From positions 682,001 to 746,000 of the forward strand of contig NZ_VISE01000001.1 in the NCBI RefSeq assembly GCF_007827275.1: a stretch of DNA of 64,000 nt. Direction: 5' to 3'. The stretch is from Gillisia sp. Hel_I_86 (GTDB taxonomy: Bacteria; Bacteroidota; Bacteroidia; Flavobacteriales; Flavobacteriaceae). The stretch's first letter is position 1. Each line of letters begins with the position of its first letter. Shown piece after piece: positions 1-64,000 of the stretch. A program made the translations under genes and the position numbers. The notes under the pieces were generated by a model. That model made no database searches, had not been told where the DNA came from, and saw only the letters and a program-made list of their open reading frames with translations.

Positions 1-599
1 GAAATGGCAAGATTATAAATGTGAACACAAAAAATGGCAATCGCATCACATGGACATCCAGTGATACCGATACCATCAAAAGCACATATAGAATAATCGT
101 TCTAGACAGTTCTCATACCAATGCATCCAATATTTCCAAGGAGATAAAAGTAATTTCAAGGGAGAAGAAGGACAGGCCGCTTTATATTGTTGATGGAGTA
201 GTTAAAAATGATGATTTCAATTCAGAAAAAATAAATCCTTCAAATATCGAGAACGTGTATGTTCTTAAAGATTCTTCTGCAATAAGAAAATATGGTGCTA
301 AAGGCATAAATGGGGTGGTGCAAATAAATACAATAAACAATAAACTATTTAAAATTTCACCAAAGATGACCGATGCTGAATTAGAAAACCTAAAGTTAAC
401 TGTTGCTTCAACTACAGGCTTTAAACTTTCTTTAGATGATATTAAAAGAAACAAGAAAGGGCTTATTAGCACTATTTCGATAAAATTTAAAGATAATTCA
501 AGAAAAATGGTATCTGGAAATTACTCAGAATCAGCTGGAATATCCGATATTTATTTCGGAGAAAAAGAAGGTGGTACTATTATCATCTATTCTAACTAA
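1..599 (+). CDS. C-terminal part of a BlaR1/M56-like protein with TonB plug-like domain (5' end outside window)
   Basis: The reading frame is open to the window edge: codons upstream of the GTG at 21 contain no stop, so the gene begins before base 1 and about 199 residues are visible. The middle of this part contains PLYIVDG, then NIENVYVLKD, then YGAKGINGVVQI, the pattern of a TonB-receptor plug domain. The tail (LENLKLTVAS..., then DIKRNKKGLISTISIKF) resembles the periplasmic end of Bacteroidota M56 (BlaR1-like) sensor peptidases, which often carry plug-like repeats. No barrel strands or terminal aromatic residue of an outer-membrane receptor are seen, so a receptor is less likely. Family placement is an inference from this fragment; the metalloprotease half is not visible. 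Confidence 0.6.
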   Translation, partial: NGKIINVNTKNGNRITWTSSDTDTIKSTYRIIVLDSSHTNASNISKEIKVISREKKDRPLYIVDGVVKNDDFNSEKINPSNIENVYVLKDSSAIRKYGAKGINGVVQINTINNKLFKISPKMTDAELENLKLTVASTTGFKLSLDDIKRNKKGLISTISIKFKDNSRKMVSGNYSESAGISDIYFGEKEGGTIIIYSN

Positions 600-613
600 T
601 TATTTATCAGAAA

Positions 614-1159
614 ATGGAATCGCACTCAGTTTTAGAAAAATTAAAATACCCAATTGGGAAATTCAGTCTCCCGGAAACAATTTCCGAAGCAGCTATAAAA
701 AGTTGGATCGCAGCTATTGAACAATTTCCCAATAGACTGAATAAATTGGTGCCTTACCTTTCTGCCAGTGAGCTAAATTATAGGTACAGGCCAGAAGGAT
801 GGACGATAAAACAAGTCGTCCACCACTGTGCAGATAGCCACATGAACAGCTTTGTGAGATTTAAATTATGTCTTACAGAGGAACTTCCCACCATTAAAAC
901 CTATCATGAAGATAAATGGGCGGAGTTACCAGATACCACGGAAACGGATGTTTCTACATCCTTGAAACTCCTTGAAGGTTTGCATGCACGATGGACCGTG
1001 CTGCTAAAATCCCTAGATGCTTTAGCTCTCAGCAAGCAATATATACATCCGGAAAAGGCGCAGCCCCTGGATCTCAAAGATACTATTGCACTTTATGCCT
1101 GGCATGGGAACCATCACCTGGCACATATTAAGCAAGCCTTGGAAAATAAAGAGGATTAA
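614..1159 (+). CDS. YfiT/BstA-type DinB-fold metal-dependent protein
   Basis: 181 residues, the usual size of the YfiT/BstA branch of the DinB superfamily, a four-helix bundle that binds a metal with three histidines. VVHHCADSHMN near residues 68-78 and the cluster WHGNHHLAH near 163-171 supply the expected histidines. Relatives include putative metal-dependent hydrolases and, in Firmicutes, bacillithiol S-transferases; the substrate here is not known, and thiol-transferase activity is only a family possibility. The start is ATG at 614, 14 bases after the previous stop, so it may be cotranscribed with the fragment upstream. Cytoplasmic: no signal peptide. Confidence 0.85.
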   Translation: MESHSVLEKLKYPIGKFSLPETISEAAIKSWIAAIEQFPNRLNKLVPYLSASELNYRYRPEGWTIKQVVHHCADSHMNSFVRFKLCLTEELPTIKTYHEDKWAELPDTTETDVSTSLKLLEGLHARWTVLLKSLDALALSKQYIHPEKAQPLDLKDTIALYAWHGNHHLAHIKQALENKED

Positions 1160-1339
1160 GTTTATTGCCCAATTTTATTGAGCGAAGCAAAGCCGTCAGG
1201 GAATTATTGGATTAAAGCTCTCGATTTTACTATAATCAAAAATTCCAGTTTTTCGTCTTCCCTGATTTTAAATACCTTTAAACCTGGGTTCGATATAAAA
1301 TTCGTTGTTTTTTTATTATATCTTTGATTTTTAATGCTT

Positions 1340-1436
1340 TGTCATTTCCGCGGTTCCGATAACTATCGGAAGAAGTATGAGCGACGAGAAACCTCAATAG
1401 AATGAGATTCCTCCTCATTCTTCGTGCGGAATGACA
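1340..1436. repeat. Dispersed intergenic repeat R1
   Basis: The element is bounded by complementary ends, TGTCATTTCCGC at 1340 and GCGGAATGACA ending at 1436. It contains an internal near-palindrome, TTCCGATAACTATCGGAA. It belongs to the same loose family as the elements near 4.8, 24.8, 36, 40.6, 48.8, 52.4, 56.1 and 63.5 kb. The rest of the 310-base gap 1160-1469 holds nothing else I can identify. Confidence 0.7.
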
Positions 1437-1469
1437 GCATTTGTTATTAAAAAACAAATCTATGCTTTT

Positions 1470-1622
1470 ATGAAAAATCGCTTTTTCAAGACTTTGTCCA
1501 AAATCAACAAAAAGATTTTACCGAGTTACTCAAAAAAACAATTGGATCTTCAAAAAGCAAGCAAACTACAATTAGCCATATTCGGGTGGAAACTTTGGGT
1601 GACAAAAAAAGCCTTGGATTAA
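1470..1622 (+). CDS. Small conserved flavobacterial protein, 50 aa, function unknown
   Basis: The ATG at 1470 gives a 50-residue basic protein, MKNRFFKTLSKINKKILPSY followed by SKKQLDLQKASKLQLA and ending WVTKKALD. I recall very similar short proteins in other flavobacteria, sometimes labelled SsrA-binding-like; the label is doubtful and nothing here identifies SmpB. An earlier in-frame ATG at 1431 lies inside the upstream repeat, so the 1470 start is preferred. It stands alone between the YfiT-like gene and apt, which is convergent. High Lys content and one possible amphipathic helix are the only visible features. Confidence 0.6.
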   Translation: MKNRFFKTLSKINKKILPSYSKKQLDLQKASKLQLAIFGWKLWVTKKALD

Positions 1623-1682
1623 ATTAAGAACTTCGGGTAAATTTGTACAGCCGTCCAAGCCGGTTAGATCCTCAATGAGGGA

Positions 1683-2198
1683 TTAATATTTAAGCAAGGA
1701 TTCGACAGCATAAGAATTCAATTTATTTCTACCATTCAAAAATTCCAGTTCTACCAAGAAATTGCATTGCACGATCTCTGCACCCATTTTTTTTACCAAG
1801 TTACAAGCAGTTCTTGCCGTGCCTCCGGTTGCCAAAACATCGTCATGTAAAATAATTCGTTCCCCTTTTTTGATGGCGTCACAATGAATTTCCAAGGTGT
1901 CTTTTCCATATTCCATATCGTATACCTCCGCATAGGTTTCGGCAGGCAATTTTCCAGGCTTTCTTATGGGTACAAAACCTGCATTCAATTTTTCGGCCAA
2001 TAGCAATCCAAATAAAAATCCGCGGGATTCTATAGCTACGACCTTGTCTATTTTCTCATCCCCAATAAGTGATAAAAATTGCGCCACTGCTTCCTTAATA
2101 GCTTCTGGATTTTGCAACAGCGGAGTAATATCCTTAAACTGTATCCCATCTTTAGGAAAATTGGGAACCTCGCGAATATATTTACTTAAATCGGTCAT
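1683..2198 (-). CDS. apt: Adenine phosphoribosyltransferase
   Basis: 171 residues, full length. It makes AMP from adenine and PRPP in purine salvage in the cytoplasm. The PRPP-binding loop is ILHDDVLATGGTA at about residues 117-129, and the N-terminal FPKDGIQFKDITPLL with VAIESRGFLFG are classic APRT signatures. Single-gene unit, divergent from the S9 peptidase gene across a 186-base gap. Confidence 0.97.
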   Translation of the reverse strand: MTDLSKYIREVPNFPKDGIQFKDITPLLQNPEAIKEAVAQFLSLIGDEKIDKVVAIESRGFLFGLLLAEKLNAGFVPIRKPGKLPAETYAEVYDMEYGKDTLEIHCDAIKKGERIILHDDVLATGGTARTACNLVKKMGAEIVQCNFLVELEFLNGRNKLNSYAVESLLKY

Positions 2199-2384
2199 GA
2201 AGGAGCATTTTAGATCTCATAAAAATAATCATAAGGATTCAATAATTTGGCTAATTCAGTCTACAAACTCAAATATTTCCAGCTCAAAGCCGTACACGCC
2301 CACTAAAATTTTAATTATATTGCTTATTCAATTTATTTTAACCACGATTCGCTCTTGCAGCAAAAATATATTAGCCTTTATTAT

Positions 2385-4775
2385 ATGAGAATCCATCAAT
2401 TTAATCCCCTAAAGCTCAACTCATTCTTTTTCTTCTTCTTTGTTTCTTTGATATCTTTTTCGGGAGCCGCCCAGAGCAGTGAACTTTCAGTAGAAAAAAT
2501 AATGCAAGATCCTTCATGGATGGGAACATTCCCTTCCAACATTAACTGGGGGGAGGATAGTAAAACCATCTATTTTGATTACAATCTCCAAAAGGATCCT
2601 TCAGATTCCCTTTATAAGATCCAACTTTCTCAACAAGCAACTATTACAAAAGTTTCTCCCAAGGAACAACAAAAAAGAATTTCATCCAGAGGAGATTATA
2701 ACAAAGACCATTCTCAAAAGATCTTTGTTAAAGATGGAAATCTAATGCTTTATTCAGCCAAAGACAGTTCTGTTAAAACATTATTAGAGCTGGGAGAAAA
2801 CATCTCAAATCCTAATTTTCAACTAAATGAAGACTTGGTTTCTTTTGAATTGGAGGATAATTTATACCTCTACGATCTAAAAAAAGGAAGCCTAAAAAAA
2901 CTGACTTCAATTAAAAATGGAGAAGACAAAACGAAAGATGACAAAGCCCTATCTAAAAAGGAAGCATGGTTAGAGGAGGATAATTTAGATTTATTGAGCG
3001 TGGTATTGGAAAGGATACAAAAAGAAGATTCCAGCAAGGCATATCAAAGTAAAATTAAAAAAGAAGCTTTTACTTTTTATACCGGGAAAAGGTCTGTCAC
3101 CAATTTACAGCTATCGTCCAACGCCAAATATGCCACTTTTAACCTTATTACCAGGGCAGATAACAAGAACACCATTGTTCCCAATTATGTGGATGCATCG
3201 GGATATACCGTGGACCTTAATGCGAGATCTAAAGTAGGAGACGATATCACGAAGGTGGAACTGGCTATTTACAACTTTGTAAAAGACACTGTGTATATGG
3301 TGAAATCTGATGAGCTCCCGGGGATCAAAGATCTTCCCGATTATGTGGGCGATTATCCAGATAAGGAATGGGAAGAGGCCCCAAGAGATGTAATCGCTTG
3401 GGGAGCCAGTTTTTCTGAAAATGGTAAAAAAGCCTTGGTAAATGTGCGTTCCCACGATAATAAAGATCGATGGATTACCCTATTGGACTTGGAAAATGGA
3501 ACTTTAAAAAATTTAGACAGGCAACGGGATGAGGCGTGGATAAATGGCCCTGGAATTGGATATTCTTTTGGGGGCGGAACCCTTGGTTGGTTACCAGATA
3601 ACAAACATGTTTATTTTCAATCTGAAGAAACAGGTTATTCCCATTTATATTTACTGAACACAGATAACGGGAAGAAAACAGCCGTAACTTCTGGAGAATA
3701 TGAGGTGTTCGATCCCCAATTGTCCAAAGATGGAAAAAGTTGGTTTTTAACCACTTCTGAAGTTGATGCCGGAGAACGTCACTTTTACAAAATGCCCGTA
3801 ATGGGAGGAAAAATGACTCGATTAACCAGCATGCTCGGAAGCAATCAAGTCACACTTTCCCCAGATGAAAAACAGATGGCAATTTTATATTCTTCCAGCA
3901 ACCAGCCTTGGGAATTATACCTCAAAAAAACTGGGTCCAAGGAGAAAGCTAAACAATTAACGAAAGGGAAATCTGAAGCATTTAAGGCTTACAACTGGCG
4001 GGCACCAAATAGAATAGAAGTTAAAGCTGAGGATGGAACCATGGTCCCGGCCAGACTGTATAAACCGAAAGATGATGTAAAAAATGGGGCTGCGGTAATT
4101 TTTGTACATGGCGCAGGCTATCTTCAAAATGCCCATAATTGGTGGTCCTCTTATTTTAGGGAATATATGTTCCATAACCTATTAACAGATCTTGGCTATA
4201 CCGTTTTGGATATGGATTATCGGGGAAGCGCTGGCTATGGAAGGGATTGGCGAACCAGTATTTATAGGCACATGGGCGGGAAAGATCTCTCCGATCAAGT
4301 AGATGGCGCACATTATTTAGTGGAATCGCATGGCATAGATCAAGACAAAATTGGGATTTATGGCGGGAGCTATGGTGGATTTATAACCTTGATGGCGATG
4401 TTCAATGAAAGTGACACTTTTAAATCTGGTGCCGCCTTGAGATCGGTAACAGATTGGGCACATTATAATGATGGCTATACTTCTAATATTCTAAATACAC
4501 CGGTAGAGGATCCAATTGCGTATAGACGTTCTTCCCCTATTTATTTTGCTGAAGGATTAAAAGGTAATCTTCTGATCGCTCACGGAATGGTAGACACGAA
4601 TGTGCATTTTCAAGATGTTGTGAGATTGGCTCAACGCTTAATAGAACTAAAGAAAGACAATTGGGAAATGGCCTTATATCCTGTAGAAGGTCACGGATTT
4701 GTAGAACCAAGCAGTTGGACCGATGAGTACAAGAGGATCCTAAAGTTGTTCAATGAAACTTTGTTAGAGAAGTAA
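2385..4775 (+). CDS. S9 family serine peptidase (prolyl oligopeptidase/DPP IV type), exported
   Basis: From the ATG at 2385 the protein has 796 residues. It begins with a signal peptide (hydrophobic run to about residue 28, then GAAQ), so it is exported to the periplasm or envelope. Residues 30-500 look like the beta-propeller of S9 enzymes. The C-terminal alpha/beta-hydrolase domain carries GGSYGG (Ser662), HGMVD (Asp737) and EGHGF (His770), a complete catalytic triad. It should cut short peptides, probably X-Pro dipeptides; exact specificity cannot be read. A TTG 30 bases upstream is in frame but would put charged residues before the signal peptide, so ATG was chosen. The gene is followed by a 26-bp palindrome and converges on the symporter gene. 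Confidence 0.92.
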   Translation: MRIHQFNPLKLNSFFFFFFVSLISFSGAAQSSELSVEKIMQDPSWMGTFPSNINWGEDSKTIYFDYNLQKDPSDSLYKIQLSQQATITKVSPKEQQKRISSRGDYNKDHSQKIFVKDGNLMLYSAKDSSVKTLLELGENISNPNFQLNEDLVSFELEDNLYLYDLKKGSLKKLTSIKNGEDKTKDDKALSKKEAWLEEDNLDLLSVVLERIQKEDSSKAYQSKIKKEAFTFYTGKRSVTNLQLSSNAKYATFNLITRADNKNTIVPNYVDASGYTVDLNARSKVGDDITKVELAIYNFVKDTVYMVKSDELPGIKDLPDYVGDYPDKEWEEAPRDVIAWGASFSENGKKALVNVRSHDNKDRWITLLDLENGTLKNLDRQRDEAWINGPGIGYSFGGGTLGWLPDNKHVYFQSEETGYSHLYLLNTDNGKKTAVTSGEYEVFDPQLSKDGKSWFLTTSEVDAGERHFYKMPVMGGKMTRLTSMLGSNQVTLSPDEKQMAILYSSSNQPWELYLKKTGSKEKAKQLTKGKSEAFKAYNWRAPNRIEVKAEDGTMVPARLYKPKDDVKNGAAVIFVHGAGYLQNAHNWWSSYFREYMFHNLLTDLGYTVLDMDYRGSAGYGRDWRTSIYRHMGGKDLSDQVDGAHYLVESHGIDQDKIGIYGGSYGGFITLMAMFNESDTFKSGAALRSVTDWAHYNDGYTSNILNTPVEDPIAYRRSSPIYFAEGLKGNLLIAHGMVDTNVHFQDVVRLAQRLIELKKDNWEMALYPVEGHGFVEPSSWTDEYKRILKLFNETLLEK

Positions 4776-4796
4776 TTGATTTTAATTACCTCTCGA

Positions 4797-4822
4797 CTCC
4801 TCCCGATGGCCATCGGGAGGAG
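4797..4822. repeat. Perfect 26-bp palindrome, likely bidirectional terminator-like hairpin (R2)
   Basis: The half-site CTCCTCCCGATGG is followed directly by its exact complement. It lies between two convergent genes (S9 peptidase and symporter) and is followed to about 4875 by text of the dispersed intergenic repeat family. There is no long T-run, so factor-independent termination is uncertain. Confidence 0.6.
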
Positions 4823-4877
4823 GAGACATTTCATTGTATTGTCTGTCATCCTGAACAGCGTGAAGGATCTCAACACA

Positions 4878-6281
4878 CTAATCCCTCACAGTTTCCATCA
4901 CTTCTCTCTTCCTAAGATCCATTCTTCTAAAATAGTCCTTAGCTGCTTTTAAGACTTTTGGAGCGAGGATCAAGGTTGAGATCATTGTTGGGATTGCCAT
5001 TAAGGCAAAGAAGCCGTCAATCAAATTGATCATCATGCTTAATGTGGTGGTCGCTCCCATTAGAATACTCAAGATATAGAAGTAATTATAATAATGCTTC
5101 TTATCGGCTCCCATCAAGAATGAAAGACATTTTGTTCCATAGTAAGAATAGGAGAACAAAGAAGAAATACTGAAAAATGCGATACAGATCAGCAATATAT
5201 AATTCCCATATACAGGCATCGCATCATTAAAAGCGGCAGCCGTTAAACTCACCCCATTTTGGTCTGAAGTCTGCCAAACCCCGGTAACCAAGATCGCCAA
5301 TGCGGTTAATGTACAAACCACCAATGTATCTATGGCTGGACCGAGCATAGCTACCAATCCTTCCCGAATCGGCTCGTTCGTCTTGGCCGCTCCATGCGCC
5401 ATGGGTGCAGTTCCAATTCCTGCTTCGTTGGAAAATGCTCCCCTACGGATTCCTAAAATTATAAGTCCACCTAAAACCCCTCCTAAAAATGAATCTCCGG
5501 TAAAGTTGTTTGCAGCAAAAGCATCGGTAAATATCAAACCTAAATAATAAGGTACCTGATCTAAGTTCACGAATAAAATAATAAGTACCGAAGCAAAATA
5601 CATCACTACCATTAAGGGCACTAGTTTAGAAACAGTTTTACTGATCCTTGAAAGTCCACCAAAGATCACTATGGAAGTGATAGTCACTAAAATTAATCCA
5701 ATAATTAAATTAGACCCAAAACCTACTTCTACCCCATTTGGCTCTAAGAGGATAAAATTAATAGCTTGCGTTAACTGATTCACATTAAAAACCGGAAGGG
5801 CTCCTACCAATCCTGCAACACTAAACATCACGGCCAAGGCCTTCCATCTTTTGCCCAATCCTTCCATGATAAAGTACATAGGTCCACCCTGGATTTTTCC
5901 ATGAGAATCCTTCCCTCGGTACATAACCGCTAAACTATTGGTGAAGAATTTTGTTGCCATCCCTATAATGGCGCTTACCCACAGCCAGAAAATGGCTCCG
6001 GGACCTCCAATGGCTATTGCCACAGCAACCCCTGCAATATTTCCCATCCCCACCGTAGCCGATAGTGCTGTAGATAATGCCTGAAAATGACTAATTTCTC
6101 CAGGATCATCTGGATTATCGTACTTGCCACGTAATACTTGCAAGGCATGACCCAAATATCTAAAAGGAAGAAATTTTGAAATAACCAGAAGGTAGAATCC
6201 ACCACCAATTAGTAATATTAAAAGAGGAAGTCCCCATACAAATGAGGCAAAATCGGCAATAAATGCGTCTATTTTAGTCAT
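4878..6281 (-). CDS. Sodium:alanine symporter, AGCS family
   Basis: 467 residues with about ten hydrophobic spans, typical of AGCS (AlsT/DagA) transporters that bring in alanine or glycine with sodium at the inner membrane. Family marks seen: GNIAGVAVAIAIGGPGAIFW near residue 80, then GGPMYFI near 132, and RRGAFSNEAGIGTAPMAHGA near 280. The substrate (alanine, glycine or glutamine) cannot be decided from sequence. A TATATTTG -7 box on the minus strand at 6311-6318 lies 30 bases ahead of the ATG. It converges with the S9 peptidase gene. Confidence 0.94.
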   Translation of the reverse strand: MTKIDAFIADFASFVWGLPLLILLIGGGFYLLVISKFLPFRYLGHALQVLRGKYDNPDDPGEISHFQALSTALSATVGMGNIAGVAVAIAIGGPGAIFWLWVSAIIGMATKFFTNSLAVMYRGKDSHGKIQGGPMYFIMEGLGKRWKALAVMFSVAGLVGALPVFNVNQLTQAINFILLEPNGVEVGFGSNLIIGLILVTITSIVIFGGLSRISKTVSKLVPLMVVMYFASVLIILFVNLDQVPYYLGLIFTDAFAANNFTGDSFLGGVLGGLIILGIRRGAFSNEAGIGTAPMAHGAAKTNEPIREGLVAMLGPAIDTLVVCTLTALAILVTGVWQTSDQNGVSLTAAAFNDAMPVYGNYILLICIAFFSISSLFSYSYYGTKCLSFLMGADKKHYYNYFYILSILMGATTTLSMMINLIDGFFALMAIPTMISTLILAPKVLKAAKDYFRRMDLRKREVMETVRD

Positions 6282-6310
6282 AAATAAATGGGGTATTGGT
6301 ACTTTGTAAG

Positions 6311-6318
6311 CAAATATA
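6311..6318 (-). promoter_or_regulatory. Bacteroidota -7 box for the AGCS symporter
   Basis: The minus strand reads TATATTTG, a match to TAnnTTTG. No convincing -33 TTTG is found at the right distance. The transcript would have a leader of about 25 nt. Confidence 0.45.
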
Positions 6319-6419
6319 ATAAACAGAGTGACTACTGGTAATTTTGATCTATCTAATTAAGCTAATTAAAACGAGTATATTTACTCAAGTTATTACTAAA
6401 CAAACAATTAAATTTACTC

Positions 6420-6875
6420 ATGTTCCATACTATTTGTTACGTAAGTAATGCAAGTAAAAATTTAGTTGAAAAAGATATTAATATACTCTTTGAACAGGTA
6501 ACTTCATTTAACAATTCCAAAAACATAAAAGGTATTTTGCTTTTTAGTTCTGGTTCTGGTAATATTTTTCAAATTTTGGAGGATAATAAAGAAACTATCA
6601 ACGATCTATTTTATAATCAAATAAAATTAGACCCAAGGCACAAGAATATTTTTGTGGATATAGAAAAGGAATATCCAGGTTCCGTTTTTAATGAATATAG
6701 CAGCAAGTTCAACACTATTAAGAACACTGAAGACCTTAAAAAGATCATTTCTTACTTGGAAAGCAATAAATTCAATTCCACCCACGAGAAATTAAAAAGA
6801 TTGCTCGATCCATATGGAATTTTTAATGATATTAAAATAAAAAATCCGCAGCTTTCGCTACGGATTTTTCTGTGA
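6420..6875 (+). CDS. BLUF-domain blue-light (FAD) sensor protein
   Basis: 151 residues. Residues 1-90 fit a BLUF domain: ICYVS near the start, NNSKNIKGILLF, FQILED, then LDPRHKNI. The flavin-contacting residues of the family can be matched: Tyr7, Asn31 and Gln51, with a two-residue insertion before the Gln. The rest is a helical tail with no output domain, so it would act through protein contacts, as short BLUF proteins do. Blue-light sensing is inferred from these residues. The last 12 codons run through a hairpin that serves as terminator for the opposing tRNA gene, and the stop codon overlaps the tRNA 3' end by three bases. Confidence 0.85.
   Translation: MFHTICYVSNASKNLVEKDINILFEQVTSFNNSKNIKGILLFSSGSGNIFQILEDNKETINDLFYNQIKLDPRHKNIFVDIEKEYPGSVFNEYSSKFNTIKNTEDLKKIISYLESNKFNSTHEKLKRLLDPYGIFNDIKIKNPQLSLRIFL
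6841..6869 (-). terminator. Terminator hairpin of tRNA-Arg, inside the end of the BLUF gene
   Basis: On the minus strand AAAATCCGTAGC, loop GAAA, then GCTGCGGATTTT followed by more T. The GAAA tetraloop and a G-U pair make this strand the better former; on the plus strand the same place is a C-A mismatch. The hairpin is translated as the C-terminal residues of the BLUF protein. Confidence 0.8.
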
Positions 6876-6946
6876 CCGCGAAGGGATTCAAACCCCCAAC
6901 CCTCAGAGCCGAAATCTGATGCGCTATTCAGTTGCGCCACGCGGCC
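6873..6946 (-). tRNA. tRNA-Arg (anticodon TCG)
   Basis: Cloverleaf read on the minus strand: acceptor GGCCGCG pairs with CGCGGTC (one G-U), D-stem GCGC/GCGC, and anticodon stem TCAGA/TCTGA around loop TTTCGGC, giving anticodon TCG for CGA codons. The T arm is GGGGG, loop TTTGAAT, then CCCTT-type. CCA is not encoded. A palindromic 7-nt repeat array starts five bases from its 5' end. Confidence 0.95.
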
Positions 6947-6950
6947 AATT

Positions 6951-7007
6951 CAATAATCAATTAACAATTACCAATGATCATTGTTTATTGCTTATTGTTA
7001 ATTGCTC
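6951..7007. repeat. Heptad array H1: four CAATNNN units then four ATTGNNN units
   Basis: CAAT occurs at 6951, 6958, 6965 and 6972, and ATTG at 6980, 6987, 6994 and 7001, all in exact 7-nt steps. The two halves are inverted relative to each other about position 6979, so both read ATTGNNN outward. The three other bases differ between units. It fills the space between tRNA-Arg and yqeY and runs into the last two codons and stop of yqeY. Confidence 0.8.
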
Positions 7008-7450
7008 AGTTCTCTTTTAACAATCATAGAGATGGTTTTTCCATCAGCTTTTCCTGCCAATTCCCCAGAAGCCATTCCCATCACTTTTCCCATATCCTTC
7101 ATTCCTGAAGCTCCGGTTTTAGCAATGATGTCTTTTACTTTTTGTTCTATTTCTGCCTCGCTTAACTGGGCTGGTAAAAACTGCTCGATCACTGCGGCTT
7201 GATCCAGTTCTGGTTGTGCCAGATCTTCTCTATTTTGTTCCTTGTAAATAGCAGCACTGTCCTTGCGTTGTTTTACCAATTTCTGCAATAACTTCAACTC
7301 CTCTTCCTCTGTGATTTCCTCTTTAGAACCACTCTCGGTTTGCGCCAATAATATTCCACTTTTAATGGCACGAAGAGCCTCTAATTTCACCGCGTCCTTA
7401 GCTCGCATCGCTGCCTTCAATTCGGTCATTACCTGGTCTTGTAAACTCAT
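6998..7450 (-). CDS. GatB/YqeY domain protein
   Basis: 150 residues, full length for the free-standing YqeY family (MSLQDQVMTELKAAMRAKD, then LEALRAIKSGILLAQTE, and the C-terminal KADGKTISMIVKREL). The domain is shared with the tail of the GatB amidotransferase subunit and is thought to contact tRNA; its role as a single protein is unsettled. It follows the ftsZ terminator in the same direction and precedes tRNA-Arg, so the two may be cotranscribed. Confidence 0.93.
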   Translation of the reverse strand: MSLQDQVMTELKAAMRAKDAVKLEALRAIKSGILLAQTESGSKEEITEEEELKLLQKLVKQRKDSAAIYKEQNREDLAQPELDQAAVIEQFLPAQLSEAEIEQKVKDIIAKTGASGMKDMGKVMGMASGELAGKADGKTISMIVKRELSN

Positions 7451-7483
7451 AACAAGTGTGTTGATTTAAGACTGCGAATATAA

Positions 7484-7520
7484 AAATAAAACCTGAAATT
7501 CGTGGGGGAATCTCAGGTTT
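7484..7520 (-). terminator. Terminator after ftsZ, end of the dcw cluster
   Basis: Minus strand AAACCTGA, a 16-nt loop, TCAGGTTT, then a T-rich tail. It lies 22 bases past the ftsZ stop and separates the cluster from yqeY. Confidence 0.75.
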
Positions 7521-7541
7521 ATTGTTAGGGTAATTTTAAGT

Positions 7542-9506
7542 TTAGTCTACGTTATCGTGTAGAAACGAATTGTTACTTCTAAACTTAAGATCGTCATTAT
7601 CGCCACCCAAGGTGGTTCTGGAAAGCTTCTCTTCTGCTTTTCTGGAATTGTCCAAATCTATGCCTGCACGTTTATATGCCGGCTGCTTTTCAATTTCATC
7701 TATTTGAGCAGTGTTGCTTCGAAACTTATAGTTGAATTCTTTCATCTTAGCTCTTCTTTCTGCAGCCCTTTCTATCAAACCTTCAGAAATAGGGTTGTCA
7801 AAAGGATCATTCTCATCATCTTCAGAAGTTTTTCTAGATGGCTCTGGAGCTACCGTTTTCTTTTCAAAAACCACAGCTTCTTCCTCTTCGTCTTTATCTT
7901 TTTTCTGAACAGGTTTCGACTTTTTAAGCATTTGCTCTACTTCCATATAGTCATCTAAACTATAACGCTTTTCTCCTGTTGAAGAGTTTTCGGTTACGGG
8001 AATGATCTCTATAGGCTCATTTACTTCCATATCCCTAGCCTCCTCATGAAGATCGTGGATGATCTTGCTAGTCTTTGGCTTCTCAGGCTCTTTAGCTTGA
8101 GGCTTTTTGGTTTCTTCGTTAGGTTCTTCTTGTTGCTGATTTATAGGAAAATCGAAAGTAAACATGAACTGATCTTCAGCATCATCGTTTAAATCTTCTT
8201 TTTCTTGCTTCTCCAGTTTATTTATTTTAGCTGAAGTATCTGTGATTATAAAATCATCTTCCTTGTAAGACACTTCTTCGTATTCCACTTCCATGTTCCT
8301 GGCACTTGGCGGGGTGCGTAGGTTTTCTTTTATTTCTTGGGCTTCAGTATCTTCATCTTCCCCTAAGGTATGAACGATCTTTTGCTCATTTACCTCTTCT
8401 GGAGCTTCTTCAATTTGCGTAGGTCTTTGAAACTTATTCTGACCAAAATTATGCACCGCTTTTTGTTCGTCTTCCAGGGTATGGATAATCTTTTTGGTTT
8501 CGGTATTTACAATTTCATTTTGCTGCTCTACATTAAAACCCGTAGCAATAATCGTTACTGCAATTGCATCTTCCAAAGCTTCATCTTCACCAACCCCCAT
8601 AATAATATTGGCACTATGTCCAGCTTCGTTCTGGATATGATCGTTGATTTCCCCAATTTCATCTATGGTGATTTCTTCAGATCCAGAGACGATCAATAGC
8701 AACACATTTTGAGCGCCTTTAATTTTGTTGTCATTCAATAACGGAGAATCTAAAGCTTTAATGATCGCGTCATTTGCCCTACTTGCTCCAGATGCAGATG
8801 CGGACCCCATAATAGCAGTACCACTGTTACTAAGAACCGTTTTGGCATCACGTAAATCGATGTTTTGTGTATAGTGATGAGTAATAACTTCGGCAATTCC
8901 CCTAGAAGCAGTTGCCAAAACCTCATCGGCTTTGGAAAATCCAGCTTTAAAGCCGAGGTTTCCATAAACCTCCCTTAATTTATTATTATTAATAACAATT
9001 AACGAATCTACATGCCTGCGCAGGTTTTCTACTCCCAGTTGCGCCTGTTCATTTCGCATTTTCCCTTCAAACTGAAAAGGAATTGTAACGATCCCCACCG
9101 TAAGGATATCCATTTCTTTGGCCTGCTTGGCGATCACAGGCGCAGCTCCCGTTCCAGTTCCTCCACCCATACCAGCGGTAATAAATACCATTTTTGTATT
9201 GGTGCCAAGCATGCGTTTAATCTCTTCACTACTTTCTATAGCTGCATTTTCCCCCACTTTTGGGTCTGCGCCAGCTCCCAATCCTTCGGTTAGGTGAACC
9301 CCTAACTGAATTTTATTTGGAACGGTGCTATTTTCCAAGGCTTGGGAATCTGTATTACAAATAATAAAATCCACACCCTTGATCCCTTGTTGGAACATGT
9401 GGTTGATGGCATTGCTACCACCCCCTCCTACTCCAATAACCTTGATCACATTGGATTGGTTTTTGGGTAAATCGAATGAAATATTTTCGAATTCTTTACT
9501 GCTCAT
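7542..9506 (-). CDS. ftsZ: Cell division GTPase FtsZ with long acidic tail
   Basis: FtsZ polymerises at midcell into the ring that organises septal wall synthesis. The nucleotide loop GGGTGTG is at residues 114-120, [12 protein letters not shown] is near 27, and the T7 loop NIDLRD is present, so the enzyme looks active. The globular part ends near residue 320; another 330 residues form a charged linker rich in Glu, Lys and Pro with repeated IVHTL/IIHTL/IIHDL motifs, ending SFLHDNVD. At 654 residues it is far longer than E. coli FtsZ (383), as is usual in flavobacteria. Last gene of the cluster, 27 bases after ftsA. Confidence 0.98.
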
Positions 9507-9533
9507 AAATCCTGTTTTACTGGTTCTATATTG

Positions 9534-10880
9534 TTATTCTGCGTTGTCTAAAAAATCTTTGAACTTTTCTGCCCACTTATCAAAAACGCTCTTTTTGGAT
9601 GCTTTTGATTTTGCTGAAGAAGTTTCTTGCTCTTCATCTTCTGTATGAAAGGAATGTGTTCCTTCCTCTACAATTGCTTCTTGCTTTACTGTACCTGCCT
9701 TATTTTGAAACTTGGCATTTTTTTGCTCTAAGCTGTTCAAGACCAATCCTACTGCGGTTGCATAAAGCGGACTCGTGGTTTCAATATCGCTATCTCCTGC
9801 TAAATGCTCATTGGGATAGCCAATTCTGGTATCCATTCCGGTAATATATTCTGCCAATTGCTTTAAATGCTTTAACTGGGCACCCCCACCGGTTATTACC
9901 ATTCCGGCAATTAATTTTTTCTTTTGCTCTTCGTGTCCGTAGTTTTTAATTTCAAGATATACTTGCTCAATAATTTCCACTACACGGGCATGGATGATCT
10001 TGGAAAGGTTTTTAAGGGTGATCTCTTTTGGCTCTCTTCCTCGTAATCCCGGAATAGAAACAATCTCGTTATCCTTATTTTCCCCTGGCCAAGCAGATCC
10101 AAATTTTATTTTTAATAGTTCTGCCTGCTTTTCTATAATGGAACAACCTTCTTTGATATCTTCAGTAATCACATTCCCTCCAAATGGAATCACTGCCGTA
10201 TGCCGAATTATTCCATCTTTAAAAATGGCAAGATCTGTAGTCCCCCCACCTATATCTATTAGTGCAACCCCGGCTTCTTTTTCTTCCTGGCTCAATACCG
10301 CATTTGCAGATGCCAATGGTTCCAAGGTTACTGCTGAAAGTTCCAACCCAGCACTTTTAACACATCGTCCAATATTCCTTATAGAAGAAACCTGGCCAAC
10401 TACTACATGAAAGTTAGCTTCCAACCTTCCACCATACATTCCAATTGGCTCCTTGATCTCTGCCTGTCCATCTACCTTGAATTCTTGTGGCAAGACATGA
10501 ATTATCTCTTCCCCTGGTAACATCACCAGTTTATGAACTTGGTTGCAAAGTGTATAAATATCGTCGCCATCTATTACCTCATCTGGATTTGGTCGGGTGA
10601 TATAATCGCTATGTTGCAAACTTCTAATATGTTGTCCTGCAATACCAACAACCACTTCCTCTATTTTTAATCCTGAATCTGCTTCTGCTTCCTGTATGGC
10701 TTGCTGAATAGATTGAATGGTTTGGGTAATATTGTTCACAACCCCGCGATGGACACCTAAACTTTTGGATTTGCCAATCCCTATGATCTCCATTTTACCG
10801 TACTCATTCTTCCGCCCTATCATGGCCACGATCTTCGTGGTCCCAATATCCAGCCCTACTGCAATTTCGTTGTGTTCCAT
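9534..10880 (-). CDS. ftsA: Cell division protein FtsA
   Basis: 448 residues. Actin-like ATPase that tethers FtsZ to the membrane and helps recruit later division proteins. It starts with VGLDIGTTKIVAMIG (phosphate-1 loop), and IDIGGGTTDLAIF (about residue 208) is the phosphate-2 motif, with GMVITGGGAQL further on. The tail FDKWAEKFKDFLDN is the amphipathic membrane-targeting helix. Three bases separate it from the ftsQ stop. Confidence 0.97.
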   Translation of the reverse strand: MEHNEIAVGLDIGTTKIVAMIGRKNEYGKMEIIGIGKSKSLGVHRGVVNNITQTIQSIQQAIQEAEADSGLKIEEVVVGIAGQHIRSLQHSDYITRPNPDEVIDGDDIYTLCNQVHKLVMLPGEEIIHVLPQEFKVDGQAEIKEPIGMYGGRLEANFHVVVGQVSSIRNIGRCVKSAGLELSAVTLEPLASANAVLSQEEKEAGVALIDIGGGTTDLAIFKDGIIRHTAVIPFGGNVITEDIKEGCSIIEKQAELLKIKFGSAWPGENKDNEIVSIPGLRGREPKEITLKNLSKIIHARVVEIIEQVYLEIKNYGHEEQKKKLIAGMVITGGGAQLKHLKQLAEYITGMDTRIGYPNEHLAGDSDIETTSPLYATAVGLVLNSLEQKNAKFQNKAGTVKQEAIVEEGTHSFHTEDEEQETSSAKSKASKKSVFDKWAEKFKDFLDNAE

Positions 10881-10883
10881 CCC

Positions 10884-11600
10884 TTATTTTTTAGTGCAAA
10901 CAACCTGATTCCCAAATTGTAGATCCACCATTTTGTAAGTGTTTATTAAACTATCTTTTAGCGCTTTTTTGTAAAAAGCTTTAAAATTGTTGAATTTCTC
11001 ATCTATCCGGGTCACTTTTCCGAAGAAAATATCAAAACCTGTTTTTCTTAGCTCCAATTGATAAACCCCCTTGTTCAAACGAGTAATGGAGGTAATATGC
11101 TCTGTCAAAAATTGATCTTTATTAATATAATCCACTAAAGGAAATGCTTCTTTAATATCCTTTTCTTTTACATTCACCAGCACCGGAACCCTTGCAGAAT
11201 AACGGTTAGAAAGTGGCATTTTTTTGCCCAATCTGTCCAAATAAAATGCATTGTTCCCCAAAACCCTACCAATAGGGCGACGTTGACTTATTTTGGTTTT
11301 TAAAATTCCATCCAGCGTAAGAAATACCTCTGCATTTTCTATCATCTCGTGTTTGTTCAACAGCGTTTCTACCCTATTCAAATCTAAAGTTTCTTTAGCT
11401 ATACTTGAGACCTCTATGTTATTTTGTATTAACAATTTATTAACCGATTCTTCGGACACATATAGGTTTTCAAATTGGGTGAATTGCACTTCAACTTTTT
11501 CCAGTTTTCTATCGTTATTTCGCTTTTCAGCAAAACCATAAAAAAAGATGATCAAGGCAAGTAGCAAAATACCTTTTATATAATTGAAGTTAATTTTCAT
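10884..11600 (-). CDS. ftsQ: Cell division protein FtsQ/DivIB-like
   Basis: From the ATG at 11600, 238 residues: short cytoplasmic start, one membrane helix (GILLLALIIFFYGFA), then a periplasmic part with a POTRA-like region (VEVQFTQFENLYVSEESV) and the FtsQ beta domain (PIGRVLGNNAFYLDRLGKKM, then PVLVNV). It bridges early and late divisome proteins. An in-frame ATG at 11639 would add 13 residues before the membrane helix and overlap murC by 50 bases; 11600, preceded by AAGG, overlaps it by 11 and is preferred. Divergent in sequence, as usual for Bacteroidota FtsQ. Confidence 0.88.
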   Translation of the reverse strand: MKINFNYIKGILLLALIIFFYGFAEKRNNDRKLEKVEVQFTQFENLYVSEESVNKLLIQNNIEVSSIAKETLDLNRVETLLNKHEMIENAEVFLTLDGILKTKISQRRPIGRVLGNNAFYLDRLGKKMPLSNRYSARVPVLVNVKEKDIKEAFPLVDYINKDQFLTEHITSITRLNKGVYQLELRKTGFDIFFGKVTRIDEKFNNFKAFYKKALKDSLINTYKMVDLQFGNQVVCTKK

Positions 11601-12945
11601 CCTTAAAATATTTTTCAACTTTAATGATCTCTTCTCCAATATCTCCAGCGCCCATCATAACTATAACAGGACTTTCCGAAAGATTCAACTCGTTTATAAT
11701 CTGGTCTTTTTCTATTAATTTTTTGTTCCGGTTCTTAATTTTTTGCAACAACCATTCAGAAGTAATCCCTTCCATTGGGAGTTCCCTCGCAGGATAAATA
11801 TCCAGTAATCGCACTTCATCGAACTTACTTAGGCTTTCGGCAAAATCATCTGCAAAATCTTTAGTCCTGCTAAATAAGTGCGGCTGAAAAACTGCAATCA
11901 CCTTTTTACCGGGGTGCATTTCTCTAACAGCTTGGTGCACGGCAGCGATTTCTGCCGGGTGATGCGCATAATCATCGATTAAAATTCGCTTTTCAGATTT
12001 GAGCCTGTACGTAAATCTTCGTTTTACACCTTTAAAACTATCTAATGCCCTGGCGAGTTCATTGGTTGGGGATCCATAATGAATGGCAATCGCCAGGGCA
12101 GTAATAGCATTTAATAAATTGTGTTTGCCAGGGAGGCTAAACTTTAAACCTTCTATAATTTGTGTTGGGGTGATCAGATCGAAATGATAAGTTCCGTTCT
12201 TTACTATAATATTTTGAGCAGAATAATCTGCGTTGTCTTCAATTCCAATGGTTTTCCCATGAAGTGGTAGTCCATTCTTTACAAAAAGGGTGCCGTTCTC
12301 CGGGATTAAAGCTGCGAAATCATTAAAAGATTTAATTAACTCTTCGGGAGCGCCATAAATGTCTAAATGATCGGCATCCATAGAGGTGATCGCGGCAATA
12401 TTTGGCGATAGATTTAAAAACGATCTGTCGAATTCATCTGCCTCCACAACCATCACCTCATTCCCATTAAGAATAAGATTGCTCTGGATATCCTCACTTA
12501 TCCCACCAAGAAATGCGGTAACCTTCGCTCCTGTCTCCTTCAATAAATGTCCTAAAATAGCTGTCGTGGTGGTTTTACCGTGGGTTCCTGCCACAGCCAA
12601 TGTGAATACTCCTTGGGTGATCATCCCTAAAACCACTGCCCGCTTTTTAAGCTGAAATTCCTCCTGAATAAAATAATTATACTGCTTACTGTCCTTAGGA
12701 ATTGCAGGAGTATATACAATTAAGGTGTTTTTTGTATTTCTGAAGCTATCTGGAATTACCCCTATTTCATCTTTATAAAAAACATGAATCCCTTCATCTT
12801 CCAACACCCTTGTAAGCACGGTAGAAGTTTTATCGTAACCGGCAACCTGCTTTCCTAGAGAGTTGAAATATCGCGCCAACGCGCTCATTCCTATTCCGCC
12901 GATGCCGATAAAATAAAGATTTTCTATGTTTTTAAAATGATTCAT
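11590..12945 (-). CDS. murC: UDP-N-acetylmuramate--L-alanine ligase
   Basis: 451 residues. It adds L-Ala to UDP-MurNAc using ATP, the first amino acid of the peptidoglycan stem. Rossmann-like start (FIGIGGIGMSALARY), ATP loop AGTHGKTTTT at residues 119-127, and DDYAHHPAEIAAV (Mur-ligase C-terminal domain) are present. The start codon shares one base with the murG stop region, so it is translationally coupled. Confidence 0.97.
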   Translation of the reverse strand: MNHFKNIENLYFIGIGGIGMSALARYFNSLGKQVAGYDKTSTVLTRVLEDEGIHVFYKDEIGVIPDSFRNTKNTLIVYTPAIPKDSKQYNYFIQEEFQLKKRAVVLGMITQGVFTLAVAGTHGKTTTTAILGHLLKETGAKVTAFLGGISEDIQSNLILNGNEVMVVEADEFDRSFLNLSPNIAAITSMDADHLDIYGAPEELIKSFNDFAALIPENGTLFVKNGLPLHGKTIGIEDNADYSAQNIIVKNGTYHFDLITPTQIIEGLKFSLPGKHNLLNAITALAIAIHYGSPTNELARALDSFKGVKRRFTYRLKSEKRILIDDYAHHPAEIAAVHQAVREMHPGKKVIAVFQPHLFSRTKDFADDFAESLSKFDEVRLLDIYPARELPMEGITSEWLLQKIKNRNKKLIEKDQIINELNLSESPVIVMMGAGDIGEEIIKVEKYFKDEN

Positions 12946-14051
12946 TAATTTAACTTCTGCTTCTTTATAATTTTTTCCATAGTATCTACGATAGCAGCTG
13001 TTGCTCCCGGTAGCGCCAATTTTTTGATGTTTTCTGAAAGGTTTTTTTGAACCTTTTCGGACTTTAAAACCAATAATATGGTTTCTGAAAATTCCTTAGC
13101 CAGATCCTTTTCATTCAACACATAGGCGGCATCCTCATTTGCGACCGTCAGGGCATTTTTTGCCTGATGATTTTCAGCAACATTGGGGGACGGAATAAAA
13201 ATTACCGGCTTCCCAACAATGCATAATTCGGAAACACTAATGGCTCCGGCACGAGAAACGATAACATCGGCAGCAGCATAAGCAAGATCCATTCTGCTTA
13301 AAAAAGCATGGGTTTGCACTAATTCGTTGTCAAACTTTTTATATTCATCGTAATACAAAGAACCTGTTTGCCAGATAAGCTGTATATCTTCTTTTTCAAA
13401 AACATCTACAAAAGCTTCCATTAGCTGGTTTATTCTTCTAGCACCTAAGCTTCCGCCTAATACCAATAAGGCTTTTCCTTCCTTTTTCAGTTTAAAGAAT
13501 TCCCGTGCTTCTTCCCTTTTGCTTGCAACATCCAAAATATCCTGTCTTACAGGATTTCCTGTTTTAACCGTTTTTTCTAAAGGAAAATAACTTTCCAAAT
13601 GATCGTACGCTGTGCAAATTGCATCGGCTTTTTTTCCCAATAACCTATTTGTGATTCCAGGATAGGAATTCTGCTCCTGAATTAAGGTTGGAATATTCAT
13701 TGTATTTGCAACTTTCAGCAAAGGCCCACTTGCAAAACCACCGGTTCCTATCACCACATCTGGCTTAAATTTCTTGATGATTTTTCTGGATTCCCAGAGA
13801 CTGCTTATTAGCTTAAAAGGAAAGCTCAAATTTCTTGTGGTCAAACTTCTATCGATCCCAGAAATCCAAAGACCTTCGATTTTATAGCCTGCTTGTGGCA
13901 CTTTGGTCATTTCCATTCTATCTTTCGCTCCTACAAATAGGATCTCAGCAGATGGATATCGCCTTATAATTTCATCGGCAATAGAGATTGCAGGATAAAT
14001 ATGCCCCCCTGTGCCTCCACCAGATATTATTACTTTTAACTTCTCCATCAT
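12945..14051 (-). CDS. murG: Undecaprenyl-PP-MurNAc-pentapeptide GlcNAc transferase
   Basis: 368 residues, membrane-associated GT28 glycosyltransferase that turns lipid I into lipid II. The N-terminal GGGTGGH (11-17) and the donor site region [26 protein letters not shown] are typical. Its start overlaps the ftsW stop by four bases (ATGA-type coupling), tying lipid II synthesis to its neighbour. Confidence 0.97.
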
Positions 14052-15259
14052 ATCGCTTCGCTTAAAATGTCCAAAGGATTTTCTTCTTCTCTTTCCCTAT
14101 CAGATTCTTCGGATAATTTTATCTCCTCTTCTCTTTTTGCACTTACACTCAACACAATTCCCAGCGCCAAACATGTCATCCAAATAGAGGTTCCCCCGCT
14201 ACTTACCAATGGCAAGGTTTGCCCTGTTACCGGAAATAATTCCACCGCAACCGCCATATTTACCAATGCTTGGAAGACAATAGGCAATCCAACTCCAATA
14301 ACCAATAATTTTCCGAAGATTGTATTTGCTTTGGTTGCCACGATCACTATCCTAAACAGCAGCATTAAATAAGCCAACATTACTCCAAAGCCTCCAATTA
14401 GTCCCATTTCTTCAACGATGATCGCATAGATAAAATCTGAAGACGACTGTGGCAAAAAATTCCTTTGAATGCTTTTTCCAATCCCAGCTCCTGCAATTCC
14501 TCCCCTAGCAATAGCGATCTTGGCTTTTTCTATCTGGTAATCGGCTTCGGTATCTTCATCATTTGCAAAATTCTCTATTCTACTGGTCCATGTGTCCACG
14601 CGGTTAGGCAATAAACCTGGAAACGCTTTTGCTGTTAATATGAACATCGTTAACAACAACAAACCTGTTCCAACAATAATCCCCAAATATTTCAACGGAT
14701 ATCCACCAAGAAAAACCAGCATGATCACCATCGTGAAAATAATAGCGGTAGTAGAAAAGTTGGCAGGTAGGATCAACATTAAAATCACAAAAACAGGCAT
14801 CCATAAAGGCAATATCGTTTCCTTAAAAGTCACTTCTTTCTCGGTAATCCTCGATAAATATCTCGCTACATAGGCCATAAGCACCACTGCCGCCAAGGTA
14901 GAAGTCTGAAATGTCACCCCTACCACAGGAATCTGAATCCATCTGCTCGCATTGGCGCCATCTATTGTGGCGCCTTGTGCAACCGTATAAATAAGCAACA
15001 AAAAGACAATGGGCAACATTAATATGGACAAGCCTTTAAAATAATGATAGGGAATTTTGTGAATCGCAAACAACAAACAAAACCCCAATACCAAATGAAA
15101 AAAATGAACAACTAAATAACTACTTGTGCTTCCATCCCCATACAAATAGGCCAGGTTGCTACTCGCACTGTACACCGGCAAAAACGAAAAAATTGCCAAT
15201 AACGCGGTCGTGGCCCAAATAACCTTATCACCTTTTATATTTGAAAACAAGTTGTTCAT
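14048..15259 (-). CDS. ftsW: Septal peptidoglycan polymerase FtsW (SEDS family)
   Basis: 403 residues with about ten membrane helices. SEDS glycosyltransferase that polymerises lipid II at the septum together with FtsI. Family marks: [33 protein letters not shown] and [19 protein letters not shown]. The charged tail is cytoplasmic. Confidence 0.96.
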
Positions 15260-15278
15260 TCAGCTTTAACTCTTACTA

Positions 15279-16622
15279 TTATAGGTTTCTAACGCTTTCT
15301 TTAAATTGCCTTCCCCTATCCTCATAGTTTTCGAATAAATCGAAACTTGAACAGGCCGGAGAAAGCAAAACCGTATTTCCCCTTTCAGATAATTTATATG
15401 CCATTCCCACAGCTTCTTTCATGGAATGTGTTTCCACAATGGTATCCACACAATTTCCAAAAGCCTCAAAAATCTTGGAATTATCTACTCCTAGACAAAT
15501 AATCGCTTTCACCTTTTCATTTACCAAAGGCAACAATTCTGAATACACATTTCCTTTATCCACACCACCAACGATCCAAACCGTCTCCGTTTCCATACTT
15601 TCCAAAGCATAATAAGTTGCGTTGGTATTAGTAGCCTTGGAATCGTTCACGTACATCACGTTATTGATTTTAAGCACTTTTTCCAATCGGTGTTCCACCC
15701 CTTGAAAATTCTCCATGCTCGCACGGATGGTTTCTTTTCTAATTCTTAATAATTGGGAAACCGTAGAGGCTGCCATGGCATTTTTTGTGTTGTGCTTACC
15801 TTCGAGTGCTAAGGATGATGTTGGCATAATAAATTGGGTGTTGTTGAGGTTTATTTTAATATTGTTATCTTCTACATATGCGCCTTTTTCCAGTTTCTTC
15901 TGAAGTGAAAAAGGCAATTTTTCGGCTTTTACTGAATTGGATTCAAGCCACTTTGCAATTAATTCGTCATCGGCATCATAAATAAAGAAATCGGACTCTT
16001 TCTGATTCTTTGTTATTCTGAATTTAGATGCGATGTATTCATCCAGGTTATAATTGTATCTGTCAAGATGGTCTGGGGTAATGTTGGTAAGTACTGCGAT
16101 ATCCGGCCTAAAATCCACTATTCCATCTAGTTGGAAACTGCTTAGCTCCAGGATGAAATAATCTACAGGGTCGCCCGCTACCTGCTTTGCAAAACTGTCT
16201 CCTACATTTCCTGCCATAGATACATTTAATCCTGCATTTTTCAGGATATGATGTACCCACTTAGTTGTAGTGGTCTTCCCGTTGCTGCCGGTAATCCCTA
16301 TAATTTTTGCTGAAGTAAATTCTGCGCCAAATTCAATTTCAGAAATAACAGGAATCCCCTGCTCCTTGATCTTTTTAACCAGCGGCGCTGTATCTGGGAT
16401 TCCGGGGCTTTTCATAACTACTGAAGCATCCATGATCTTGAATTCGGTATGTCCATCCTCTTCCCAGTCTACTCCTAGCTTTTCCAGTTCTGCTTTATAC
16501 TTATCTTTTATTTTTCCAAAATCTGAAACAAAAACATCATAGCCCTGCTTCAGCGCAAGAATTGCAGTACCTACACCGCTTTCTCCGCCTCCAAGAATTG
16601 CTATTTTTTTGTTTTTGTTCAT
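15279..16622 (-). CDS. murD: UDP-MurNAc-L-alanine--D-glutamate ligase
   Basis: 447 residues. It adds D-Glu to UDP-MurNAc-L-Ala. ATP loop TGSNGKTTTT at 111-120; NITPDHLDRY and VNDSKATNTNATYYAL are MurD signatures. It sits two bases after the mraY stop and 19 bases before ftsW. Confidence 0.97.
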   Translation of the reverse strand: MNKNKKIAILGGGESGVGTAILALKQGYDVFVSDFGKIKDKYKAELEKLGVDWEEDGHTEFKIMDASVVMKSPGIPDTAPLVKKIKEQGIPVISEIEFGAEFTSAKIIGITGSNGKTTTTKWVHHILKNAGLNVSMAGNVGDSFAKQVAGDPVDYFILELSSFQLDGIVDFRPDIAVLTNITPDHLDRYNYNLDEYIASKFRITKNQKESDFFIYDADDELIAKWLESNSVKAEKLPFSLQKKLEKGAYVEDNNIKINLNNTQFIMPTSSLALEGKHNTKNAMAASTVSQLLRIRKETIRASMENFQGVEHRLEKVLKINNVMYVNDSKATNTNATYYALESMETETVWIVGGVDKGNVYSELLPLVNEKVKAIICLGVDNSKIFEAFGNCVDTIVETHSMKEAVGMAYKLSERGNTVLLSPACSSFDLFENYEDRGRQFKESVRNL

Positions 16623-16623
16623 G

Positions 16624-17859
16624 TTATCTAACTTTCAAAGTAATAATGGTTACGATCGCAAGGAAAATCCCAACGATCCAAAATCTCACTACGATCTTGC
16701 TTTCATGCAAACCTTTTTTCTGGTAATGATGATGCAATGGGGACATCAGAAATATTCGTCTTCCTTCTCCATATTTTCTTTTGGTAATCTTGAACCATCC
16801 TACTTGTAGGACCACAGATAGGTTTTCCAAGAGAAATATTCCGCATAAAATGGGGATCAATAATTCTTTTCGGGTGGCGATTGCTATCACGGCAATTATT
16901 CCTCCAATGGTCAAACTCCCGGTATCTCCCATAAATACTTGTGCCGGATAGGTATTATACCATAAAAATCCTACCAAGGATCCCGCAAACGCGGTAATGA
17001 ATATGGTCATCTCTCCAGAACGTGGGATGTACATGATATTGAGATAGTCTGAAAATATAATGTTACCAGAAACCCATGCAAAAATCCCGAGCGTTAGTAC
17101 AATTATAGCAGAAGAGCCGGCTGCAAGCCCATCTATCCCATCTGTTAAATTTGCACCGTTGGAAACCGCTGTTACTATAAATATCACGATCGGGATAAAG
17201 ATCAACCACGCATAATTAACCAATGATGGATTGATCCAACTGATCAAACTTGCGTAATCGAACTCATTGTTCTTTACAAACGGAATGGTGGTAGTGGTAG
17301 ATTTCTCTTCAACTCCAGCTTTTACCTCTTCATCTCCATCTACAACGAGCTCATTTGTAAAAGATGGACTATTGGTATCTTCCTTAACCGTGATTCCAGG
17401 ATGCAGGTACATAGTTCCACCTACAATAAGCCCAAGACCAACTTGTCCCAGTACTTTAAAAATTCCTTTTAAACCTTCTTTGTCTTTTTTGAAAATTTTT
17501 AAATAATCATCTATAAAACCAATGGTTCCCATCCAAAGGGTGGTAACAATCAGCAAAATGACATAGATGTTATCCAATTTCGCAAACAACAATACAGGAA
17601 TGAGCGTGGAGATAATAATAATCAATCCACCCATGGTCGGGGTTCCCGCTTTTTCACTTTGCCCTTTTAAACCAAGGTCCCGAACACTTTCCCCTACTTG
17701 TTTTCTTAAAAGATAATTGATGATCTTTTTTCCATAAATGGTAGATATTGCCAAGGACAAAATAATCGCCATCGCAGAGCGGAACGAAATAAATTCGAAC
17801 AAACCTGCTCCAGGAACCTGGTAGCGTTTATCTAAATAATCAAACAAATAGTATAACAT
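16624..17859 (-). CDS. mraY: Phospho-MurNAc-pentapeptide transferase
   Basis: 411 residues, polytopic inner-membrane enzyme that joins UDP-MurNAc-pentapeptide to undecaprenyl phosphate to make lipid I. Conserved acidic pair in GFIDDYLK (117-118), [12 protein letters not shown], and FMGDTGSL are present, and the C-terminal [12 protein letters not shown] histidine motif is intact. Residues about 155-195 form an extra hydrophilic loop rich in Glu, Val and Thr, absent from E. coli MraY (360 aa); similar insertions are known in Bacteroidota. Confidence 0.97.
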
Positions 17860-17897
17860 ATCTTATCTTCTAGTCCTTTTGTCCTCTTTGGGAATTG

Positions 17898-19361
17898 CTA
17901 TTTTTCAAGTTGGCTTAAAAATTCATTTACAATTTTATAATCATCAAAATCAGATCGTACTCCGTTTACCTCCTGATAGGTTTCATGACCTTTTCCTGCA
18001 ATAAGAATGATATCATTTGGGTTTGCCAGCTGGCAAGCAGTTTTGATTGCCTGTTTTCTGTTAACCACTGTCATCGTTTTCTTAAAATCCAAGGGACCTA
18101 CGCCTGCCTCAACATCTTTCAATATTTCTTCCGGATCTTCGGTTCTTGGATTATCGCTGGTAAAGATCACTTTGGTGCTTAGGGCAGCAGCGATATTTCC
18201 CATTTTTGGCCTTTTAGTTTTATCACGATCTCCTCCACAACCAACTACGGTAATCAATTCTTCATTTTTGGTTCGAATAGCATTAATGGTTTCCAGCACA
18301 TTTTTCAACGCATCTGGAGTATGTGCGTAATCTACAATCGCGGTGATCTTTTTATTGGAAACCATATATTGAAATCTTCCGCTTACAGAATTCAACTCAC
18401 TAATAAGCCTTAAATTTTCCTGCTTTTCGAGGCCTAGCAGTTCCCCTGTAGCATAAATTGCCAGTATGTTATAGGCATTGAAATTTCCAATTAACTTTGT
18501 CCAAACCTCATCCCCATTTATCTTCAGAAGCAATCCGCCAAATTGATTTTCCAAGATTTTCGCATTAAAATCGGCAAAAGACTTTAATGCATAGGTTTTC
18601 TTTTGAGCTTTTGTATTCTGAAGCATTACCGTTCCATTTTTATCATCTCCATTTACCAAAGCAAAAGCAGTTGCTGGCAGCTGATCGAAAAACAGCTTTT
18701 TCACATCGCGATATTCTGCGAAGGTTTTATGGTAATCTAAATGCTCATGCGATAGGTTGGTGAAAATGCCGCCGGCAAACTTTAGCCCTGTGGTCCTATC
18801 TTGTGCAATCCCATGAGAACTCACTTCCATAAAGCAAAATTCAACTCCCTCATCATTCATCATTTTCAAATAAGAATTGATGGTCAACGAATCTGGGGTT
18901 GTATGCGATGCAGCATAGGTTTTTTCTCCTACCATGATATTTACGGTAGAAAGCAAACCAACTTTAAATCCCGCTTTGCTGAACAAATGGTATAATAAAG
19001 TAGCTACGGTAGTTTTTCCATTGGTACCAGTAACTCCAACTAATTTTAAGTTCTCTGAAGGAGAATCGTAATAATTGGCAGCCATGATCGCCAATGTCCT
19101 TTGAGAATTTGCGACTTGAATATACGTAACGCCATTTACGATTTGCTCTGGCATTTCCTGGCAGATTACCGCCAAAGCTCCTTGATTAACAGCCTTAGTG
19201 ATAAATTGATGTCCATCTGACACAGTTCCCTTTACAGCCACAAACACATCATTCAGTTCAACTTTTCTGGAATCGAATTGAATTGTATTCACGGTAATCC
19301 CGGTATTGCCAATTACGGCTTCCATAGGAACTTTATATAATATGTCTTTTAATATCTTCAA
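17898..19361 (-). CDS. murE: UDP-MurNAc-tripeptide ligase, probably meso-DAP adding
   Basis: 487 residues. It adds the third amino acid to the stem peptide. ATP loop TGTNGKTTVA at 111-120; YAHTPDAL; and DNPRTEDP, where DNPR marks enzymes that use meso-diaminopimelate rather than lysine. The start overlaps the ftsI stop by four bases. Confidence 0.97.
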   Translation of the reverse strand: MKILKDILYKVPMEAVIGNTGITVNTIQFDSRKVELNDVFVAVKGTVSDGHQFITKAVNQGALAVICQEMPEQIVNGVTYIQVANSQRTLAIMAANYYDSPSENLKLVGVTGTNGKTTVATLLYHLFSKAGFKVGLLSTVNIMVGEKTYAASHTTPDSLTINSYLKMMNDEGVEFCFMEVSSHGIAQDRTTGLKFAGGIFTNLSHEHLDYHKTFAEYRDVKKLFFDQLPATAFALVNGDDKNGTVMLQNTKAQKKTYALKSFADFNAKILENQFGGLLLKINGDEVWTKLIGNFNAYNILAIYATGELLGLEKQENLRLISELNSVSGRFQYMVSNKKITAIVDYAHTPDALKNVLETINAIRTKNEELITVVGCGGDRDKTKRPKMGNIAAALSTKVIFTSDNPRTEDPEEILKDVEAGVGPLDFKKTMTVVNRKQAIKTACQLANPNDIILIAGKGHETYQEVNGVRSDFDDYKIVNEFLSQLEK

Positions 19362-21364
19362 CTTAAACTAAGTGCTACTTGTTGATTATTCTTGATTTTT
19401 TGTCCCGCAGGGATCGATTGATTTTTCACTTTGCCCTCGCCATTAATACGTACCGATAATCCTAAGTTTTCCAATAAAGAAAGTGCATCCATAGCTGGCA
19501 TTCCCACCACATTTGGCATCAATTTTTTAGTGCTTTGGGCTGCTGCAAAGTATTTTTCGAAATCTTTAGAACTTGCATCATTTTTTACTTTTAGAGATTC
19601 TATGGTATCTTCAATAGGAGTATCTGTATAAATTTTTTGAGCAATTCTTTTGAAGACCGGTCCGCTAACATCGGCTCCATAATATCCTACTTTATTGTTA
19701 GGCTTATGAATAATTACGATGCTTGTATACTTTGGATTGTCCGCAGGAAAATACCCCACAAAGGAAGAAATGTACCTTTTGTTCGAGTTCCAATCTTTCA
19801 TCCAATATTCAGTTTGTGCAGTTCCGGTTTTACCGGCCATAGAGAAATTAGAGGAATATAAGCTCTTAGCAGTACCTCGTACTACCACGTTCTCCATCAT
19901 TGCTTTCACCTTATTTACCGTTTCTTGAGAGCAGATTGCCGGATTCAGCACAGTTAATTCATTTTTCTCTATCACTTTATCCCACTCCCGCACTTCTTTG
20001 ATAAAACGGGGTTTTAGCAATACCCCATTATTTGCAATTGCATTATAAAAGGCCAAGGTTTGCAAAGGTGTAATTTGAATACTTCCATAGCCATACGCCA
20101 TCCAGGGCAAAGAAAGTCCGGACCATTTTTTATCACCGGGCTTTGGAATGTACGGCTCACCCTCTCCTTTAATAGAGATCCCTAATTTTTGGTTCAGGTT
20201 CATTCTATTCAAACCATCAATGAATTTCTGGGGCTTGTCTTTATAATTATCGTAGATCAATTTTACCACTCCCACATTCGAAGAAACCTCAAAAGCCTTG
20301 GCCGCAGATATTTTTCCATATCCGCCGCGATGTGAATCCCTTACTTTATAACCGCGCACGCTCATTATTCCATTTTCCGTGTCCACAATTGTACTGGTAT
20401 CTATCACTTTATCCTCTAAAGCAACCACCAATGCCATTAATTTAAATGTGGATCCTGGTTCATGAGTTTCGCCAACTGCATAGTTTAGCTTTTCGTAATA
20501 TTTTCCTTTAGAAGTTCTGCCAAGGTTAGAAATAGCTTTTATCTCACCTGTTTTGGTTTCCATAACCACCACGGTTCCATGATCCGCTTCATATTTTTCT
20601 AACTGGGCCAACAATGCATGATGCGCTATATCCTGGATGTTCACATCTATGGTAGAGATAACATCATACCCATCTTTTGGCTCTACTTCATTATTATCAC
20701 TTATCGGCTTCCATTGGCCTTTCGCGATTTTTTGCTTCAGCCTATGTCCATCTGTTCCTTCCAGAAATGGTCCAAAAGCCCCTTCTAAACCAACTCTTGT
20801 ATAATATCCTTGCTTGTCCTTTCGCTCGTAGCCAACAGTTCTGGCAGCAATTTCCCCAAGGGGATGTTCACGCACAGTTCGTTGCTCTACGATCATTCCG
20901 CCTTTATAGGTTCCAAGGTTAAAAAGTGGAAAATCTTTCACTTTCATATAATCTGAATACCCCAAATTTCTAGCGATCAAAAAATACCGATGCTTATTAA
21001 CCCTTGCCGTTCTTAGGGACAAGGCCCAATAAGCAGCACTTTTACCAAACATTTTATAAAGCTCTTTGGAAAGAGGCACTATGTTTTCTTCAAAATTTTT
21101 ATCAGTTACCGTAACCGCATCAAATCTTATATCGTACTTAGGAATGGACGTTGCCAATAAATTCCCATTGGTATCATATAGGTTTCCACGATTAGCGGGA
21201 ATGGTGAAATTTTTTAAAGTTCTCTCTTCGGAAAGCTGCTTATATTTATCCCCTTCTACGAACTGAATATTAAGCAACTGCACAGCTACCGCCACCGCAA
21301 AGATGAACATACATCCGGCTACAAAGTACAATCGGTTTAATATGTGCTTTTCGTTGGTTGCCAA
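19358..21364 (-). CDS. ftsI: Division transpeptidase FtsI (PBP3-type) with PASTA domain
   Basis: 668 residues. Class B penicillin-binding protein that cross-links septal peptidoglycan, working with FtsW. One N-terminal membrane helix (residues 12-32), dimerisation domain, then transpeptidase domain with STFK (305-308), SSN (361-363) and KTGT (512-515), so catalytic residues are complete. A single C-terminal PASTA domain (about 615-668, MPNVVGMPAMDAL) is present; E. coli FtsI lacks it. Coupled to murE downstream. Confidence 0.97.
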   Translation of the reverse strand: MATNEKHILNRLYFVAGCMFIFAVAVAVQLLNIQFVEGDKYKQLSEERTLKNFTIPANRGNLYDTNGNLLATSIPKYDIRFDAVTVTDKNFEENIVPLSKELYKMFGKSAAYWALSLRTARVNKHRYFLIARNLGYSDYMKVKDFPLFNLGTYKGGMIVEQRTVREHPLGEIAARTVGYERKDKQGYYTRVGLEGAFGPFLEGTDGHRLKQKIAKGQWKPISDNNEVEPKDGYDVISTIDVNIQDIAHHALLAQLEKYEADHGTVVVMETKTGEIKAISNLGRTSKGKYYEKLNYAVGETHEPGSTFKLMALVVALEDKVIDTSTIVDTENGIMSVRGYKVRDSHRGGYGKISAAKAFEVSSNVGVVKLIYDNYKDKPQKFIDGLNRMNLNQKLGISIKGEGEPYIPKPGDKKWSGLSLPWMAYGYGSIQITPLQTLAFYNAIANNGVLLKPRFIKEVREWDKVIEKNELTVLNPAICSQETVNKVKAMMENVVVRGTAKSLYSSNFSMAGKTGTAQTEYWMKDWNSNKRYISSFVGYFPADNPKYTSIVIIHKPNNKVGYYGADVSGPVFKRIAQKIYTDTPIEDTIESLKVKNDASSKDFEKYFAAAQSTKKLMPNVVGMPAMDALSLLENLGLSVRINGEGKVKNQSIPAGQKIKNNQQVALSLS

Positions 21365-21372
21365 AGGTCTAC

Positions 21373-21690
21373 TTAGTCTGTTATATTAATTTTTATTTTA
21401 TAAGGCGGCGTTTCCGAAGGTTTTACGCCTCTTGCAGCCATTTTATTGGTAATGGTGGATTCCATTTTAAGTTTCATAAGGGCAGAACGCATATCCACAA
21501 ATTCGCTTCGCAATTCGCGCACCTCTGTATTTAACTTAGCTATATTGTGCACCTTGCGCTCGGCACTATGCGAACAAGCGATCATTATAATGGCAAGAAA
21601 TGTACAGAACACAATAAATCGCCAGTTCTTAATCGCATCGTTGCTTATTAAAAAATCAGCTTTCAATATGTTGTACAATCCCTTTTTCAT
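21373..21690 (-). CDS. FtsL-like division protein
   Basis: 105 residues: cytoplasmic start, one membrane helix (FIVFCTFLAIIMIACSH), then a coiled-coil stretch with heptad Leu/Ile pattern (IAKLNTEVRELRSEFVDMRSA). This topology and the place between rsmH and ftsI match FtsL, which with FtsQ and FtsB activates FtsWI. FtsL diverges strongly, so the call rests on topology and position. Confidence 0.85.
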   Translation of the reverse strand: MKKGLYNILKADFLISNDAIKNWRFIVFCTFLAIIMIACSHSAERKVHNIAKLNTEVRELRSEFVDMRSALMKLKMESTITNKMAARGVKPSETPPYKIKINITD

Positions 21691-21729
21691 CCTTGATTTG
21701 CTATAAGTTGCTTCTGAAATTATTCAGAA

Positions 21730-22626
21730 TTATAACTTTAGTGCTATTCTTAATTTTGCGCTTCGAGCCCTATTATTTTTATAGATTTCCTCTGCGGAAG
21801 GAACTATTAATCCCTTTACTTTTTTAAACGGGACAGTTATATTTCCATAAAAATCTTTCTCAGGTTCCCCTTCAAAAAGCCCACTTCTTATATATCGTTT
21901 CACCAACCTGTCTTCTAAGGAGTGATAAGAAATAAGGCTTATTCTTCCACCTTTATCCAGCAGTTCTTCGGTTTGCAATAGAAATTCCTTAAGAACCTCA
22001 ATCTCTTGATTCACCTCTATACGAATTGCCTGATAGATCTGGGCCAATATTTTATGCTCCTTTTCCTTAAATAGAAAAGGCTTAAGCACTACTTTTAATT
22101 GATCACTACTCTCGATTGGGGCAACTTCCCTGGCCTTAATTATCTCAGCAGCAATTTTTCCAGCATTTCTTAGATCGGCATATTCAAAGAATAATTTTTT
22201 AAGCTGCTCATGATCGTACTCGTTGATCACTTCGTAAGCGCTCAAACTGCTTTTCTTGCTCATCCTCATATCCAATTTCGCTTCGAACCTGGTTGAAAAA
22301 CCCCGCTCTGCAACATTGAATTGATGAGAGGAAACCCCAAAATCCCCAAGAATTCCGTCCACTTTTTTTATTCCGTGGAACCTTAAAAAACGCTTAATGA
22401 ACCTGAAATTTTCGTTTATTAGCACGAAGCGAGGATCATCTATGGCATTATCCAACGCATCTTCATCTTGATCGAATGCAAATAATCTTCCTTTTTCGCC
22501 CAGTCGACTCAATATCTCAGAGGAATGTCCACCGCCCCCAAAAGTCACATCTACATACACTCCATCTGGCTTAATATTTAAACCATCTACAGATTCTTTT
22601 AATAAAACAGGGTTATGATACTCCAT
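21730..22626 (-). CDS. rsmH: 16S rRNA (cytosine-1402-N4)-methyltransferase
   Basis: From the ATG at 22626, 298 residues beginning MEYHNPVLLKESVDGL, the usual start of this family; a further in-frame ATG at 22638 would add four residues. It methylates C1402 of 16S rRNA. The SAM loop VDVTFGGGGHSSEIL is near residue 25, and ISYHSLEDRLVKRYI and NNRARSAKLRIA near the end are diagnostic. The start lies inside the mraZ end, so translation is coupled. Confidence 0.97.
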   Translation of the reverse strand: MEYHNPVLLKESVDGLNIKPDGVYVDVTFGGGGHSSEILSRLGEKGRLFAFDQDEDALDNAIDDPRFVLINENFRFIKRFLRFHGIKKVDGILGDFGVSSHQFNVAERGFSTRFEAKLDMRMSKKSSLSAYEVINEYDHEQLKKLFFEYADLRNAGKIAAEIIKAREVAPIESSDQLKVVLKPFLFKEKEHKILAQIYQAIRIEVNQEIEVLKEFLLQTEELLDKGGRISLISYHSLEDRLVKRYIRSGLFEGEPEKDFYGNITVPFKKVKGLIVPSAEEIYKNNRARSAKLRIALKL

Positions 22627-23080
22627 TAAAATCATCATTGCCCATAACTTCTTCAGCTAAATCTGCAAAATCATCGGCAGAAGCATCTATGGTGTTTTCA
22701 TATTTATCTTTATCCCAGATCTCAATAATGTTAATTGCAGAAGAAAGAACGATCTCCTTATCCATTTCAGCAAAACCAAAAAGATCTTTGGGGATCAATA
22801 AACGTCCATTTGCATCTACTTCCACCGTTTTAACACCTGCTGTAAATCTTCGTATAAAATCATTGTTCTTCTTCTTGAACCTGTTCAATCCATTGATCTT
22901 TTTCATCATTTCGTTCCATTCCTCCATTGGATATAATTCCAAACAAGGCTGAAAAACAGATCTTTTCAAAACAAAACCTTCCTGCAAAACCGGTGTCAGC
23001 TGTTTTTTTAATGCAGCCGGAACCATAAGGCGCCCTTTCGCATCAACTTTACACTCGTATGTTCCAATTAGATTTACCAC
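22613..23080 (-). CDS. mraZ: Transcriptional regulator MraZ
   Basis: 155 residues, two tandem MraZ/AbrB-like repeats: GTYECKVDAKGRLMVPAALK near residues 6-24 and TVEVDANGRLLIPKDLFGF near 85-105. MraZ binds direct repeats upstream of its own gene and regulates the dcw cluster. The predicted operator lies 32 bases upstream, overlapping the promoter. First gene of the cluster. Confidence 0.97.
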   Translation of the reverse strand: MVNLIGTYECKVDAKGRLMVPAALKKQLTPVLQEGFVLKRSVFQPCLELYPMEEWNEMMKKINGLNRFKKKNNDFIRRFTAGVKTVEVDANGRLLIPKDLFGFAEMDKEIVLSSAINIIEIWDKDKYENTIDASADDFADLAEEVMGNDDFNGVS

Positions 23081-23098
23081 TCAATAACTTTATAGAGT

Positions 23099-23106
23099 CA
23101 AATATA
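23099..23106 (-). promoter_or_regulatory. -7 box of the mraZ/dcw promoter
   Basis: The minus strand reads TATATTTG, matching TAnnTTTG. The mraZ ATG follows after 18 bases, so the leader would be only about 10-14 nt. The -33 position falls inside the MraZ operator repeats. Confidence 0.6.
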
Positions 23107-23112
23107 TTGAAA

Positions 23113-23142
23113 TTATTACCACATTTTACCACATTTTACCAC
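23113..23142 (-). promoter_or_regulatory. Predicted MraZ operator: three 10-bp direct repeats
   Basis: On the minus strand GTGGTAAAAT occurs twice in tandem (23142-23133 and 23132-23123), followed by GTGGTAATAA (23122-23113). A fourth GTGG lies at 23163-23160, 21 bp upstream. MraZ proteins are known to bind GTGG/TGGG-type direct repeats with 10-bp spacing ahead of their own gene. The boxes cover the -33 region, which suggests repression. Regulatory effect is inferred. Confidence 0.75.
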
Positions 23143-23338
23143 TTTGTTGATAAGTTTTTCCACCTATTGTACTGAAACACTTCTAAATACACCTAGTTCA
23201 TTATGTTTCAGACGCTTGGTTTTTTTTGAAAATTTTAGGTGAATTTTAATAGGAAAAATTTGTTTTTTTAAACCGGAAATGCGTTCCTCAATAAAGCTGT
23301 GTATTACGTAAAAATGATTATACTTGTGCTGAAATCGC

Positions 23339-23346
23339 TATATTTG
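23339..23346 (+). promoter_or_regulatory. -7 box upstream of the alpha/beta hydrolase
   Basis: TATATTTG matches TAnnTTTG, 25 bases ahead of the ATG at 23372. No good -33 box at standard spacing. Confidence 0.45.
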
Positions 23347-23371
23347 CGATTGCTAATTGCAAATAGCATTC

Positions 23372-24136
23372 ATGGAACACGATTTACAGCAAGAAGGAAA
23401 ATTTACATACCTGGAAAAAGGGGAAGGTACACCGATAGTTATTTTACATGGTCTCATGGGTGGCTTAAGTAATTTTGATGGGGTTGTGAATTATTTTCCA
23501 GAAAAAGGCTATAAAGTTTTGATTCCGCAATTACCACTTTATAACATGTCCTTACTTAAAACAAGTGTAGGCACCTTTGCAAAATATCTTAGGGATTTTA
23601 TAAAATCCAAGGGGTTTTCTGAAGTGATCCTTCTTGGGAATTCACTAGGAGGCCATATCGCCCTTCTGTGCACAAAGATGTACCCGGAATTGGTAAAAGG
23701 TTTGGTGATCACGGGAAGTTCTGGCCTTTACGAAAATGCCATGGGCGAGAGTTATCCAAGACGCGGTGACTACGAATTTATCAAGAAAAAGGCGCAAAAT
23801 GTTTTTTACGATCCAACAGTTGCCACCAAGGAAATTGTAGATGAAGTTTATTATACGATTGGTGATAGAAACAAACTGGTGAAAACATTGGCTATCGCTA
23901 AAAGTGCTATTCGCCATAATATGGCAAACGACCTTCCTAAAATGAAAACGCCAACGTGTATAATCTGGGGCAAAAACGATAATGTAACTCCGCCGGATGT
24001 TGCAGAAGACTTTAATAAGTTACTGCCGGATTCTGACCTCTATTGGATAGAAGAATGTGGTCATGCAGCAATGATGGAGCATCCAGATATATTTAATGAG
24101 CTAATGTTCGAGTGGCTTCAAAAGAGATCTTTCTAA
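23372..24136 (+). CDS. Alpha/beta-fold hydrolase
   Basis: 254 residues from the ATG at 23372; an in-frame TTG 15 bases upstream is less likely. HG motif ILHGLMGG near residue 25, nucleophile elbow GNSLGG with Ser91, acid in WGKNDNVTPP and histidine in ECGHAAMMEHP complete the triad. The layout is that of small carboxyl-ester or C-C bond hydrolases (MhpC/YbfF-like); the substrate cannot be told. No signal peptide. It lies 10 bases before engB in the same direction, a likely two-gene operon. Confidence 0.92.
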   Translation: MEHDLQQEGKFTYLEKGEGTPIVILHGLMGGLSNFDGVVNYFPEKGYKVLIPQLPLYNMSLLKTSVGTFAKYLRDFIKSKGFSEVILLGNSLGGHIALLCTKMYPELVKGLVITGSSGLYENAMGESYPRRGDYEFIKKKAQNVFYDPTVATKEIVDEVYYTIGDRNKLVKTLAIAKSAIRHNMANDLPKMKTPTCIIWGKNDNVTPPDVAEDFNKLLPDSDLYWIEECGHAAMMEHPDIFNELMFEWLQKRSF

Positions 24137-24146
24137 GGTTTAACCA

Positions 24147-24752
24147 ATGATAATAAAATCTTCTGAATTCGTAGTAAGCAACAGTGATGTTGCAAAATGC
24201 CCAAACAGTAAATTGCCGGAATATGCATTTATTGGCAGGAGCAACGTAGGGAAATCCTCACTTATCAACATGCTTACCGCTAGAAAAAGTCTCGCCAAAA
24301 CATCTGGAAGACCAGGGAAAACCCAGCTGATCAATCATTTTTTGATCAATAAAGATTGGCATTTGGTAGATTTACCTGGGTATGGTTATGCGCGAGTGTC
24401 AAAATCCATCAAAAAGACCTTTCAAAAATTTATTACACAATATTTTGAAAAAAGGGAACAAATGTTATGTGCTTTTGTTCTAATAGACAGTAGGCACCCC
24501 CCACAACCTATAGATCTGGAATTTATGCAATGGCTTGGAGGGCACGGAATTCCATTTTGCATCATCTTTACCAAAGCAGATAAACTTAAGCCGAACGCCT
24601 TAACTAGGAATGTAGAAGTTTATAAAGAAAAGATGTTGGAAATTTGGGAGGAGATGCCAGTGTACTTTACCACCAGTTCTACAAATGATCTGGGACGAGA
24701 AGAAGTGCTTAAATATATCGAGGATTTAAATACTCAGTTTATCTCCAATTAG
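24147..24752 (+). CDS. engB: Ribosome-biogenesis GTPase EngB/YsxC
   Basis: 201 residues, full length. TRAFAC GTPase needed for 50S subunit assembly. G1 GRSNVGKSS (30-38), G2/G3 region with DLPGYGYA, and G4 TKADK are all present. Ten bases after the hydrolase gene. Confidence 0.97.
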   Translation: MIIKSSEFVVSNSDVAKCPNSKLPEYAFIGRSNVGKSSLINMLTARKSLAKTSGRPGKTQLINHFLINKDWHLVDLPGYGYARVSKSIKKTFQKFITQYFEKREQMLCAFVLIDSRHPPQPIDLEFMQWLGGHGIPFCIIFTKADKLKPNALTRNVEVYKEKMLEIWEEMPVYFTTSSTNDLGREEVLKYIEDLNTQFISN

Positions 24753-24824
24753 GCCTCCATTTATTTTTGCTTAGAAATCGATCTTCAAAAAAGCAATACA
24801 TATCTATTTTTCGTCCAGAATACT

Positions 24825-24910
24825 TGTCACCCTGTCCCGAAGCATCGGGAGTTTTCAGGGTCTCCCCTAAACTAATCTCACTGGGATGCTGAAACGAGTT
24901 CAGCATGACG
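24825..24910. repeat. Dispersed intergenic repeat R3
   Basis: The element contains TGTCCCGAAGCATCGGGA (24833-24850) and a 21-nt hairpin at 24886-24906 with stem ATGCTGAA, loop ACGAG and stem TTCAGCAT, followed by GACG. It lies between convergent engB and rpsT. The remaining part of the gap 24753-25051 holds the rpsT terminator. Confidence 0.75.
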
Positions 24911-24993
24911 AAAAATCTGAATATTGCATTTAAGTAATACTGATATGGAACCATGCAATCAGGAAGCTATTCCAAAAAATCAAGCAACAAAAA

Positions 24994-25023
24994 AACTGCT
25001 GAAAATTTTCATTTTCAACAGTT
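24994..25023 (-). terminator. Terminator of rpsT
   Basis: Minus strand AACTGTTGAAAAT, short loop, ATTTTCAGCAGTT, then a T-run. It begins 28 bases after the rpsT stop. As in other terminators here, a C-A mismatch on the plus strand is a G-U pair on the minus strand. Confidence 0.8.
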
Positions 25024-25051
25024 CATAAAAACATTAAACACTAACGATATG

Positions 25052-25300
25052 TTATAGTGCAGCTACGTGCTTAGCCAACTTAGACTTCAAGTTTGCAGCT
25101 TTATTGTCATGTATGATATTGTTCTTCGCCAATTTGTCGATCATTGAAGCTACAGAAGGATATAATGTTTCAGCACCCTTTTTGTCTGCTTCACGCAATT
25201 TTTTGATAGCGTTTCTTGTAGTTTTGTGCTGGTAGCGGTTTCTAAGACGTTTGGTCTCATTGCTACGGATTCTTTTTAACGCTGACTTATGATTTGCCAT
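25052..25300 (-). CDS. rpsT: 30S ribosomal protein S20
   Basis: 82 residues, basic and helical, starting [15 protein letters not shown], the standard S20 signature. It binds 16S rRNA at the bottom of the small subunit. Its own terminator lies downstream and two tRNA-Glu genes lie just upstream on the same strand, which could share its transcript. Confidence 0.97.
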
Positions 25301-25327
25301 TACTAATGTATTTAATTATTTTTAAAG

Positions 25328-25399
25328 TAGTCCGTAGGGGAATCGAACCCCTGTTACATGGATGAAAACCATGCGTCCTAACCCCTAGACGAACGGACC
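25328..25399 (-). tRNA. tRNA-Glu (anticodon TTC), copy 1
   Basis: Minus strand acceptor GGTCCGT pairs with ACGGACT (first pair G-U), anticodon stem CATGG/CCATG around loop TTTTCAT gives TTC, and T stem AGGGG/CCCCT. CCA is not encoded. Identical to the copy at 25444. Confidence 0.95.
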
Positions 25400-25443
25400 G
25401 TTTTTTAATCCTGAATCCAGAATTGGTATTTCAATATTTATTG

Positions 25444-25515
25444 TAGTCCGTAGGGGAATCGAACCCCTGTTACATGGATGAAAACCATGCGTCCTAACCC
25501 CTAGACGAACGGACC
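25444..25515 (-). tRNA. tRNA-Glu (anticodon TTC), copy 2
   Basis: Base-for-base identical to the tRNA at 25328, 116 bases away in the same direction; the spacer between them is not repeated. The 248-base stretch 25516-25763 next to it shows no gene or clear signal. Confidence 0.95.
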
Positions 25516-25763
25516 AGTTTTTTGCTTTAATGCGGATGCAAAAATACAACTATTTTTTAATGACGCAAATGTTGATCTATATTTTTCTGAAAATAATCCG
25601 AGCTTTGCTTTTCTTCCACAAATCCAAACCGTCACAATTTCATCAAGCCCTCTATCTCCTAATGGTTTGACCTGTCCTAGCCAAAATTTACTCGTTTTTA
25701 GACCTGCCTTTTTAACCCAAAAGAAGACTGAAATTTTTCAATAAAGCAACAAATTAGTTTGCC

Positions 25764-27242
25764 TTAGTAAGCTTTGGCAAAAAGAACGCGCTGCGAAGAT
25801 GGATTTCCTGTGAAAACACACTTCCCTACTTCTTGTTTTTGATCCATAGGGATACAACGAATTGTAGCCTTGGTTTTATCTTTTATCTTCAATTCTGTTT
25901 CTGAAGTTCCATCCCAATGTGCAGATACAAATCCGCCTTTGGTTTTTAAAACTTCTTTAAACTCTTCAAAAGTGTCCACTTTTGTAGTATGGGAATCCCT
26001 ATAATCTCTAGCTCGGTTATAAAGGTTCTCCTGAATTTCAACCATAAGATCTTTTACTTTCTCCACTACCTTATTTTGAGAGACAAATTCTTTGGTTAAA
26101 GTATCTCTTCTTGCCAGCTCCACACTCCCCTTCTCAAGATCTTTAGGCCCTATAGCAATTCTTACCGGCACTCCTTGCAATTCGTATTGCGCAAATTTCC
26201 AACCCGGCTTATATGTATCACGATTATCGTACTTTACAATAATCCCAGCCTTTTTTAGGTCTGCTGCCAACTGATTTGCAACTACCGAAATTTGAGCCAA
26301 TTGCTCTTCCCCTTTATATATAGGAACTATTACAACTTGTATTGGCGCTAAATTTGGAGGCAACACAAGGCCTTGATCATCGCTATGCGTCATGATCAAT
26401 GCTCCCATTAATCTAGTGGAAACTCCCCAAGAAGTAGCCCATACATGTTCCAATTTTCCTTCTTTTGAAGCAAATTTCACATCGAAAGCTTTGGCAAAAT
26501 TTTGCCCTAGGAAGTGAGATGTTCCAGCTTGTAAAGCCTTTCCATCTTGCATTAAGGCTTCTATGCAATAAGTTTCTTCAGCTCCGGCAAAACGCTCGTT
26601 AGCAGATTTGGTTCCTTTCACAACCGGAATAGCCATGAAATTTTCTGCAAACTCGGCATAAATATCATTCATTTGTTCAGCCTCTTCAATTGCTTCTTGT
26701 TTTGTAGCATGTGCCGTATGCCCTTCTTGCCATAAAAATTCGGCCGTTCTAAGGAACAACCTGGTGCGCATTTCCCATCGTACCACGTTGGCCCATTGAT
26801 TTATAAGAATAGGCAGATCTCTATAAGACTGTATCCAGCCTTTGTAGGTGCTCCAAATAATAGCTTCAGAAGTTGGCCTTACAATAAGTTCTTCTTCCAG
26901 CTTTGCATCTGGATCTACAATTAATTTGGAACTATTTTCAGGATCGGTCTTTAACCTGTAATGAGTAACTACGGCACATTCCTTAGCAAAACCTTCCGCA
27001 TTTTTTTCTTCAGCTTCAAATAGGCTTTTTGGTACAAATAATGGAAAATAGGCATTTTGATGACCTGTTTCCTTGAACATCCTATCCAATTCGGCCTGCA
27101 TTTTTTCCCATATAGCATAGCCATAAGGTTTAATTACCATGCAGCCTCTCACAGCGGAGTTTTCGGCTAAATCGGCACTGATTACCAATTCGTTATACCA
27201 TTTCGAATAATCTTCTTTCCTAGTAGTTAATTTCTTACCCAT
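25764..27242 (-). CDS. proS: Prolyl-tRNA synthetase, archaeal/eukaryotic-type (type 3)
   Basis: 492 residues from the ATG at 27242 ([19 protein letters not shown], the usual start); the reading frame stays open 105 bases further upstream but that part is not protein-like. Class II synthetase that charges tRNA-Pro. Motif 2 region [20 protein letters not shown] and motif-like [15 protein letters not shown] are present, there is no INS editing insertion, and the end carries a C-terminal zinc-like domain region. This compact type is standard in Bacteroidota. Confidence 0.96.
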
Positions 27243-27300
27243 TCCTGTTATTTGGCATAAATGTTGCACTTTTATTAGCGTTGTAGCTATTTTACTCAAG

Positions 27301-27334
27301 TTGCAACTAGTTAGCGCAAAACTAACTAATTTTG
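27301..27334 (+). promoter_or_regulatory. Promoter of the Gly/Tyr-rich lipoprotein gene
   Basis: TTG at 27301 and TAATTTTG at 27327-27334 (TAnnTTTG), with 23 bases between. The ATG at 27363 follows after 28 bases. Confidence 0.5.
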
Positions 27335-27362
27335 TAATGTTCAACAATTAAAACCACTGCTA

Positions 27363-28424
27363 ATGAAACTTTATAATCATATATCAAAATACATATATTT
27401 CTTCATGGCTGCTGTATCTACCCTTTTGTTTGCATCTTGTGGTTCTTACCAATATGCCGGCGCTTCCAATGATGGAATCTATGGCGATAGCCAGGAAGTA
27501 GTTTCCGAAGAAATCGAATATGGAGCCAGGGAAGGAAATTCTGGGTATTATAAAAAATTATTTGAAGAAGAAGCTGCCCTTTATGGAGAAGTTTTAGCTG
27601 ATGACGCTATTTTTACTGATGTAGATGCTTATTCTTCTACAGAAAATTACGATTACAATAACGAAAACATCAATTACCAAGGTGGAAATGCACCTTGGGG
27701 CAATTCTCCAGACAGTTATTCCATAAATATTTATAATGATGGATTTTATGGAGGATATTATCCTTATTGGGGAAATGGTTATTATGCTTACGATCCATTT
27801 TGGGGAAATGGATATTACTATGGATCTTATTATGGTTCTGGTTTCTATTACCCATATGGATATGGGTTTGGTTATGGATTCGGGTACGGTTATGGTCATG
27901 GCTATGGATACGGGATAGGATTTTCTATACACCCATTTATTTATGGAGGCGGCGGGTACTACAACCCATACAATAGTTATTCTTCCAGACAGCATAGTTT
28001 TAGACAAAACGTTGCCTACAATAATGGTCGGAGAGGAGCTAATAGCTATGGTACCAATAGAAGTTCCGCTATTAGAAATGCAACATCTTTAGATAACAGA
28101 GGTAGAGGCTCCACTTATTCTAGATCTATTCGAAATATCAGGAATTCAAACGATGAGTATGGTATTACAAGAAGGAACACTTCATCCAGAACATACAGAA
28201 CAAGTTCCAATTCTAATGGAACTTATTCTGGAAGTAGGCGCCCATCTGTTAATTCCACTCCAAGAAGTAGAAGCAATGGAAGTTATTCTAGATCCAGCTC
28301 TAATAGAAGTTCATCTTCCACGGTTAGAAGTTCTAACTCAGGAAGAAGCAGTTCGGGCCGAAGTTCTAGCTCATCCTCCACAACCCGATCTAGTAGTAGC
28401 AGTAGAGGAAGAGGCAATCACTAA
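27363..28424 (+). CDS. Low-complexity lipoprotein, Gly/Tyr-rich core and Ser/Arg-rich tail
   Basis: 353 residues. A signal sequence ending LLFASC (lipobox, Cys about residue 26) predicts a lipoprotein. Residues 30-110 are acidic; about 115-205 are dominated by Gly and Tyr with repeats such as YGYGFGYG; the last 100 residues are almost only Ser, Arg, Asn and Gly. Such composition suggests a disordered or aggregating surface or periplasmic protein. I know similar genes beside proS in other flavobacteria but no function. It precedes the FadL-like gene by 15 bases, so they probably form an operon. Confidence 0.8.
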   Translation: MKLYNHISKYIYFFMAAVSTLLFASCGSYQYAGASNDGIYGDSQEVVSEEIEYGAREGNSGYYKKLFEEEAALYGEVLADDAIFTDVDAYSSTENYDYNNENINYQGGNAPWGNSPDSYSINIYNDGFYGGYYPYWGNGYYAYDPFWGNGYYYGSYYGSGFYYPYGYGFGYGFGYGYGHGYGYGIGFSIHPFIYGGGGYYNPYNSYSSRQHSFRQNVAYNNGRRGANSYGTNRSSAIRNATSLDNRGRGSTYSRSIRNIRNSNDEYGITRRNTSSRTYRTSSNSNGTYSGSRRPSVNSTPRSRSNGSYSRSSSNRSSSSTVRSSNSGRSSSGRSSSSSSTTRSSSSSRGRGNH

Positions 28425-28439
28425 AAACAATTTTAATCT

Positions 28440-29951
28440 ATGAAAAAGCTATATTTCACGGTCATAGCCCTAGCGGTTATGACCTTTTCTCAAGCACAAG
28501 ACATTACAGATGCTGTGAGATATTCATCAGATCAGCTATCAGGAACTGCTAGGTACAGAGCCATGAGCGGCGCTTTTGGTGCCCTTGGCGGGGATCTCTC
28601 TGCCATATCAATAAACCCGGCGGGATCTGCCGTATTTTTAAGCAGTGCAGCTACCGTTACTTTAAGCTATAACAACAGGCAAAACGACACTCGTTATTTT
28701 AATGGAGCAACGACCAATGATGATTCTGATGTATATTTCGATCAGGCCGGCGCTGTTTTGGTGTTTAATAGCACTAATGAAAACACTCCGTGGAAAAGAT
28801 TTACCCTAGGAGTTAATTATTCTCAAAACAACACTTTTGACGATAGCTTTTTAGCGCAGGGAACAAGTTCTAGTTCCATAGACAATTATTTTCTGGAATT
28901 TGCCAATGGAGTTCCTTTGGAACTTTTGGAAACCATGGACAATGAGACTATTACAGATCTTTATTTGTTCTTAGGTGAGAATGAAGGCTTTGGTGCGCAA
29001 CAGGCATTCTTAGGTTTTCAAGGTTTTATTATAGATCCTGTTAGCAACGATCTAGATAATACCTCTTACACCTCAAATGTAGCATCCGGAAGCTTTGATC
29101 AGCGCTATTCTTATAGAGCAACTGGTTTAAATGGGAAATTTGCATTCAATTTTGCCACAAAGTACCAGGATTTTCTTCATTTGGGAATTAATTTGAATGC
29201 GCATTTTTTAAATTATGACAGGGCGACCCGTTTGGTTGAACAAAATTCGAATGCTGGGAGCGAAACCAATGAAATCATCTTTTCAAATAATCTAAGCACC
29301 AGTGGAAATGGATTTTCACTTCAGCTTGGAGGTATTGCAAATGTTACCGATAATGTAAGGTTAGGTTTAACTTATGATACTCCAACTTGGTTTTCAATAG
29401 AAGAACAAGCCTCTCAACGTTTGGAAACTTTTAGCGATGAATTTGATGAGCGGGTAATTGTTGATCCCAATGTTATCAATGTATATCCAAATTACCGCTT
29501 AAAGACCCCTGGAAAACTTACAGGAAGTTTAGCTGTGCTTTTTGGGGATACCGGATTGATCAGTTTTGATTATTCCTATAAAGATTTTTCGAACACGGAA
29601 TTGCGACCATCCAATGATCCTGAATTTGAATTTCAAAATAATTTGATGTCTGATAATTTAAAAGTAGCTTCTACTTATAAACTAGGAGGAGAATATAGGA
29701 TTGAAAATTGGAGTTTAAGAGGAGGTTATAGATTTGAAGAAAGTCCTTATAAAAATGAAACCACTTTGGGCGATCTAAATGGGTATTCCGCAGGAGTGGG
29801 CTACAATTTTGGAGCGATAAAAGCAGATGTATCCTACGATCATTCTTCCAGGACCGACAATCCCCAATTGTACCAAGTTGGACTTGTAAATACTGCCAAT
29901 ATCCAGAGAGATTTCTCAAGTATTGTATTGTCCTTAAGCTTCGGCATATAA
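28440..29951 (+). CDS. Outer-membrane transport protein, OmpP1/FadL family
   Basis: 503 residues with a signal peptide (LAVMTFSQAQ cleavage region near residue 19). The mature N-terminus contains YRAMSGAFGALGGDLSAISINPAG, the hallmark of Bacteroidota FadL/PorV-like barrels, followed by alternating beta strands to the end at SIVLSLSFGI. It should form an outer-membrane barrel for uptake of hydrophobic compounds; the ligand is unknown. Last gene of the unit with the lipoprotein, closed by a strong hairpin. Confidence 0.87.
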   Translation: MKKLYFTVIALAVMTFSQAQDITDAVRYSSDQLSGTARYRAMSGAFGALGGDLSAISINPAGSAVFLSSAATVTLSYNNRQNDTRYFNGATTNDDSDVYFDQAGAVLVFNSTNENTPWKRFTLGVNYSQNNTFDDSFLAQGTSSSSIDNYFLEFANGVPLELLETMDNETITDLYLFLGENEGFGAQQAFLGFQGFIIDPVSNDLDNTSYTSNVASGSFDQRYSYRATGLNGKFAFNFATKYQDFLHLGINLNAHFLNYDRATRLVEQNSNAGSETNEIIFSNNLSTSGNGFSLQLGGIANVTDNVRLGLTYDTPTWFSIEEQASQRLETFSDEFDERVIVDPNVINVYPNYRLKTPGKLTGSLAVLFGDTGLISFDYSYKDFSNTELRPSNDPEFEFQNNLMSDNLKVASTYKLGGEYRIENWSLRGGYRFEESPYKNETTLGDLNGYSAGVGYNFGAIKADVSYDHSSRTDNPQLYQVGLVNTANIQRDFSSIVLSLSFGI

Positions 29952-29975
29952 CAAAAATGAAGTAGATAACTAAAT

Positions 29976-30018
29976 AAAAAGCTCGGGTCCTATAAAAGGG
30001 AAGGGTCCGAGCTTTTTA
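29976..30018. terminator. Bidirectional terminator between FadL-like and T9SS cargo genes
   Basis: AAAAAGCTCGGGTCC, a loop of about 12 nt, then GGTCCGAGCTTTTT. T-runs occur on both strands, matching its place between convergent genes. Confidence 0.9.
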
Positions 30019-30035
30019 TTTATGATCTTTTATTG

Positions 30036-31892
30036 TTATAGCTTCAAAGTAAAATGCCCTGTGAATTCTGATACCTTTCCGGTGGCCTGATCTCTTAAAT
30101 CCACTACAAACCAATAATCATCTGCTGGCATTACCTTCCCATTATAAGTCCCGTCCCAACCACCTACACGAGGATCCAACTGCTTTAGGAGTTTGCCATA
30201 TCTATCGTAAATCAATACTTTGGAGATAGAAACCTGTGGGTCGTTTATCACATTCCAAGTATCATTATAACCGTCACCATTAGGAGTGAAGAACCTGGCA
30301 TATCCAATTAGTCTAAAAGCAACTGAAGTAGCTATTCCGCAGCCAAAAACATCCCTTGCAGAAACGGTATGTAGCCCTGGCTGCACATTGGCAAAATTGG
30401 ATTGCGATTGCCACGCCCCACTATCCAGTCGATATTCATAAACAGGAGTGGTACCTGAGGTAGCATTTGCACTTACTGTAACTACATATCCATCTTCAAA
30501 ATCGTTCCCTGAAATATCGAATGTGACATTCTTGGGCGCTGAATAGTAAATGATCTTGGTATTAAAATTATTGGAACAACCAGTTTGTTTATTTATAATT
30601 TCAAGCGAAATATCCGGATTAGCAGGAATTTGGGTGAACGATAAAATGGGGTTTTGCACCCCATCGCCATCAGGATCATTGTTCACGTTCCAATTATAGA
30701 TATACCCTGAACCCAAATCCTCTCCTATATTTTGTGAATTTACGAGATTGCCATTAGCATCTACACAAAACATGGTTTCTGCTTCTAAATCTATGATCGG
30801 GACCGAAGCTATTTTTAAATTGAATTCCACAGCATTCGAAACACAGCCAGATCTTTCATTGGTAATTGTGGCGATAATCTTTTGCTGATCTGCCGCTTCA
30901 AAAGAAGCGGGGGTCTCTATTGCTATATCATTGTCTAAATTGGTTTGATTGCTATAAAAATTCAGACTGAATGAAGAATTCAGGTTTTGAGGATCTTGAG
31001 TAATATCATCATACACTTGCGTGAGATCGAAAATCGCTGTTGGATCATCACTACATACCAAGATGTCTTGTGGTGTTGCTGCAATAGGCTTTTCAAAATA
31101 TTCAACTAAAACTTCATCATCAAATGCTAAGCCGGTATTGTCGTTTATTGCGATCACCTTGTAAAGTCCCGACTTGGTAACAGTTAAATTAGGACTAGCC
31201 TGATTGGAAAGTAGCACAAAATCGTTTATACCATTATCAAAAACATAATACTCGTATCTGGTTGCAATTATATTGGTAGCCATTAATTGCACCGGCCCCT
31301 CCTCGCATAAGGTAAGATCGTCCCCAAGAATATTAACTATGGAACAATCTGTGGAACCAGAGTTAGACTGATCTATATTAGTTTGCTCAAGTCTAATAAA
31401 CCCTGGCTTTTCAGAATAATTAGTAATGAGCACCACATAAATCTGACCTCTCGCAGCGTTATTTATTACAAATTCCTCTGTTGCCGATGGCGAATAACTA
31501 CAGTCTACAACTCTGGATGATGATAATGCACTGGCGCTACAAAGTTCGTCCTCCTCATTGAAAGGTCCCCAGGCAATAAAATCTACATCTAAAGTACCCC
31601 CTGTCCCGTCGGAATTAACCGTTTGACTAATTCTAAAATTCAGGTTGCCGGAGTCTTCAATTTGCAAATAGAACCATGCAGGATAAGGCTGAGTGTCCAA
31701 ACATCTATAATTTGGCCCCGATTCTGCAACTGCAATATCCCCATTAAACAAATTAGAATTAGGAAAAATAAATTGGGAAGTCCCGGCACAAAAGGGCTGG
31801 ATACTAGAACAGCGATCTCCTTGGGCATAAATATGGCATGCTCCCGCAAGAGAAATAACAACAAACAGTATAAGATGTGTTAGGGACTTCAT
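30036..31892 (-). CDS. Secreted protein with type IX secretion type-B (CHU_C) sorting domain
   Basis: 618 residues. Signal peptide (residues 1-23, ending IYAQ), then an N-terminal domain with CSSIQPFC and several Ig-like/PKD-like repeats, each with Cys residues. The last 90 residues (ARFFTPNGDGYNDTW, then LIYDRYGKLLKQLDP, then GWDGTYNGK and FTGHFTLKL) are the gliding-motility-associated C-terminal domain that directs export through the type IX system. Probably cell-surface or secreted, adhesive. It has its own unit; folE lies divergently upstream. Confidence 0.9.
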   Translation of the reverse strand: MKSLTHLILFVVISLAGACHIYAQGDRCSSIQPFCAGTSQFIFPNSNLFNGDIAVAESGPNYRCLDTQPYPAWFYLQIEDSGNLNFRISQTVNSDGTGGTLDVDFIAWGPFNEEDELCSASALSSSRVVDCSYSPSATEEFVINNAARGQIYVVLITNYSEKPGFIRLEQTNIDQSNSGSTDCSIVNILGDDLTLCEEGPVQLMATNIIATRYEYYVFDNGINDFVLLSNQASPNLTVTKSGLYKVIAINDNTGLAFDDEVLVEYFEKPIAATPQDILVCSDDPTAIFDLTQVYDDITQDPQNLNSSFSLNFYSNQTNLDNDIAIETPASFEAADQQKIIATITNERSGCVSNAVEFNLKIASVPIIDLEAETMFCVDANGNLVNSQNIGEDLGSGYIYNWNVNNDPDGDGVQNPILSFTQIPANPDISLEIINKQTGCSNNFNTKIIYYSAPKNVTFDISGNDFEDGYVVTVSANATSGTTPVYEYRLDSGAWQSQSNFANVQPGLHTVSARDVFGCGIATSVAFRLIGYARFFTPNGDGYNDTWNVINDPQVSISKVLIYDRYGKLLKQLDPRVGGWDGTYNGKVMPADDYWFVVDLRDQATGKVSEFTGHFTLKL

Positions 31893-31961
31893 ATATCAAG
31901 TTACCAAAGAATTGCAAATTACAAATTTTACAGTAACTACAGCGTTTGGCTTTTTAGAATC

Positions 31962-31995
31962 TTTGCCCTAAAGAGTCATAAAATATGTATCTTTG
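31962..31995 (+). promoter_or_regulatory. Promoter of folE
   Basis: TTTG at 31962-31965 and TATCTTTG at 31988-31995, 22 bases apart, a good match to the Bacteroidota -33/-7 consensus. The folE ATG at 32039 is 43 bases downstream. Confidence 0.65.
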
Positions 31996-32038
31996 CAACC
32001 CAAATATATAGATTACAACAAGTATTGAATAAAGTGCC

Positions 32039-32716
32039 ATGAAGATAGATCATATGGAAAATAAAATAGATGAAATGGGCGATGCCCATGTTTCTACAAG
32101 TGCAAATAACCCACTAAGAGAAGACGCTTTTGATTTGAGCAATGAAGAGAAAATTGCCCTTATCAACAGTGATGTTAAAAGCATCCTAAGAACTTTAGGA
32201 ATGGATCTTACGGACGACAGTATTAAAGGAACTCCACAACGGGTTGCTAAAATGTTTGTGAATGAAATATTTGGTGGTTTGGACCCTAAAAGAAAACCCA
32301 AAGCTTCAACGTTCGAAAATAAATACAAGTATGGAGAGATGTTGGTAGAGAAAAATATTACCATTTACTCTACCTGTGAACATCACTTATTACCTATTGT
32401 GGGGAGAGCGCATGTAGCTTATATTTCCAACGGAAGTGTAATAGGCCTTTCAAAAATGAACAGAATTGTGGATTATTTTGCCAAAAGACCTCAAGTCCAA
32501 GAGAGAATGACCATGCAAATAGTACAGGAACTGCAAAATGCACTAGGAACACAAGATGTTGCCTGTGTAATAGATGCCAAGCACCTTTGTGTTAACAGCA
32601 GAGGGATTCGTGATATAGAAAGCAGCACGGTAACAAGTGAGTTTGGGGGTGCTTTCAAAGAAACATCCATAAAAAGGGAGTTTTTGGACTATATTAAACT
32701 GGACACTTCTTTTTAA
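32039..32716 (+). CDS. folE: GTP cyclohydrolase I
   Basis: 225 residues. It converts GTP to dihydroneopterin triphosphate, the first step of folate or pterin synthesis. Zinc ligands Cys113 and His116 in STCEHHLLPI and Cys184 in HLCVNSRG are present; GLSKMNRIVDYFAKRPQVQE is the conserved core. The first 30 residues are variable; a second ATG five codons in is possible. cysS follows after 40 bases. Confidence 0.97.
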   Translation: MKIDHMENKIDEMGDAHVSTSANNPLREDAFDLSNEEKIALINSDVKSILRTLGMDLTDDSIKGTPQRVAKMFVNEIFGGLDPKRKPKASTFENKYKYGEMLVEKNITIYSTCEHHLLPIVGRAHVAYISNGSVIGLSKMNRIVDYFAKRPQVQERMTMQIVQELQNALGTQDVACVIDAKHLCVNSRGIRDIESSTVTSEFGGAFKETSIKREFLDYIKLDTSF

Positions 32717-32756
32717 TTTGAATTTTTAAAAACAAAATCTAAGCACGCAATAATTT

Positions 32757-34244
32757 ATGGCTCTTTATAAGGAACAAAGCTTAACACTTTACAACTCGAT
32801 CACAGGAGAAAAGGAAATTTTTAAACCAATAAATGAAGGCCACGTAGGAATGTATGTGTGTGGGCCCACCGTTTATAGCAATGTTCATCTAGGAAACTGT
32901 CGTACTTTTATTTCTTTCGATCTTATTTTTAGATACCTAAAACATTTAGGCTATAAAGTTCGCTACGTGAGAAATATTACTGATGCCGGACATTTGGAAA
33001 ATGATGCAGATAGTGGAGAGGACAGAATTGCCAAAAAAGCCCGATTAGAGCAAATTGAACCTATGGAAGTGGTTCAACGGTATACCGTAGATTTTCACAA
33101 TACATTGCAAAAATTCAACAACCTGCCCCCAAGTATCGAACCTACCGCTACAGGGCATATTGTAGAGCAGATAGAAACAATAAAAACCATTATTAAGAAA
33201 GGCTTTGCGTACGAGGTAAATGGATCTGTTTATTTTGATGTATTAAAATTCAACAAAGATCATGACTACGGAAAACTTAGCGGTCGATCTATTGAAGATA
33301 TGATTGCAAATACGCGTGAACTTGCCGGTCAAAGTGACAAGAAGAATCCGCAGGATTTCGCGCTTTGGAAAAAGGCAGAACCACAACATATTATGCGCTG
33401 GCCATCTCCTTGGAGTGACGGGTTTCCTGGCTGGCACCTAGAATGTACCGTGATGAGCACTAAATACTTAGGCGAGCAGTTCGACATTCACGGTGGTGGA
33501 ATGGATCTAAAATTCCCACATCACGAATGTGAGATCGCGCAAGGGGAAGCTTCTACCGGGAAAAATCCTGTAAATTACTGGATACATGCCAATATGCTCA
33601 CCCTTAACGGGCAAAAAATGGCAAAAAGCACTGGAAACAATATTCTTCCAAATGAAATATTTACCGGGGATAACGATAATCTAAGTAAAGGTTTTAGCCC
33701 GTCTGTAGCACGATTTTTTATGCTTCAGGCCAATTATAGGAGCATCCTGGATTTTTCCAATACCGCATTGCTAGCAAGTGAAAAAGGCTTTAACAGGCTC
33801 ATGGACGCTTATAGAAATAGTTTGCAACTACCTGTTTCATCAAGCTCCTCCTTTTCTGTTTCTGAATGGAAACAACGCTGTTATGATGCCATGAACGACG
33901 ACTTTAATAGTCCTATCTTGATCGCCACTTTATTTGAAGCTGTAAAATACATCGTAGGAGTCAAAGGAGGCAACGAGCAAATCACTGCTGAAGACAAGGA
34001 GCTCTTGCACACAACCATGCACGATTTTATTTTCGATGTGCTTGGTTTGTTGGATACAACTATAACCAATCAAGATAATTCTGAAAAACTTTCTGGGACG
34101 GTAGAATTGCTTATTAAATTAAGGACAGAGGCAAGAAACAATAAAGATTTTGCTACCAGCGATCAAATTAGGGATCAATTACTGGCATTGGGAATTCAAC
34201 TAAAAGATGGGAAAGAAGGAACCGTTTTTAGCCTGGCAGATTAA
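32757..34244 (+). CDS. cysS: Cysteinyl-tRNA synthetase
   Basis: 495 residues. Class I enzyme charging tRNA-Cys. Zinc Cys35 in [13 protein letters not shown]-like HLGN (44-47), [19 protein letters not shown] and KMAKS (about 287-291, in place of KMSKS) are seen. It starts an apparent operon with yidD, lgt and a DUF192 gene. Confidence 0.97.
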
Positions 34245-34254
34245 AACATATTCT

Positions 34255-34479
34255 GTGTTAAAAAAATATTTGGCATATCCCTTTGTTATACTGGTAAAAT
34301 TTTATCAGAAGGCAATCTCACCATTAACTCCCGCAACCTGTAGGTATACTCCATCGTGTTCTCAATATACGTTGGTAGCACTTGAGAAATATGGCATTTT
34401 CAAAGGTGGTTGGATGAGCCTTAAAAGAATTGCCAGTTGCAATCCTTGGGGAAGCTCTGGCCATGATCCCGTTCCATGA
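34255..34479 (+). CDS. yidD: Membrane protein insertion efficiency factor YidD
   Basis: 74 residues from the GTG at 34255, or 90 from an ATG at 34207 inside cysS. The family normally begins just before the [19 protein letters not shown] motif, so GTG is preferred. Cysteines in [17 protein letters not shown], then [16 protein letters not shown], and the end GHDPVP are diagnostic. It is a small amphipathic protein at the inner membrane thought to aid YidC-dependent insertion. Confidence 0.92.
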
Positions 34480-34507
34480 ACAATAAGCTATTTATTTTAA
34501 AGAATTA

Positions 34508-34536
34508 TTGCAAAACCGTGCAAAAATGTATCTTTA
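34508..34536 (+). promoter_or_regulatory. Possible promoter of lgt
   Basis: TTG at 34508-34510 and TATCTTTA at 34529-34536 with an 18-base spacer. It lies in the 81-base gap between yidD and lgt, so lgt may have its own start as well as read-through. Confidence 0.5.
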
Positions 34537-34560
34537 CCGTACAATTATAAAAAATACCAC

Positions 34561-35382
34561 ATGCTTTTCAACGCAATAACCTGGAGCCCTTCTGAAGGAT
34601 TGGATTTGGGATTTTTCACCCTTCACTATTACAGTTTAATGTTCCTTATCGCCTTTGGACTAGGCTGGTATATCATGAAAAGCATTTACAAGAACGAGGG
34701 GGTTTCCATAGAAAAATTAGATCCGCTATTTATATACACCGTTTTAGCTACTTTAATAGGTGCGAGATTAGGGCATGTCTTCTTTTATGACTGGGATTAT
34801 TTCCAGCATCATTTATTGGAAATCTTCCTTCCCGTTCGGTTTGAACCAGAATTTGAATTTACAGGTTTCCGCGGACTTGCTAGTCATGGTGCCGCCATTG
34901 GGATTATAGTAGCCATGTACCTTTACAAAAAAAATATTTTGGACAAACCAATTTTATGGATCTTGGACCGAGTGGTAATTCCTGTTGCCAGTGGTGCTAT
35001 TTTTATCAGGATCGGGAATTTCATGAATTCTGAAATCATAGGAAAACCAACTAATAGCGATTACGGCGTGATCTTTAAAAATTTGGGGGAAACCTTCCCG
35101 AGGCATCCTGCCCAACTTTATGAATCTTTTTGCTACTTATTGATCTTTTTGCTTCTATGGTTCGTTTACTGGAAAACAGATAAAAAACAAAAGATAGGAT
35201 TTCTTTTCGGATTATTCCTGGTATTGCTTTGGACCGTACGGTTCTTTATAGAATTCCTAAAAGAGCCTCAGGTAGAAGAGCGCGCAATATGGCTTATCAA
35301 TACAGGACAATGGCTTAGTATTCCATTTATTATAGCTGGTCTTTACTTTATGCTTAGACCTTCAAAAAGGATTACGGCATGA
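34561..35382 (+). CDS. lgt: Prolipoprotein diacylglyceryl transferase
   Basis: 273 residues with seven or so membrane helices. It moves diacylglycerol from phosphatidylglycerol to the lipobox Cys of prolipoproteins in the inner membrane. FRGLASHGAAIGI, IRIGNFMNSEIIGKPT and RHPAQLYES are the family motifs. It overlaps the next gene by four bases (ATGA). Confidence 0.96.
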   Translation: MLFNAITWSPSEGLDLGFFTLHYYSLMFLIAFGLGWYIMKSIYKNEGVSIEKLDPLFIYTVLATLIGARLGHVFFYDWDYFQHHLLEIFLPVRFEPEFEFTGFRGLASHGAAIGIIVAMYLYKKNILDKPILWILDRVVIPVASGAIFIRIGNFMNSEIIGKPTNSDYGVIFKNLGETFPRHPAQLYESFCYLLIFLLLWFVYWKTDKKQKIGFLFGLFLVLLWTVRFFIEFLKEPQVEERAIWLINTGQWLSIPFIIAGLYFMLRPSKRITA

Positions 35383-35864
35383 AAAAGCTAAAGAGAATTC
35401 TTAGCGTGGGGGCTATCTTCGGAATACTATTTTCTTGTGCAGATGAAGTAAAGAATACTTCCATAGAGACTGATGAAATTGAGTTTGCCAAAGAAGGTGA
35501 ATTGTTTCTTTTGAAAGCAGGAGACACCCTACAGAAGCTGGACATAGAGTTCGCTGAAACCTCGTATGAGCAGCAAACAGGTTTGATGTACAGAAAATCC
35601 ATGCAAGAGAATCAAGCGATGCTCTTTGTCTATCCAGAAGAAACCATGCACAGCTTCTATATGAAGAATACCTATATTCCCTTAGACCTTGTTTTCTTCG
35701 GAAAAGATAGTACTATCGTTAGTTTTCAAGAAAATGCAACGCCTTTGGATGAAACTTCGTTGCCCTCTAAAGTACCTGCTCAATTCATCTTGGAAGTAAA
35801 TGCGGGCAAGGTGGAGCAATGGAACCTTGCAGAAGGGGATAAAATGGCGATTTCTAGAAATTAA
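35379..35864 (+). CDS. DUF192 family lipoprotein
   Basis: 161 residues. Lipobox near residue 20 (GILFSC), then a DUF192 domain: FAETSYEQQTGLMYRKSM, then MHSFYMKNTYIPLDLVFF, and QFILEVNAGKVEQWNL. Function of DUF192 is unknown; periplasmic or extracellular proteins of this fold are common. Coupled to lgt, which would lipidate it, but that pairing may be chance. Confidence 0.9.
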   Translation: MKKLKRILSVGAIFGILFSCADEVKNTSIETDEIEFAKEGELFLLKAGDTLQKLDIEFAETSYEQQTGLMYRKSMQENQAMLFVYPEETMHSFYMKNTYIPLDLVFFGKDSTIVSFQENATPLDETSLPSKVPAQFILEVNAGKVEQWNLAEGDKMAISRN

Positions 35865-35924
35865 AGTTTTTTAAGGATTATTTCAGAATCCCAGATATCT
35901 AATAAGTGAAATTCACGAAGAACC

Positions 35925-36370
35925 CTGGAACGATTCCGATAGCTACCGGAACAAGGATACGAGATGCAATAAATTGTCATTCTGAATGAAGCAAAGCGCA
36001 ATGAAGAATCTCAATGAACCAGCATTTCATTTTAAAAGAGATCCCTCCTCCGGTCGGGATGACAATAGATTGTCATCATATGCTTGTTCTTAACCAATGA
36101 GACCCTGAAACGAGTTCAGGGTGACGCCCTAATAAAAAAACGTCATGCTGAATTTATTTCAGCATCTATCGTATTATTTTACGAAATCTTAGAACAAGTT
36201 ACAATCGACATATCTCCAAGGTTTTGAAAAACTCTTCCTGATGAAAGTCATCAGGACTGTATAACAATTTTACACATGTGTCATCCCGACGTCAGGAGGG
36301 ATCTCCAATTAAATTACTTCTGCTATATCGAGATTCTTCAGTCCACTGCGTTCCCTTCAGAATGACAAAC
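35925..36370. repeat. Cluster of dispersed intergenic repeats (R4)
   Basis: The 592-base gap between convergent DUF192 and secDF is mostly repeat elements. Hairpins: 36102-36122 (stem ACCCTGAA, loop ACGAG, stem TTCAGGGT), 36145-36165 (stem ATGCTGAA, loop TTTAT, stem TTCAGCAT). Others are GAGATCCCTCCTCCGG near 36040, TCATCCCGACGTCAGGAGGG near 36283, and CTTCAG/CAGAATGACA near 36336-36366. No coding potential. Confidence 0.75.
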
Positions 36371-36400
36371 AGGTGACAAATCCTTGGGGGATTTAGAAAC

Positions 36401-36431
36401 AAAAAAAGCTGCCCATTACTGGGCAGCTTTT
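36401..36431 (-). terminator. Terminator of secDF
   Basis: Minus strand AAAAGCTGCCC, loop AGTAAT, GGGCAGCTTTTTTT. It is 26 bases past the secDF stop. Confidence 0.88.
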
Positions 36432-36456
36432 ATTATCCAAGAAATATTGCCATTTA

Positions 36457-39441
36457 TTAAGCAACTACCTCTTTATTCTTTCTACTGTCTCTCTCAGCTT
36501 TCTTTTTATCACTATCAAACATCACAGGAGTTGCGATGAACAGAGACGAATACGTACCCACTATAACACCCACTATCATGGCAAACATAAATCCTCTCAG
36601 GCTTTCACCTCCAAAAATAAAGATCGCTAACAATACCAATAAGGTAGTTAAAGAAGTATTCAATGTCCTACCCAATGTACTATTCAAAGCGCTGTTAATT
36701 ATCTTGCTCTTAGGCCATGTTGTGTGCTCGTTCGCAAATTCACGAATCCTATCAAACACAACCACCGTATCATTTAAGGAATATCCTATTACAGTAAGTA
36801 TAGCCGCAATAAACGCCTGGTTGATCTCCATACTAAAAGGCATGATATTATATGCTAAAGAAAAGATCCCCAATACGATTAATACATCATGGAAAACCGC
36901 AGTTACAGCACCTAAACTATATTGCCATTTTCTAAATCTCAATAAGATATAAAGGAATACCACGATTAAAGATCCAAGTACTGCCCAGAATGAATCATTT
37001 TTAATATCATCGGCAATCGTAGGACCAACTTTCATGGATTGCATAATTCCAATTTCCCGATCATTACCCCCAACAGTAAAATCATCGAAAGTTAAATCTG
37101 TAGGTAAATGAGGTTGCAAAGCATCAAACATCATTCTTTGGATTTCCGTATCTACTTCCTCTCCATCATCTTCAACCTTATATTTTGTGGTGATCTTTAG
37201 CTGATTGTTTGCTCCAAAAGTTTTTGCTTCCGCACTTTCAAAAGCAGCAATAAGATCTTTTTCAACTTCCGAAGAATTTACATCATCTGCGAACCTCACC
37301 GTATATGTTCTACCTCCCACAAAATCCACACCTTGATTCAATTCGTTAATAAAGAAAGACCCAATGCTTATTAGAATAAAAATCCCGGAGATTGTATATG
37401 CTATTTTTCGTTTTCCCAAGAAATCGATATTCATGTTCTTGAAAAGGTTCTTGGTAATTGAAGTACTAAAGGCTAGTGATTTTCCATTTTTACCGTATCC
37501 ATCAATGAACAATCTTGTAATGAAAATTGCGGTAAACAATGAAGTGGCAATACCTATCAATAAAGTTGTAGCGAAACCTTTAATTGGCCCCGTTCCTAAT
37601 ATCAATAATATTAAACCCGTAAGACCCGTAGTAATGTTGGCATCTAAAATGGAAGAGAGCGCATTGTTGAAACCATCTTTAATAGCATCTTTTTGCGATT
37701 TTCCTTTTGCCAATTCCTCTTTAATACGTTCGAAAATAAGCACGTTCGCATCTACCGACATACCTATAGTCAATACGATACCCGCAATTCCAGGTAAGGT
37801 AAGCACAGCTCCAAGACCGGCCAAAATTCCGAAGATAAAGATGATGTTCACTACAAGGGCAACATCAGCAAAAAGACCAGCTTTTCCGTAATAGAAGATC
37901 ATCCATAACAAAACAATTGTCAAAGCGATAAGGAAGGAATTCACACCGCTATCTATAGCTTCTTGTCCTAAAGATGGACCTACGATCTCACTCTGAATAA
38001 TATCTGCAGAAGCAGGTAGTTTACCCGCCCTAAGTACGTTTGCCAAATCCTGGCCTTCCGTAATATCAAAATCTCCCGTGATCTCACTTCTACCACCACT
38101 AATGGGTCCTGTAGAAACAGTTGGTGCAGAATACACCACCTTATCCAAAACAATAGCAATATTGCTTTTTTCATTATATGCCTGGCCGGTCATTTCTTCC
38201 CAGGTCTTGGCACCTTTCCCGTTCATTTGCATGGATACTGCCACTCTACCTAACTGATCGTAAGTTTGTGTGGCATCTGTAATCACATCTCCCGTTAATG
38301 CAGGAAGCATTTCACGATCCCCTTTTAAAGCATAAAGGTCTGAAACATTATCTTTTGATACTCCCCATACAAATTCTGCAAAACGCAGATCTGTTGGCAA
38401 GAGAGCCCGTACTTGAGATTTGTTTAAATATTCCCTGACCTGTGCGGTATCTTTTGAAGAAAAGGAAGCTAAAACCGGACTTCCTTGGAAACCTGGAGAA
38501 ACCATTAGATCCAACAAAGGGTTGTTTGCTGTTTGAACTTCAGAAGAATCCTCTGTACTAGCAAGCAAGGCTTCAATTTCTTCATCTTCTTCTGAAGCCG
38601 CAAGCGTATCTTTTTTCTCTGCAGATTTATCTTCTTTCGCAAGCATTTGTGCAAGCGTGTTGTTTGCATTGATCAAGAAATTTCCAAAATCTGTATTTTT
38701 ATGTACAAACCAGAATTCTAACTGAGCGGTACTTTGAAGCAATGTTTTAACACGACTGATGTCTTTTGCGCCAGGAAGCTCTACCAAGATCCTACCGGTA
38801 TTCCCCAAACGTTGGATGTTGGGTTGTGCCACCCCAAACTTATCTATACGCTTGCGCAATACTTCGAAAGCTGAGGTGATTGATTCGTCTACCTTTTTCC
38901 TAATGATAGGTTTAACAACATCATTGGTCATTTCAAAATTCACCTGATCGCTGAGGGTCTTATTGGCAAAAATATCCGGAGAAGCTAATTTAGCACCTTC
39001 ATTTTGCTCGAAAGCCTCAAAGAAAAGGTCTAAATAACTTTCCTGACTATCTTTTTGGGCAGCATCTGCTTTAGCCAAAGCCTTATTGAATGCGGGATCG
39101 CTACTGTTGTTGGCCAATCCTTTTAAGATATCCTTTACGGAAATTTGAAGGATCACATTGATTCCTCCTTTAAGATCGAGCCCTTTATTAAGCTCCTTGT
39201 CTTTTGCCGAATTGTAAGTAATCCCGGCAATGATCTCCTTATTACCAATAGAATCCAAATATCTACTTTCTTCAATATCTCGCAGTACAGAATATCCCTC
39301 TACGTTAGTTCCTATTTTTTGCTTAGCAAACGCCTCTGCATCACTCTCTACTCCGCTGGCAATAAATGTAAATGATAGCTGGTAAATACATACCAGACCA
39401 AATAAAATCGCAAAAATCTTGATCAGTCCTTTATTCTGCAT
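36457..39441 (-). CDS. secDF: Protein translocase SecDF fusion
   Basis: 994 residues joining SecD and SecF, each with six membrane helices and a periplasmic domain. It uses the proton gradient to help SecYEG export. [14 protein letters not shown] and [33 protein letters not shown]-type motifs (SecD D4-D5, about residue 570) and [19 protein letters not shown] (SecF D1) are present. A Glu/Ala/Asp-rich insert near 270-310 is extra. The frame's tail is Lys-rich. Confidence 0.97.
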   Translation of the reverse strand: [994 protein letters not shown]

Positions 39442-39477
39442 TATTTTTTGTTATTTAATGTCATTTTTTAAAACGGA

Positions 39478-39508
39478 CAAATATAGGACTTCATTATTCA
39501 AATGCCAA
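39478..39508 (-). promoter_or_regulatory. Promoter of secDF
   Basis: Minus strand TTG (39508-39506), 20 bases, then TATATTTG (39485-39478). The ATG follows after 36 bases. Confidence 0.55.
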
Positions 39509-39543
39509 TTATTTTTTTTTGAAAAATTTAACTTTTTGACATT

Positions 39544-39573
39544 AAAAAAGACCACTTACAAAGTGGCCTTTTT
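39544..39573 (-). terminator. Terminator of mdh
   Basis: Minus strand AAAAAGGCCACTTTG, then TAAGTGGTCTTTTTT: an inverted repeat of about 10 bp with T-run, 40 bases past the mdh stop. Confidence 0.85.
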
Positions 39574-39612
39574 CGGATTTCAGTTTTCACTGAAATATAA
39601 TACGATTTATGC

Positions 39613-40539
39613 TTAAAACGTCAACAAATCATTGGTTTTCTTAACCCCCTCAGCACTTTCTTTAATCTTCGCTTTTTCGGCATCGGTCAATTCAATTTCA
39701 ACGATCTTTTCCAATCCGTCTTTCCCCAAAATTGATGGAACACCTATACAAAGGTCATTTAGACCGTATTCTCCTTCCAATAAGGCAGAACATGGGAACA
39801 TTTTTTTCTGATCGCAAGCAATTGCTTGAACCATAGCAGAAACTGCAGCACCCGGCGCATACCATGCACTGGTTCCCAATAATTTGGTTAAGGTTGCCCC
39901 ACCTACTTTCGTGTCTTCAGAAACTTGATTCAATCTTCCTTCAGAAAGAAAGGCAGTTACAGGAATACTATTTCTTGTTGCCAATCTTGTTAAAGGCACC
40001 ATTCCAGTATCACTATGGCCACCTATTACCATTCCATCCACATCTGAAGGAGGGCATTCCAATGCTTCACTTAATCTAAATTTGAAACGTGCACTATCCA
40101 AAGCACCGCCCATTCCAATAATTCTATTTTTAGGAAGGCCCGTGGTTTTATGCACCAAATAGGTCATTGTATCCATTGGGTTGCTCACCACGATAATCAC
40201 CGTATTTGGAGAATGCTTAATTAAATTTCCCGAAACTTCTTTTACAATTCCAGCATTGATCCCAATTAATTCCTCTCTTGTCATTCCCGGTTTTCTAGGA
40301 ATTCCACTTGTAATAACCACCACATCACTACCGGAAGTCTTACTATAATCGTTTGTTGAACCTACAATCTTGGAATCGAATCCGTTAAGGGTTGCTGTTT
40401 GCATTAGATCCATTGCTTTTCCTTCAGCAACACCCTCTTTAATATCTACTAAAACAATTTCTGAAGCAAAATTCTTTATGGCGATATATTCAGCACAACT
40501 GGCTCCAACAGCACCTGCTCCAACGATAGTAACTTTCAT
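39613..40539 (-). CDS. mdh: Malate dehydrogenase
   Basis: 308 residues, LDH-like type. It oxidises malate to oxaloacetate with NAD in the TCA cycle. VTIVGAGAVGASCAEY is the NAD loop, VSNPMDTMTYL and GGALDSARFKF are substrate-site marks, and GGHSDTGMVPL holds the catalytic His. Monocistronic, between secDF and a repeat-bearing gap. Confidence 0.97.
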   Translation of the reverse strand: MKVTIVGAGAVGASCAEYIAIKNFASEIVLVDIKEGVAEGKAMDLMQTATLNGFDSKIVGSTNDYSKTSGSDVVVITSGIPRKPGMTREELIGINAGIVKEVSGNLIKHSPNTVIIVVSNPMDTMTYLVHKTTGLPKNRIIGMGGALDSARFKFRLSEALECPPSDVDGMVIGGHSDTGMVPLTRLATRNSIPVTAFLSEGRLNQVSEDTKVGGATLTKLLGTSAWYAPGAAVSAMVQAIACDQKKMFPCSALLEGEYGLNDLCIGVPSILGKDGLEKIVEIELTDAEKAKIKESAEGVKKTNDLLTF

Positions 40540-40581
40540 TTTATATAGTTTTTAGTGTTAATTTTTGATTTTATGTATATC

Positions 40582-40596
40582 TGTTATTTGTTATTT
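40582..40596. repeat. Short heptad pair GTTATTT next to repeat R5
   Basis: Two 7-nt units (GTTATTT, GTTATTT) adjoin the R5 element. It is too short to be significant alone but has the same unit as part of the large array at 59 kb. Confidence 0.4.
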
Positions 40597-40689
40597 CGTC
40601 ACCCTGAATTTATTTCAGGGTCTCGGTATTGAATTGATTTACATTGTAATGAGATTCTGATACTCCCGAACGGTCGGGACAGAATGACG
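40597..40689. repeat. Dispersed repeat R5, 93 nt (inverted partner of R6)
   Basis: Begins CGTCACCCTGAA and ends CAGAATGACG. It contains hairpin 40601-40621 (stem ACCCTGAA, loop TTTAT, stem TTCAGGGT) and the palindrome TCCCGAACGGTCGGGA. Its reverse complement matches 48827-48919 over the whole length with five mismatches by my hand alignment. Confidence 0.85.
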
Positions 40690-40786
40690 TTTTTTTTATT
40701 TTGGATACTTTGCGGACAAACAATAAATTTTTTACGAAAATACAAATTATGTAGCAGTTAAATAACAAGCTTTGGTTAAATGTACC

Positions 40787-41782
40787 TTAGTTAAAACGGT
40801 AATGAAGTCCAACATTTGCGTTGAACAATCCGCTTGCAGAAAACACCGTACTAAATTTAAACTTATTCGCGTAGTAGTTGAATCCTATATTCCCTTTAAA
40901 TTTTCCTTCGCTGGTTCCTAGAGCACCTAATTGTTCATTTAGAATAGGCAATGAGGCTCCGGTTCCACCAAACGAATAATCAAAATCCGAATTGGTATAA
41001 CCAAGACCGCCCATTACCTCAAAATTATCATAGAGCTTAGAGCCAATTAATTGAACATTGTACATGTTCGCATCTACTTCTATCCTATTTAAATTAGCGA
41101 TTTCTATATCTATGGGAAGGAATTTATAATCTGCTTTAAAATTGCTATAATTAGCTACCAATGCGAATTGGAAATCTTCAGGGTTGAACCTTTTATAAAA
41201 ATATTGAGAAAAGTTGTGCTTTAGTCCTAAACCAACAGTGCTAATTCCAACGTCGTTAATAAACACCTTGGGCAAATACCTCACTGCGATTTCAGTCTTA
41301 AATGGCAAACCAATGGTTACCTGTGGAAAAGCATGTAAAACAATTTTCTTATCCAAACCGTCTATGGCATCAAAAATAATAGGGATTTTTTCGTTTTGAT
41401 TAAAAGGATTCGTTATTTCTCCACTAAACATTACATCTGTGTCTCCACCATAAACAGTTGGCAATAGAGCGTTACCATTAGGACTACTTACTTCTAAAAT
41501 ATTAAATTGGTTGTTGTTGATCAATTTATTTTGTTTGGAACTAGGAACAAATAAGGCGTTTCCATGAACCGAAACCTCTACTTGCCATTTATTTAAAGTG
41601 GATGCCGAAGAGAACCAACCCGCACTGGATTGCAAGGTTGCACCTTCTGCCCCGGGCGCAGCAAAATTATCGGCAATTAAAAGCATGTCGTCAATTAAAT
41701 CATTTATATCATTTTGAGCAAATGAAAAGTTTGAAACAAAAAAAAGGGCAATGATAAATGTAGGTTTTAGGAGCTTTCTCAC
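40787..41782 (-). CDS. DUF6588 family protein, probable outer-membrane barrel
   Basis: 331 residues with a signal peptide (FFVSNFSFAQ near residue 22). Pattern of alternating polar/hydrophobic strands, ending GLFNANVGLHYRFN, with a terminal aromatic residue typical of outer-membrane barrels. The sequence fits the uncharacterised flavobacterial DUF6588 family. Not recognisably linked to neighbours; gyrB lies upstream in the same direction with a terminator between. Confidence 0.75.
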   Translation of the reverse strand: MRKLLKPTFIIALFFVSNFSFAQNDINDLIDDMLLIADNFAAPGAEGATLQSSAGWFSSASTLNKWQVEVSVHGNALFVPSSKQNKLINNNQFNILEVSSPNGNALLPTVYGGDTDVMFSGEITNPFNQNEKIPIIFDAIDGLDKKIVLHAFPQVTIGLPFKTEIAVRYLPKVFINDVGISTVGLGLKHNFSQYFYKRFNPEDFQFALVANYSNFKADYKFLPIDIEIANLNRIEVDANMYNVQLIGSKLYDNFEVMGGLGYTNSDFDYSFGGTGASLPILNEQLGALGTSEGKFKGNIGFNYYANKFKFSTVFSASGLFNANVGLHYRFN

Positions 41783-41866
41783 AGTATGGGTTTTATTATT
41801 AACGTAAAAATAACAAAATAGAGTATGTTAAAATTCAGAAAATCGATTTTAACGAAACAGTAACAA

Positions 41867-41893
41867 AAAAAGCCCACAAATATTGCGGGCTCT
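41867..41893 (-). terminator. Terminator of gyrB
   Basis: Minus strand AGCCC, loop of 11 nt, GGGCT followed by seven T. It lies seven bases past the gyrB stop. Confidence 0.82.
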
Positions 41894-41899
41894 AAATCT

Positions 41900-43921
<2,022 letters not shown>

Positions 43922-43983
43922 TCAATACCCTTAAGTTATTAACAATCTTTGTGAAAAACCCTGCTTTTTAGTTGATAAAGAAT

Positions 43984-45594
43984 TTAAACTTTTTGAGCCT
44001 TCATAAAACTGGTTTGTGCAACATGAGTTGAACTTGCCCTACCACTTGGATCTAGATCCTTTTGCCATTTTGGAACCCATTTTTTAACTGATTTTGCTGC
44101 AGATTCTTGCGGGAAATATTCGTTAAAAATCTCTCTATAAAAATATGCCTCTTTAGTTGAAGGAGTATTAATAGGATATTTTACCGATGCAGTTTCCATT
44201 TCCACATCACTTACCTGCGACTTTGTGAATTCTATAAGGTTATCTATCCAACTGTAACCAACGCCATCGCTAAACTGCTCTTTTTGCCTCCACAATACTT
44301 CATCTGGAAGAAAAGGCTTCTCTGGAGTATCAAATGCTTTTCTTAGAATATACTTCTCAACACCGCCATGCGTTTTTGGCATTTTATGCCCTGGAGCAAT
44401 TTCCATGGCAGTTTGTAAAAAGGACTTATCCAAAAACGGAACCCTTGCCTCTAAACCATGAGCCATTGTAGACTTATCTGCCCTCAAACAATCTGCGGTA
44501 GACAATCTTTTCACCCTGCTAATTGTTTCTTTTTGGAATTCTTCAGCAGAAGGCGCGTTTTTAAAATAAAGGTAACCGCCAAAAATCTCATCGGCACCTT
44601 CCCCGGAAAGCACCACTTTAATCCCTTTTTCAGTAATTGCTTTTGAAAGGAAATACATTGGAGTACTCGCTCTTATAGAAGTTACATCATACGTTTCCAG
44701 ATGCCAGATCAATTTTTTTATAATCCCTATTCCTTCTTCAACAGTAAAATGAATTTCATGATGATCGGTTCCCAGAAATTCGGCTACTTTTCGAGCAGCG
44801 ATTAAATCTGGTGCATCTTCATTTAAACCTATAGAGAAAGAATGTAATTTTTTGCCTTTTTCTTTAAGTAACCTTGCGGCTATAGAAGAAGTTAAAGAAG
44901 AATCTAAGCCTCCGCTTAACAATACTCCTAATGGAACATCAGACATCAATCTTTTCTTAGTTGCGGCAATCAAAGATTCCCTTAACCTTTTTAAATCTGC
45001 CTCTTCATGACATTCTTCCAAAGAATACCATTCTGGCTTGTAATATTGAACAAATCCTGTAGTTGGCGTATAATAATATCCGGGAGGAAAAGCTTGAAAT
45101 TCCACACATTGATCCGCCAATACTTTCATCTCACTCGCAAACCAAAGTGCCCCTTCAGCATCTTTCCCATAATAAAGAGGTTTTACTCCAATTGGATCCC
45201 TTGCAGCAATAAAATCGTTTCCATCGACTACCACAAAAGCAAAATCCCCATCTAACTTGTTCAAGAAACCATATCCGTATTTTTCATATAAGTGCACGAT
45301 CACTTCTGAATCTCCTGTGGTGCGAAACGTATGATCTTTTAGTTCATTCTCCTTAAGTGCCTTGTAATTATATATTTCGCCGTTATGGATCATCCAAGCA
45401 GAGGAAGTTCCCTGTATTGGTTGCTTTCCTGTGGTTACATCCATTATTGCCAAGCGTTCATGACATAATATCGCTCCGGTTTCAGTAACATGTACATCAC
45501 TTTCATCTGGTCCACGATGACTCATCCTTTTAGAAAGCTGGGAAACCAGCTCTTGATCTTCCTTTTTTCCAACAACTGCTAAAATACCACACAT
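43984..45594 (-). CDS. asnB: Asparagine synthase (glutamine-hydrolysing), AsnB type
   Basis: 536 residues. N-terminal class II glutaminase with nucleophile Cys2 (MCGILAVVG) makes ammonia; the C-terminal PP-loop ATPase (SGGLDSS, 227-233) adenylates aspartate and yields asparagine. RMSHRGPDES, NGEIYNY and TGDSEVI are glutaminase marks. The end EYFPQESAAKSVKKWVPKW matches AsnB-A. About 15 residues shorter than E. coli AsnB (554), within normal range. The 248-base gap upstream (45595-45842) shows no gene. Confidence 0.96.
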   Translation of the reverse strand: MCGILAVVGKKEDQELVSQLSKRMSHRGPDESDVHVTETGAILCHERLAIMDVTTGKQPIQGTSSAWMIHNGEIYNYKALKENELKDHTFRTTGDSEVIVHLYEKYGYGFLNKLDGDFAFVVVDGNDFIAARDPIGVKPLYYGKDAEGALWFASEMKVLADQCVEFQAFPPGYYYTPTTGFVQYYKPEWYSLEECHEEADLKRLRESLIAATKKRLMSDVPLGVLLSGGLDSSLTSSIAARLLKEKGKKLHSFSIGLNEDAPDLIAARKVAEFLGTDHHEIHFTVEEGIGIIKKLIWHLETYDVTSIRASTPMYFLSKAITEKGIKVVLSGEGADEIFGGYLYFKNAPSAEEFQKETISRVKRLSTADCLRADKSTMAHGLEARVPFLDKSFLQTAMEIAPGHKMPKTHGGVEKYILRKAFDTPEKPFLPDEVLWRQKEQFSDGVGYSWIDNLIEFTKSQVSDVEMETASVKYPINTPSTKEAYFYREIFNEYFPQESAAKSVKKWVPKWQKDLDPSGRASSTHVAQTSFMKAQKV

Positions 45595-45842
45595 AATTTT
45601 AAGTTTTAATTATAAACAAATTTGCAGCATTCATTATCCAATAAAAACATTTAAACATAAAGTGATTACAAATGACAACTTATAATATTGAATTAGTATC
45701 ATTATGGAACCATATTCGATTAAATTTATGCCGTTCGCTATCGAGTTAAAAGCTGAGTAGTTTAAAAAAATATAAGACTTCATTAACACCCCTGGTTTCG
45801 CTTAAATACTACCTTTATCTCTTTAAATTAATTTCAAATATT

Positions 45843-46406
45843 ATGAAAAGAATATTCTTATTAGCAGTAATAGCAATCTTTGCGCTTCAAAGCAATCCTG
45901 TGAATGCCCAAGAAAAATCCAAGGCTGCACCAAGTTTCTCAAAAGTGGACGCAAGCCCAATGGATCTGGTTATTTATAAAAACCAAGATGAGGAAGTTTT
46001 GGCCAGGGTTATTTATAGTAGGCCTCAAAAAAGGGACAGAGAGATTTTTGGCAATCTGGTGCCTTATGACCAAGTTTGGAGGACTGGTGCCAATGAAGCC
46101 ACAGAGCTTACCTTGTACAAAGACATGAAAGTAGCCGATGTAGTTGTAGAAGCAGGAACTTATACTGTGTACACAATTCCTGGAGAAAAAGAATGGACAG
46201 TGATACTAAACAATAGAACAAACACTTGGGGAGCTTATGAATATAGCGACCAAGAAGATAGAGTAAGAATTAAGGTTCCTGTGCGCAACGCGCCTTCAAC
46301 CATTGAATCTTTCTCTATGGCATTCGTAACCAAAACTGATGGCGCCGATCTTTTAATGGGTTGGGACAATAAATACGTAGAAGTGCCCTTTAAAGCGGTT
46401 CAATAA
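45843..46406 (+). CDS. DUF2911 family exported protein
   Basis: 187 residues with a signal peptide ending near residue 23 (SNPVNAQ). The domain carries YSRPQKRDREIFGNLVPYDQ, VWRTGANEATELTLYKDM and YTIPGEKEWTVILN, the signature of DUF2911, common in Bacteroidota and uncharacterised. A weak TACCTTTA -7 box sits at 45810-45817. Followed by a perfect palindromic terminator. Confidence 0.9.
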   Translation: MKRIFLLAVIAIFALQSNPVNAQEKSKAAPSFSKVDASPMDLVIYKNQDEEVLARVIYSRPQKRDREIFGNLVPYDQVWRTGANEATELTLYKDMKVADVVVEAGTYTVYTIPGEKEWTVILNNRTNTWGAYEYSDQEDRVRIKVPVRNAPSTIESFSMAFVTKTDGADLLMGWDNKYVEVPFKAVQ

Positions 46407-46432
46407 GTTTTTAAAAATAACAAGTAAGATCT

Positions 46433-46468
46433 AAAACGGCTTCAATTATCGATAATTGAAGCCGTTTT
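46433..46468. terminator. Bidirectional terminator, 36-bp perfect palindrome
   Basis: AAAACGGCTTCAATTATC followed at once by its exact complement; T-runs on both strands. It serves DUF2911 and queE, which converge. Confidence 0.93.
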
Positions 46469-46470
46469 TA

Positions 46471-47103
46471 TTACGGGATATTCAAATATTTATGGGTTTG
46501 CAAGGATACTTTCCATTTAGGGTTTTTCATTACATAATCTACGATCATCGGGATCACAGCATCGCGCTTGCTCCATTCTGGCTGGAGATATAGAATACAA
46601 CCCTTATTAACCTTTGCAGCTTGTTCTTCAGCAAATTTTAAATCATGCTGATTGTAAACGATTACTTTTAATTCATTGGCAACCTTATAGATCTCTTCTG
46701 TAGGCAGTTTTATTTTTTTAGGAGATAAACATATCCAATCCCATATTCCTGTTAGTTTATAAGCCCCGGAAGTTTCTATATGGACCTTGCAGCCTTTGGC
46801 TTTTAATGCCTCAGTAAGAATGGTCATGTCCCATGTTAAAGGTTCTCCCCCGGTGATCACAACAGTATCACTATGGGAAACGGCATTTTCCACAATTTTC
46901 CCAATATGAGTTGGAGGATGTAGAGACGCATCCCAACTTTCTTTAACGTCACACCAGTGGCAACCAACATCGCAACCCCCTATTCTAATAAAATAAGCAG
47001 CCGTTCCTTTATAGAATCCTTCCCCTTGTATGGTATAAAATTCTTCCATTAATGGAAGCATAATTCCCTTGTCCACCAGCACTTTTGTATCTTCTGTAAT
47101 CAT
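46471..47103 (-). CDS. queE: 7-carboxy-7-deazaguanine synthase, radical SAM
   Basis: 210 residues from the ATG at 47103; the frame can be extended three codons to a TTG. It rearranges carboxytetrahydropterin to CDG on the way to queuosine. EFYTIQGEGFYKGTAAYFIR is typical, and Cys44, Cys48 and Cys51 in GGCDVGCHWCDV (CxxxCxxC) bind the iron-sulphur cluster. TITGGEP-type SAM contact is VVITGGEPL. A TATCTTTG -7 box at 47117-47110 lies only six bases ahead of the ATG, so the message may be leaderless. No queC, queD or queF nearby. Confidence 0.94.
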   Translation of the reverse strand: MITEDTKVLVDKGIMLPLMEEFYTIQGEGFYKGTAAYFIRIGGCDVGCHWCDVKESWDASLHPPTHIGKIVENAVSHSDTVVITGGEPLTWDMTILTEALKAKGCKVHIETSGAYKLTGIWDWICLSPKKIKLPTEEIYKVANELKVIVYNQHDLKFAEEQAAKVNKGCILYLQPEWSKRDAVIPMIVDYVMKNPKWKVSLQTHKYLNIP

Positions 47104-47112
47104 AGCCTGCAA

Positions 47113-47488
47113 AGATAACTATTCTTTAAGACCTAACATAGCATCGTTATGGATTGAATTTCAACATATTTTAGATTTTAAATTTCTAGAGGTGGCGTCC
47201 CATGAAAAACCAAAGACCGCTTTGCTGCTAGAGATAAGAACAAAGACTTGACTGTAACTAATTGATGAACAAAAACCAGAAATAATCAATAAAGATTCCC
47301 TGTCATCAAGGTGTGGTTAAAAAGAAATGTCATAATTTAAACCCTCATTGGGGGTTTATAACATCGAGCTTGTCATAATTTTAAAATTAGTTAGTAATCT
47401 GTAGGTTTCCTGAGCTTATTCCCAAGGACTAGGTTTCTTTGTTTTTTTTAATATTGGATTACCCATAATAAAATCTAAAATCATTTTA
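47113..47488. other. Intergenic stretch, no gene
   Basis: 376 bases between divergent queE and the PBP4-like gene. I see only the queE -7 box at the left edge and a small inverted repeat TAAACCC/GGGTTTA at about 47338-47356 without a T-run. A 60-codon open frame across 47069-47251 overlaps queE antisense and is not protein-like. Confidence 0.5.
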
Positions 47489-48805
47489 GTGAGATCAAAA
47501 ATTCTACATTCCTTATCCCTATTCCTAATAATCTTGCTGTTGGCTTCTTGTTCCAGCACCCGTAAATTAAGGAAAGAGCTCTCCCAACATTTAACTTCTG
47601 AAGTCTTCGATCAAAGTTTTACAGGCTTCTCTTTATACGATCTAGAAAAAAGGAAATTTATCATAGAACAGAACTCCAATAAATATTTCACTCCTGCCTC
47701 CAATATAAAACTGTTCACATTTTACGCAGGTTTAAAGGTTTTAGGAGATTCTATCCCTGGAATCAGATATTATTCAACCGAAGATTCGTTGGTTTTTTGG
47801 AGCACGGGAGATCCCAGTTTTTTAAATCCTAAGTTTTCAAATTCCAAGGTTTTCGACTTTTTGAAGAGCACTTCTAAAGAGCTATATTTCGCAACTTCAG
47901 CAACTACTAATCCCCCACTTGGATCTGGTTGGGCTTGGGATGATTATAATGACGCCTATTCTGCCGAGCGATCACAATTTCCTGTTTATGGAAACCTCGT
48001 CAACTTTAAATGGAATTCTAAGGATACGCTGCCGGTAAGTTTCCCTTCTTATTTTTCTGACTCCTTGGTCAAGGATCAAGAACTCTCCAACACTATTCGA
48101 AGGGATGTGGATGCCAACACTTTTAGATATCATTTTTCAAATGAAGAGGAAATTGAATTCAATATTCCTTTTAAAACTTCCCCTGAATTGACGGTAAAAT
48201 TATTGAGCGACACCTTAAAAAAACGCGTTACACTTACATCTAAACAGTCGAGGCTTCAAAATAGAAACATCCAAACCATATACTCTGTTGCAGCAGACAG
48301 CCTTTATAAAGAAATGCTCGTAGAAAGTGACAATTTTATAGCAGAACAATTGCTTTTGCTTATTTCTGAAAAGATAAACGATAATTTAAACACAAAATCA
48401 ATAATAGAATATCTACAATCTACTTATTTCAAAGACTTAACAGACGAAATCAAATGGGTGGATGGCTCTGGGTTATCACGATATAATTTAATTACTCCGC
48501 ACAGCTTGGTAAATATTCTTGAAAGGATCTTAGAAGAAGTGCCAAAAGTGAAACTTTTTAGGCTCCTTCCCGTTAATGGGAAAACGGGAACCCTGAAAAA
48601 TTGGGATGCACTGGAGGAACCCTATATCTATGCAAAATCGGGTTCTCTTCGAAACAATTACTCTTTAAGCGGTTATTTAAAGACCAAATCTGGCAAGTTG
48701 ATGATCTTCAGTTTTATGAACAACAACTACGTGGTTCCTTCTTCAGAAATAAAAAAAGAAATGGAAAAAATACTTTTGGAAATAAGAAATATTGTTTATC
48801 CGTAA
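47489..48805 (+). CDS. PBP4-like D-alanyl-D-alanine carboxypeptidase (S13), lipoprotein
   Basis: 438 residues from a GTG at 47489. Signal with lipobox LLLASCSS (Cys21) predicts lipidation. S13 motifs: SNIK (71-74, active Ser71), SDN (280-282) and KTGT (365-368) are all in place, so it should trim or cleave peptidoglycan cross-links in the periplasm. IKWVDGSGLSRYNLITPHSLV precedes the KTG as in DacB. The domain inserted between SxxK and SxN spans about 200 residues, as in PBP4. Confidence 0.92.
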   Translation: MRSKILHSLSLFLIILLLASCSSTRKLRKELSQHLTSEVFDQSFTGFSLYDLEKRKFIIEQNSNKYFTPASNIKLFTFYAGLKVLGDSIPGIRYYSTEDSLVFWSTGDPSFLNPKFSNSKVFDFLKSTSKELYFATSATTNPPLGSGWAWDDYNDAYSAERSQFPVYGNLVNFKWNSKDTLPVSFPSYFSDSLVKDQELSNTIRRDVDANTFRYHFSNEEEIEFNIPFKTSPELTVKLLSDTLKKRVTLTSKQSRLQNRNIQTIYSVAADSLYKEMLVESDNFIAEQLLLLISEKINDNLNTKSIIEYLQSTYFKDLTDEIKWVDGSGLSRYNLITPHSLVNILERILEEVPKVKLFRLLPVNGKTGTLKNWDALEEPYIYAKSGSLRNNYSLSGYLKTKSGKLMIFSFMNNNYVVPSSEIKKEMEKILLEIRNIVYP

Positions 48806-48826
48806 AGTATCCTAAATTGAAAAAGG

Positions 48827-48919
48827 CGTCATTCTGTCCCGACCGTTCGGGAGTACCAGAATCTCATTTCAATGTAAATCAATTCAATATTGAGACCCTG
48901 AAATAAATTCAGGGTAACG
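48827..48919. repeat. Dispersed repeat R6, 93 nt (inverted copy of R5)
   Basis: Begins CGTCATTCTGTCCCGACCG and ends TTCAGGGTAACG. Hairpin 48895-48915 has stem ACCCTGAA, loop ATAAA, stem TTCAGGGT. It is the reverse complement of 40597-40689 with five mismatches. Confidence 0.85.
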
Positions 48920-49036
48920 AAAGAACTATTAGGACAAAAAACGGATATACATTAATAAATTCTTATTAACCACATAATTCTAGGGGAACCAACTAATAAT
49001 TATTTATTTTAGAGCAGAATTATATTTAGCACAATA

Positions 49037-50098
49037 ATGGAGAGAAGAAATTTTTTAAGGAATATAGGGACGGGCAGTTTAGCAGTAGGATTATCTTCAT
49101 TTATTGCTCCTGTGGCTTTTTCTTCAGAATTAAATCCAACCACGCTAAAAGAACTAATCCCAAAACATCTTTCTGAAGGAGACACTATCGGGATCATAAG
49201 TCCTGCTTCCAATAAATTTGAATCGGAACCCTACGAAATAGCGGTAGAGACGTTTCAAGCCATGGACTTAAAAGTGAAACTCGGGAAACACATCAACTCA
49301 CATTACGGACATCTGGCAGGCACCGATGAGGATCGGGCCGAAGACTTCAACAACATGTTTAAAGACCCAGAAGTAGATGCGATTATAGCCCTGCGAGGAG
49401 GATCTGGTGCGGCGCGAATCCTAGACAAAATCGATTATGATGCTATAAAGAAAAACCCGAAAATATTTATCGGGTATAGTGATATTACGGCAATTCATAT
49501 GGCAATCTACGCTAAAACCGGATTGGTCACTTTTCACGGGCCAATGGCAATTTCCACTTGGAACAACTTCAGTTACACAATATTCAAAGAAATCCTTTTC
49601 AATAAAAATGCCTTTACATTTGAAAACACAAAAGAAACCGGGGATAACCTGGTGCAAATCAAAAACCGAATTCGAACAATTACCCCTGGGAAAGCTGAAG
49701 GTGTTTTACTCGGCGGAAACCTTTCAGTACTCACCGGGATTATGGGATCTGATTACTTACCAAATTGGGAGAATAAAATTTTATACCTAGAAGAAGTTGG
49801 CGAAAAGATTTATGCGATAGACAGGATGATGTCTCAACTTAAATTAGCCGGAGTTTTAGATAAGATCTCAGGATTTGTCTTCGGAAAATGCACCGATTGT
49901 GATCCTGGAGGCAGCGGATATGGCTCCTTAACTTTAGAAGAGGTAATAGACCATTATATTAAACCACTGGAAATTCCAGCGTATTCTGGAGCCATGTTTG
50001 GTCATGTAGATGACAATTCCACGATCCCAAATGGAATAAATGCTGCCATCGATGCAGATAAGGGCACAATAACGATGCTATCTGCTGCTGTATCTTAA
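49037..50098 (+). CDS. LD-carboxypeptidase (S66 family) with twin-arginine-like signal
   Basis: 353 residues. It begins MERRNFLRN, a twin-arginine-type start, followed by a hydrophobic segment to about residue 30, so export is likely, perhaps by Tat. S66 enzymes cut the D-Ala from tetrapeptides in wall recycling. Ser148 in FIGYSDITAIHM, Glu in LYLEEVGEKIYAIDRMM (near 255) and His in GAMFGHVDDN (near 330) are the expected triad. Cytoplasmic LdcA lacks the signal, so this may act in the periplasm. It is close to the PBP4-like gene but separated by repeat R6. Confidence 0.92.
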   Translation: MERRNFLRNIGTGSLAVGLSSFIAPVAFSSELNPTTLKELIPKHLSEGDTIGIISPASNKFESEPYEIAVETFQAMDLKVKLGKHINSHYGHLAGTDEDRAEDFNNMFKDPEVDAIIALRGGSGAARILDKIDYDAIKKNPKIFIGYSDITAIHMAIYAKTGLVTFHGPMAISTWNNFSYTIFKEILFNKNAFTFENTKETGDNLVQIKNRIRTITPGKAEGVLLGGNLSVLTGIMGSDYLPNWENKILYLEEVGEKIYAIDRMMSQLKLAGVLDKISGFVFGKCTDCDPGGSGYGSLTLEEVIDHYIKPLEIPAYSGAMFGHVDDNSTIPNGINAAIDADKGTITMLSAAVS

Positions 50099-50161
50099 AA
50101 ACTAAATACCATAAATTTCATTAAGCAGGGAGACTGTTTAATTTTACAATAACTTAGAGGC

Positions 50162-51688
50162 ATGAAAGATCCAAAAAAGTTTATAGAACACATTCAGCAG
50201 GGGTACGCTCCAAAAGGAGATTTTATATACATGGGCGCTGCCATGTTGGATGGAAAAACCATTCCGGAAGCCCAGATTAAAATCCCTTTAAAAACCATGA
50301 ATCGGCATGGACTTATTGCCGGGGCTACAGGAACAGGCAAAACAAAAACCTTACAGATTATTGCAGAAAACCTTTCAGAAAAAGGGGTTCCAGTCTTGAT
50401 GATGGATATAAAAGGAGATCTTAGTGGAATTGCAATGCCATCTCCTGGACATAAAAAAATTGATGCCCGCCATCAACTTTTAAATTTCGAGTTCACACCT
50501 CAAGCTTCTCCTGTAGAAATATTAAGCCTTTCTGAACAACCAGGGGTGAGGTTAAAAGCGACCGTTAGTGAATTTGGTCCTATACTTTTATCGAGAATAT
50601 TAGATCTTACAGATACGCAAACGGGGATTTTAGCTATTGTTTTTAAATATTGCGACGACAATCAATTACCTCTTCTGGACCTAAAAGACCTTAAAAAGAT
50701 CATTCATTATGCAACAGATGATGGAAAAGAGGAATTCGAAAAAGATTATGGCAGAATGTCCAAATCTTCGACCGGATCTATTTTAAGAAAGATCGTTGCT
50801 TTAGAACAGCAGGATGCCGATCTCTTTTTCGGGGAGCCATCTTTTGAAGTGGAAGACCTCATGAGAACGAACCTCGACGGTCGTGGGATGATAAATATCA
50901 TCAGGTTGGATGACATTCAGGATAAGCCCAAATTGTTCTCTACATTTATGCTGAGTTTACTTGCAGAAATATATTCAACATTACCTGAAAAAGGAGACAG
51001 TGACAGACCAGAGTTGATTATGTTTATAGATGAAGCACATTTAATTTTCAAGGAAGCTTCCGATGCTTTGTTGGATCAAATTGAAAGTATCATAAAATTG
51101 ATTCGATCTAAAGGAGTCGGGATTTATTTTGTGACCCAAAACCCAACCGATGTCCCAAAGGAAATATTAAGTCAGTTAGGTTTAAAGATTCAGCATTCCT
51201 TACGTGCTTTTACCGCAAACGATAGAAAAGCGATCAAATTAACTGCTGAAAATTATCCTATTTCTGAATACTACGATACCAAAGAAGTTTTAACCTCGTT
51301 AGGTATTGGGGAAGCATTTATTTCATCTTTAGACGAAAAAGGAAGGCCTTCTCCTTTGGCGGCTACCATGATGAGAGCTCCCATGAGCAGGATGGACGTT
51401 TTAACTTCAGGAGAATTAAAAGATTTGATAGGTTCTTCTAAGCTGATTTCTAAATATAATAAAGAGATCGATCGGGAGAGTGCTTATGAATTATTGAATA
51501 AAAAGATTGCTCAAGCCGATCAAGAAGAAGCAAGGGAAAAGGCAAAAGAAGACCGCGAGAAAGTTTCTCGAACAAGTTCAAGAACATCAAAAAAATCCAA
51601 AAAAACCCAGAGTGCAGTAATAAAAGTTTTAACCAGTGCTACTTTTATTAGAGGGGTTATGAGCATTTTGAACAAAGCATTTAAATAG
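50162..51688 (+). CDS. HerA-like ATPase, DUF853 family
   Basis: 508 residues. P-loop GATGTGKT (54-61), VLMMDIKGDLSG, then LIMFIDEAHLIF (Walker B, near 285) and YFVTQNPTDVPKEILSQLGLKIQHSLRAF, which are the marks of DUF853/YjgR in the FtsK-HerA class. The tail is Lys/Glu-rich, then a hydrophobic end. Its role is unknown; DNA or peptide-motor roles are only family guesses. No nuclease (NurA) or defence partner sits beside it. A lipoprotein gene follows after 16 bases. Confidence 0.9.
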   Translation: MKDPKKFIEHIQQGYAPKGDFIYMGAAMLDGKTIPEAQIKIPLKTMNRHGLIAGATGTGKTKTLQIIAENLSEKGVPVLMMDIKGDLSGIAMPSPGHKKIDARHQLLNFEFTPQASPVEILSLSEQPGVRLKATVSEFGPILLSRILDLTDTQTGILAIVFKYCDDNQLPLLDLKDLKKIIHYATDDGKEEFEKDYGRMSKSSTGSILRKIVALEQQDADLFFGEPSFEVEDLMRTNLDGRGMINIIRLDDIQDKPKLFSTFMLSLLAEIYSTLPEKGDSDRPELIMFIDEAHLIFKEASDALLDQIESIIKLIRSKGVGIYFVTQNPTDVPKEILSQLGLKIQHSLRAFTANDRKAIKLTAENYPISEYYDTKEVLTSLGIGEAFISSLDEKGRPSPLAATMMRAPMSRMDVLTSGELKDLIGSSKLISKYNKEIDRESAYELLNKKIAQADQEEAREKAKEDREKVSRTSSRTSKKSKKTQSAVIKVLTSATFIRGVMSILNKAFK

Positions 51689-51704
51689 AATACAAGAGTA
51701 CAAT

Positions 51705-52253
51705 ATGAGAAGATTAAGTTTATTAGCATTCCTCACCATAATTTTAATATCATGCGGTCGCGATTCCGACCCATTTCTAATAGATACCACTAGGGTTGGA
51801 TCGCTTACCAAAGAAATTAAGATCAATCAATTGGATTCTGTTTTCAGCGAAGATTCCATTGTTAGAAAAAATTCTGGAAATCAGTTTTTCAATTCCACAA
51901 GCGAAATAGAAATATTCGATAAAGATGGCAAGTCCCTATTGATTTTAGAGCCGATTCAGCAATTTGATTCCACCAGCACTGTGGGGTATATTCAGATCAT
52001 GGATCCTAGATTTCAAACTGCTAAAGGGCTTAGCAGTGCAAGCACTTTTGGAGAGGTAGTTAAAAATTATGAGATCTCAAGAATTGAGAACACCTTGAGT
52101 TCTGCCGTGGTTTTTATAGATGAACTAAATCTATACCTCACTATAGATAAAAAGGATCTTCCGGCCAGCCTTCGCTACGATACAGATTCCAGAATCACCG
52201 CATCACAAATACCAGACGATGCCAAAATCAAGTATTTTATGGTTAGTTGGTAA
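51705..52253 (+). CDS. Small lipoprotein of unknown function
   Basis: 182 residues with a lipobox (TIILISC, Cys17). The rest is a compact soluble domain with no family I recognise; it includes STSEIEIFDKDGKSLLILEP and a segment FGEVVKNYEISRIENTLSS. Sixteen bases after the HerA-like gene, so probably in its operon. Confidence 0.75.
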   Translation: MRRLSLLAFLTIILISCGRDSDPFLIDTTRVGSLTKEIKINQLDSVFSEDSIVRKNSGNQFFNSTSEIEIFDKDGKSLLILEPIQQFDSTSTVGYIQIMDPRFQTAKGLSSASTFGEVVKNYEISRIENTLSSAVVFIDELNLYLTIDKKDLPASLRYDTDSRITASQIPDDAKIKYFMVSW

Positions 52254-52340
52254 GCGTTATTTCTTTAAAACCACAATATTTTAATCACAAATCATATCGA
52301 TTATCTGTTTGTAGTTTCATATAGGCAATTCGTCCCCCCA

Positions 52341-52401
52341 AACTCGCTTTGGGGCCTCTTCAGTACTTACAAAGAGATGCTGAAACGAGTTCAGCATGAC
52401 G
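52341..52401. repeat. 61-nt direct repeat, copy 1 (part of R7)
   Basis: AACTCGCTTTGGGGCCTC to CAGCATGACG. It repeats at 52475-52535 with about two differences. The end is the hairpin 52377-52397 (stem ATGCTGAA, loop ACGAG, stem TTCAGCAT). Confidence 0.85.
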
Positions 52402-52472
52402 ACAATTCCGCATCGTCACCCTGAACTGCTTTCAGGGTCTTGGATCCACAAATAAATAAAAATACATCAATG
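52376..52472. repeat. Dispersed repeat R7, 97 nt (inverted partner of R9)
   Basis: Holds hairpins 52377-52397 and 52418-52438 (stem ACCCTGAA, loop CTGCT, stem TTCAGGGT), then an AT-rich run AATAAATAAAAATAC. Its reverse complement matches 63472-63568 with about seven mismatches. The gap 52254-52654 is almost all repeats. Confidence 0.85.
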
Positions 52473-52474
52473 GT

Positions 52475-52535
52475 AACTCGCTTCGGGGCCTCTTCAGTAC
52501 TTACAGAGAGATGCTGAAACGAGTTCAGCATGACG
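52475..52535. repeat. 61-nt direct repeat, copy 2
   Basis: Same as 52341-52401 with about two base changes; the terminal hairpin is 52511-52531. Confidence 0.85.
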
Positions 52536-52623
52536 CAAGCAAATTATTAGGTGAAATTAACAAGTGTTTAAGCTTAAAATCTTTAGAAAATGTTAATAAC
52601 CCCTCATTTTTCAATTCTTTAAG

Positions 52624-52631
52624 TACCTTTA
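52624..52631 (+). promoter_or_regulatory. -7 box of the 69-aa membrane protein gene
   Basis: TACCTTTA, near match to TAnnTTTG, 23 bases before the ATG at 52655. Confidence 0.35.
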
Positions 52632-52654
52632 CTTCTTAACCAATACTTATTATT

Positions 52655-52864
52655 ATGATCAAGATTATAGCTGTAATTATGTTAATTGGAGGCGCCATTG
52701 CCCTAATAATGGGGGTTTTAGGGGTTTTTGGAAGCGTTGCTTTAATGATGAATCCGTGGGCATTAGCAATTCTGGGATTTGTATTTTTTATTGCTGGTAT
52801 CTCTATGTTGAAATATCGTAAGGATACAGATGAAGTGGCTGTAGAAAACAAAAAAGCAGAATAA
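52655..52864 (+). CDS. Small two-helix membrane protein
   Basis: 69 residues with two hydrophobic helices (IIAVIMLIGGAIALIMGVLG and ALAILGFVFFIAGISML) and a charged tail. Family not recognised; small two-helix proteins like this are common in flavobacteria. It precedes a structured inverted repeat. Confidence 0.65.
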   Translation: MIKIIAVIMLIGGAIALIMGVLGVFGSVALMMNPWALAILGFVFFIAGISMLKYRKDTDEVAVENKKAE

Positions 52865-52870
52865 ATAATT

Positions 52871-52941
52871 TTAGGGTAGCAAAGATTAAAACAGAATTGA
52901 GCAACTTAATAATTGCTGAATCTTTATCTTTGCTACCCTAA
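52871..52941. repeat. 16-bp perfect inverted repeat around the rluF promoter
   Basis: TTAGGGTAGCAAAGAT at 52871-52886 and its exact complement at 52926-52941, with a 5-bp inner repeat AGCAA/TTGCT (about 52900 and 52913). The right arm contains the -7 box TATCTTTG (52925-52932) of rluF. No T-run follows, so it is not a standard terminator. Confidence 0.85.
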
Positions 52942-52953
52942 TTCATTTTTAAT

Positions 52954-53805
52954 ATGCAACTTACCCGAATCAATAAATACTTAAGTGAAGCTGGGTATTG
53001 CTCCAGAAGAGAAGCCGATAAATTAATAGATCAGGGAAGAGTTACAGTAAATGGTGAAGTTCCCGAAATGGGAACCAAAATTACTACCGGCGATATTGTT
53101 CGTGTAAACGGTAAAACCATTGTCAATCAAGATGAAAAACCGGTTTATATTGCTTTTAACAAACCTGTAGGTATTGTGTGCACCACCGATGCTGGAGTAG
53201 AAAAAGACAATATCATTGACTTTATAAACTATCCAAAAAGAATTTTTCCCATTGGAAGATTGGATAAAGCCAGTGAAGGCCTCATCTTCCTCACCAATGA
53301 CGGGGATATCGTTAATAAAATATTACGTGCCAGTAATAATCATGAAAAGGAATATGTTGTTACCGTAAACAAACCTATCTCTTCTACTTTTATAGATAGG
53401 ATGGGAATGGGAATTTCCATTCTAGACACAGTTACCAAAAAATGTGAAGTAGAACGCTTGGGAAATTACGATTTTAGGATTGTTCTTACCCAAGGACTAA
53501 ATAGGCAAATACGAAGGATGTGTGAAGCATTGGATTATGAAGTTACCAGCCTAAAGCGCATCAGGATCATGAATGTTTTACTAGATATACCGGTTGGAGA
53601 ATGGAGGGACATTACTGCAGAAGAATTGAACACCATTAATGAAATGGTAGCCAATTCCATAAAGACATATAAAGCACCTGAACCCAAAAAAAGGAATCCG
53701 AAATACGACGAAGAGAAGGCAGGGAAATTTCATTCCAAGGGCACTAAACCTAAAGAAGCCCCAAAATTTTCAGGTAGCTCAAAATCCCGAAGATATAAAT
53801 CTTAA
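52954..53805 (+). CDS. rluF: 23S rRNA pseudouridine synthase, RluF-like
   Basis: 283 residues. N-terminal S4 RNA-binding domain (about 4-50), then a RluB/E/F-type catalytic domain with Asp104 in [36 protein letters not shown] and [20 protein letters not shown] resemble RluF, which modifies U2604 of 23S rRNA. The last 40 residues are Lys/Pro/Ser-rich and disordered. Starts 13 bases after the inverted repeat. Confidence 0.92.
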
Positions 53806-53866
53806 CACATAATTAGCGGTGCTAAAGCTGATTGTTTAAACAGAACTTTCTATTTTTAAAGGAAAA

Positions 53867-54112
53867 ATGGGAACTTCAAACAGTCGAATAAAAAATGAAG
53901 CTCAATATGAAGCTTTGTTGGAAAAAGGATATAGCAAGGAGAAGTCTGCTAGAATTGCCAATACCCCAGATTCTGGTGTAAAAGGCGGAAAGGCCAAAGA
54001 CTATGAAGAACGCACAAAGGCAGAATTATATAGTCAGGCTAAAAAAGTTGGAATTTCCGGTAGATCCAAAATGTCCAAATCTGAATTAATTAACGCATTG
54101 AGAAACAATTAA
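53867..54112 (+). CDS. Small Rho-N/DUF7218-like protein
   Basis: 81 residues. The last 40 (KAELYSQAKKVGISGRSKMS, then KSELINALR) form a SAP/Rho-N-like helix-extended-helix motif, often nucleic-acid binding. The first half (YEALLEKGYSKEKSARIANT) matches DUF7218 proteins. Role unknown. Three bases before the VOC gene. Confidence 0.75.
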   Translation: MGTSNSRIKNEAQYEALLEKGYSKEKSARIANTPDSGVKGGKAKDYEERTKAELYSQAKKVGISGRSKMSKSELINALRNN

Positions 54113-54115
54113 AAT

Positions 54116-54541
54116 ATGGGGAAAATCCAACCTTTTCATTTAGCAATTCCTGTTACCAATCTAGAAGAAAACAGGGTTTTTTATAGGGACTTCTTGGGTT
54201 GTAAAGAAGGCAGAAGTAGTGATCATTGGGTAGATTTCAACTTTTTCGGACATCAATTGGTGCTCCATGTACAAGAGCCGCAACCCAAATCGATAGGAAA
54301 AGCCAATCCGGTTGATGGAAAAGAGGTGCCAATTCCTCATTTTGGGGTTGTTCTGGAATGGGAGGTTTTTCAAGGATTTTCCGAAAAGCTAAAAAGCAAT
54401 AATATTGAATTTGTTATTGAGCCCTATATCCGGTTCGAAGGAAAAACAGGGGAGCAAGCAACTATGTTTTTTAAGGATCCTTCAGGAAATGCACTGGAGT
54501 TTAAGGCTTTCAAAAATATAGACCAGCTTTTTGCCAAATAA
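54116..54541 (+). CDS. VOC/glyoxalase superfamily protein
   Basis: 141 residues, two beta-alpha-beta-beta-beta units. His8 in PFHLAIPV, His in IPHFGVVL and the end MFFKDPSGNALEFKAF (Glu) are the metal-ligand places. Members act as dioxygenases, lyases or resistance proteins; the substrate is unknown. Close between the Rho-N-like gene and the permease. Confidence 0.88.
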   Translation: MGKIQPFHLAIPVTNLEENRVFYRDFLGCKEGRSSDHWVDFNFFGHQLVLHVQEPQPKSIGKANPVDGKEVPIPHFGVVLEWEVFQGFSEKLKSNNIEFVIEPYIRFEGKTGEQATMFFKDPSGNALEFKAFKNIDQLFAK

Positions 54542-54550
54542 AAATCTTTT

Positions 54551-55570
54551 ATGAAAAAATTAAGCCCCATTTTGGTAAGACAAATTTTTGTTTTGCTTCT
54601 TATCCTTTTCTTGGGGATCTTAATATTCAAGGAAATCATTCCGTATCTCTCGGGGATTCTAGGTGCAATTACGTTATATGTACTTATGCGACAGTGGATG
54701 ATAAAATTGGTGAATAGAGGCTGGAGAAAATCGATTGCTGCAGGAGTTCTTATGCTAGCATCGTTTATTGGAATTTTAATTCCGGTTACGCTTATTGTGA
54801 TCATGCTTACCTCTAAAATAGGAAAAGCGGTTTCAAATTCAGAAAAAGTGATCATTGCTGTTAAGGAGCAGGTAAACAAATATGAAGAAGTTTTAGGCTA
54901 CGATTTTAGTAGTAATATAGATAGTAATTCTATCACTAGTTGGGTGTCTACAAATCTGCAAAGTTTTGCAGGAGGTACATTCAATGCATTTATTGCTATA
55001 GGAATTATGTATTTTATGTTATATTATATGCTTACGTCGAGAGTGAAATTAAACGGATTACTGAGGTCCTATATTCCTTTGGCATCAGATAACATCCTGC
55101 TAATTGGGAAAGAAAGCGATCTTTCTGTCCGGTCCAACGCTTTAGGAATCCCATTGGTGGCATTAATACAAGGAGTTATCGCATTGATTGGTTTTCTGAT
55201 CTTCGGAGTCCCCGATCCGCTATTTTGGTTTGTAATAACCGCCGTAGGGTCCATGATTCCATTTGTAGGCACTGCCCTAGGAATTATCCCGGTTACCATC
55301 CTATTATTTTCCCAAGATATGGAATGGCAGGCAATTGCAATTTTAATTTACGGAGTGGTTGTAGTTGGCTCTACAGATAATCTCGTACGATTATATATAC
55401 TCGAAAAATTAGCCAGTGTCCACCCTTTAATCACTCTATTTGGAGTAGTAGTAGGAGTTCCACTTTTCGGGTTTATAGGACTAATTTTTGGGCCTTTACT
55501 TATCTCCTTATTTTTACTTATATTAAAAATATACAAAACAGAATACGGCAATATTAATGACAATTTATAA
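54551..55570 (+). CDS. AI-2E/PerM family permease
   Basis: 339 residues with about seven helices. GVPLVALIQGVIALIGFLIFGV, then PLFWFVITAVGSMIPFVGTALG and the terminal LLEKLASVHPLITLFGVVVG-like part are AI-2E transporter family marks. Family members export autoinducer-2 or act in ion exchange; the actual substrate is unclear. Confidence 0.9.
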   Translation: MKKLSPILVRQIFVLLLILFLGILIFKEIIPYLSGILGAITLYVLMRQWMIKLVNRGWRKSIAAGVLMLASFIGILIPVTLIVIMLTSKIGKAVSNSEKVIIAVKEQVNKYEEVLGYDFSSNIDSNSITSWVSTNLQSFAGGTFNAFIAIGIMYFMLYYMLTSRVKLNGLLRSYIPLASDNILLIGKESDLSVRSNALGIPLVALIQGVIALIGFLIFGVPDPLFWFVITAVGSMIPFVGTALGIIPVTILLFSQDMEWQAIAILIYGVVVVGSTDNLVRLYILEKLASVHPLITLFGVVVGVPLFGFIGLIFGPLLISLFLLILKIYKTEYGNINDNL

Positions 55571-55579
55571 AAACTAATT

Positions 55580-55987
55580 ATGAAAAATATATTCAGCAAA
55601 AAAAAGCAAGAAATAGAAGAAGAGTACATGAGTGGGGAAATTACCAAGATCAAAGAAGAGGATGTGGAAGTGGTAATGAATAAAGAAGAAGATATCTCCA
55701 AAAAAATCGCTAGCACTAATATGTTAGAGAAATACACAGAATTGGCTAAAGTGATGTTTGGAATGCTCAAGGATTACCGAAAAGGCATTTATACAAATGT
55801 GCCATGGTTTACCATTGCCTCCATCGCTTTCGGGTTCTTATACGTACTGAACCCTTTGGATATCATTCCAGATTTTATTCCTGGGTTAGGATATATAGAT
55901 GATCTAGCAGTTCTTTCGTTTGGTTTGCGGTTTATCGAAACAGATCTTCACAATTATTTGGATTGGAAGTTAGAATCTGATGCATAG
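55580..55987 (+). CDS. YkvA family (DUF1232) protein
   Basis: 135 residues; YVLNPLDIIPDFIPGLGYIDDLAVLSFGL is the DUF1232 core with one or two membrane helices. The N-terminal half is charged. Nine bases after the permease gene. Confidence 0.88.
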   Translation: MKNIFSKKKQEIEEEYMSGEITKIKEEDVEVVMNKEEDISKKIASTNMLEKYTELAKVMFGMLKDYRKGIYTNVPWFTIASIAFGFLYVLNPLDIIPDFIPGLGYIDDLAVLSFGLRFIETDLHNYLDWKLESDA

Positions 55988-56002
55988 AGAACAGTATTTT
56001 AC

Positions 56003-56044
56003 AAAAAAAGGAGCTGTCATTAAAAAGACAACTCCTTTTTTTTT
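56003..56044. terminator. Bidirectional terminator between ykvA-like gene and folD
   Basis: AAAAAAGGAGCTGTC, a 9-nt loop, then GACAACTCCTTTTTTTTT. The stem is better paired on the minus strand (G-U instead of C-A). Confidence 0.85.
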
Positions 56045-56117
56045 GAAGTTAAAATTTAGTAATCCTGAAATTATTTGAGGATCTAAAATATTAAATTATT
56101 AGCTATAGCTTTTTGAG

Positions 56118-56138
56118 AAGCTGAAACAAGTTCAGCTT
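56118..56138. repeat. Dispersed hairpin with compensatory stem change (R8)
   Basis: Stem AAGCTGAA, loop ACAAG, stem TTCAGCTT, then GACG. Other copies have ATGCTGAA/TTCAGCAT or ACCCTGAA/TTCAGGGT, so both arms differ together. Confidence 0.8.
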
Positions 56139-56190
56139 GACGAAAATCCAACTTAGGGACAACCTTCTTGTTAATTACATCCAAAATGTT

Positions 56191-57072
56191 CTAGCGCAAT
56201 CTATGATTTTCCCTTGCCAATAAAGTGTTCTTAAGCAACATGGCAATCGTCATTGGTCCAACCCCACCTGGCACAGGCGTTATAAATGAAGCCTTTTTAC
56301 TTACATTTTCGAAATCCACATCCCCAGTAATTCTGTATCCTCTGGGAGCATCTTCATCCGGCACCCTGGTGATGCCCACATCTATAACAACGGCATCATC
56401 TTTTACCATCTCTGCTTTTAAAAATCCAGGATTTCCCAAAGCGGTAATAATAATATCTGCTTGAGAAGTGATTTGGGTGATATTCTTAGTGTAACTATGG
56501 GTAACTGTAACGGTAGAATTCCCCGGAAACCCTTTTCTGCCCATTAAGATACTCATAGGCCTGCCCACAATATGGCTACGGCCAATTACAACCGTGTGTT
56601 TTCCTTTTGTCTCTACTTTATATCGTTCCAACAATTCTAAGATCCCATATGGGGTGGCAGGGATAAAACTACTCATATCCAAGGCCATTTTTCCAAAATT
56701 GGTGGGATGAAAACCATCTACATCTTTATCTGGATTCACGGTAAGCAATACTTTTTGAGTATCTATTTGTTCTGGAAGTGGTAGTTGGACGATAAACCCA
56801 TCGATATCTGGATTTTCATTTAGTTCCTTTATCTTTTTTAAAAGTTCGGTCTCACTAATGGTACTGGATAGTTTAACCAATGTCGATTCAAAACCTACAC
56901 GCTCACAAGCTTTCACTTTACTATTCACGTATGTTAAGCTCGCACCGTCATTCCCAACAATAATAGCTGCCAAATGTGGCACTTTTTCCCCTAGATTCTT
57001 CATTTGCTGAACTTCCGCAGCAATTTCATCCTTAATTTCGTTACTTACTTTTTTACCGTCGAGAATAGTCAT
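56191..57072 (-). CDS. folD: Bifunctional methylene-THF dehydrogenase/cyclohydrolase
   Basis: 293 residues. It interconverts methylene-, methenyl- and formyl-tetrahydrofolate. YVNSKVKACERVGFES holds the catalytic Lys, then IVQLPLPEQ, KDVDGFHPTN, and VVIGRSHIVGRPMSILM and PVPGGVGPMTIAML of the NADP domain. FIPATPYGIL replaces the common PCTP. Followed on the minus strand by R8 and the terminator at 56003. Confidence 0.96.
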   Translation of the reverse strand: MTILDGKKVSNEIKDEIAAEVQQMKNLGEKVPHLAAIIVGNDGASLTYVNSKVKACERVGFESTLVKLSSTISETELLKKIKELNENPDIDGFIVQLPLPEQIDTQKVLLTVNPDKDVDGFHPTNFGKMALDMSSFIPATPYGILELLERYKVETKGKHTVVIGRSHIVGRPMSILMGRKGFPGNSTVTVTHSYTKNITQITSQADIIITALGNPGFLKAEMVKDDAVVIDVGITRVPDEDAPRGYRITGDVDFENVSKKASFITPVPGGVGPMTIAMLLKNTLLARENHRLR

Positions 57073-57084
57073 GTTTTTAGTATT

Positions 57085-57111
57085 CAGTTGGCAGTTGGAG
57101 TTGGCAGTTAT
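57085..57111. repeat. Heptad array H2, left flank of the four-helix-bundle gene
   Basis: On the plus strand CAGTTGG at 57085 and 57092, then AGTTGG, then CAGTTAT. On the minus strand the units are AACTGCC-like, read outward from the gene. It touches the gene's stop codon. Confidence 0.75.
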
Positions 57112-57479
57112 TATGCCTTAACTCCAAATTTACCAGGATTATTAATCATAAAATTTAGAAGTTTCCCTACTTCTTCACTTTTTGTATTGAAATCTTCAAA
57201 TTCCAACTTTCTAATATATCCACACTCATTGGCAAAGTGCCACCAACTTTGTGTTTCTGGATTCTCAGAATCACTATCCCTTAATTTACTTCTGAAGTGA
57301 TTGGGGTAACTTCTCTTCCTGTATGCTTCAGCTATATTAAAACAAACCGATCGGGAACTTCTTCTAATCTGGTCTGTTAAACTATAAGTCTCCTCTTTTG
57401 GAAATCTTTTCGAAATTTCAAAAATTTCCATAGCCAGTTCAAAAGCAATATGGTAAGACTTCAAAGATTTAAAATCCAT
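57111..57479 (-). CDS. Four-helix-bundle protein of the S23/IVS-protein (Avd-fold) family
   Basis: 122 residues, starting MDFKSLKSYHIAFELAMEIF, then FPKEETYSLTDQIRRSSRSV, NIAEAYRK and SWWHFANECGYI: the four-helix-bundle proteins first seen in 23S rRNA intervening sequences and related to Avd of diversity-generating retroelements. It is not within an rRNA gene and no reverse transcriptase is in the window. Function of free-standing members is unknown. The gene is bracketed by inverted 7-nt repeat arrays (57085-57111 and 57492-57531), and this module fills the folD-ffh gap almost exactly. Confidence 0.93.
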   Translation of the reverse strand: MDFKSLKSYHIAFELAMEIFEISKRFPKEETYSLTDQIRRSSRSVCFNIAEAYRKRSYPNHFRSKLRDSDSENPETQSWWHFANECGYIRKLEFEDFNTKSEEVGKLLNFMINNPGKFGVKA

Positions 57480-57491
57480 ACTTTAATATTT

Positions 57492-57531
57492 ATTGAACAC
57501 TGAGACTGCATACTGAGAGACTGCATACTGA
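57492..57531. repeat. Heptad array H3, right flank of the four-helix-bundle gene
   Basis: Plus strand ATTGAAC, then ACTGAG, ACTGCAT, ACTGAGAG, ACTGCAT, ACTGAAC. The G of each TG falls at 57495, 57502, 57508, 57515, 57523 and 57530: steps of 7, 6, 7, 8 and 7. It reads outward from the gene, inverted with respect to the left flank. Confidence 0.75.
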
Positions 57532-57532
57532 A

Positions 57533-58861
57533 CTATTTCATCCCCTTCATCATTTGCATCATTTTTTGGCCACCGCCGCCTTGCATCATCTTCATCATTT
57601 TTCCCATTTGGTTGAATTGCTTCAATAATTGGTTTACTTGCTGAACCGAAGTCCCGGATCCACCGGCAATCCTTTTCTTTCTAACCGAATTGATCAGCGT
57701 TGGGGTACTTCTTTCCGCAGGGGTCATGGAATATATAATGGCTTCTATATGTTTAAAAGCATCATCATCAATATCGATATCCTTTAACATTTTTCCTGCT
57801 CCCGGGATCATTCCCATTAAGTCCTTCATAGAACCCATTTTCTTGATCTGGTGCAATTGCTTGAGGAAATCATCAAATCCAAATTGGTTCTTGGCGATCT
57901 TTTTCTGAAGTTTTCTGGCCTCTTCTTCATCATATTGCTCCTGCGCTCTTTCCACCAAGGAAACAACATCTCCCATCCCCAAGATCCTATCGGCCATACG
58001 GGAAGGATAGAACACATCTATGGCATCCATTTTCTCTCCTGTACCAATAAATTTGATTGGTTTATTTACCACCGATTTAATCGAAATTGCCGCACCACCA
58101 CGGGTATCACCATCCAATTTCGTAAGGATCACCCCATCAAAATTCAATTTATCGTTAAAGGCTTTTGCGGTATTCACCGCATCCTGACCAGTCATGGAAT
58201 CCACAACAAATAAGGTTTCTTCAGGTTTTACAGCAGCATGAATATTTGCGATTTCCGTCATCATCGCCTCATCTACAGCAAGACGACCGGCGGTATCTAT
58301 AATAACCACATTAAATCCGTTTTGCTTGGCATGGGCAATGGCCGCTTTAGAAATAGCAACAGGATCCTGGTTCCCAACATCGCTAAAAACCTCAACTCCT
58401 ATTTGCTCTCCAACAATTTGCAACTGATTGATCGCCGCAGGACGGTATATATCACAGGCAACCAAAAGTGGGTTCTTGTTCTTTTTTGTTTTTAAGAAAT
58501 TAGCCAGTTTTCCGGAAAAAGTAGTTTTACCACTTCCTTGTAGACCAGACATTAAGATCACAGAAGGATTCCCGGAAAGATCTATTTCTTCCATTTCCCC
58601 TCCCATTAATTGGGTAAGTTCATCCTTGACCAATTTCACCATAAGTTGCCCAGGCTTCAATGCAGTTAATACATCTTGACCTAAAGCTTTTTCTTTTACA
58701 GTGCTCGTAAATTCTTTCGCTATCTTATAGTTAACATCGGCTTCCACCAAGGCCCTACGTACTTCCTTTAAGGTCTCGGCAACGTTTACTTCTGTAATCT
58801 GCCCATGTCCCTTTAGGATGTGCAAGGCATTATCTAACTTATCGCTTAAATTATCAAACAT
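57533..58861 (-). CDS. ffh: Signal recognition particle protein Ffh
   Basis: 442 residues: N domain, G domain with GLQGSGKTT (106-114), then DTAGRLAVDEAMM and TKLDGDTRGGAA, and a Met-rich M domain ending KMMQMMKGMK. It binds 4.5S RNA and signal sequences and targets membrane proteins to FtsY. A TAAATTTG -7 box lies at 58906-58913. Confidence 0.97.
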   Translation of the reverse strand: MFDNLSDKLDNALHILKGHGQITEVNVAETLKEVRRALVEADVNYKIAKEFTSTVKEKALGQDVLTALKPGQLMVKLVKDELTQLMGGEMEEIDLSGNPSVILMSGLQGSGKTTFSGKLANFLKTKKNKNPLLVACDIYRPAAINQLQIVGEQIGVEVFSDVGNQDPVAISKAAIAHAKQNGFNVVIIDTAGRLAVDEAMMTEIANIHAAVKPEETLFVVDSMTGQDAVNTAKAFNDKLNFDGVILTKLDGDTRGGAAISIKSVVNKPIKFIGTGEKMDAIDVFYPSRMADRILGMGDVVSLVERAQEQYDEEEARKLQKKIAKNQFGFDDFLKQLHQIKKMGSMKDLMGMIPGAGKMLKDIDIDDDAFKHIEAIIYSMTPAERSTPTLINSVRKKRIAGGSGTSVQQVNQLLKQFNQMGKMMKMMQGGGGQKMMQMMKGMK

Positions 58862-58905
58862 AATTCTTCGTGTAATTTATTATTCTTGCGCCTATCAGCG
58901 GATTG

Positions 58906-58913
58906 CAAATTTA
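58906..58913 (-). promoter_or_regulatory. -7 box of ffh
   Basis: Minus strand TAAATTTG matches TAnnTTTG, 44 bases ahead of the ffh ATG. Confidence 0.45.
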
Positions 58914-58989
58914 ATGATTTGATGCTGAAGTGAAAAGTTTTATTTGGAAACAAATACTTTCCTGGACACTACCTTCTTTTTCCTATAGG

Positions 58990-59330
58990 TTATTGTTATT
59001 TGTAATATGTAATCGCCACCTGAAACCTGTTCCTTGTTAATGGTTATTTGTTATTTGTTATTTGTTATTTGTAAATTGTAAATTGTTTGTTGTTTGTTGT
59101 TTGTTGTTTGTTGTTTGTTGTTTGTTGTTTGTTGTTTGTTGTTTGTTGCTAGATGTTAGATGCTAGATGCTAGATGCTAGATGCTAGATGCTAGATGTTA
59201 GATGCTAGATGTTAGATGTTAGATGAAAATAACCAATAACTATTAACCTATAACTGTTTGTTGTTTGTTGTTTGTTTATCACTGAAAACTGCCAACTGAA
59301 AAGTGTTTACTGTTTATTGTTTATTGAAAA
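58990..59330. repeat. Heptad array H4: about 340 bp of 7-nt-periodic DNA with changing unit
   Basis: Between divergent/tandem ffh and argS. Unit types in order: GTTATTT, then AAATTGT, TTGTTTG, CTAGATG (with TTAGATG variants), then ATAACCA-like, TTGTTTG again, and ACTGAAA/ACTGCCA/ACTGTTT/ATTGTTT. The G of TG falls at every seventh base from 59050 to 59225 without a break (26 units), although the unit changes three times. After a phase slip, AAC is spaced 7 through 59229-59256 and TG recurs at 59256, 59263, 59270 and every 7 from 59284 to 59326. Weaker 7-nt spacing reaches back to 58995. No coding. Confidence 0.9.
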
Positions 59331-59331
59331 C

Positions 59332-61113
59332 CTACATTCTCTCTGGCACCTGAATTCCCAACAAACCAAATGCCGACTTTATAGTATCTCCCACAGCTTT
59401 AGAAAGTTGCACCCTAAAATTCTTTTCGGCTTTATCTGAAGTTCCTAAAATAGTCACATTCTGATAAAATGAATTGAATTCCTTCACCAGATCGTAGGTG
59501 TAATTCGCAATCAAGGCCGGACTATGGTTATCTGCGGCCAACTGAATGGTATCTGGATACAATTGTAATTGTTTGATCAATTCCTTTTCCTTTTCATGCA
59601 ACTCGTAACCCTCTGGCAAGTTTAATGTATCCTTTTCAAGATTTGCTTTTCTTAAGATAGACTGAATCCTTGCGTAGGTATACTGAATAAAGGGCCCTGT
59701 ATTCCCCTGAAAATCCACCGATTCTTCAGGGTTGAACAAGATCCGTTTTCTAGGATCTACTTTCAAAATATAATATTTTAAAGCACCTAGCCCGATCATC
59801 TTATAAAGTTCTTCTTTTTCTTCTGAAGAATATTCTCCTAGCTTTCCCAGTTCTTCGGAAATAGCTTTAGCGGTTTGGGTCATTTGTGCTATCAAATCAT
59901 CGGCATCTACAACCGTTCCCTCTCTACTTTTCATTTTTCCTGAAGGAAGATCGACCATTCCATAACTTAAATGATATAAGTTATTTGCCCATTCGTAGCC
60001 TAATTTACTCAAGATCAAAAACAAGACTTTAAAATGGTAATCCTGTTCGTTCCCAACCGTATACACCATTCCGTCGATATCAAAATCCTTTACTCGTTGT
60101 ATCGCGGTTCCAATATCCTGGGTCATATATACTGCCGTACCATCACTTCTAAGTACAATTTTTTCGTCCAGGCCATCTTCAGTAAGATCTATCCAAACGC
60201 TTCCATCATCTTTTCTAAAGAAAACCCCTTTTTCAAGGCCTTCTGCAACAACATCTTTTCCCAGTAAATAGGTGTTGCTTTCGTAATAATTCTTATCAAA
60301 ATCTACCCCAAGAGTATCATAGGTTTTCTCGAAACCATCGTACACCCACTGGTTCATTTTCTCCCAAAGTGCTTTCACCTCTTCATCTCCAGCTTCCCAT
60401 TTTATCAACATTTCTTGAGCAGCTACTAAAAGTGGGGCTTGTACATTTGCTTCATCCTCTGTTTTACCTTCAGCAATAAGTTGAGCGATTTCCTTTTTAT
60501 ATTCCTTATCGAATTTCACATAGTAGTTCCCTACCAATTTATCACCTTTTAGTCCGGTAGAATCTGGTGTCTCCCCATTTCCCCATCGTTCCCACGCCAA
60601 CATGGATTTACAAATGTGGATTCCGCGATCGTTGATAATCTGTGTTTTATAAACCTGTTTACCGCTCGCTTTTAAGATTTCAGCAACAGAAAATCCCAAC
60701 AAATTGTTTCGAATATGTCCTAAATGCAATGGCTTATTGGTATTAGGGGAAGAATATTCCACCATAATGGTGTCGGAATCTTCAGTTACCCGAACCCTTC
60801 CAAAATCTGCATTTTTCGAGATCGTTTCAAAAGAATTTAAATAAAATTTATTGCTTAACACTATATTCAAAAAACCTTGAACCACATTAAATCGCACTAT
60901 TTCTTCAACATTTTCAATTAGATATTCCCCAATGGCATTTCCAAGCTGAACGGGATTCGTTTTAATTTGGCGGAGCATAGGGAAAGTTACCAGTGTGATA
61001 TCTCCCTCAAAATCCTTGCGAGTAGGTTGAAATTCTACTTGTGCAAGATCTACTTTATGCAGATGCGAAACTGCTTCCTTAACTTTTTGCTCAATTTTAT
61101 TCTGAATACTCAT
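59332..61113 (-). CDS. argS: Arginyl-tRNA synthetase
   Basis: 593 residues. Class I enzyme. HLGH (130-133) in SPNTNKPLHLGHIRNN and KMKSREG in place of KMSKS, and the N-terminal Add-1 domain and C-terminal DALR domain (YTYDLVKEFNSFYQNV) are present. The heptad array starts right after its stop codon. A TATCTTTA -7 box sits at 61156-61163 on the minus strand. Confidence 0.97.
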   Translation of the reverse strand: MSIQNKIEQKVKEAVSHLHKVDLAQVEFQPTRKDFEGDITLVTFPMLRQIKTNPVQLGNAIGEYLIENVEEIVRFNVVQGFLNIVLSNKFYLNSFETISKNADFGRVRVTEDSDTIMVEYSSPNTNKPLHLGHIRNNLLGFSVAEILKASGKQVYKTQIINDRGIHICKSMLAWERWGNGETPDSTGLKGDKLVGNYYVKFDKEYKKEIAQLIAEGKTEDEANVQAPLLVAAQEMLIKWEAGDEEVKALWEKMNQWVYDGFEKTYDTLGVDFDKNYYESNTYLLGKDVVAEGLEKGVFFRKDDGSVWIDLTEDGLDEKIVLRSDGTAVYMTQDIGTAIQRVKDFDIDGMVYTVGNEQDYHFKVLFLILSKLGYEWANNLYHLSYGMVDLPSGKMKSREGTVVDADDLIAQMTQTAKAISEELGKLGEYSSEEKEELYKMIGLGALKYYILKVDPRKRILFNPEESVDFQGNTGPFIQYTYARIQSILRKANLEKDTLNLPEGYELHEKEKELIKQLQLYPDTIQLAADNHSPALIANYTYDLVKEFNSFYQNVTILGTSDKAEKNFRVQLSKAVGDTIKSAFGLLGIQVPERM

Positions 61114-61155
61114 TCCGGATAATTTTATTGTCTTTTTATGCTGAAATACAAGCCG

Positions 61156-61163
61156 TAAAGATA
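61156..61163 (-). promoter_or_regulatory. -7 box of argS
   Basis: Minus strand TATCTTTA, 42 bases ahead of the argS ATG; a similar plus-strand box TATCTTTA lies at 61207-61214 facing the other way. Confidence 0.4.
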
Positions 61164-61213
61164 ACAGAAAATACCTGCAAGCTATAGTGCTTTGAGAGCA
61201 AATCCCTATCTTT

Positions 61214-61657
61214 ATGAAAAAGCGAAGAATGCTCCTGAATATAAGCTATAACAATCAAGAAAATAAGGAAAAAATCAACAAAGAAGTTGGAGCTCCATTC
61301 CCACTTATAGAGCGGATAAAACTAAAAGGCACCGGTTCCCCCAAATTGCTCATTACTTCTACCAGTATAGAAATTCACAACTTATTGATCCTAGATTCCA
61401 ATACCAATATCTGCAACATAGAATTACGGCCTAAAGGCATTATGGTAATGTTCAGGGCTTTATTGGAAACCTATGCCTTGGTAATCCCTTATTACAAACT
61501 AAACCTCTACAAAGGAAAGGCTGAAGAATATTCTGTTTATAAAGATCAGTATTTTATAAAAGTGAAAGCAGACAGTCCCGCTATCCATAAATTCATGATG
61601 AAGATATTAGGCTATAAAGCAGATACTGCACTTCCGCAGATAGAAGACATCAGGTAA
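61214..61657 (+). CDS. Conserved-looking protein of unknown function
   Basis: 147 residues from ATG 61214, or 142 from an ATG at 61229. The latter is favoured if the -7 box at 61207-61214 is real, since transcription would begin past the first ATG. No domain recognised; the protein is basic and mixed alpha/beta, with ERIKLKGTGSPKLLITSTSI, then MVMFRALLETYALVIPYYKL. No signal or membrane segment. Confidence 0.7.
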   Translation: MKKRRMLLNISYNNQENKEKINKEVGAPFPLIERIKLKGTGSPKLLITSTSIEIHNLLILDSNTNICNIELRPKGIMVMFRALLETYALVIPYYKLNLYKGKAEEYSVYKDQYFIKVKADSPAIHKFMMKILGYKADTALPQIEDIR

Positions 61658-61673
61658 CATTTCGAATAAAAAA

Positions 61674-61877
61674 TTATCTCTTATTAAACGCAATTCCGCC
61701 AATAAGTGACAAAATGCCTAAACCAATCATGGCATAGGACTGGGTATTATCGCCTTGTGCCTGTACTTTTAGTGGACCAGCCTCAAAAGCAACTTCCGGG
61801 GTGATAAGGGTATATAAGCCATAACCAACCAATACAACTCCAACAATTAACAGAACAATTTTAAGGGTGTTATTCAT
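61674..61877 (-). CDS. Small two-helix membrane protein
   Basis: 67 residues; helices IVLLIVGVVLVGYGLYTLI and YAMIGLGILSLIGGIAF with a short loop. Family not recognised. Divergent from the SDR gene. Confidence 0.65.
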   Translation of the reverse strand: MNNTLKIVLLIVGVVLVGYGLYTLITPEVAFEAGPLKVQAQGDNTQSYAMIGLGILSLIGGIAFNKR

Positions 61878-61948
61878 TTTATATTAATATTTGTTTAAAC
61901 CGAAAGTAAACAATTAATTCCTAAATTATAACCAAATTAAATATTGAA

Positions 61949-63373
61949 ATGAAGATCTTACTTACGGGTGCCAATGGGTATATAGGACTTAGATTATTGC
62001 CCCAACTATTGGAACTTGACCACGAAGTGGTTTGTGCGGTTAGGGATAAAAAAAGATTTTCCAAAAAAAAGGAGCTTTTGGATAAGATTGAAGTGGTAGA
62101 AATTGACTTTTTACAACCTACCCAAGTTCCAGAGGAAATTAAGGACATAGATATTGCCTATTACCTTATTCATTCCATGTCTGCTTCTACCACAGATTTC
62201 GACAGCCAAGAAGCGCAGGCAGCGACAACTTTTAATGAGATCATGGCCAGCACCAGCGTTAAGCAAGTTATTTATCTTAGTGGGATTATAAATACCGAAG
62301 AGCTCTCCAAACATTTGGAATCCAGGAAAAAAGTCGAAGAAATCTTATATCATGGAAACTTCAACATCACTGTTTTAAGGGCAGCCATTATAGTAGGCTC
62401 GGGAAGTTCATCTTTTGAAATTATACGTGATCTCTGTGAAAAACTTCCCATAATGGTCACTCCTAGTTGGGTAAAAACAAAATGCCAACCAATTGCCATA
62501 AGAGATGTGCTTCAATTCTTGACCGGGATACTAGGTTTAGAAAAGGCATATAATGAATCTTTCGATATTGGTGGGCCAGACATTATCTCCTATAAACAAA
62601 TGATGCAGCAATATGCGGAGGTGCGTGGTTTGAAAATTTTAATAATCGATGTCCCTTTTCTATCTCCTAAATTATCATCTTATTGGCTATATTTTGTTAC
62701 CTCTACCTCTTATAAGCTTGCGAAAAACCTTGTAGATAGCATGAAGGTTGAAGTAATCACCAATGACAAACGACTACAGGAATTATTAGCAATAAACCCT
62801 ATAACCTATAAAGAATCCATAGCACTTGCTTTTTATAAAATAGAACAAAATCAGGTGGTTTCCAGTTGGAAAGATTCTATGAGCAGTGGAAGGTTTAGAA
62901 AAGACCTCAATAAATACATACAAGTGCCTACATTTGGTTGTGTGAAAGACGCCCAGTCTATAAAAGTGAAAAACCCAGAAGAAGTATTGGAACGTATTTG
63001 GGCAATTGGCGGCAACACAGGTTGGTATTATGGAAATTGGCTTTGGAGAATTCGTGGGTATTTCGACAAACTTTTTGGCGGTGTGGGATTAAGGCGTGGC
63101 AGAACGCATTCTTCTGAAATAGCTTCCGGAGATTCCTTGGATTTTTGGAGGGTGTTGCTTGCCGATAAGGAGAAAAAAAGATTGCTGTTATTTGCTGAAA
63201 TGAAAGTGCCTGGAGAAGCTTGGCTGGAATTTGAAATAGATGATAATGATATCCTACATCAAACTGCCACCTTTAGACCAAGGGGATTATGGGGACGAAT
63301 TTACTGGTATACCATGTTGCCATTTCATTATTTTATCTTTGAAGGAATGTTGAATAAAATCGCTAAAGGTTAA
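61949..63373 (+). CDS. NAD(P)-binding SDR protein with C-terminal DUF2867
   Basis: 474 residues. N-terminal extended-SDR Rossmann fold starting LLTGANGYIGLRLLPQL, with IHSMSASTTDF and VIYLSGIINT; catalytic Tyr-Lys pair is not clear, as is common in atypical SDRs (NmrA/quinone-reductase-like). Residues about 330-470 (GNTGWYYGNWLWRIRG, then KRLLLFAEMKVPGEAWLEF and FRPRGLWGRIYWYTMLP) are DUF2867. This fusion is common in Bacteroidota; the substrate is unknown. Confidence 0.9.
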   Translation: MKILLTGANGYIGLRLLPQLLELDHEVVCAVRDKKRFSKKKELLDKIEVVEIDFLQPTQVPEEIKDIDIAYYLIHSMSASTTDFDSQEAQAATTFNEIMASTSVKQVIYLSGIINTEELSKHLESRKKVEEILYHGNFNITVLRAAIIVGSGSSSFEIIRDLCEKLPIMVTPSWVKTKCQPIAIRDVLQFLTGILGLEKAYNESFDIGGPDIISYKQMMQQYAEVRGLKILIIDVPFLSPKLSSYWLYFVTSTSYKLAKNLVDSMKVEVITNDKRLQELLAINPITYKESIALAFYKIEQNQVVSSWKDSMSSGRFRKDLNKYIQVPTFGCVKDAQSIKVKNPEEVLERIWAIGGNTGWYYGNWLWRIRGYFDKLFGGVGLRRGRTHSSEIASGDSLDFWRVLLADKEKKRLLLFAEMKVPGEAWLEFEIDDNDILHQTATFRPRGLWGRIYWYTMLPFHYFIFEGMLNKIAKG

Positions 63374-63399
63374 TTGATTTTAAAGCAAAGCTCATGTAT

Positions 63400-63640
63400 T
63401 CGTCATGCTGTCCCAAAACATCGGGAGTTTCAGCATCTAATTTTATCGAAAGAGACCCTGAAACAAGTTACCATTGACGTATTTTTATTTATTTGTGAAT
63501 CCAAGACCCTGAAACAAGTTCAGGGTGACGATGCGGGATTGTCGTCATGCTGAACTTGTTTCAGCATCCCATCAGCTTATATAAAAACATGTCAATTTCC
63601 TACGCTAGATAAATTTTTTTATCACAGGTCTCAGGGTGAC
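63400..63640. repeat. Cluster of dispersed repeats (R9), with 97-nt inverted copy of R7
   Basis: 63472-63568 is the reverse complement of 52376-52472. Hairpins: 63506-63526 (stem ACCCTGAA, loop ACAAG, stem TTCAGGGT) and 63547-63567 (stem ATGCTGAA, loop CTTGT, stem TTCAGCAT). A copy at 63455 keeps the left arm ACCCTGAA but has lost the right one. The 323-base gap holds nothing else. Confidence 0.85.
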
Positions 63641-63696
63641 GAAGTGTTTAGTATCATTGATGAATAATAAAATAAATATTAATATTAAAAGTCATA

Positions 63697-64000
63697 TTGA
63701 AATCACTTTTATCACACTTCCGAAAAAACTTGCTTCTAACGGTTGCTGCTTTTGTACTGTTTTTTGTCGCTGTTTATATTTTCTTGTTTACCGAAACATT
63801 CTACGCGCTCATTGAAAATGGAAGTTTATGGGTAAGGGAATGGTTTGGTGGTTTCTATCTATGGCTTGGCTTAATATGTGTCGTTTTCTTGTTAGTCCTA
63901 GCATTTACCAAAGTTGGGAAATTGCGTTTAGGGAATGCCCCACCCGAATTTAACAGGTGGTCCTGGATTGCGATGCTGTATAGTGCGGGAATGGGAGCTG
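63697..64000 (+). CDS. BCCT family transporter, N-terminal part (cut by window end)
   Basis: A TTG at 63697 opens a frame of 101 codons with no ATG after the upstream stop at 63673. Two hydrophobic helices (LLLTVAAFVLFFVAVYIFLF, then LWLGLICVVFLLVLAF) and KVGKLRLGNAPPEFNRWSW, then IAMLYSAGMGAG match the start of betaine/choline/carnitine transporters, which import compatible solutes with sodium or protons. The 3' part lies beyond the window. Confidence 0.85.
   Translation, partial: MKSLLSHFRKNLLLTVAAFVLFFVAVYIFLFTETFYALIENGSLWVREWFGGFYLWLGLICVVFLLVLAFTKVGKLRLGNAPPEFNRWSWIAMLYSAGMGA

What the first reader, a model, noticed from the sequence alone, without database searches (positions are those of the whole stretch)
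57085..57531. Four-helix-bundle (S23/Avd-fold) gene bracketed by inverted heptad arrays: possible mobile module
The gene's 3' end touches CAGTTGG-type units and its 5' side carries ACTGNNN units; both read ACTG outward, like terminal inverted repeats made of heptads. The 447-bp module fills the folD-ffh gap. A large heptad array containing the same ACTGAAA and ACTGCCA units lies 1.5 kb away. The protein family is known from 23S rRNA intervening sequences and, as Avd, from retroelements, so a part in making or moving heptad DNA is conceivable. That link is inference.
Basis: partly seen in the sequence, partly recalled or inferred. Interest (0 to 1): 0.78.

Follow-up and report, generated by a model that had tools for sequence, protein, structure and literature searches.

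The report
Tiny gene bracketed by 7-letter repeats
A small, widespread bacterial gene of unknown function turns out to sit between two arms built of 7-letter DNA repeats, often inverted, and the arm sequence tends to follow the protein's lineage, so gene and repeats probably form one tiny selfish element that may explain where puzzling 7-letter repeats in many bacteria come from.

Summary
The gene (57111-57479, minus strand) is an S23/IVP protein (PF05635) with CAGTNNN units before it and ACTGNNN units after it. Of 240 S23 genes, mostly Bacteroidota, 181 have periodic flanks (141 period 7, 30 period 8); in 172 the two flanks are inverted copies (controls 21 of 187). Related S23 proteins at unrelated loci tend to share arm sequence, and period follows the protein tree. 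Heptads flank 12 of 13 plasmid copies, mostly cyanobacterial (inverted in 9); one lies in a 23S rRNA gene. ffh-folD lacks the module in 31 of 42 loci; relatives of the window protein sit elsewhere in three genomes with an empty ffh-folD. Three copies lie inside methylase-type genes whose frame stays open throughout. 16 of 17 S23-null genomes have at most one hit of a tested heptad pattern. Best reading: a minimal mobile element, relative of 23S rRNA intervening sequences, whose S23 protein recognises its arms. Recognition and movement are inferred: no insertion junction was caught, free arrays match resident arms only weakly, and 3 of 11 cyanobacterial copies break the sense-orientation rule. 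My searches found no paper making this general link.

The parts
57111..57479 (-). S23 / 23S rRNA-intervening-sequence-protein family gene (four-helix bundle), 122 aa
   Evidence: AlphaFold model mean pLDDT 94.5; Foldseek best hits 2gsc and 2rld, then Avd 4dwl; dN/dS 0.08-0.26 in 9 of 10 pairs of ffh-folD copies, several with saturated dS
57498..57532 (-). Upstream (5') arm of the element: CAGTNNN units, read along the gene
   Evidence: 57502-57531 duplication; CAGT present at this site in all 11 occupied ffh-folD loci
57080..57110 (-). Downstream (3') arm: ACTGNNN units, inverted relative to the upstream arm; ends about 8 bp before the folD start codon
   Evidence: 57085-57109; ACTG present in all 11 occupied loci, only one copy in L197
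57533..58861 (-). ffh (SRP GTPase), upstream co-directional neighbour; not part of the element
   Evidence: name by recall of the family; anchor
56191..57072 (-). folD, downstream co-directional neighbour; not part of the element
   Evidence: name by recall of the family
59034..59330 (.). S23-less compound heptad array between ffh and argS: inverted GTTATTN arms (59035-59062 and about 59227-59254) around TTGTTTG and TAGATGC arrays, then ACTGAAA/ACTGCCA units at about 59281-59301
   Evidence: inverted arms, period 7 in both. Relation to the S23 gene is inferred

Best explanation
The S23 gene and its two arms are one compact element of about 450 bp, the free-standing relative of the intervening sequences (IVS) found in some 23S rRNA genes. 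Shown by sequence: arms of tandem 7-nt (in some clades 8-nt) units on the two sides, usually inverted; arm sequence and period vary together with the S23 protein; patchy presence at a site; copies between genes, in a 23S rRNA gene and inside methylase-type genes; in the Bacteroidota-dominated set the gene usually runs with both flanking genes. Inferred: the S23 protein, pentameric in solved relatives, recognises the repeated unit, one subunit per unit, in its own arms at DNA level, as a transposase recognises its terminal repeats, and brings the two ends together; the element rarely moves to new sites, either by S23's own activity at its five near-invariant polar residues or by host replication and repair; arms grow and shrink by slippage and decay once the gene is lost. 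The sense bias is then best put down to dependence on host transcription, copies facing against the operon dying out.
For: A unit, not chance. Among S23 pairs whose flanks share no detectable protein homology (up to 400 pairs sampled per bin; pairs are not independent), the share with arm score >=16 is 2.5% (<40% protein identity), 4.8% (40-45), 4.8% (45-50), 14.5% (50-55), 22.4% (55-60), 37.1% (60-65, n=143) and 55.8% (>=65, n=43); reversed-orientation control 0.7, 0.7, 1.5, 2.0, 5.3, 16.1 and 34.9%. Period 7 or 8 follows the S23 tree at 62 context-independent loci (48 and 14): 8 changes, none of 500 shuffles as few; all labelled loci: 13 changes against at least 24 in 200 shuffles. ffh-folD is filled in 11 and empty in 31 of 42. 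Relatives of the window protein lie at other places: L282 in G031 (64% identity, CAGT/ACTG arms on both sides), L065 in G024 (65%, ACTG side near the gene only), L324 in G034 (60%, CAGT 75 bp or more upstream, one ACTG within 90 bp downstream); the ffh-folD sites of these genomes, L202, L199 and L205, are empty. In-gene copies L068, L076, L079: no stop in the host frame (median 13 stops over 240 loci, zero only in these three); two homologous genes without S23 (L348/L354 and L349/L353) have 23 aa between GEPDI and the next motif, against 160 in L076 and 167 in L068. Breadth: plasmid loci and Azospirillum 23S rRNA. S23-null genomes: 1 of 17 has >=2 hits of (AGTNNNN)x5; S23-bearing: 31 of 42; Fisher p 1.5e-6. 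Q37, S44, N48, E51, E75 in 251-254 of 254 sequences. Solved relatives 2gsc and 2rld each list five chains.
Against: No insertion junction or target-site duplication was found; filled and empty ffh-folD sites are too divergent. 59 of 240 loci show no significant periodicity (with other windows 75 of 240), and 67 of 187 control ORFs from the same loci also pass that periodicity test (41 with period 7). 68 of 240 lack significant inverted arms and 37 of 240 have direct arms; on plasmids 4 of 13 are not inverted (L356 and L366 have direct arms). Of 18 solo arrays with some arms of their own genome held, only 2 match them better than 95% of draws from other genomes. S23 stays at ffh-folD over several genera, so movement is rare or old. 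G070 has no S23 but 25 pattern hits, and 8 S23-bearing genomes have none. In one search the reversed control rises too at high identity. 3 of 11 annotated cyanobacterial copies run against both neighbours. Rehm 2015 found GGGAATC repeats at rather conserved places and not generally with mobile elements (PMC4692102, passages). No DNA binding or catalysis was tested.
Confidence: 0.62

Rival explanations
1. RNA-level element: the two arms pair in the transcript, the S23 RNA is cut out by RNase III as in 23S rRNA, S23 binds RNA, and new copies enter through RNA, which would explain the sense orientation.
For: Sense bias: both neighbours co-directional 50, both opposed 3, mixed 19 of 72 context-independent loci. 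The Azospirillum IVS folds with a long terminal stem made by its heptad arms, z -10.6; the window element z -3.9. RNase III cuts the S23-bearing Coxiella IVS in vitro (PMC4990558, passages seen).
Against: In L068, L076 and L079 the host reading frame runs open through the element, as expected if it stays in the mRNA. At ffh-folD the variable NNN letters differ between the two arms, so only short stems form. Some members carry the units flipped relative to the gene (L100, L126). 3 of 11 annotated cyanobacterial copies are antisense to both neighbours. No reverse transcriptase detected in S23-rich genomes.
Confidence: 0.18
2. Regulation only: heptads are operator or leader sites at which S23 controls its own and the downstream gene's expression; no mobility.
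For: The upstream arm ends close to the S23 start codon and the downstream arm ends a few bp before folD; MacGregor 2015 (PMC4679880; abstract, passages and one section read) proposes a translational role for TAACTGA heptamers.
Against: Inverted pair of arms, empty sites, relatives at other loci, copies inside genes and rRNA.
Confidence: 0.1
3. Passive association: heptad arrays are slippage products, and S23 genes merely insert into or hitch-hike with them.
For: Heptamer repeats are over-represented in several bacteria (PMC4692102, passages); solo arrays exist far from S23 and match resident S23 arms only weakly.
Against: Arm sequence and period follow the S23 clade across unrelated loci; inverted order on the two sides; S23-null genomes nearly lack the tested pattern.
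Confidence: 0.08

Closest known systems
23S rRNA intervening sequence (IVS) with S23 ORF, as in Coxiella (PMC4990558, passages) and the Azospirillum case found here (L367)
   Same: S23 ORF between complementary ends; Coxiella reported with two or three tandem GACAGAT heptamers (plus GACAGAA) before the ORF and a 28-bp terminal stem; Azospirillum arms are inverted heptads such as GAGGACG and GATGACA
   Different: The window element lies between protein genes, its arms are CAGTNNN/ACTGNNN, and the two arms pair only in short stretches; no rRNA processing
RAYT-REP/REPIN systems
   Same: Gene bracketed by inverted short repeats particular to it, and gene-less inverted-repeat derivatives elsewhere (RAYT features mostly recalled; only the starts of abstracts in a search listing seen)
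   Different: Arms are tandem 7/8-mers, not one palindrome; no known transposase domain in S23
Avd of diversity-generating retroelements / bAvd
   Same: Fold: Avd 4dwl TM 0.76, E 6.2e-3; weak profile hits
   Different: Below the Avd and bAvd cut-offs; RT not detected in S23-rich genomes; heptad arms not known to me for Avd (recalled)
Cyanobacterial heptamer repeats (name STRR recalled), Xanthomonas GGGAATC repeats (PMC4692102), TAACTGA repeats (PMC4679880)
   Same: 7-nt tandem units, mostly intergenic, in Xanthomonas many as close inverted pairs (70 and 75 cases)
   Different: Neither paper's main text contains S23 or helix bundle / four helix; whether their repeats stem from S23 elements was not tested here, apart from 11 cyanobacterial plasmid loci
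TRAP (trp RNA-binding attenuation protein), recalled
   Same: Ring protein with many evenly spaced short sites; analogy for one subunit per repeat
   Different: Unrelated protein; recalled, not tested

Membership tests
S23 / 23S_rRNA_IVP family (PF05635, TIGR02436) | Profile score above the curated cut-off | tested here: met
   103.4 bits against 33.8; 94.5 against 24
S23 / 23S_rRNA_IVP family (PF05635, TIGR02436) | Four-helix-bundle fold | tested here: met
   Four long helices, mean pLDDT 94.5; 2gsc TM 0.79-0.86 over five chains
S23 / 23S_rRNA_IVP family (PF05635, TIGR02436) | Pentamer | not testable with these tools
   Only relatives: 2gsc and 2rld list five chains each
23S rRNA intervening sequence (IVS) | Lies inside a 23S rRNA gene | tested here: not met
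   Window copy lies between ffh and folD; the relative L367 does lie in LSU rRNA, RF02541, 2056 bits
23S rRNA intervening sequence (IVS) | Complementary ends around an S23 ORF | tested here: met
   Inverted CAGTNNN/ACTGNNN arms; family-wide 172 of 240
23S rRNA intervening sequence (IVS) | Removed from RNA by RNase III | not testable with these tools
   Only folding energies
Diversity-generating retroelement accessory protein Avd | Score above the Avd cut-off | tested here: not met
   24.1 of 80 bits; bAvd 34.8 of 40
Diversity-generating retroelement accessory protein Avd | Reverse transcriptase beside it | tested here: not met
   Nearest of the 16 RT matches in G000 is over 100 kb away
RAYT-REP/REPIN or insertion sequence | HUH, DDE, serine or tyrosine recombinase domain | tested here: not met
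   Only PF05635 and sub-threshold bAvd in Pfam
RAYT-REP/REPIN or insertion sequence | Gene-less derivatives with the same ends | tested here: inconclusive
   S23-less inverted-heptad hairpins exist, but matching of solo arrays to resident S23 arms is weak
RAYT-REP/REPIN or insertion sequence | Target-site duplication | tested here: inconclusive
   Filled and empty ffh-folD sites too divergent to define ends

The most novel reading that the evidence does not exclude
S23 is the protein of a new class of minimal mobile elements, spread over Bacteroidota, Cyanobacteriota, Pseudomonadota, Gemmatimonadota and probably further phyla. A pentamer reads a 7- or 8-nt repeat, one subunit per repeat, and itself catalyses strand transfer with the near-invariant Q-S-N-E and E residues. 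23S rRNA intervening sequences are merely the copies that landed in rRNA, and the long-unexplained heptamer repeats of cyanobacteria, Flavobacteriia and xanthomonads are its ends and by-products. Copies can even enter protein genes and survive there by keeping both reading frames open.
Probability: 0.3. Interest if true: 0.95.

Novelty: new variant of a known kind. Interest (0 to 1): 0.85.

Why it matters
Free-standing S23 ('four helix bundle') genes are annotated in many bacteria without a function, the origin of IVS is called unclear in the Coxiella paper (PMC4990558, passages), and tandem heptamers in cyanobacteria, Bacteroidetes and others have had no source (PMC4692102, PMC4679880). Tying the three together makes each testable: the repeat is the presumed ligand of the protein, the protein clade should predict the repeat, and genomes without the gene should lack the repeats. 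The dual-frame copies inside methylase-type genes are remarkable on their own.

Tried and rejected
Reverse transcriptase in trans: argued against by S23-rich genomes without a PF00078 match. Chance in AT-rich DNA: rejected by lags, shuffles and distance controls. Random 20-kb stretches from S23-null (18) and S23-rich genomes (20): 0 and 1 strong period-7 arrays, too few to decide; replaced by a pattern count, with a period-8 control that was not neutral, since some period-8 arrays also lie beside S23 genes (15 of 60 genomes hit). A first protein-against-unit test used a crude unit finder and was weak. A context filter by longest neighbouring ORF let an orthologous pair through (L328/L172) and was replaced by a stricter one. 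Solo arrays against resident S23 arms: inconclusive. S23-less hairpins: 43 raw inverted intergenic pairs, 4 with period 7/8 in both arms; with a looser rule 15 sense, 4 antisense, 1 mixed, but sampled near S23 genes and mixed with terminators. Defence-system library: no hit. Rows dropped before the count of 240: of 281 S23 frames at E<1e-5 in loci up to L345, 248 are complete, 245 have 150-bp flanks, 240 are distinct; two of the 240 (L275, L282) came in through the heptad pattern search, a small bias. Literature searches listed no paper that links S23 genes outside rRNA to heptamers; subscription journals are mostly not held.

Full report
What is there. The gene at 57111-57479 on the minus strand encodes a 122-aa S23/IVP protein. 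Read along the gene, the 35 bp before it hold CAGTNNN units and the 31 bp after it ACTGNNN units. It lies between ffh and folD, all three genes co-directional. The genome (G000, 4.25 Mb) has 10 PF05635 matches, some partial or broken. By eye eight or nine of the ten have repeats of their own on both sides, with a unit particular to each gene; one of them (L004) has period 8, and L010 is unclear.

Is it chance? Around 60 Flavobacteriaceae S23 genes, identity at lag 7 is 0.385 upstream and 0.358 downstream, with further peaks at 14 and 21 and a slight one at 28, none inside the gene or 500-900 bp away. 25 loci from across Bacteroidota show lags 7, 14 and 21. Over 170 genes lag-7 excess is 0.095 and 0.077, against 0.029 and 0.046 at other gene ends, whose strongest cases are solo arrays. 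In the set of 240 distinct complete genes, 181 have significant periodicity: 141 of period 7, 30 of period 8, 10 of other periods. With somewhat other windows the count is 165 of 240, against 67 of 187 control ORFs from the same loci, of period 7 in 132 and 41. The upstream flank matches the reverse complement of its own downstream flank at or above 99% of shuffles in 172 of 240, against 21 of 187 controls; direct matches occur in 37 of 240 and 7 of 187.

Protein and arms go together. Among pairs of S23 genes whose flanks share no detectable protein homology, arm similarity climbs with protein identity, from 2.5% to 55.8% of pairs above the score line; the reversed control climbs from 0.7% to 34.9%. 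Part of the latter comes from members that carry the units flipped. Whether the period is 7 or 8 is clustered on the S23 tree, also when only one locus per context is kept (8 changes, shuffles at least 9 in 500; 13 against at least 24 in 200 shuffles for all). In 254 sequences five polar residues are all but invariant: Q37 (254), E75 (253), N48 and E51 (252), S44 (251); the next, R40, is at 235. Q37, S44, N48 and E51 are spaced so as to lie on one face of helix 2 (34-54), and E75 lies in helix 3 (59-85) of the model (the face is inferred from spacing).

Sites. In 42 loci (13 of 16 genus genomes, window included; 29 further family genomes, those of best FolD match out of 60), ffh-folD holds the S23 gene in 11, with a gap of 449-525 bp, and lacks it in 31, with a gap of 18-245 bp. 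Every filled site has CAGT before and ACTG after the gene (L197 only one ACTG). Two empty sites, L183 and L187, keep ACTGCCA-like scraps by eye; L183 is from G005, which has no S23 match at all. G007, with a 97% identical FolD, is empty. By identity the nearest relatives of the window protein are a mixture of ffh-folD genes and genes elsewhere: L282 (64%), L065 (65%), L324 (60%) and the second S23 gene of L115 (51%). L282 and L115 have CAGT/ACTG arms on both sides, L065 on the downstream side, L324 only further out. ffh-folD is empty in G031, G024 and G034, the genomes of the first three. S23 between ffh and folD is under purifying selection (dN/dS 0.08-0.26 in 9 of 10 pairs, dS above 1 in several), though cut short in L177 and L180.

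Orientation. At 72 context-independent loci both neighbours run with the S23 gene in 50, both against it in 3, mixed in 19; all 236 loci: 191, 6 and 39. Among the 11 annotated cyanobacterial plasmid copies it is 7, 3 (L355, L359, L360) and 1, so the bias is weaker there. Upstream arms are G-rich (3094 G to 1652 C) and downstream arms C-rich (1839 G to 2767 C), but some members carry the units flipped (L100, L126).

Copies inside genes. L068 and L076 lie in DNA methylase genes (PF01555) that look to me like type III Mod genes, and L079 in a type IIG-like restriction-modification gene. In all three the host frame, offset by two from the S23 frame, has no stop through arms and gene, while the median over 240 S23 genes is 13 stops and no other has zero. 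Two homologous genes without S23 have 23 aa between GEPDI and the next motif, where L076 has 160 and L068 167: an in-frame insertion of 137 or 144 aa; L350-L352 look equally short by eye. L347 (75% identical to L076's gene) also carries S23. L068 and L076 sit at the same point of related genes and may go back to one insertion. So these copies appear to stay in the message and be read in two frames; that both proteins are made is not shown.

Breadth. tblastn against plasmids gave 29 records, mostly cyanobacteria. Of the 13 loci fetched, 9 have inverted arms by the shuffle test and 11 significant periodicity (not L359 and L367). By eye 12 of 13 show heptads on at least one side (not L359), among them GGGAGTA in Nostoc edaphicum between the two ribonucleotide reductase genes, copies between cas6 and cas4, and one between cas10 and a cmr3 gene. 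L367 (Azospirillum) lies in LSU rRNA, with left arm GAGGACG GATGACA GAGGACG GAGGACA, which reaches into the ORF as I called it, and a matching inverted right arm; the two pair in the predicted fold. The Coxiella IVS is reported to carry two or three GACAGAT heptamers before its S23 ORF (PMC4990558, passages). Loci L141, L169, L174 and L175, from records labelled other than Bacteroidetes, look alike; MAG labels are uncertain.

Arrays and S23 presence. The pattern (AGTNNNN)x5 was counted in 60 Flavobacteriaceae genomes. Of the 59 besides G000, 17 lack S23: 12 have no hit, 4 have one, G070 has 25. Of 42 with S23, 31 have two or more, 3 one and 8 none (Fisher p 1.5e-6, rank correlation 0.66). Genome size and kinship were not controlled, although 9 of 10 S23-null genomes of 2.8 Mb or more also have at most one hit; one long array counts several times. 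Solo arrays match the arms of their own genome's S23 genes only slightly better than those of others: 14.7 against 12.6, 2 of 18 at the 5% level, with few arms held per genome. This is the weakest link.

How it may work. The inverted, gene-specific repeated ends look like recognition sites, and S23 is the only candidate protein. Relatives are solved with five chains and share the fold of Avd, which sits in a ribonucleoprotein (titles of 8ub7 and others). I take DNA-level recognition as likelier than RNA because of the flipped members and the dual-frame copies; RNA stays a serious rival because of the sense bias and the rRNA copies. Reverse transcriptase was not detected in several S23-rich genomes. 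Catalysis by S23 is open.

Known or new. In the searches listed, no paper ties free-standing S23 genes to heptamer arrays. PMC4692102 (passages) says that no detailed literature on heptameric repeats was available in 2015 and found no general link to mobile elements; PMC4679880 (abstract, passages, one section) leaves the origin of TAACTGA repeats open. I file it as a new variant of the IVS kind, with a bolder reading given separately.

Noticed in passing
G000 (window genome), 16 places incl. C1:851136-851807 and many in C1:3.39-3.46 Mb: Sixteen reverse transcriptase (PF00078) genes with equal frame length (421 aa) and near-equal scores, perhaps a recent group II intron burst; none near the S23 gene. 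Not aligned.
   Followed up: no
L079:2-3310: The type IIG-like gene that holds S23 in a second frame also holds heptad-like arrays read as protein (RAASGEWRV..., AARQSPLAES...) and a DUF559 domain in frame after a doubled LLPSPTGRGAGGEG repeat. DUF559 may be a similar repeat-associated insert.
   Followed up: partly
window 59034-59330: Compound array of several heptad families nested within inverted GTTATTN arms, without S23 gene, between ffh and argS.
   Followed up: partly
L004, L026, L286, L303, L314, L325, L333 and others: S23 genes with period-8 arms; L064 has a long period-6 CAGTCT array where its orthologues have period 7.
   Followed up: partly
L356, L358, L365: On cyanobacterial plasmids S23 genes sit between cas6 and cas4 (two species) and between cas10 and a cmr3 gene.
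   Followed up: no
window 25327-25515: Two tRNA-Glu (ttc) genes in a 116-bp tandem duplication.
   Followed up: yes
G070: The one S23-null genome with many pattern hits (25); contamination 6%, not looked into.
   Followed up: no
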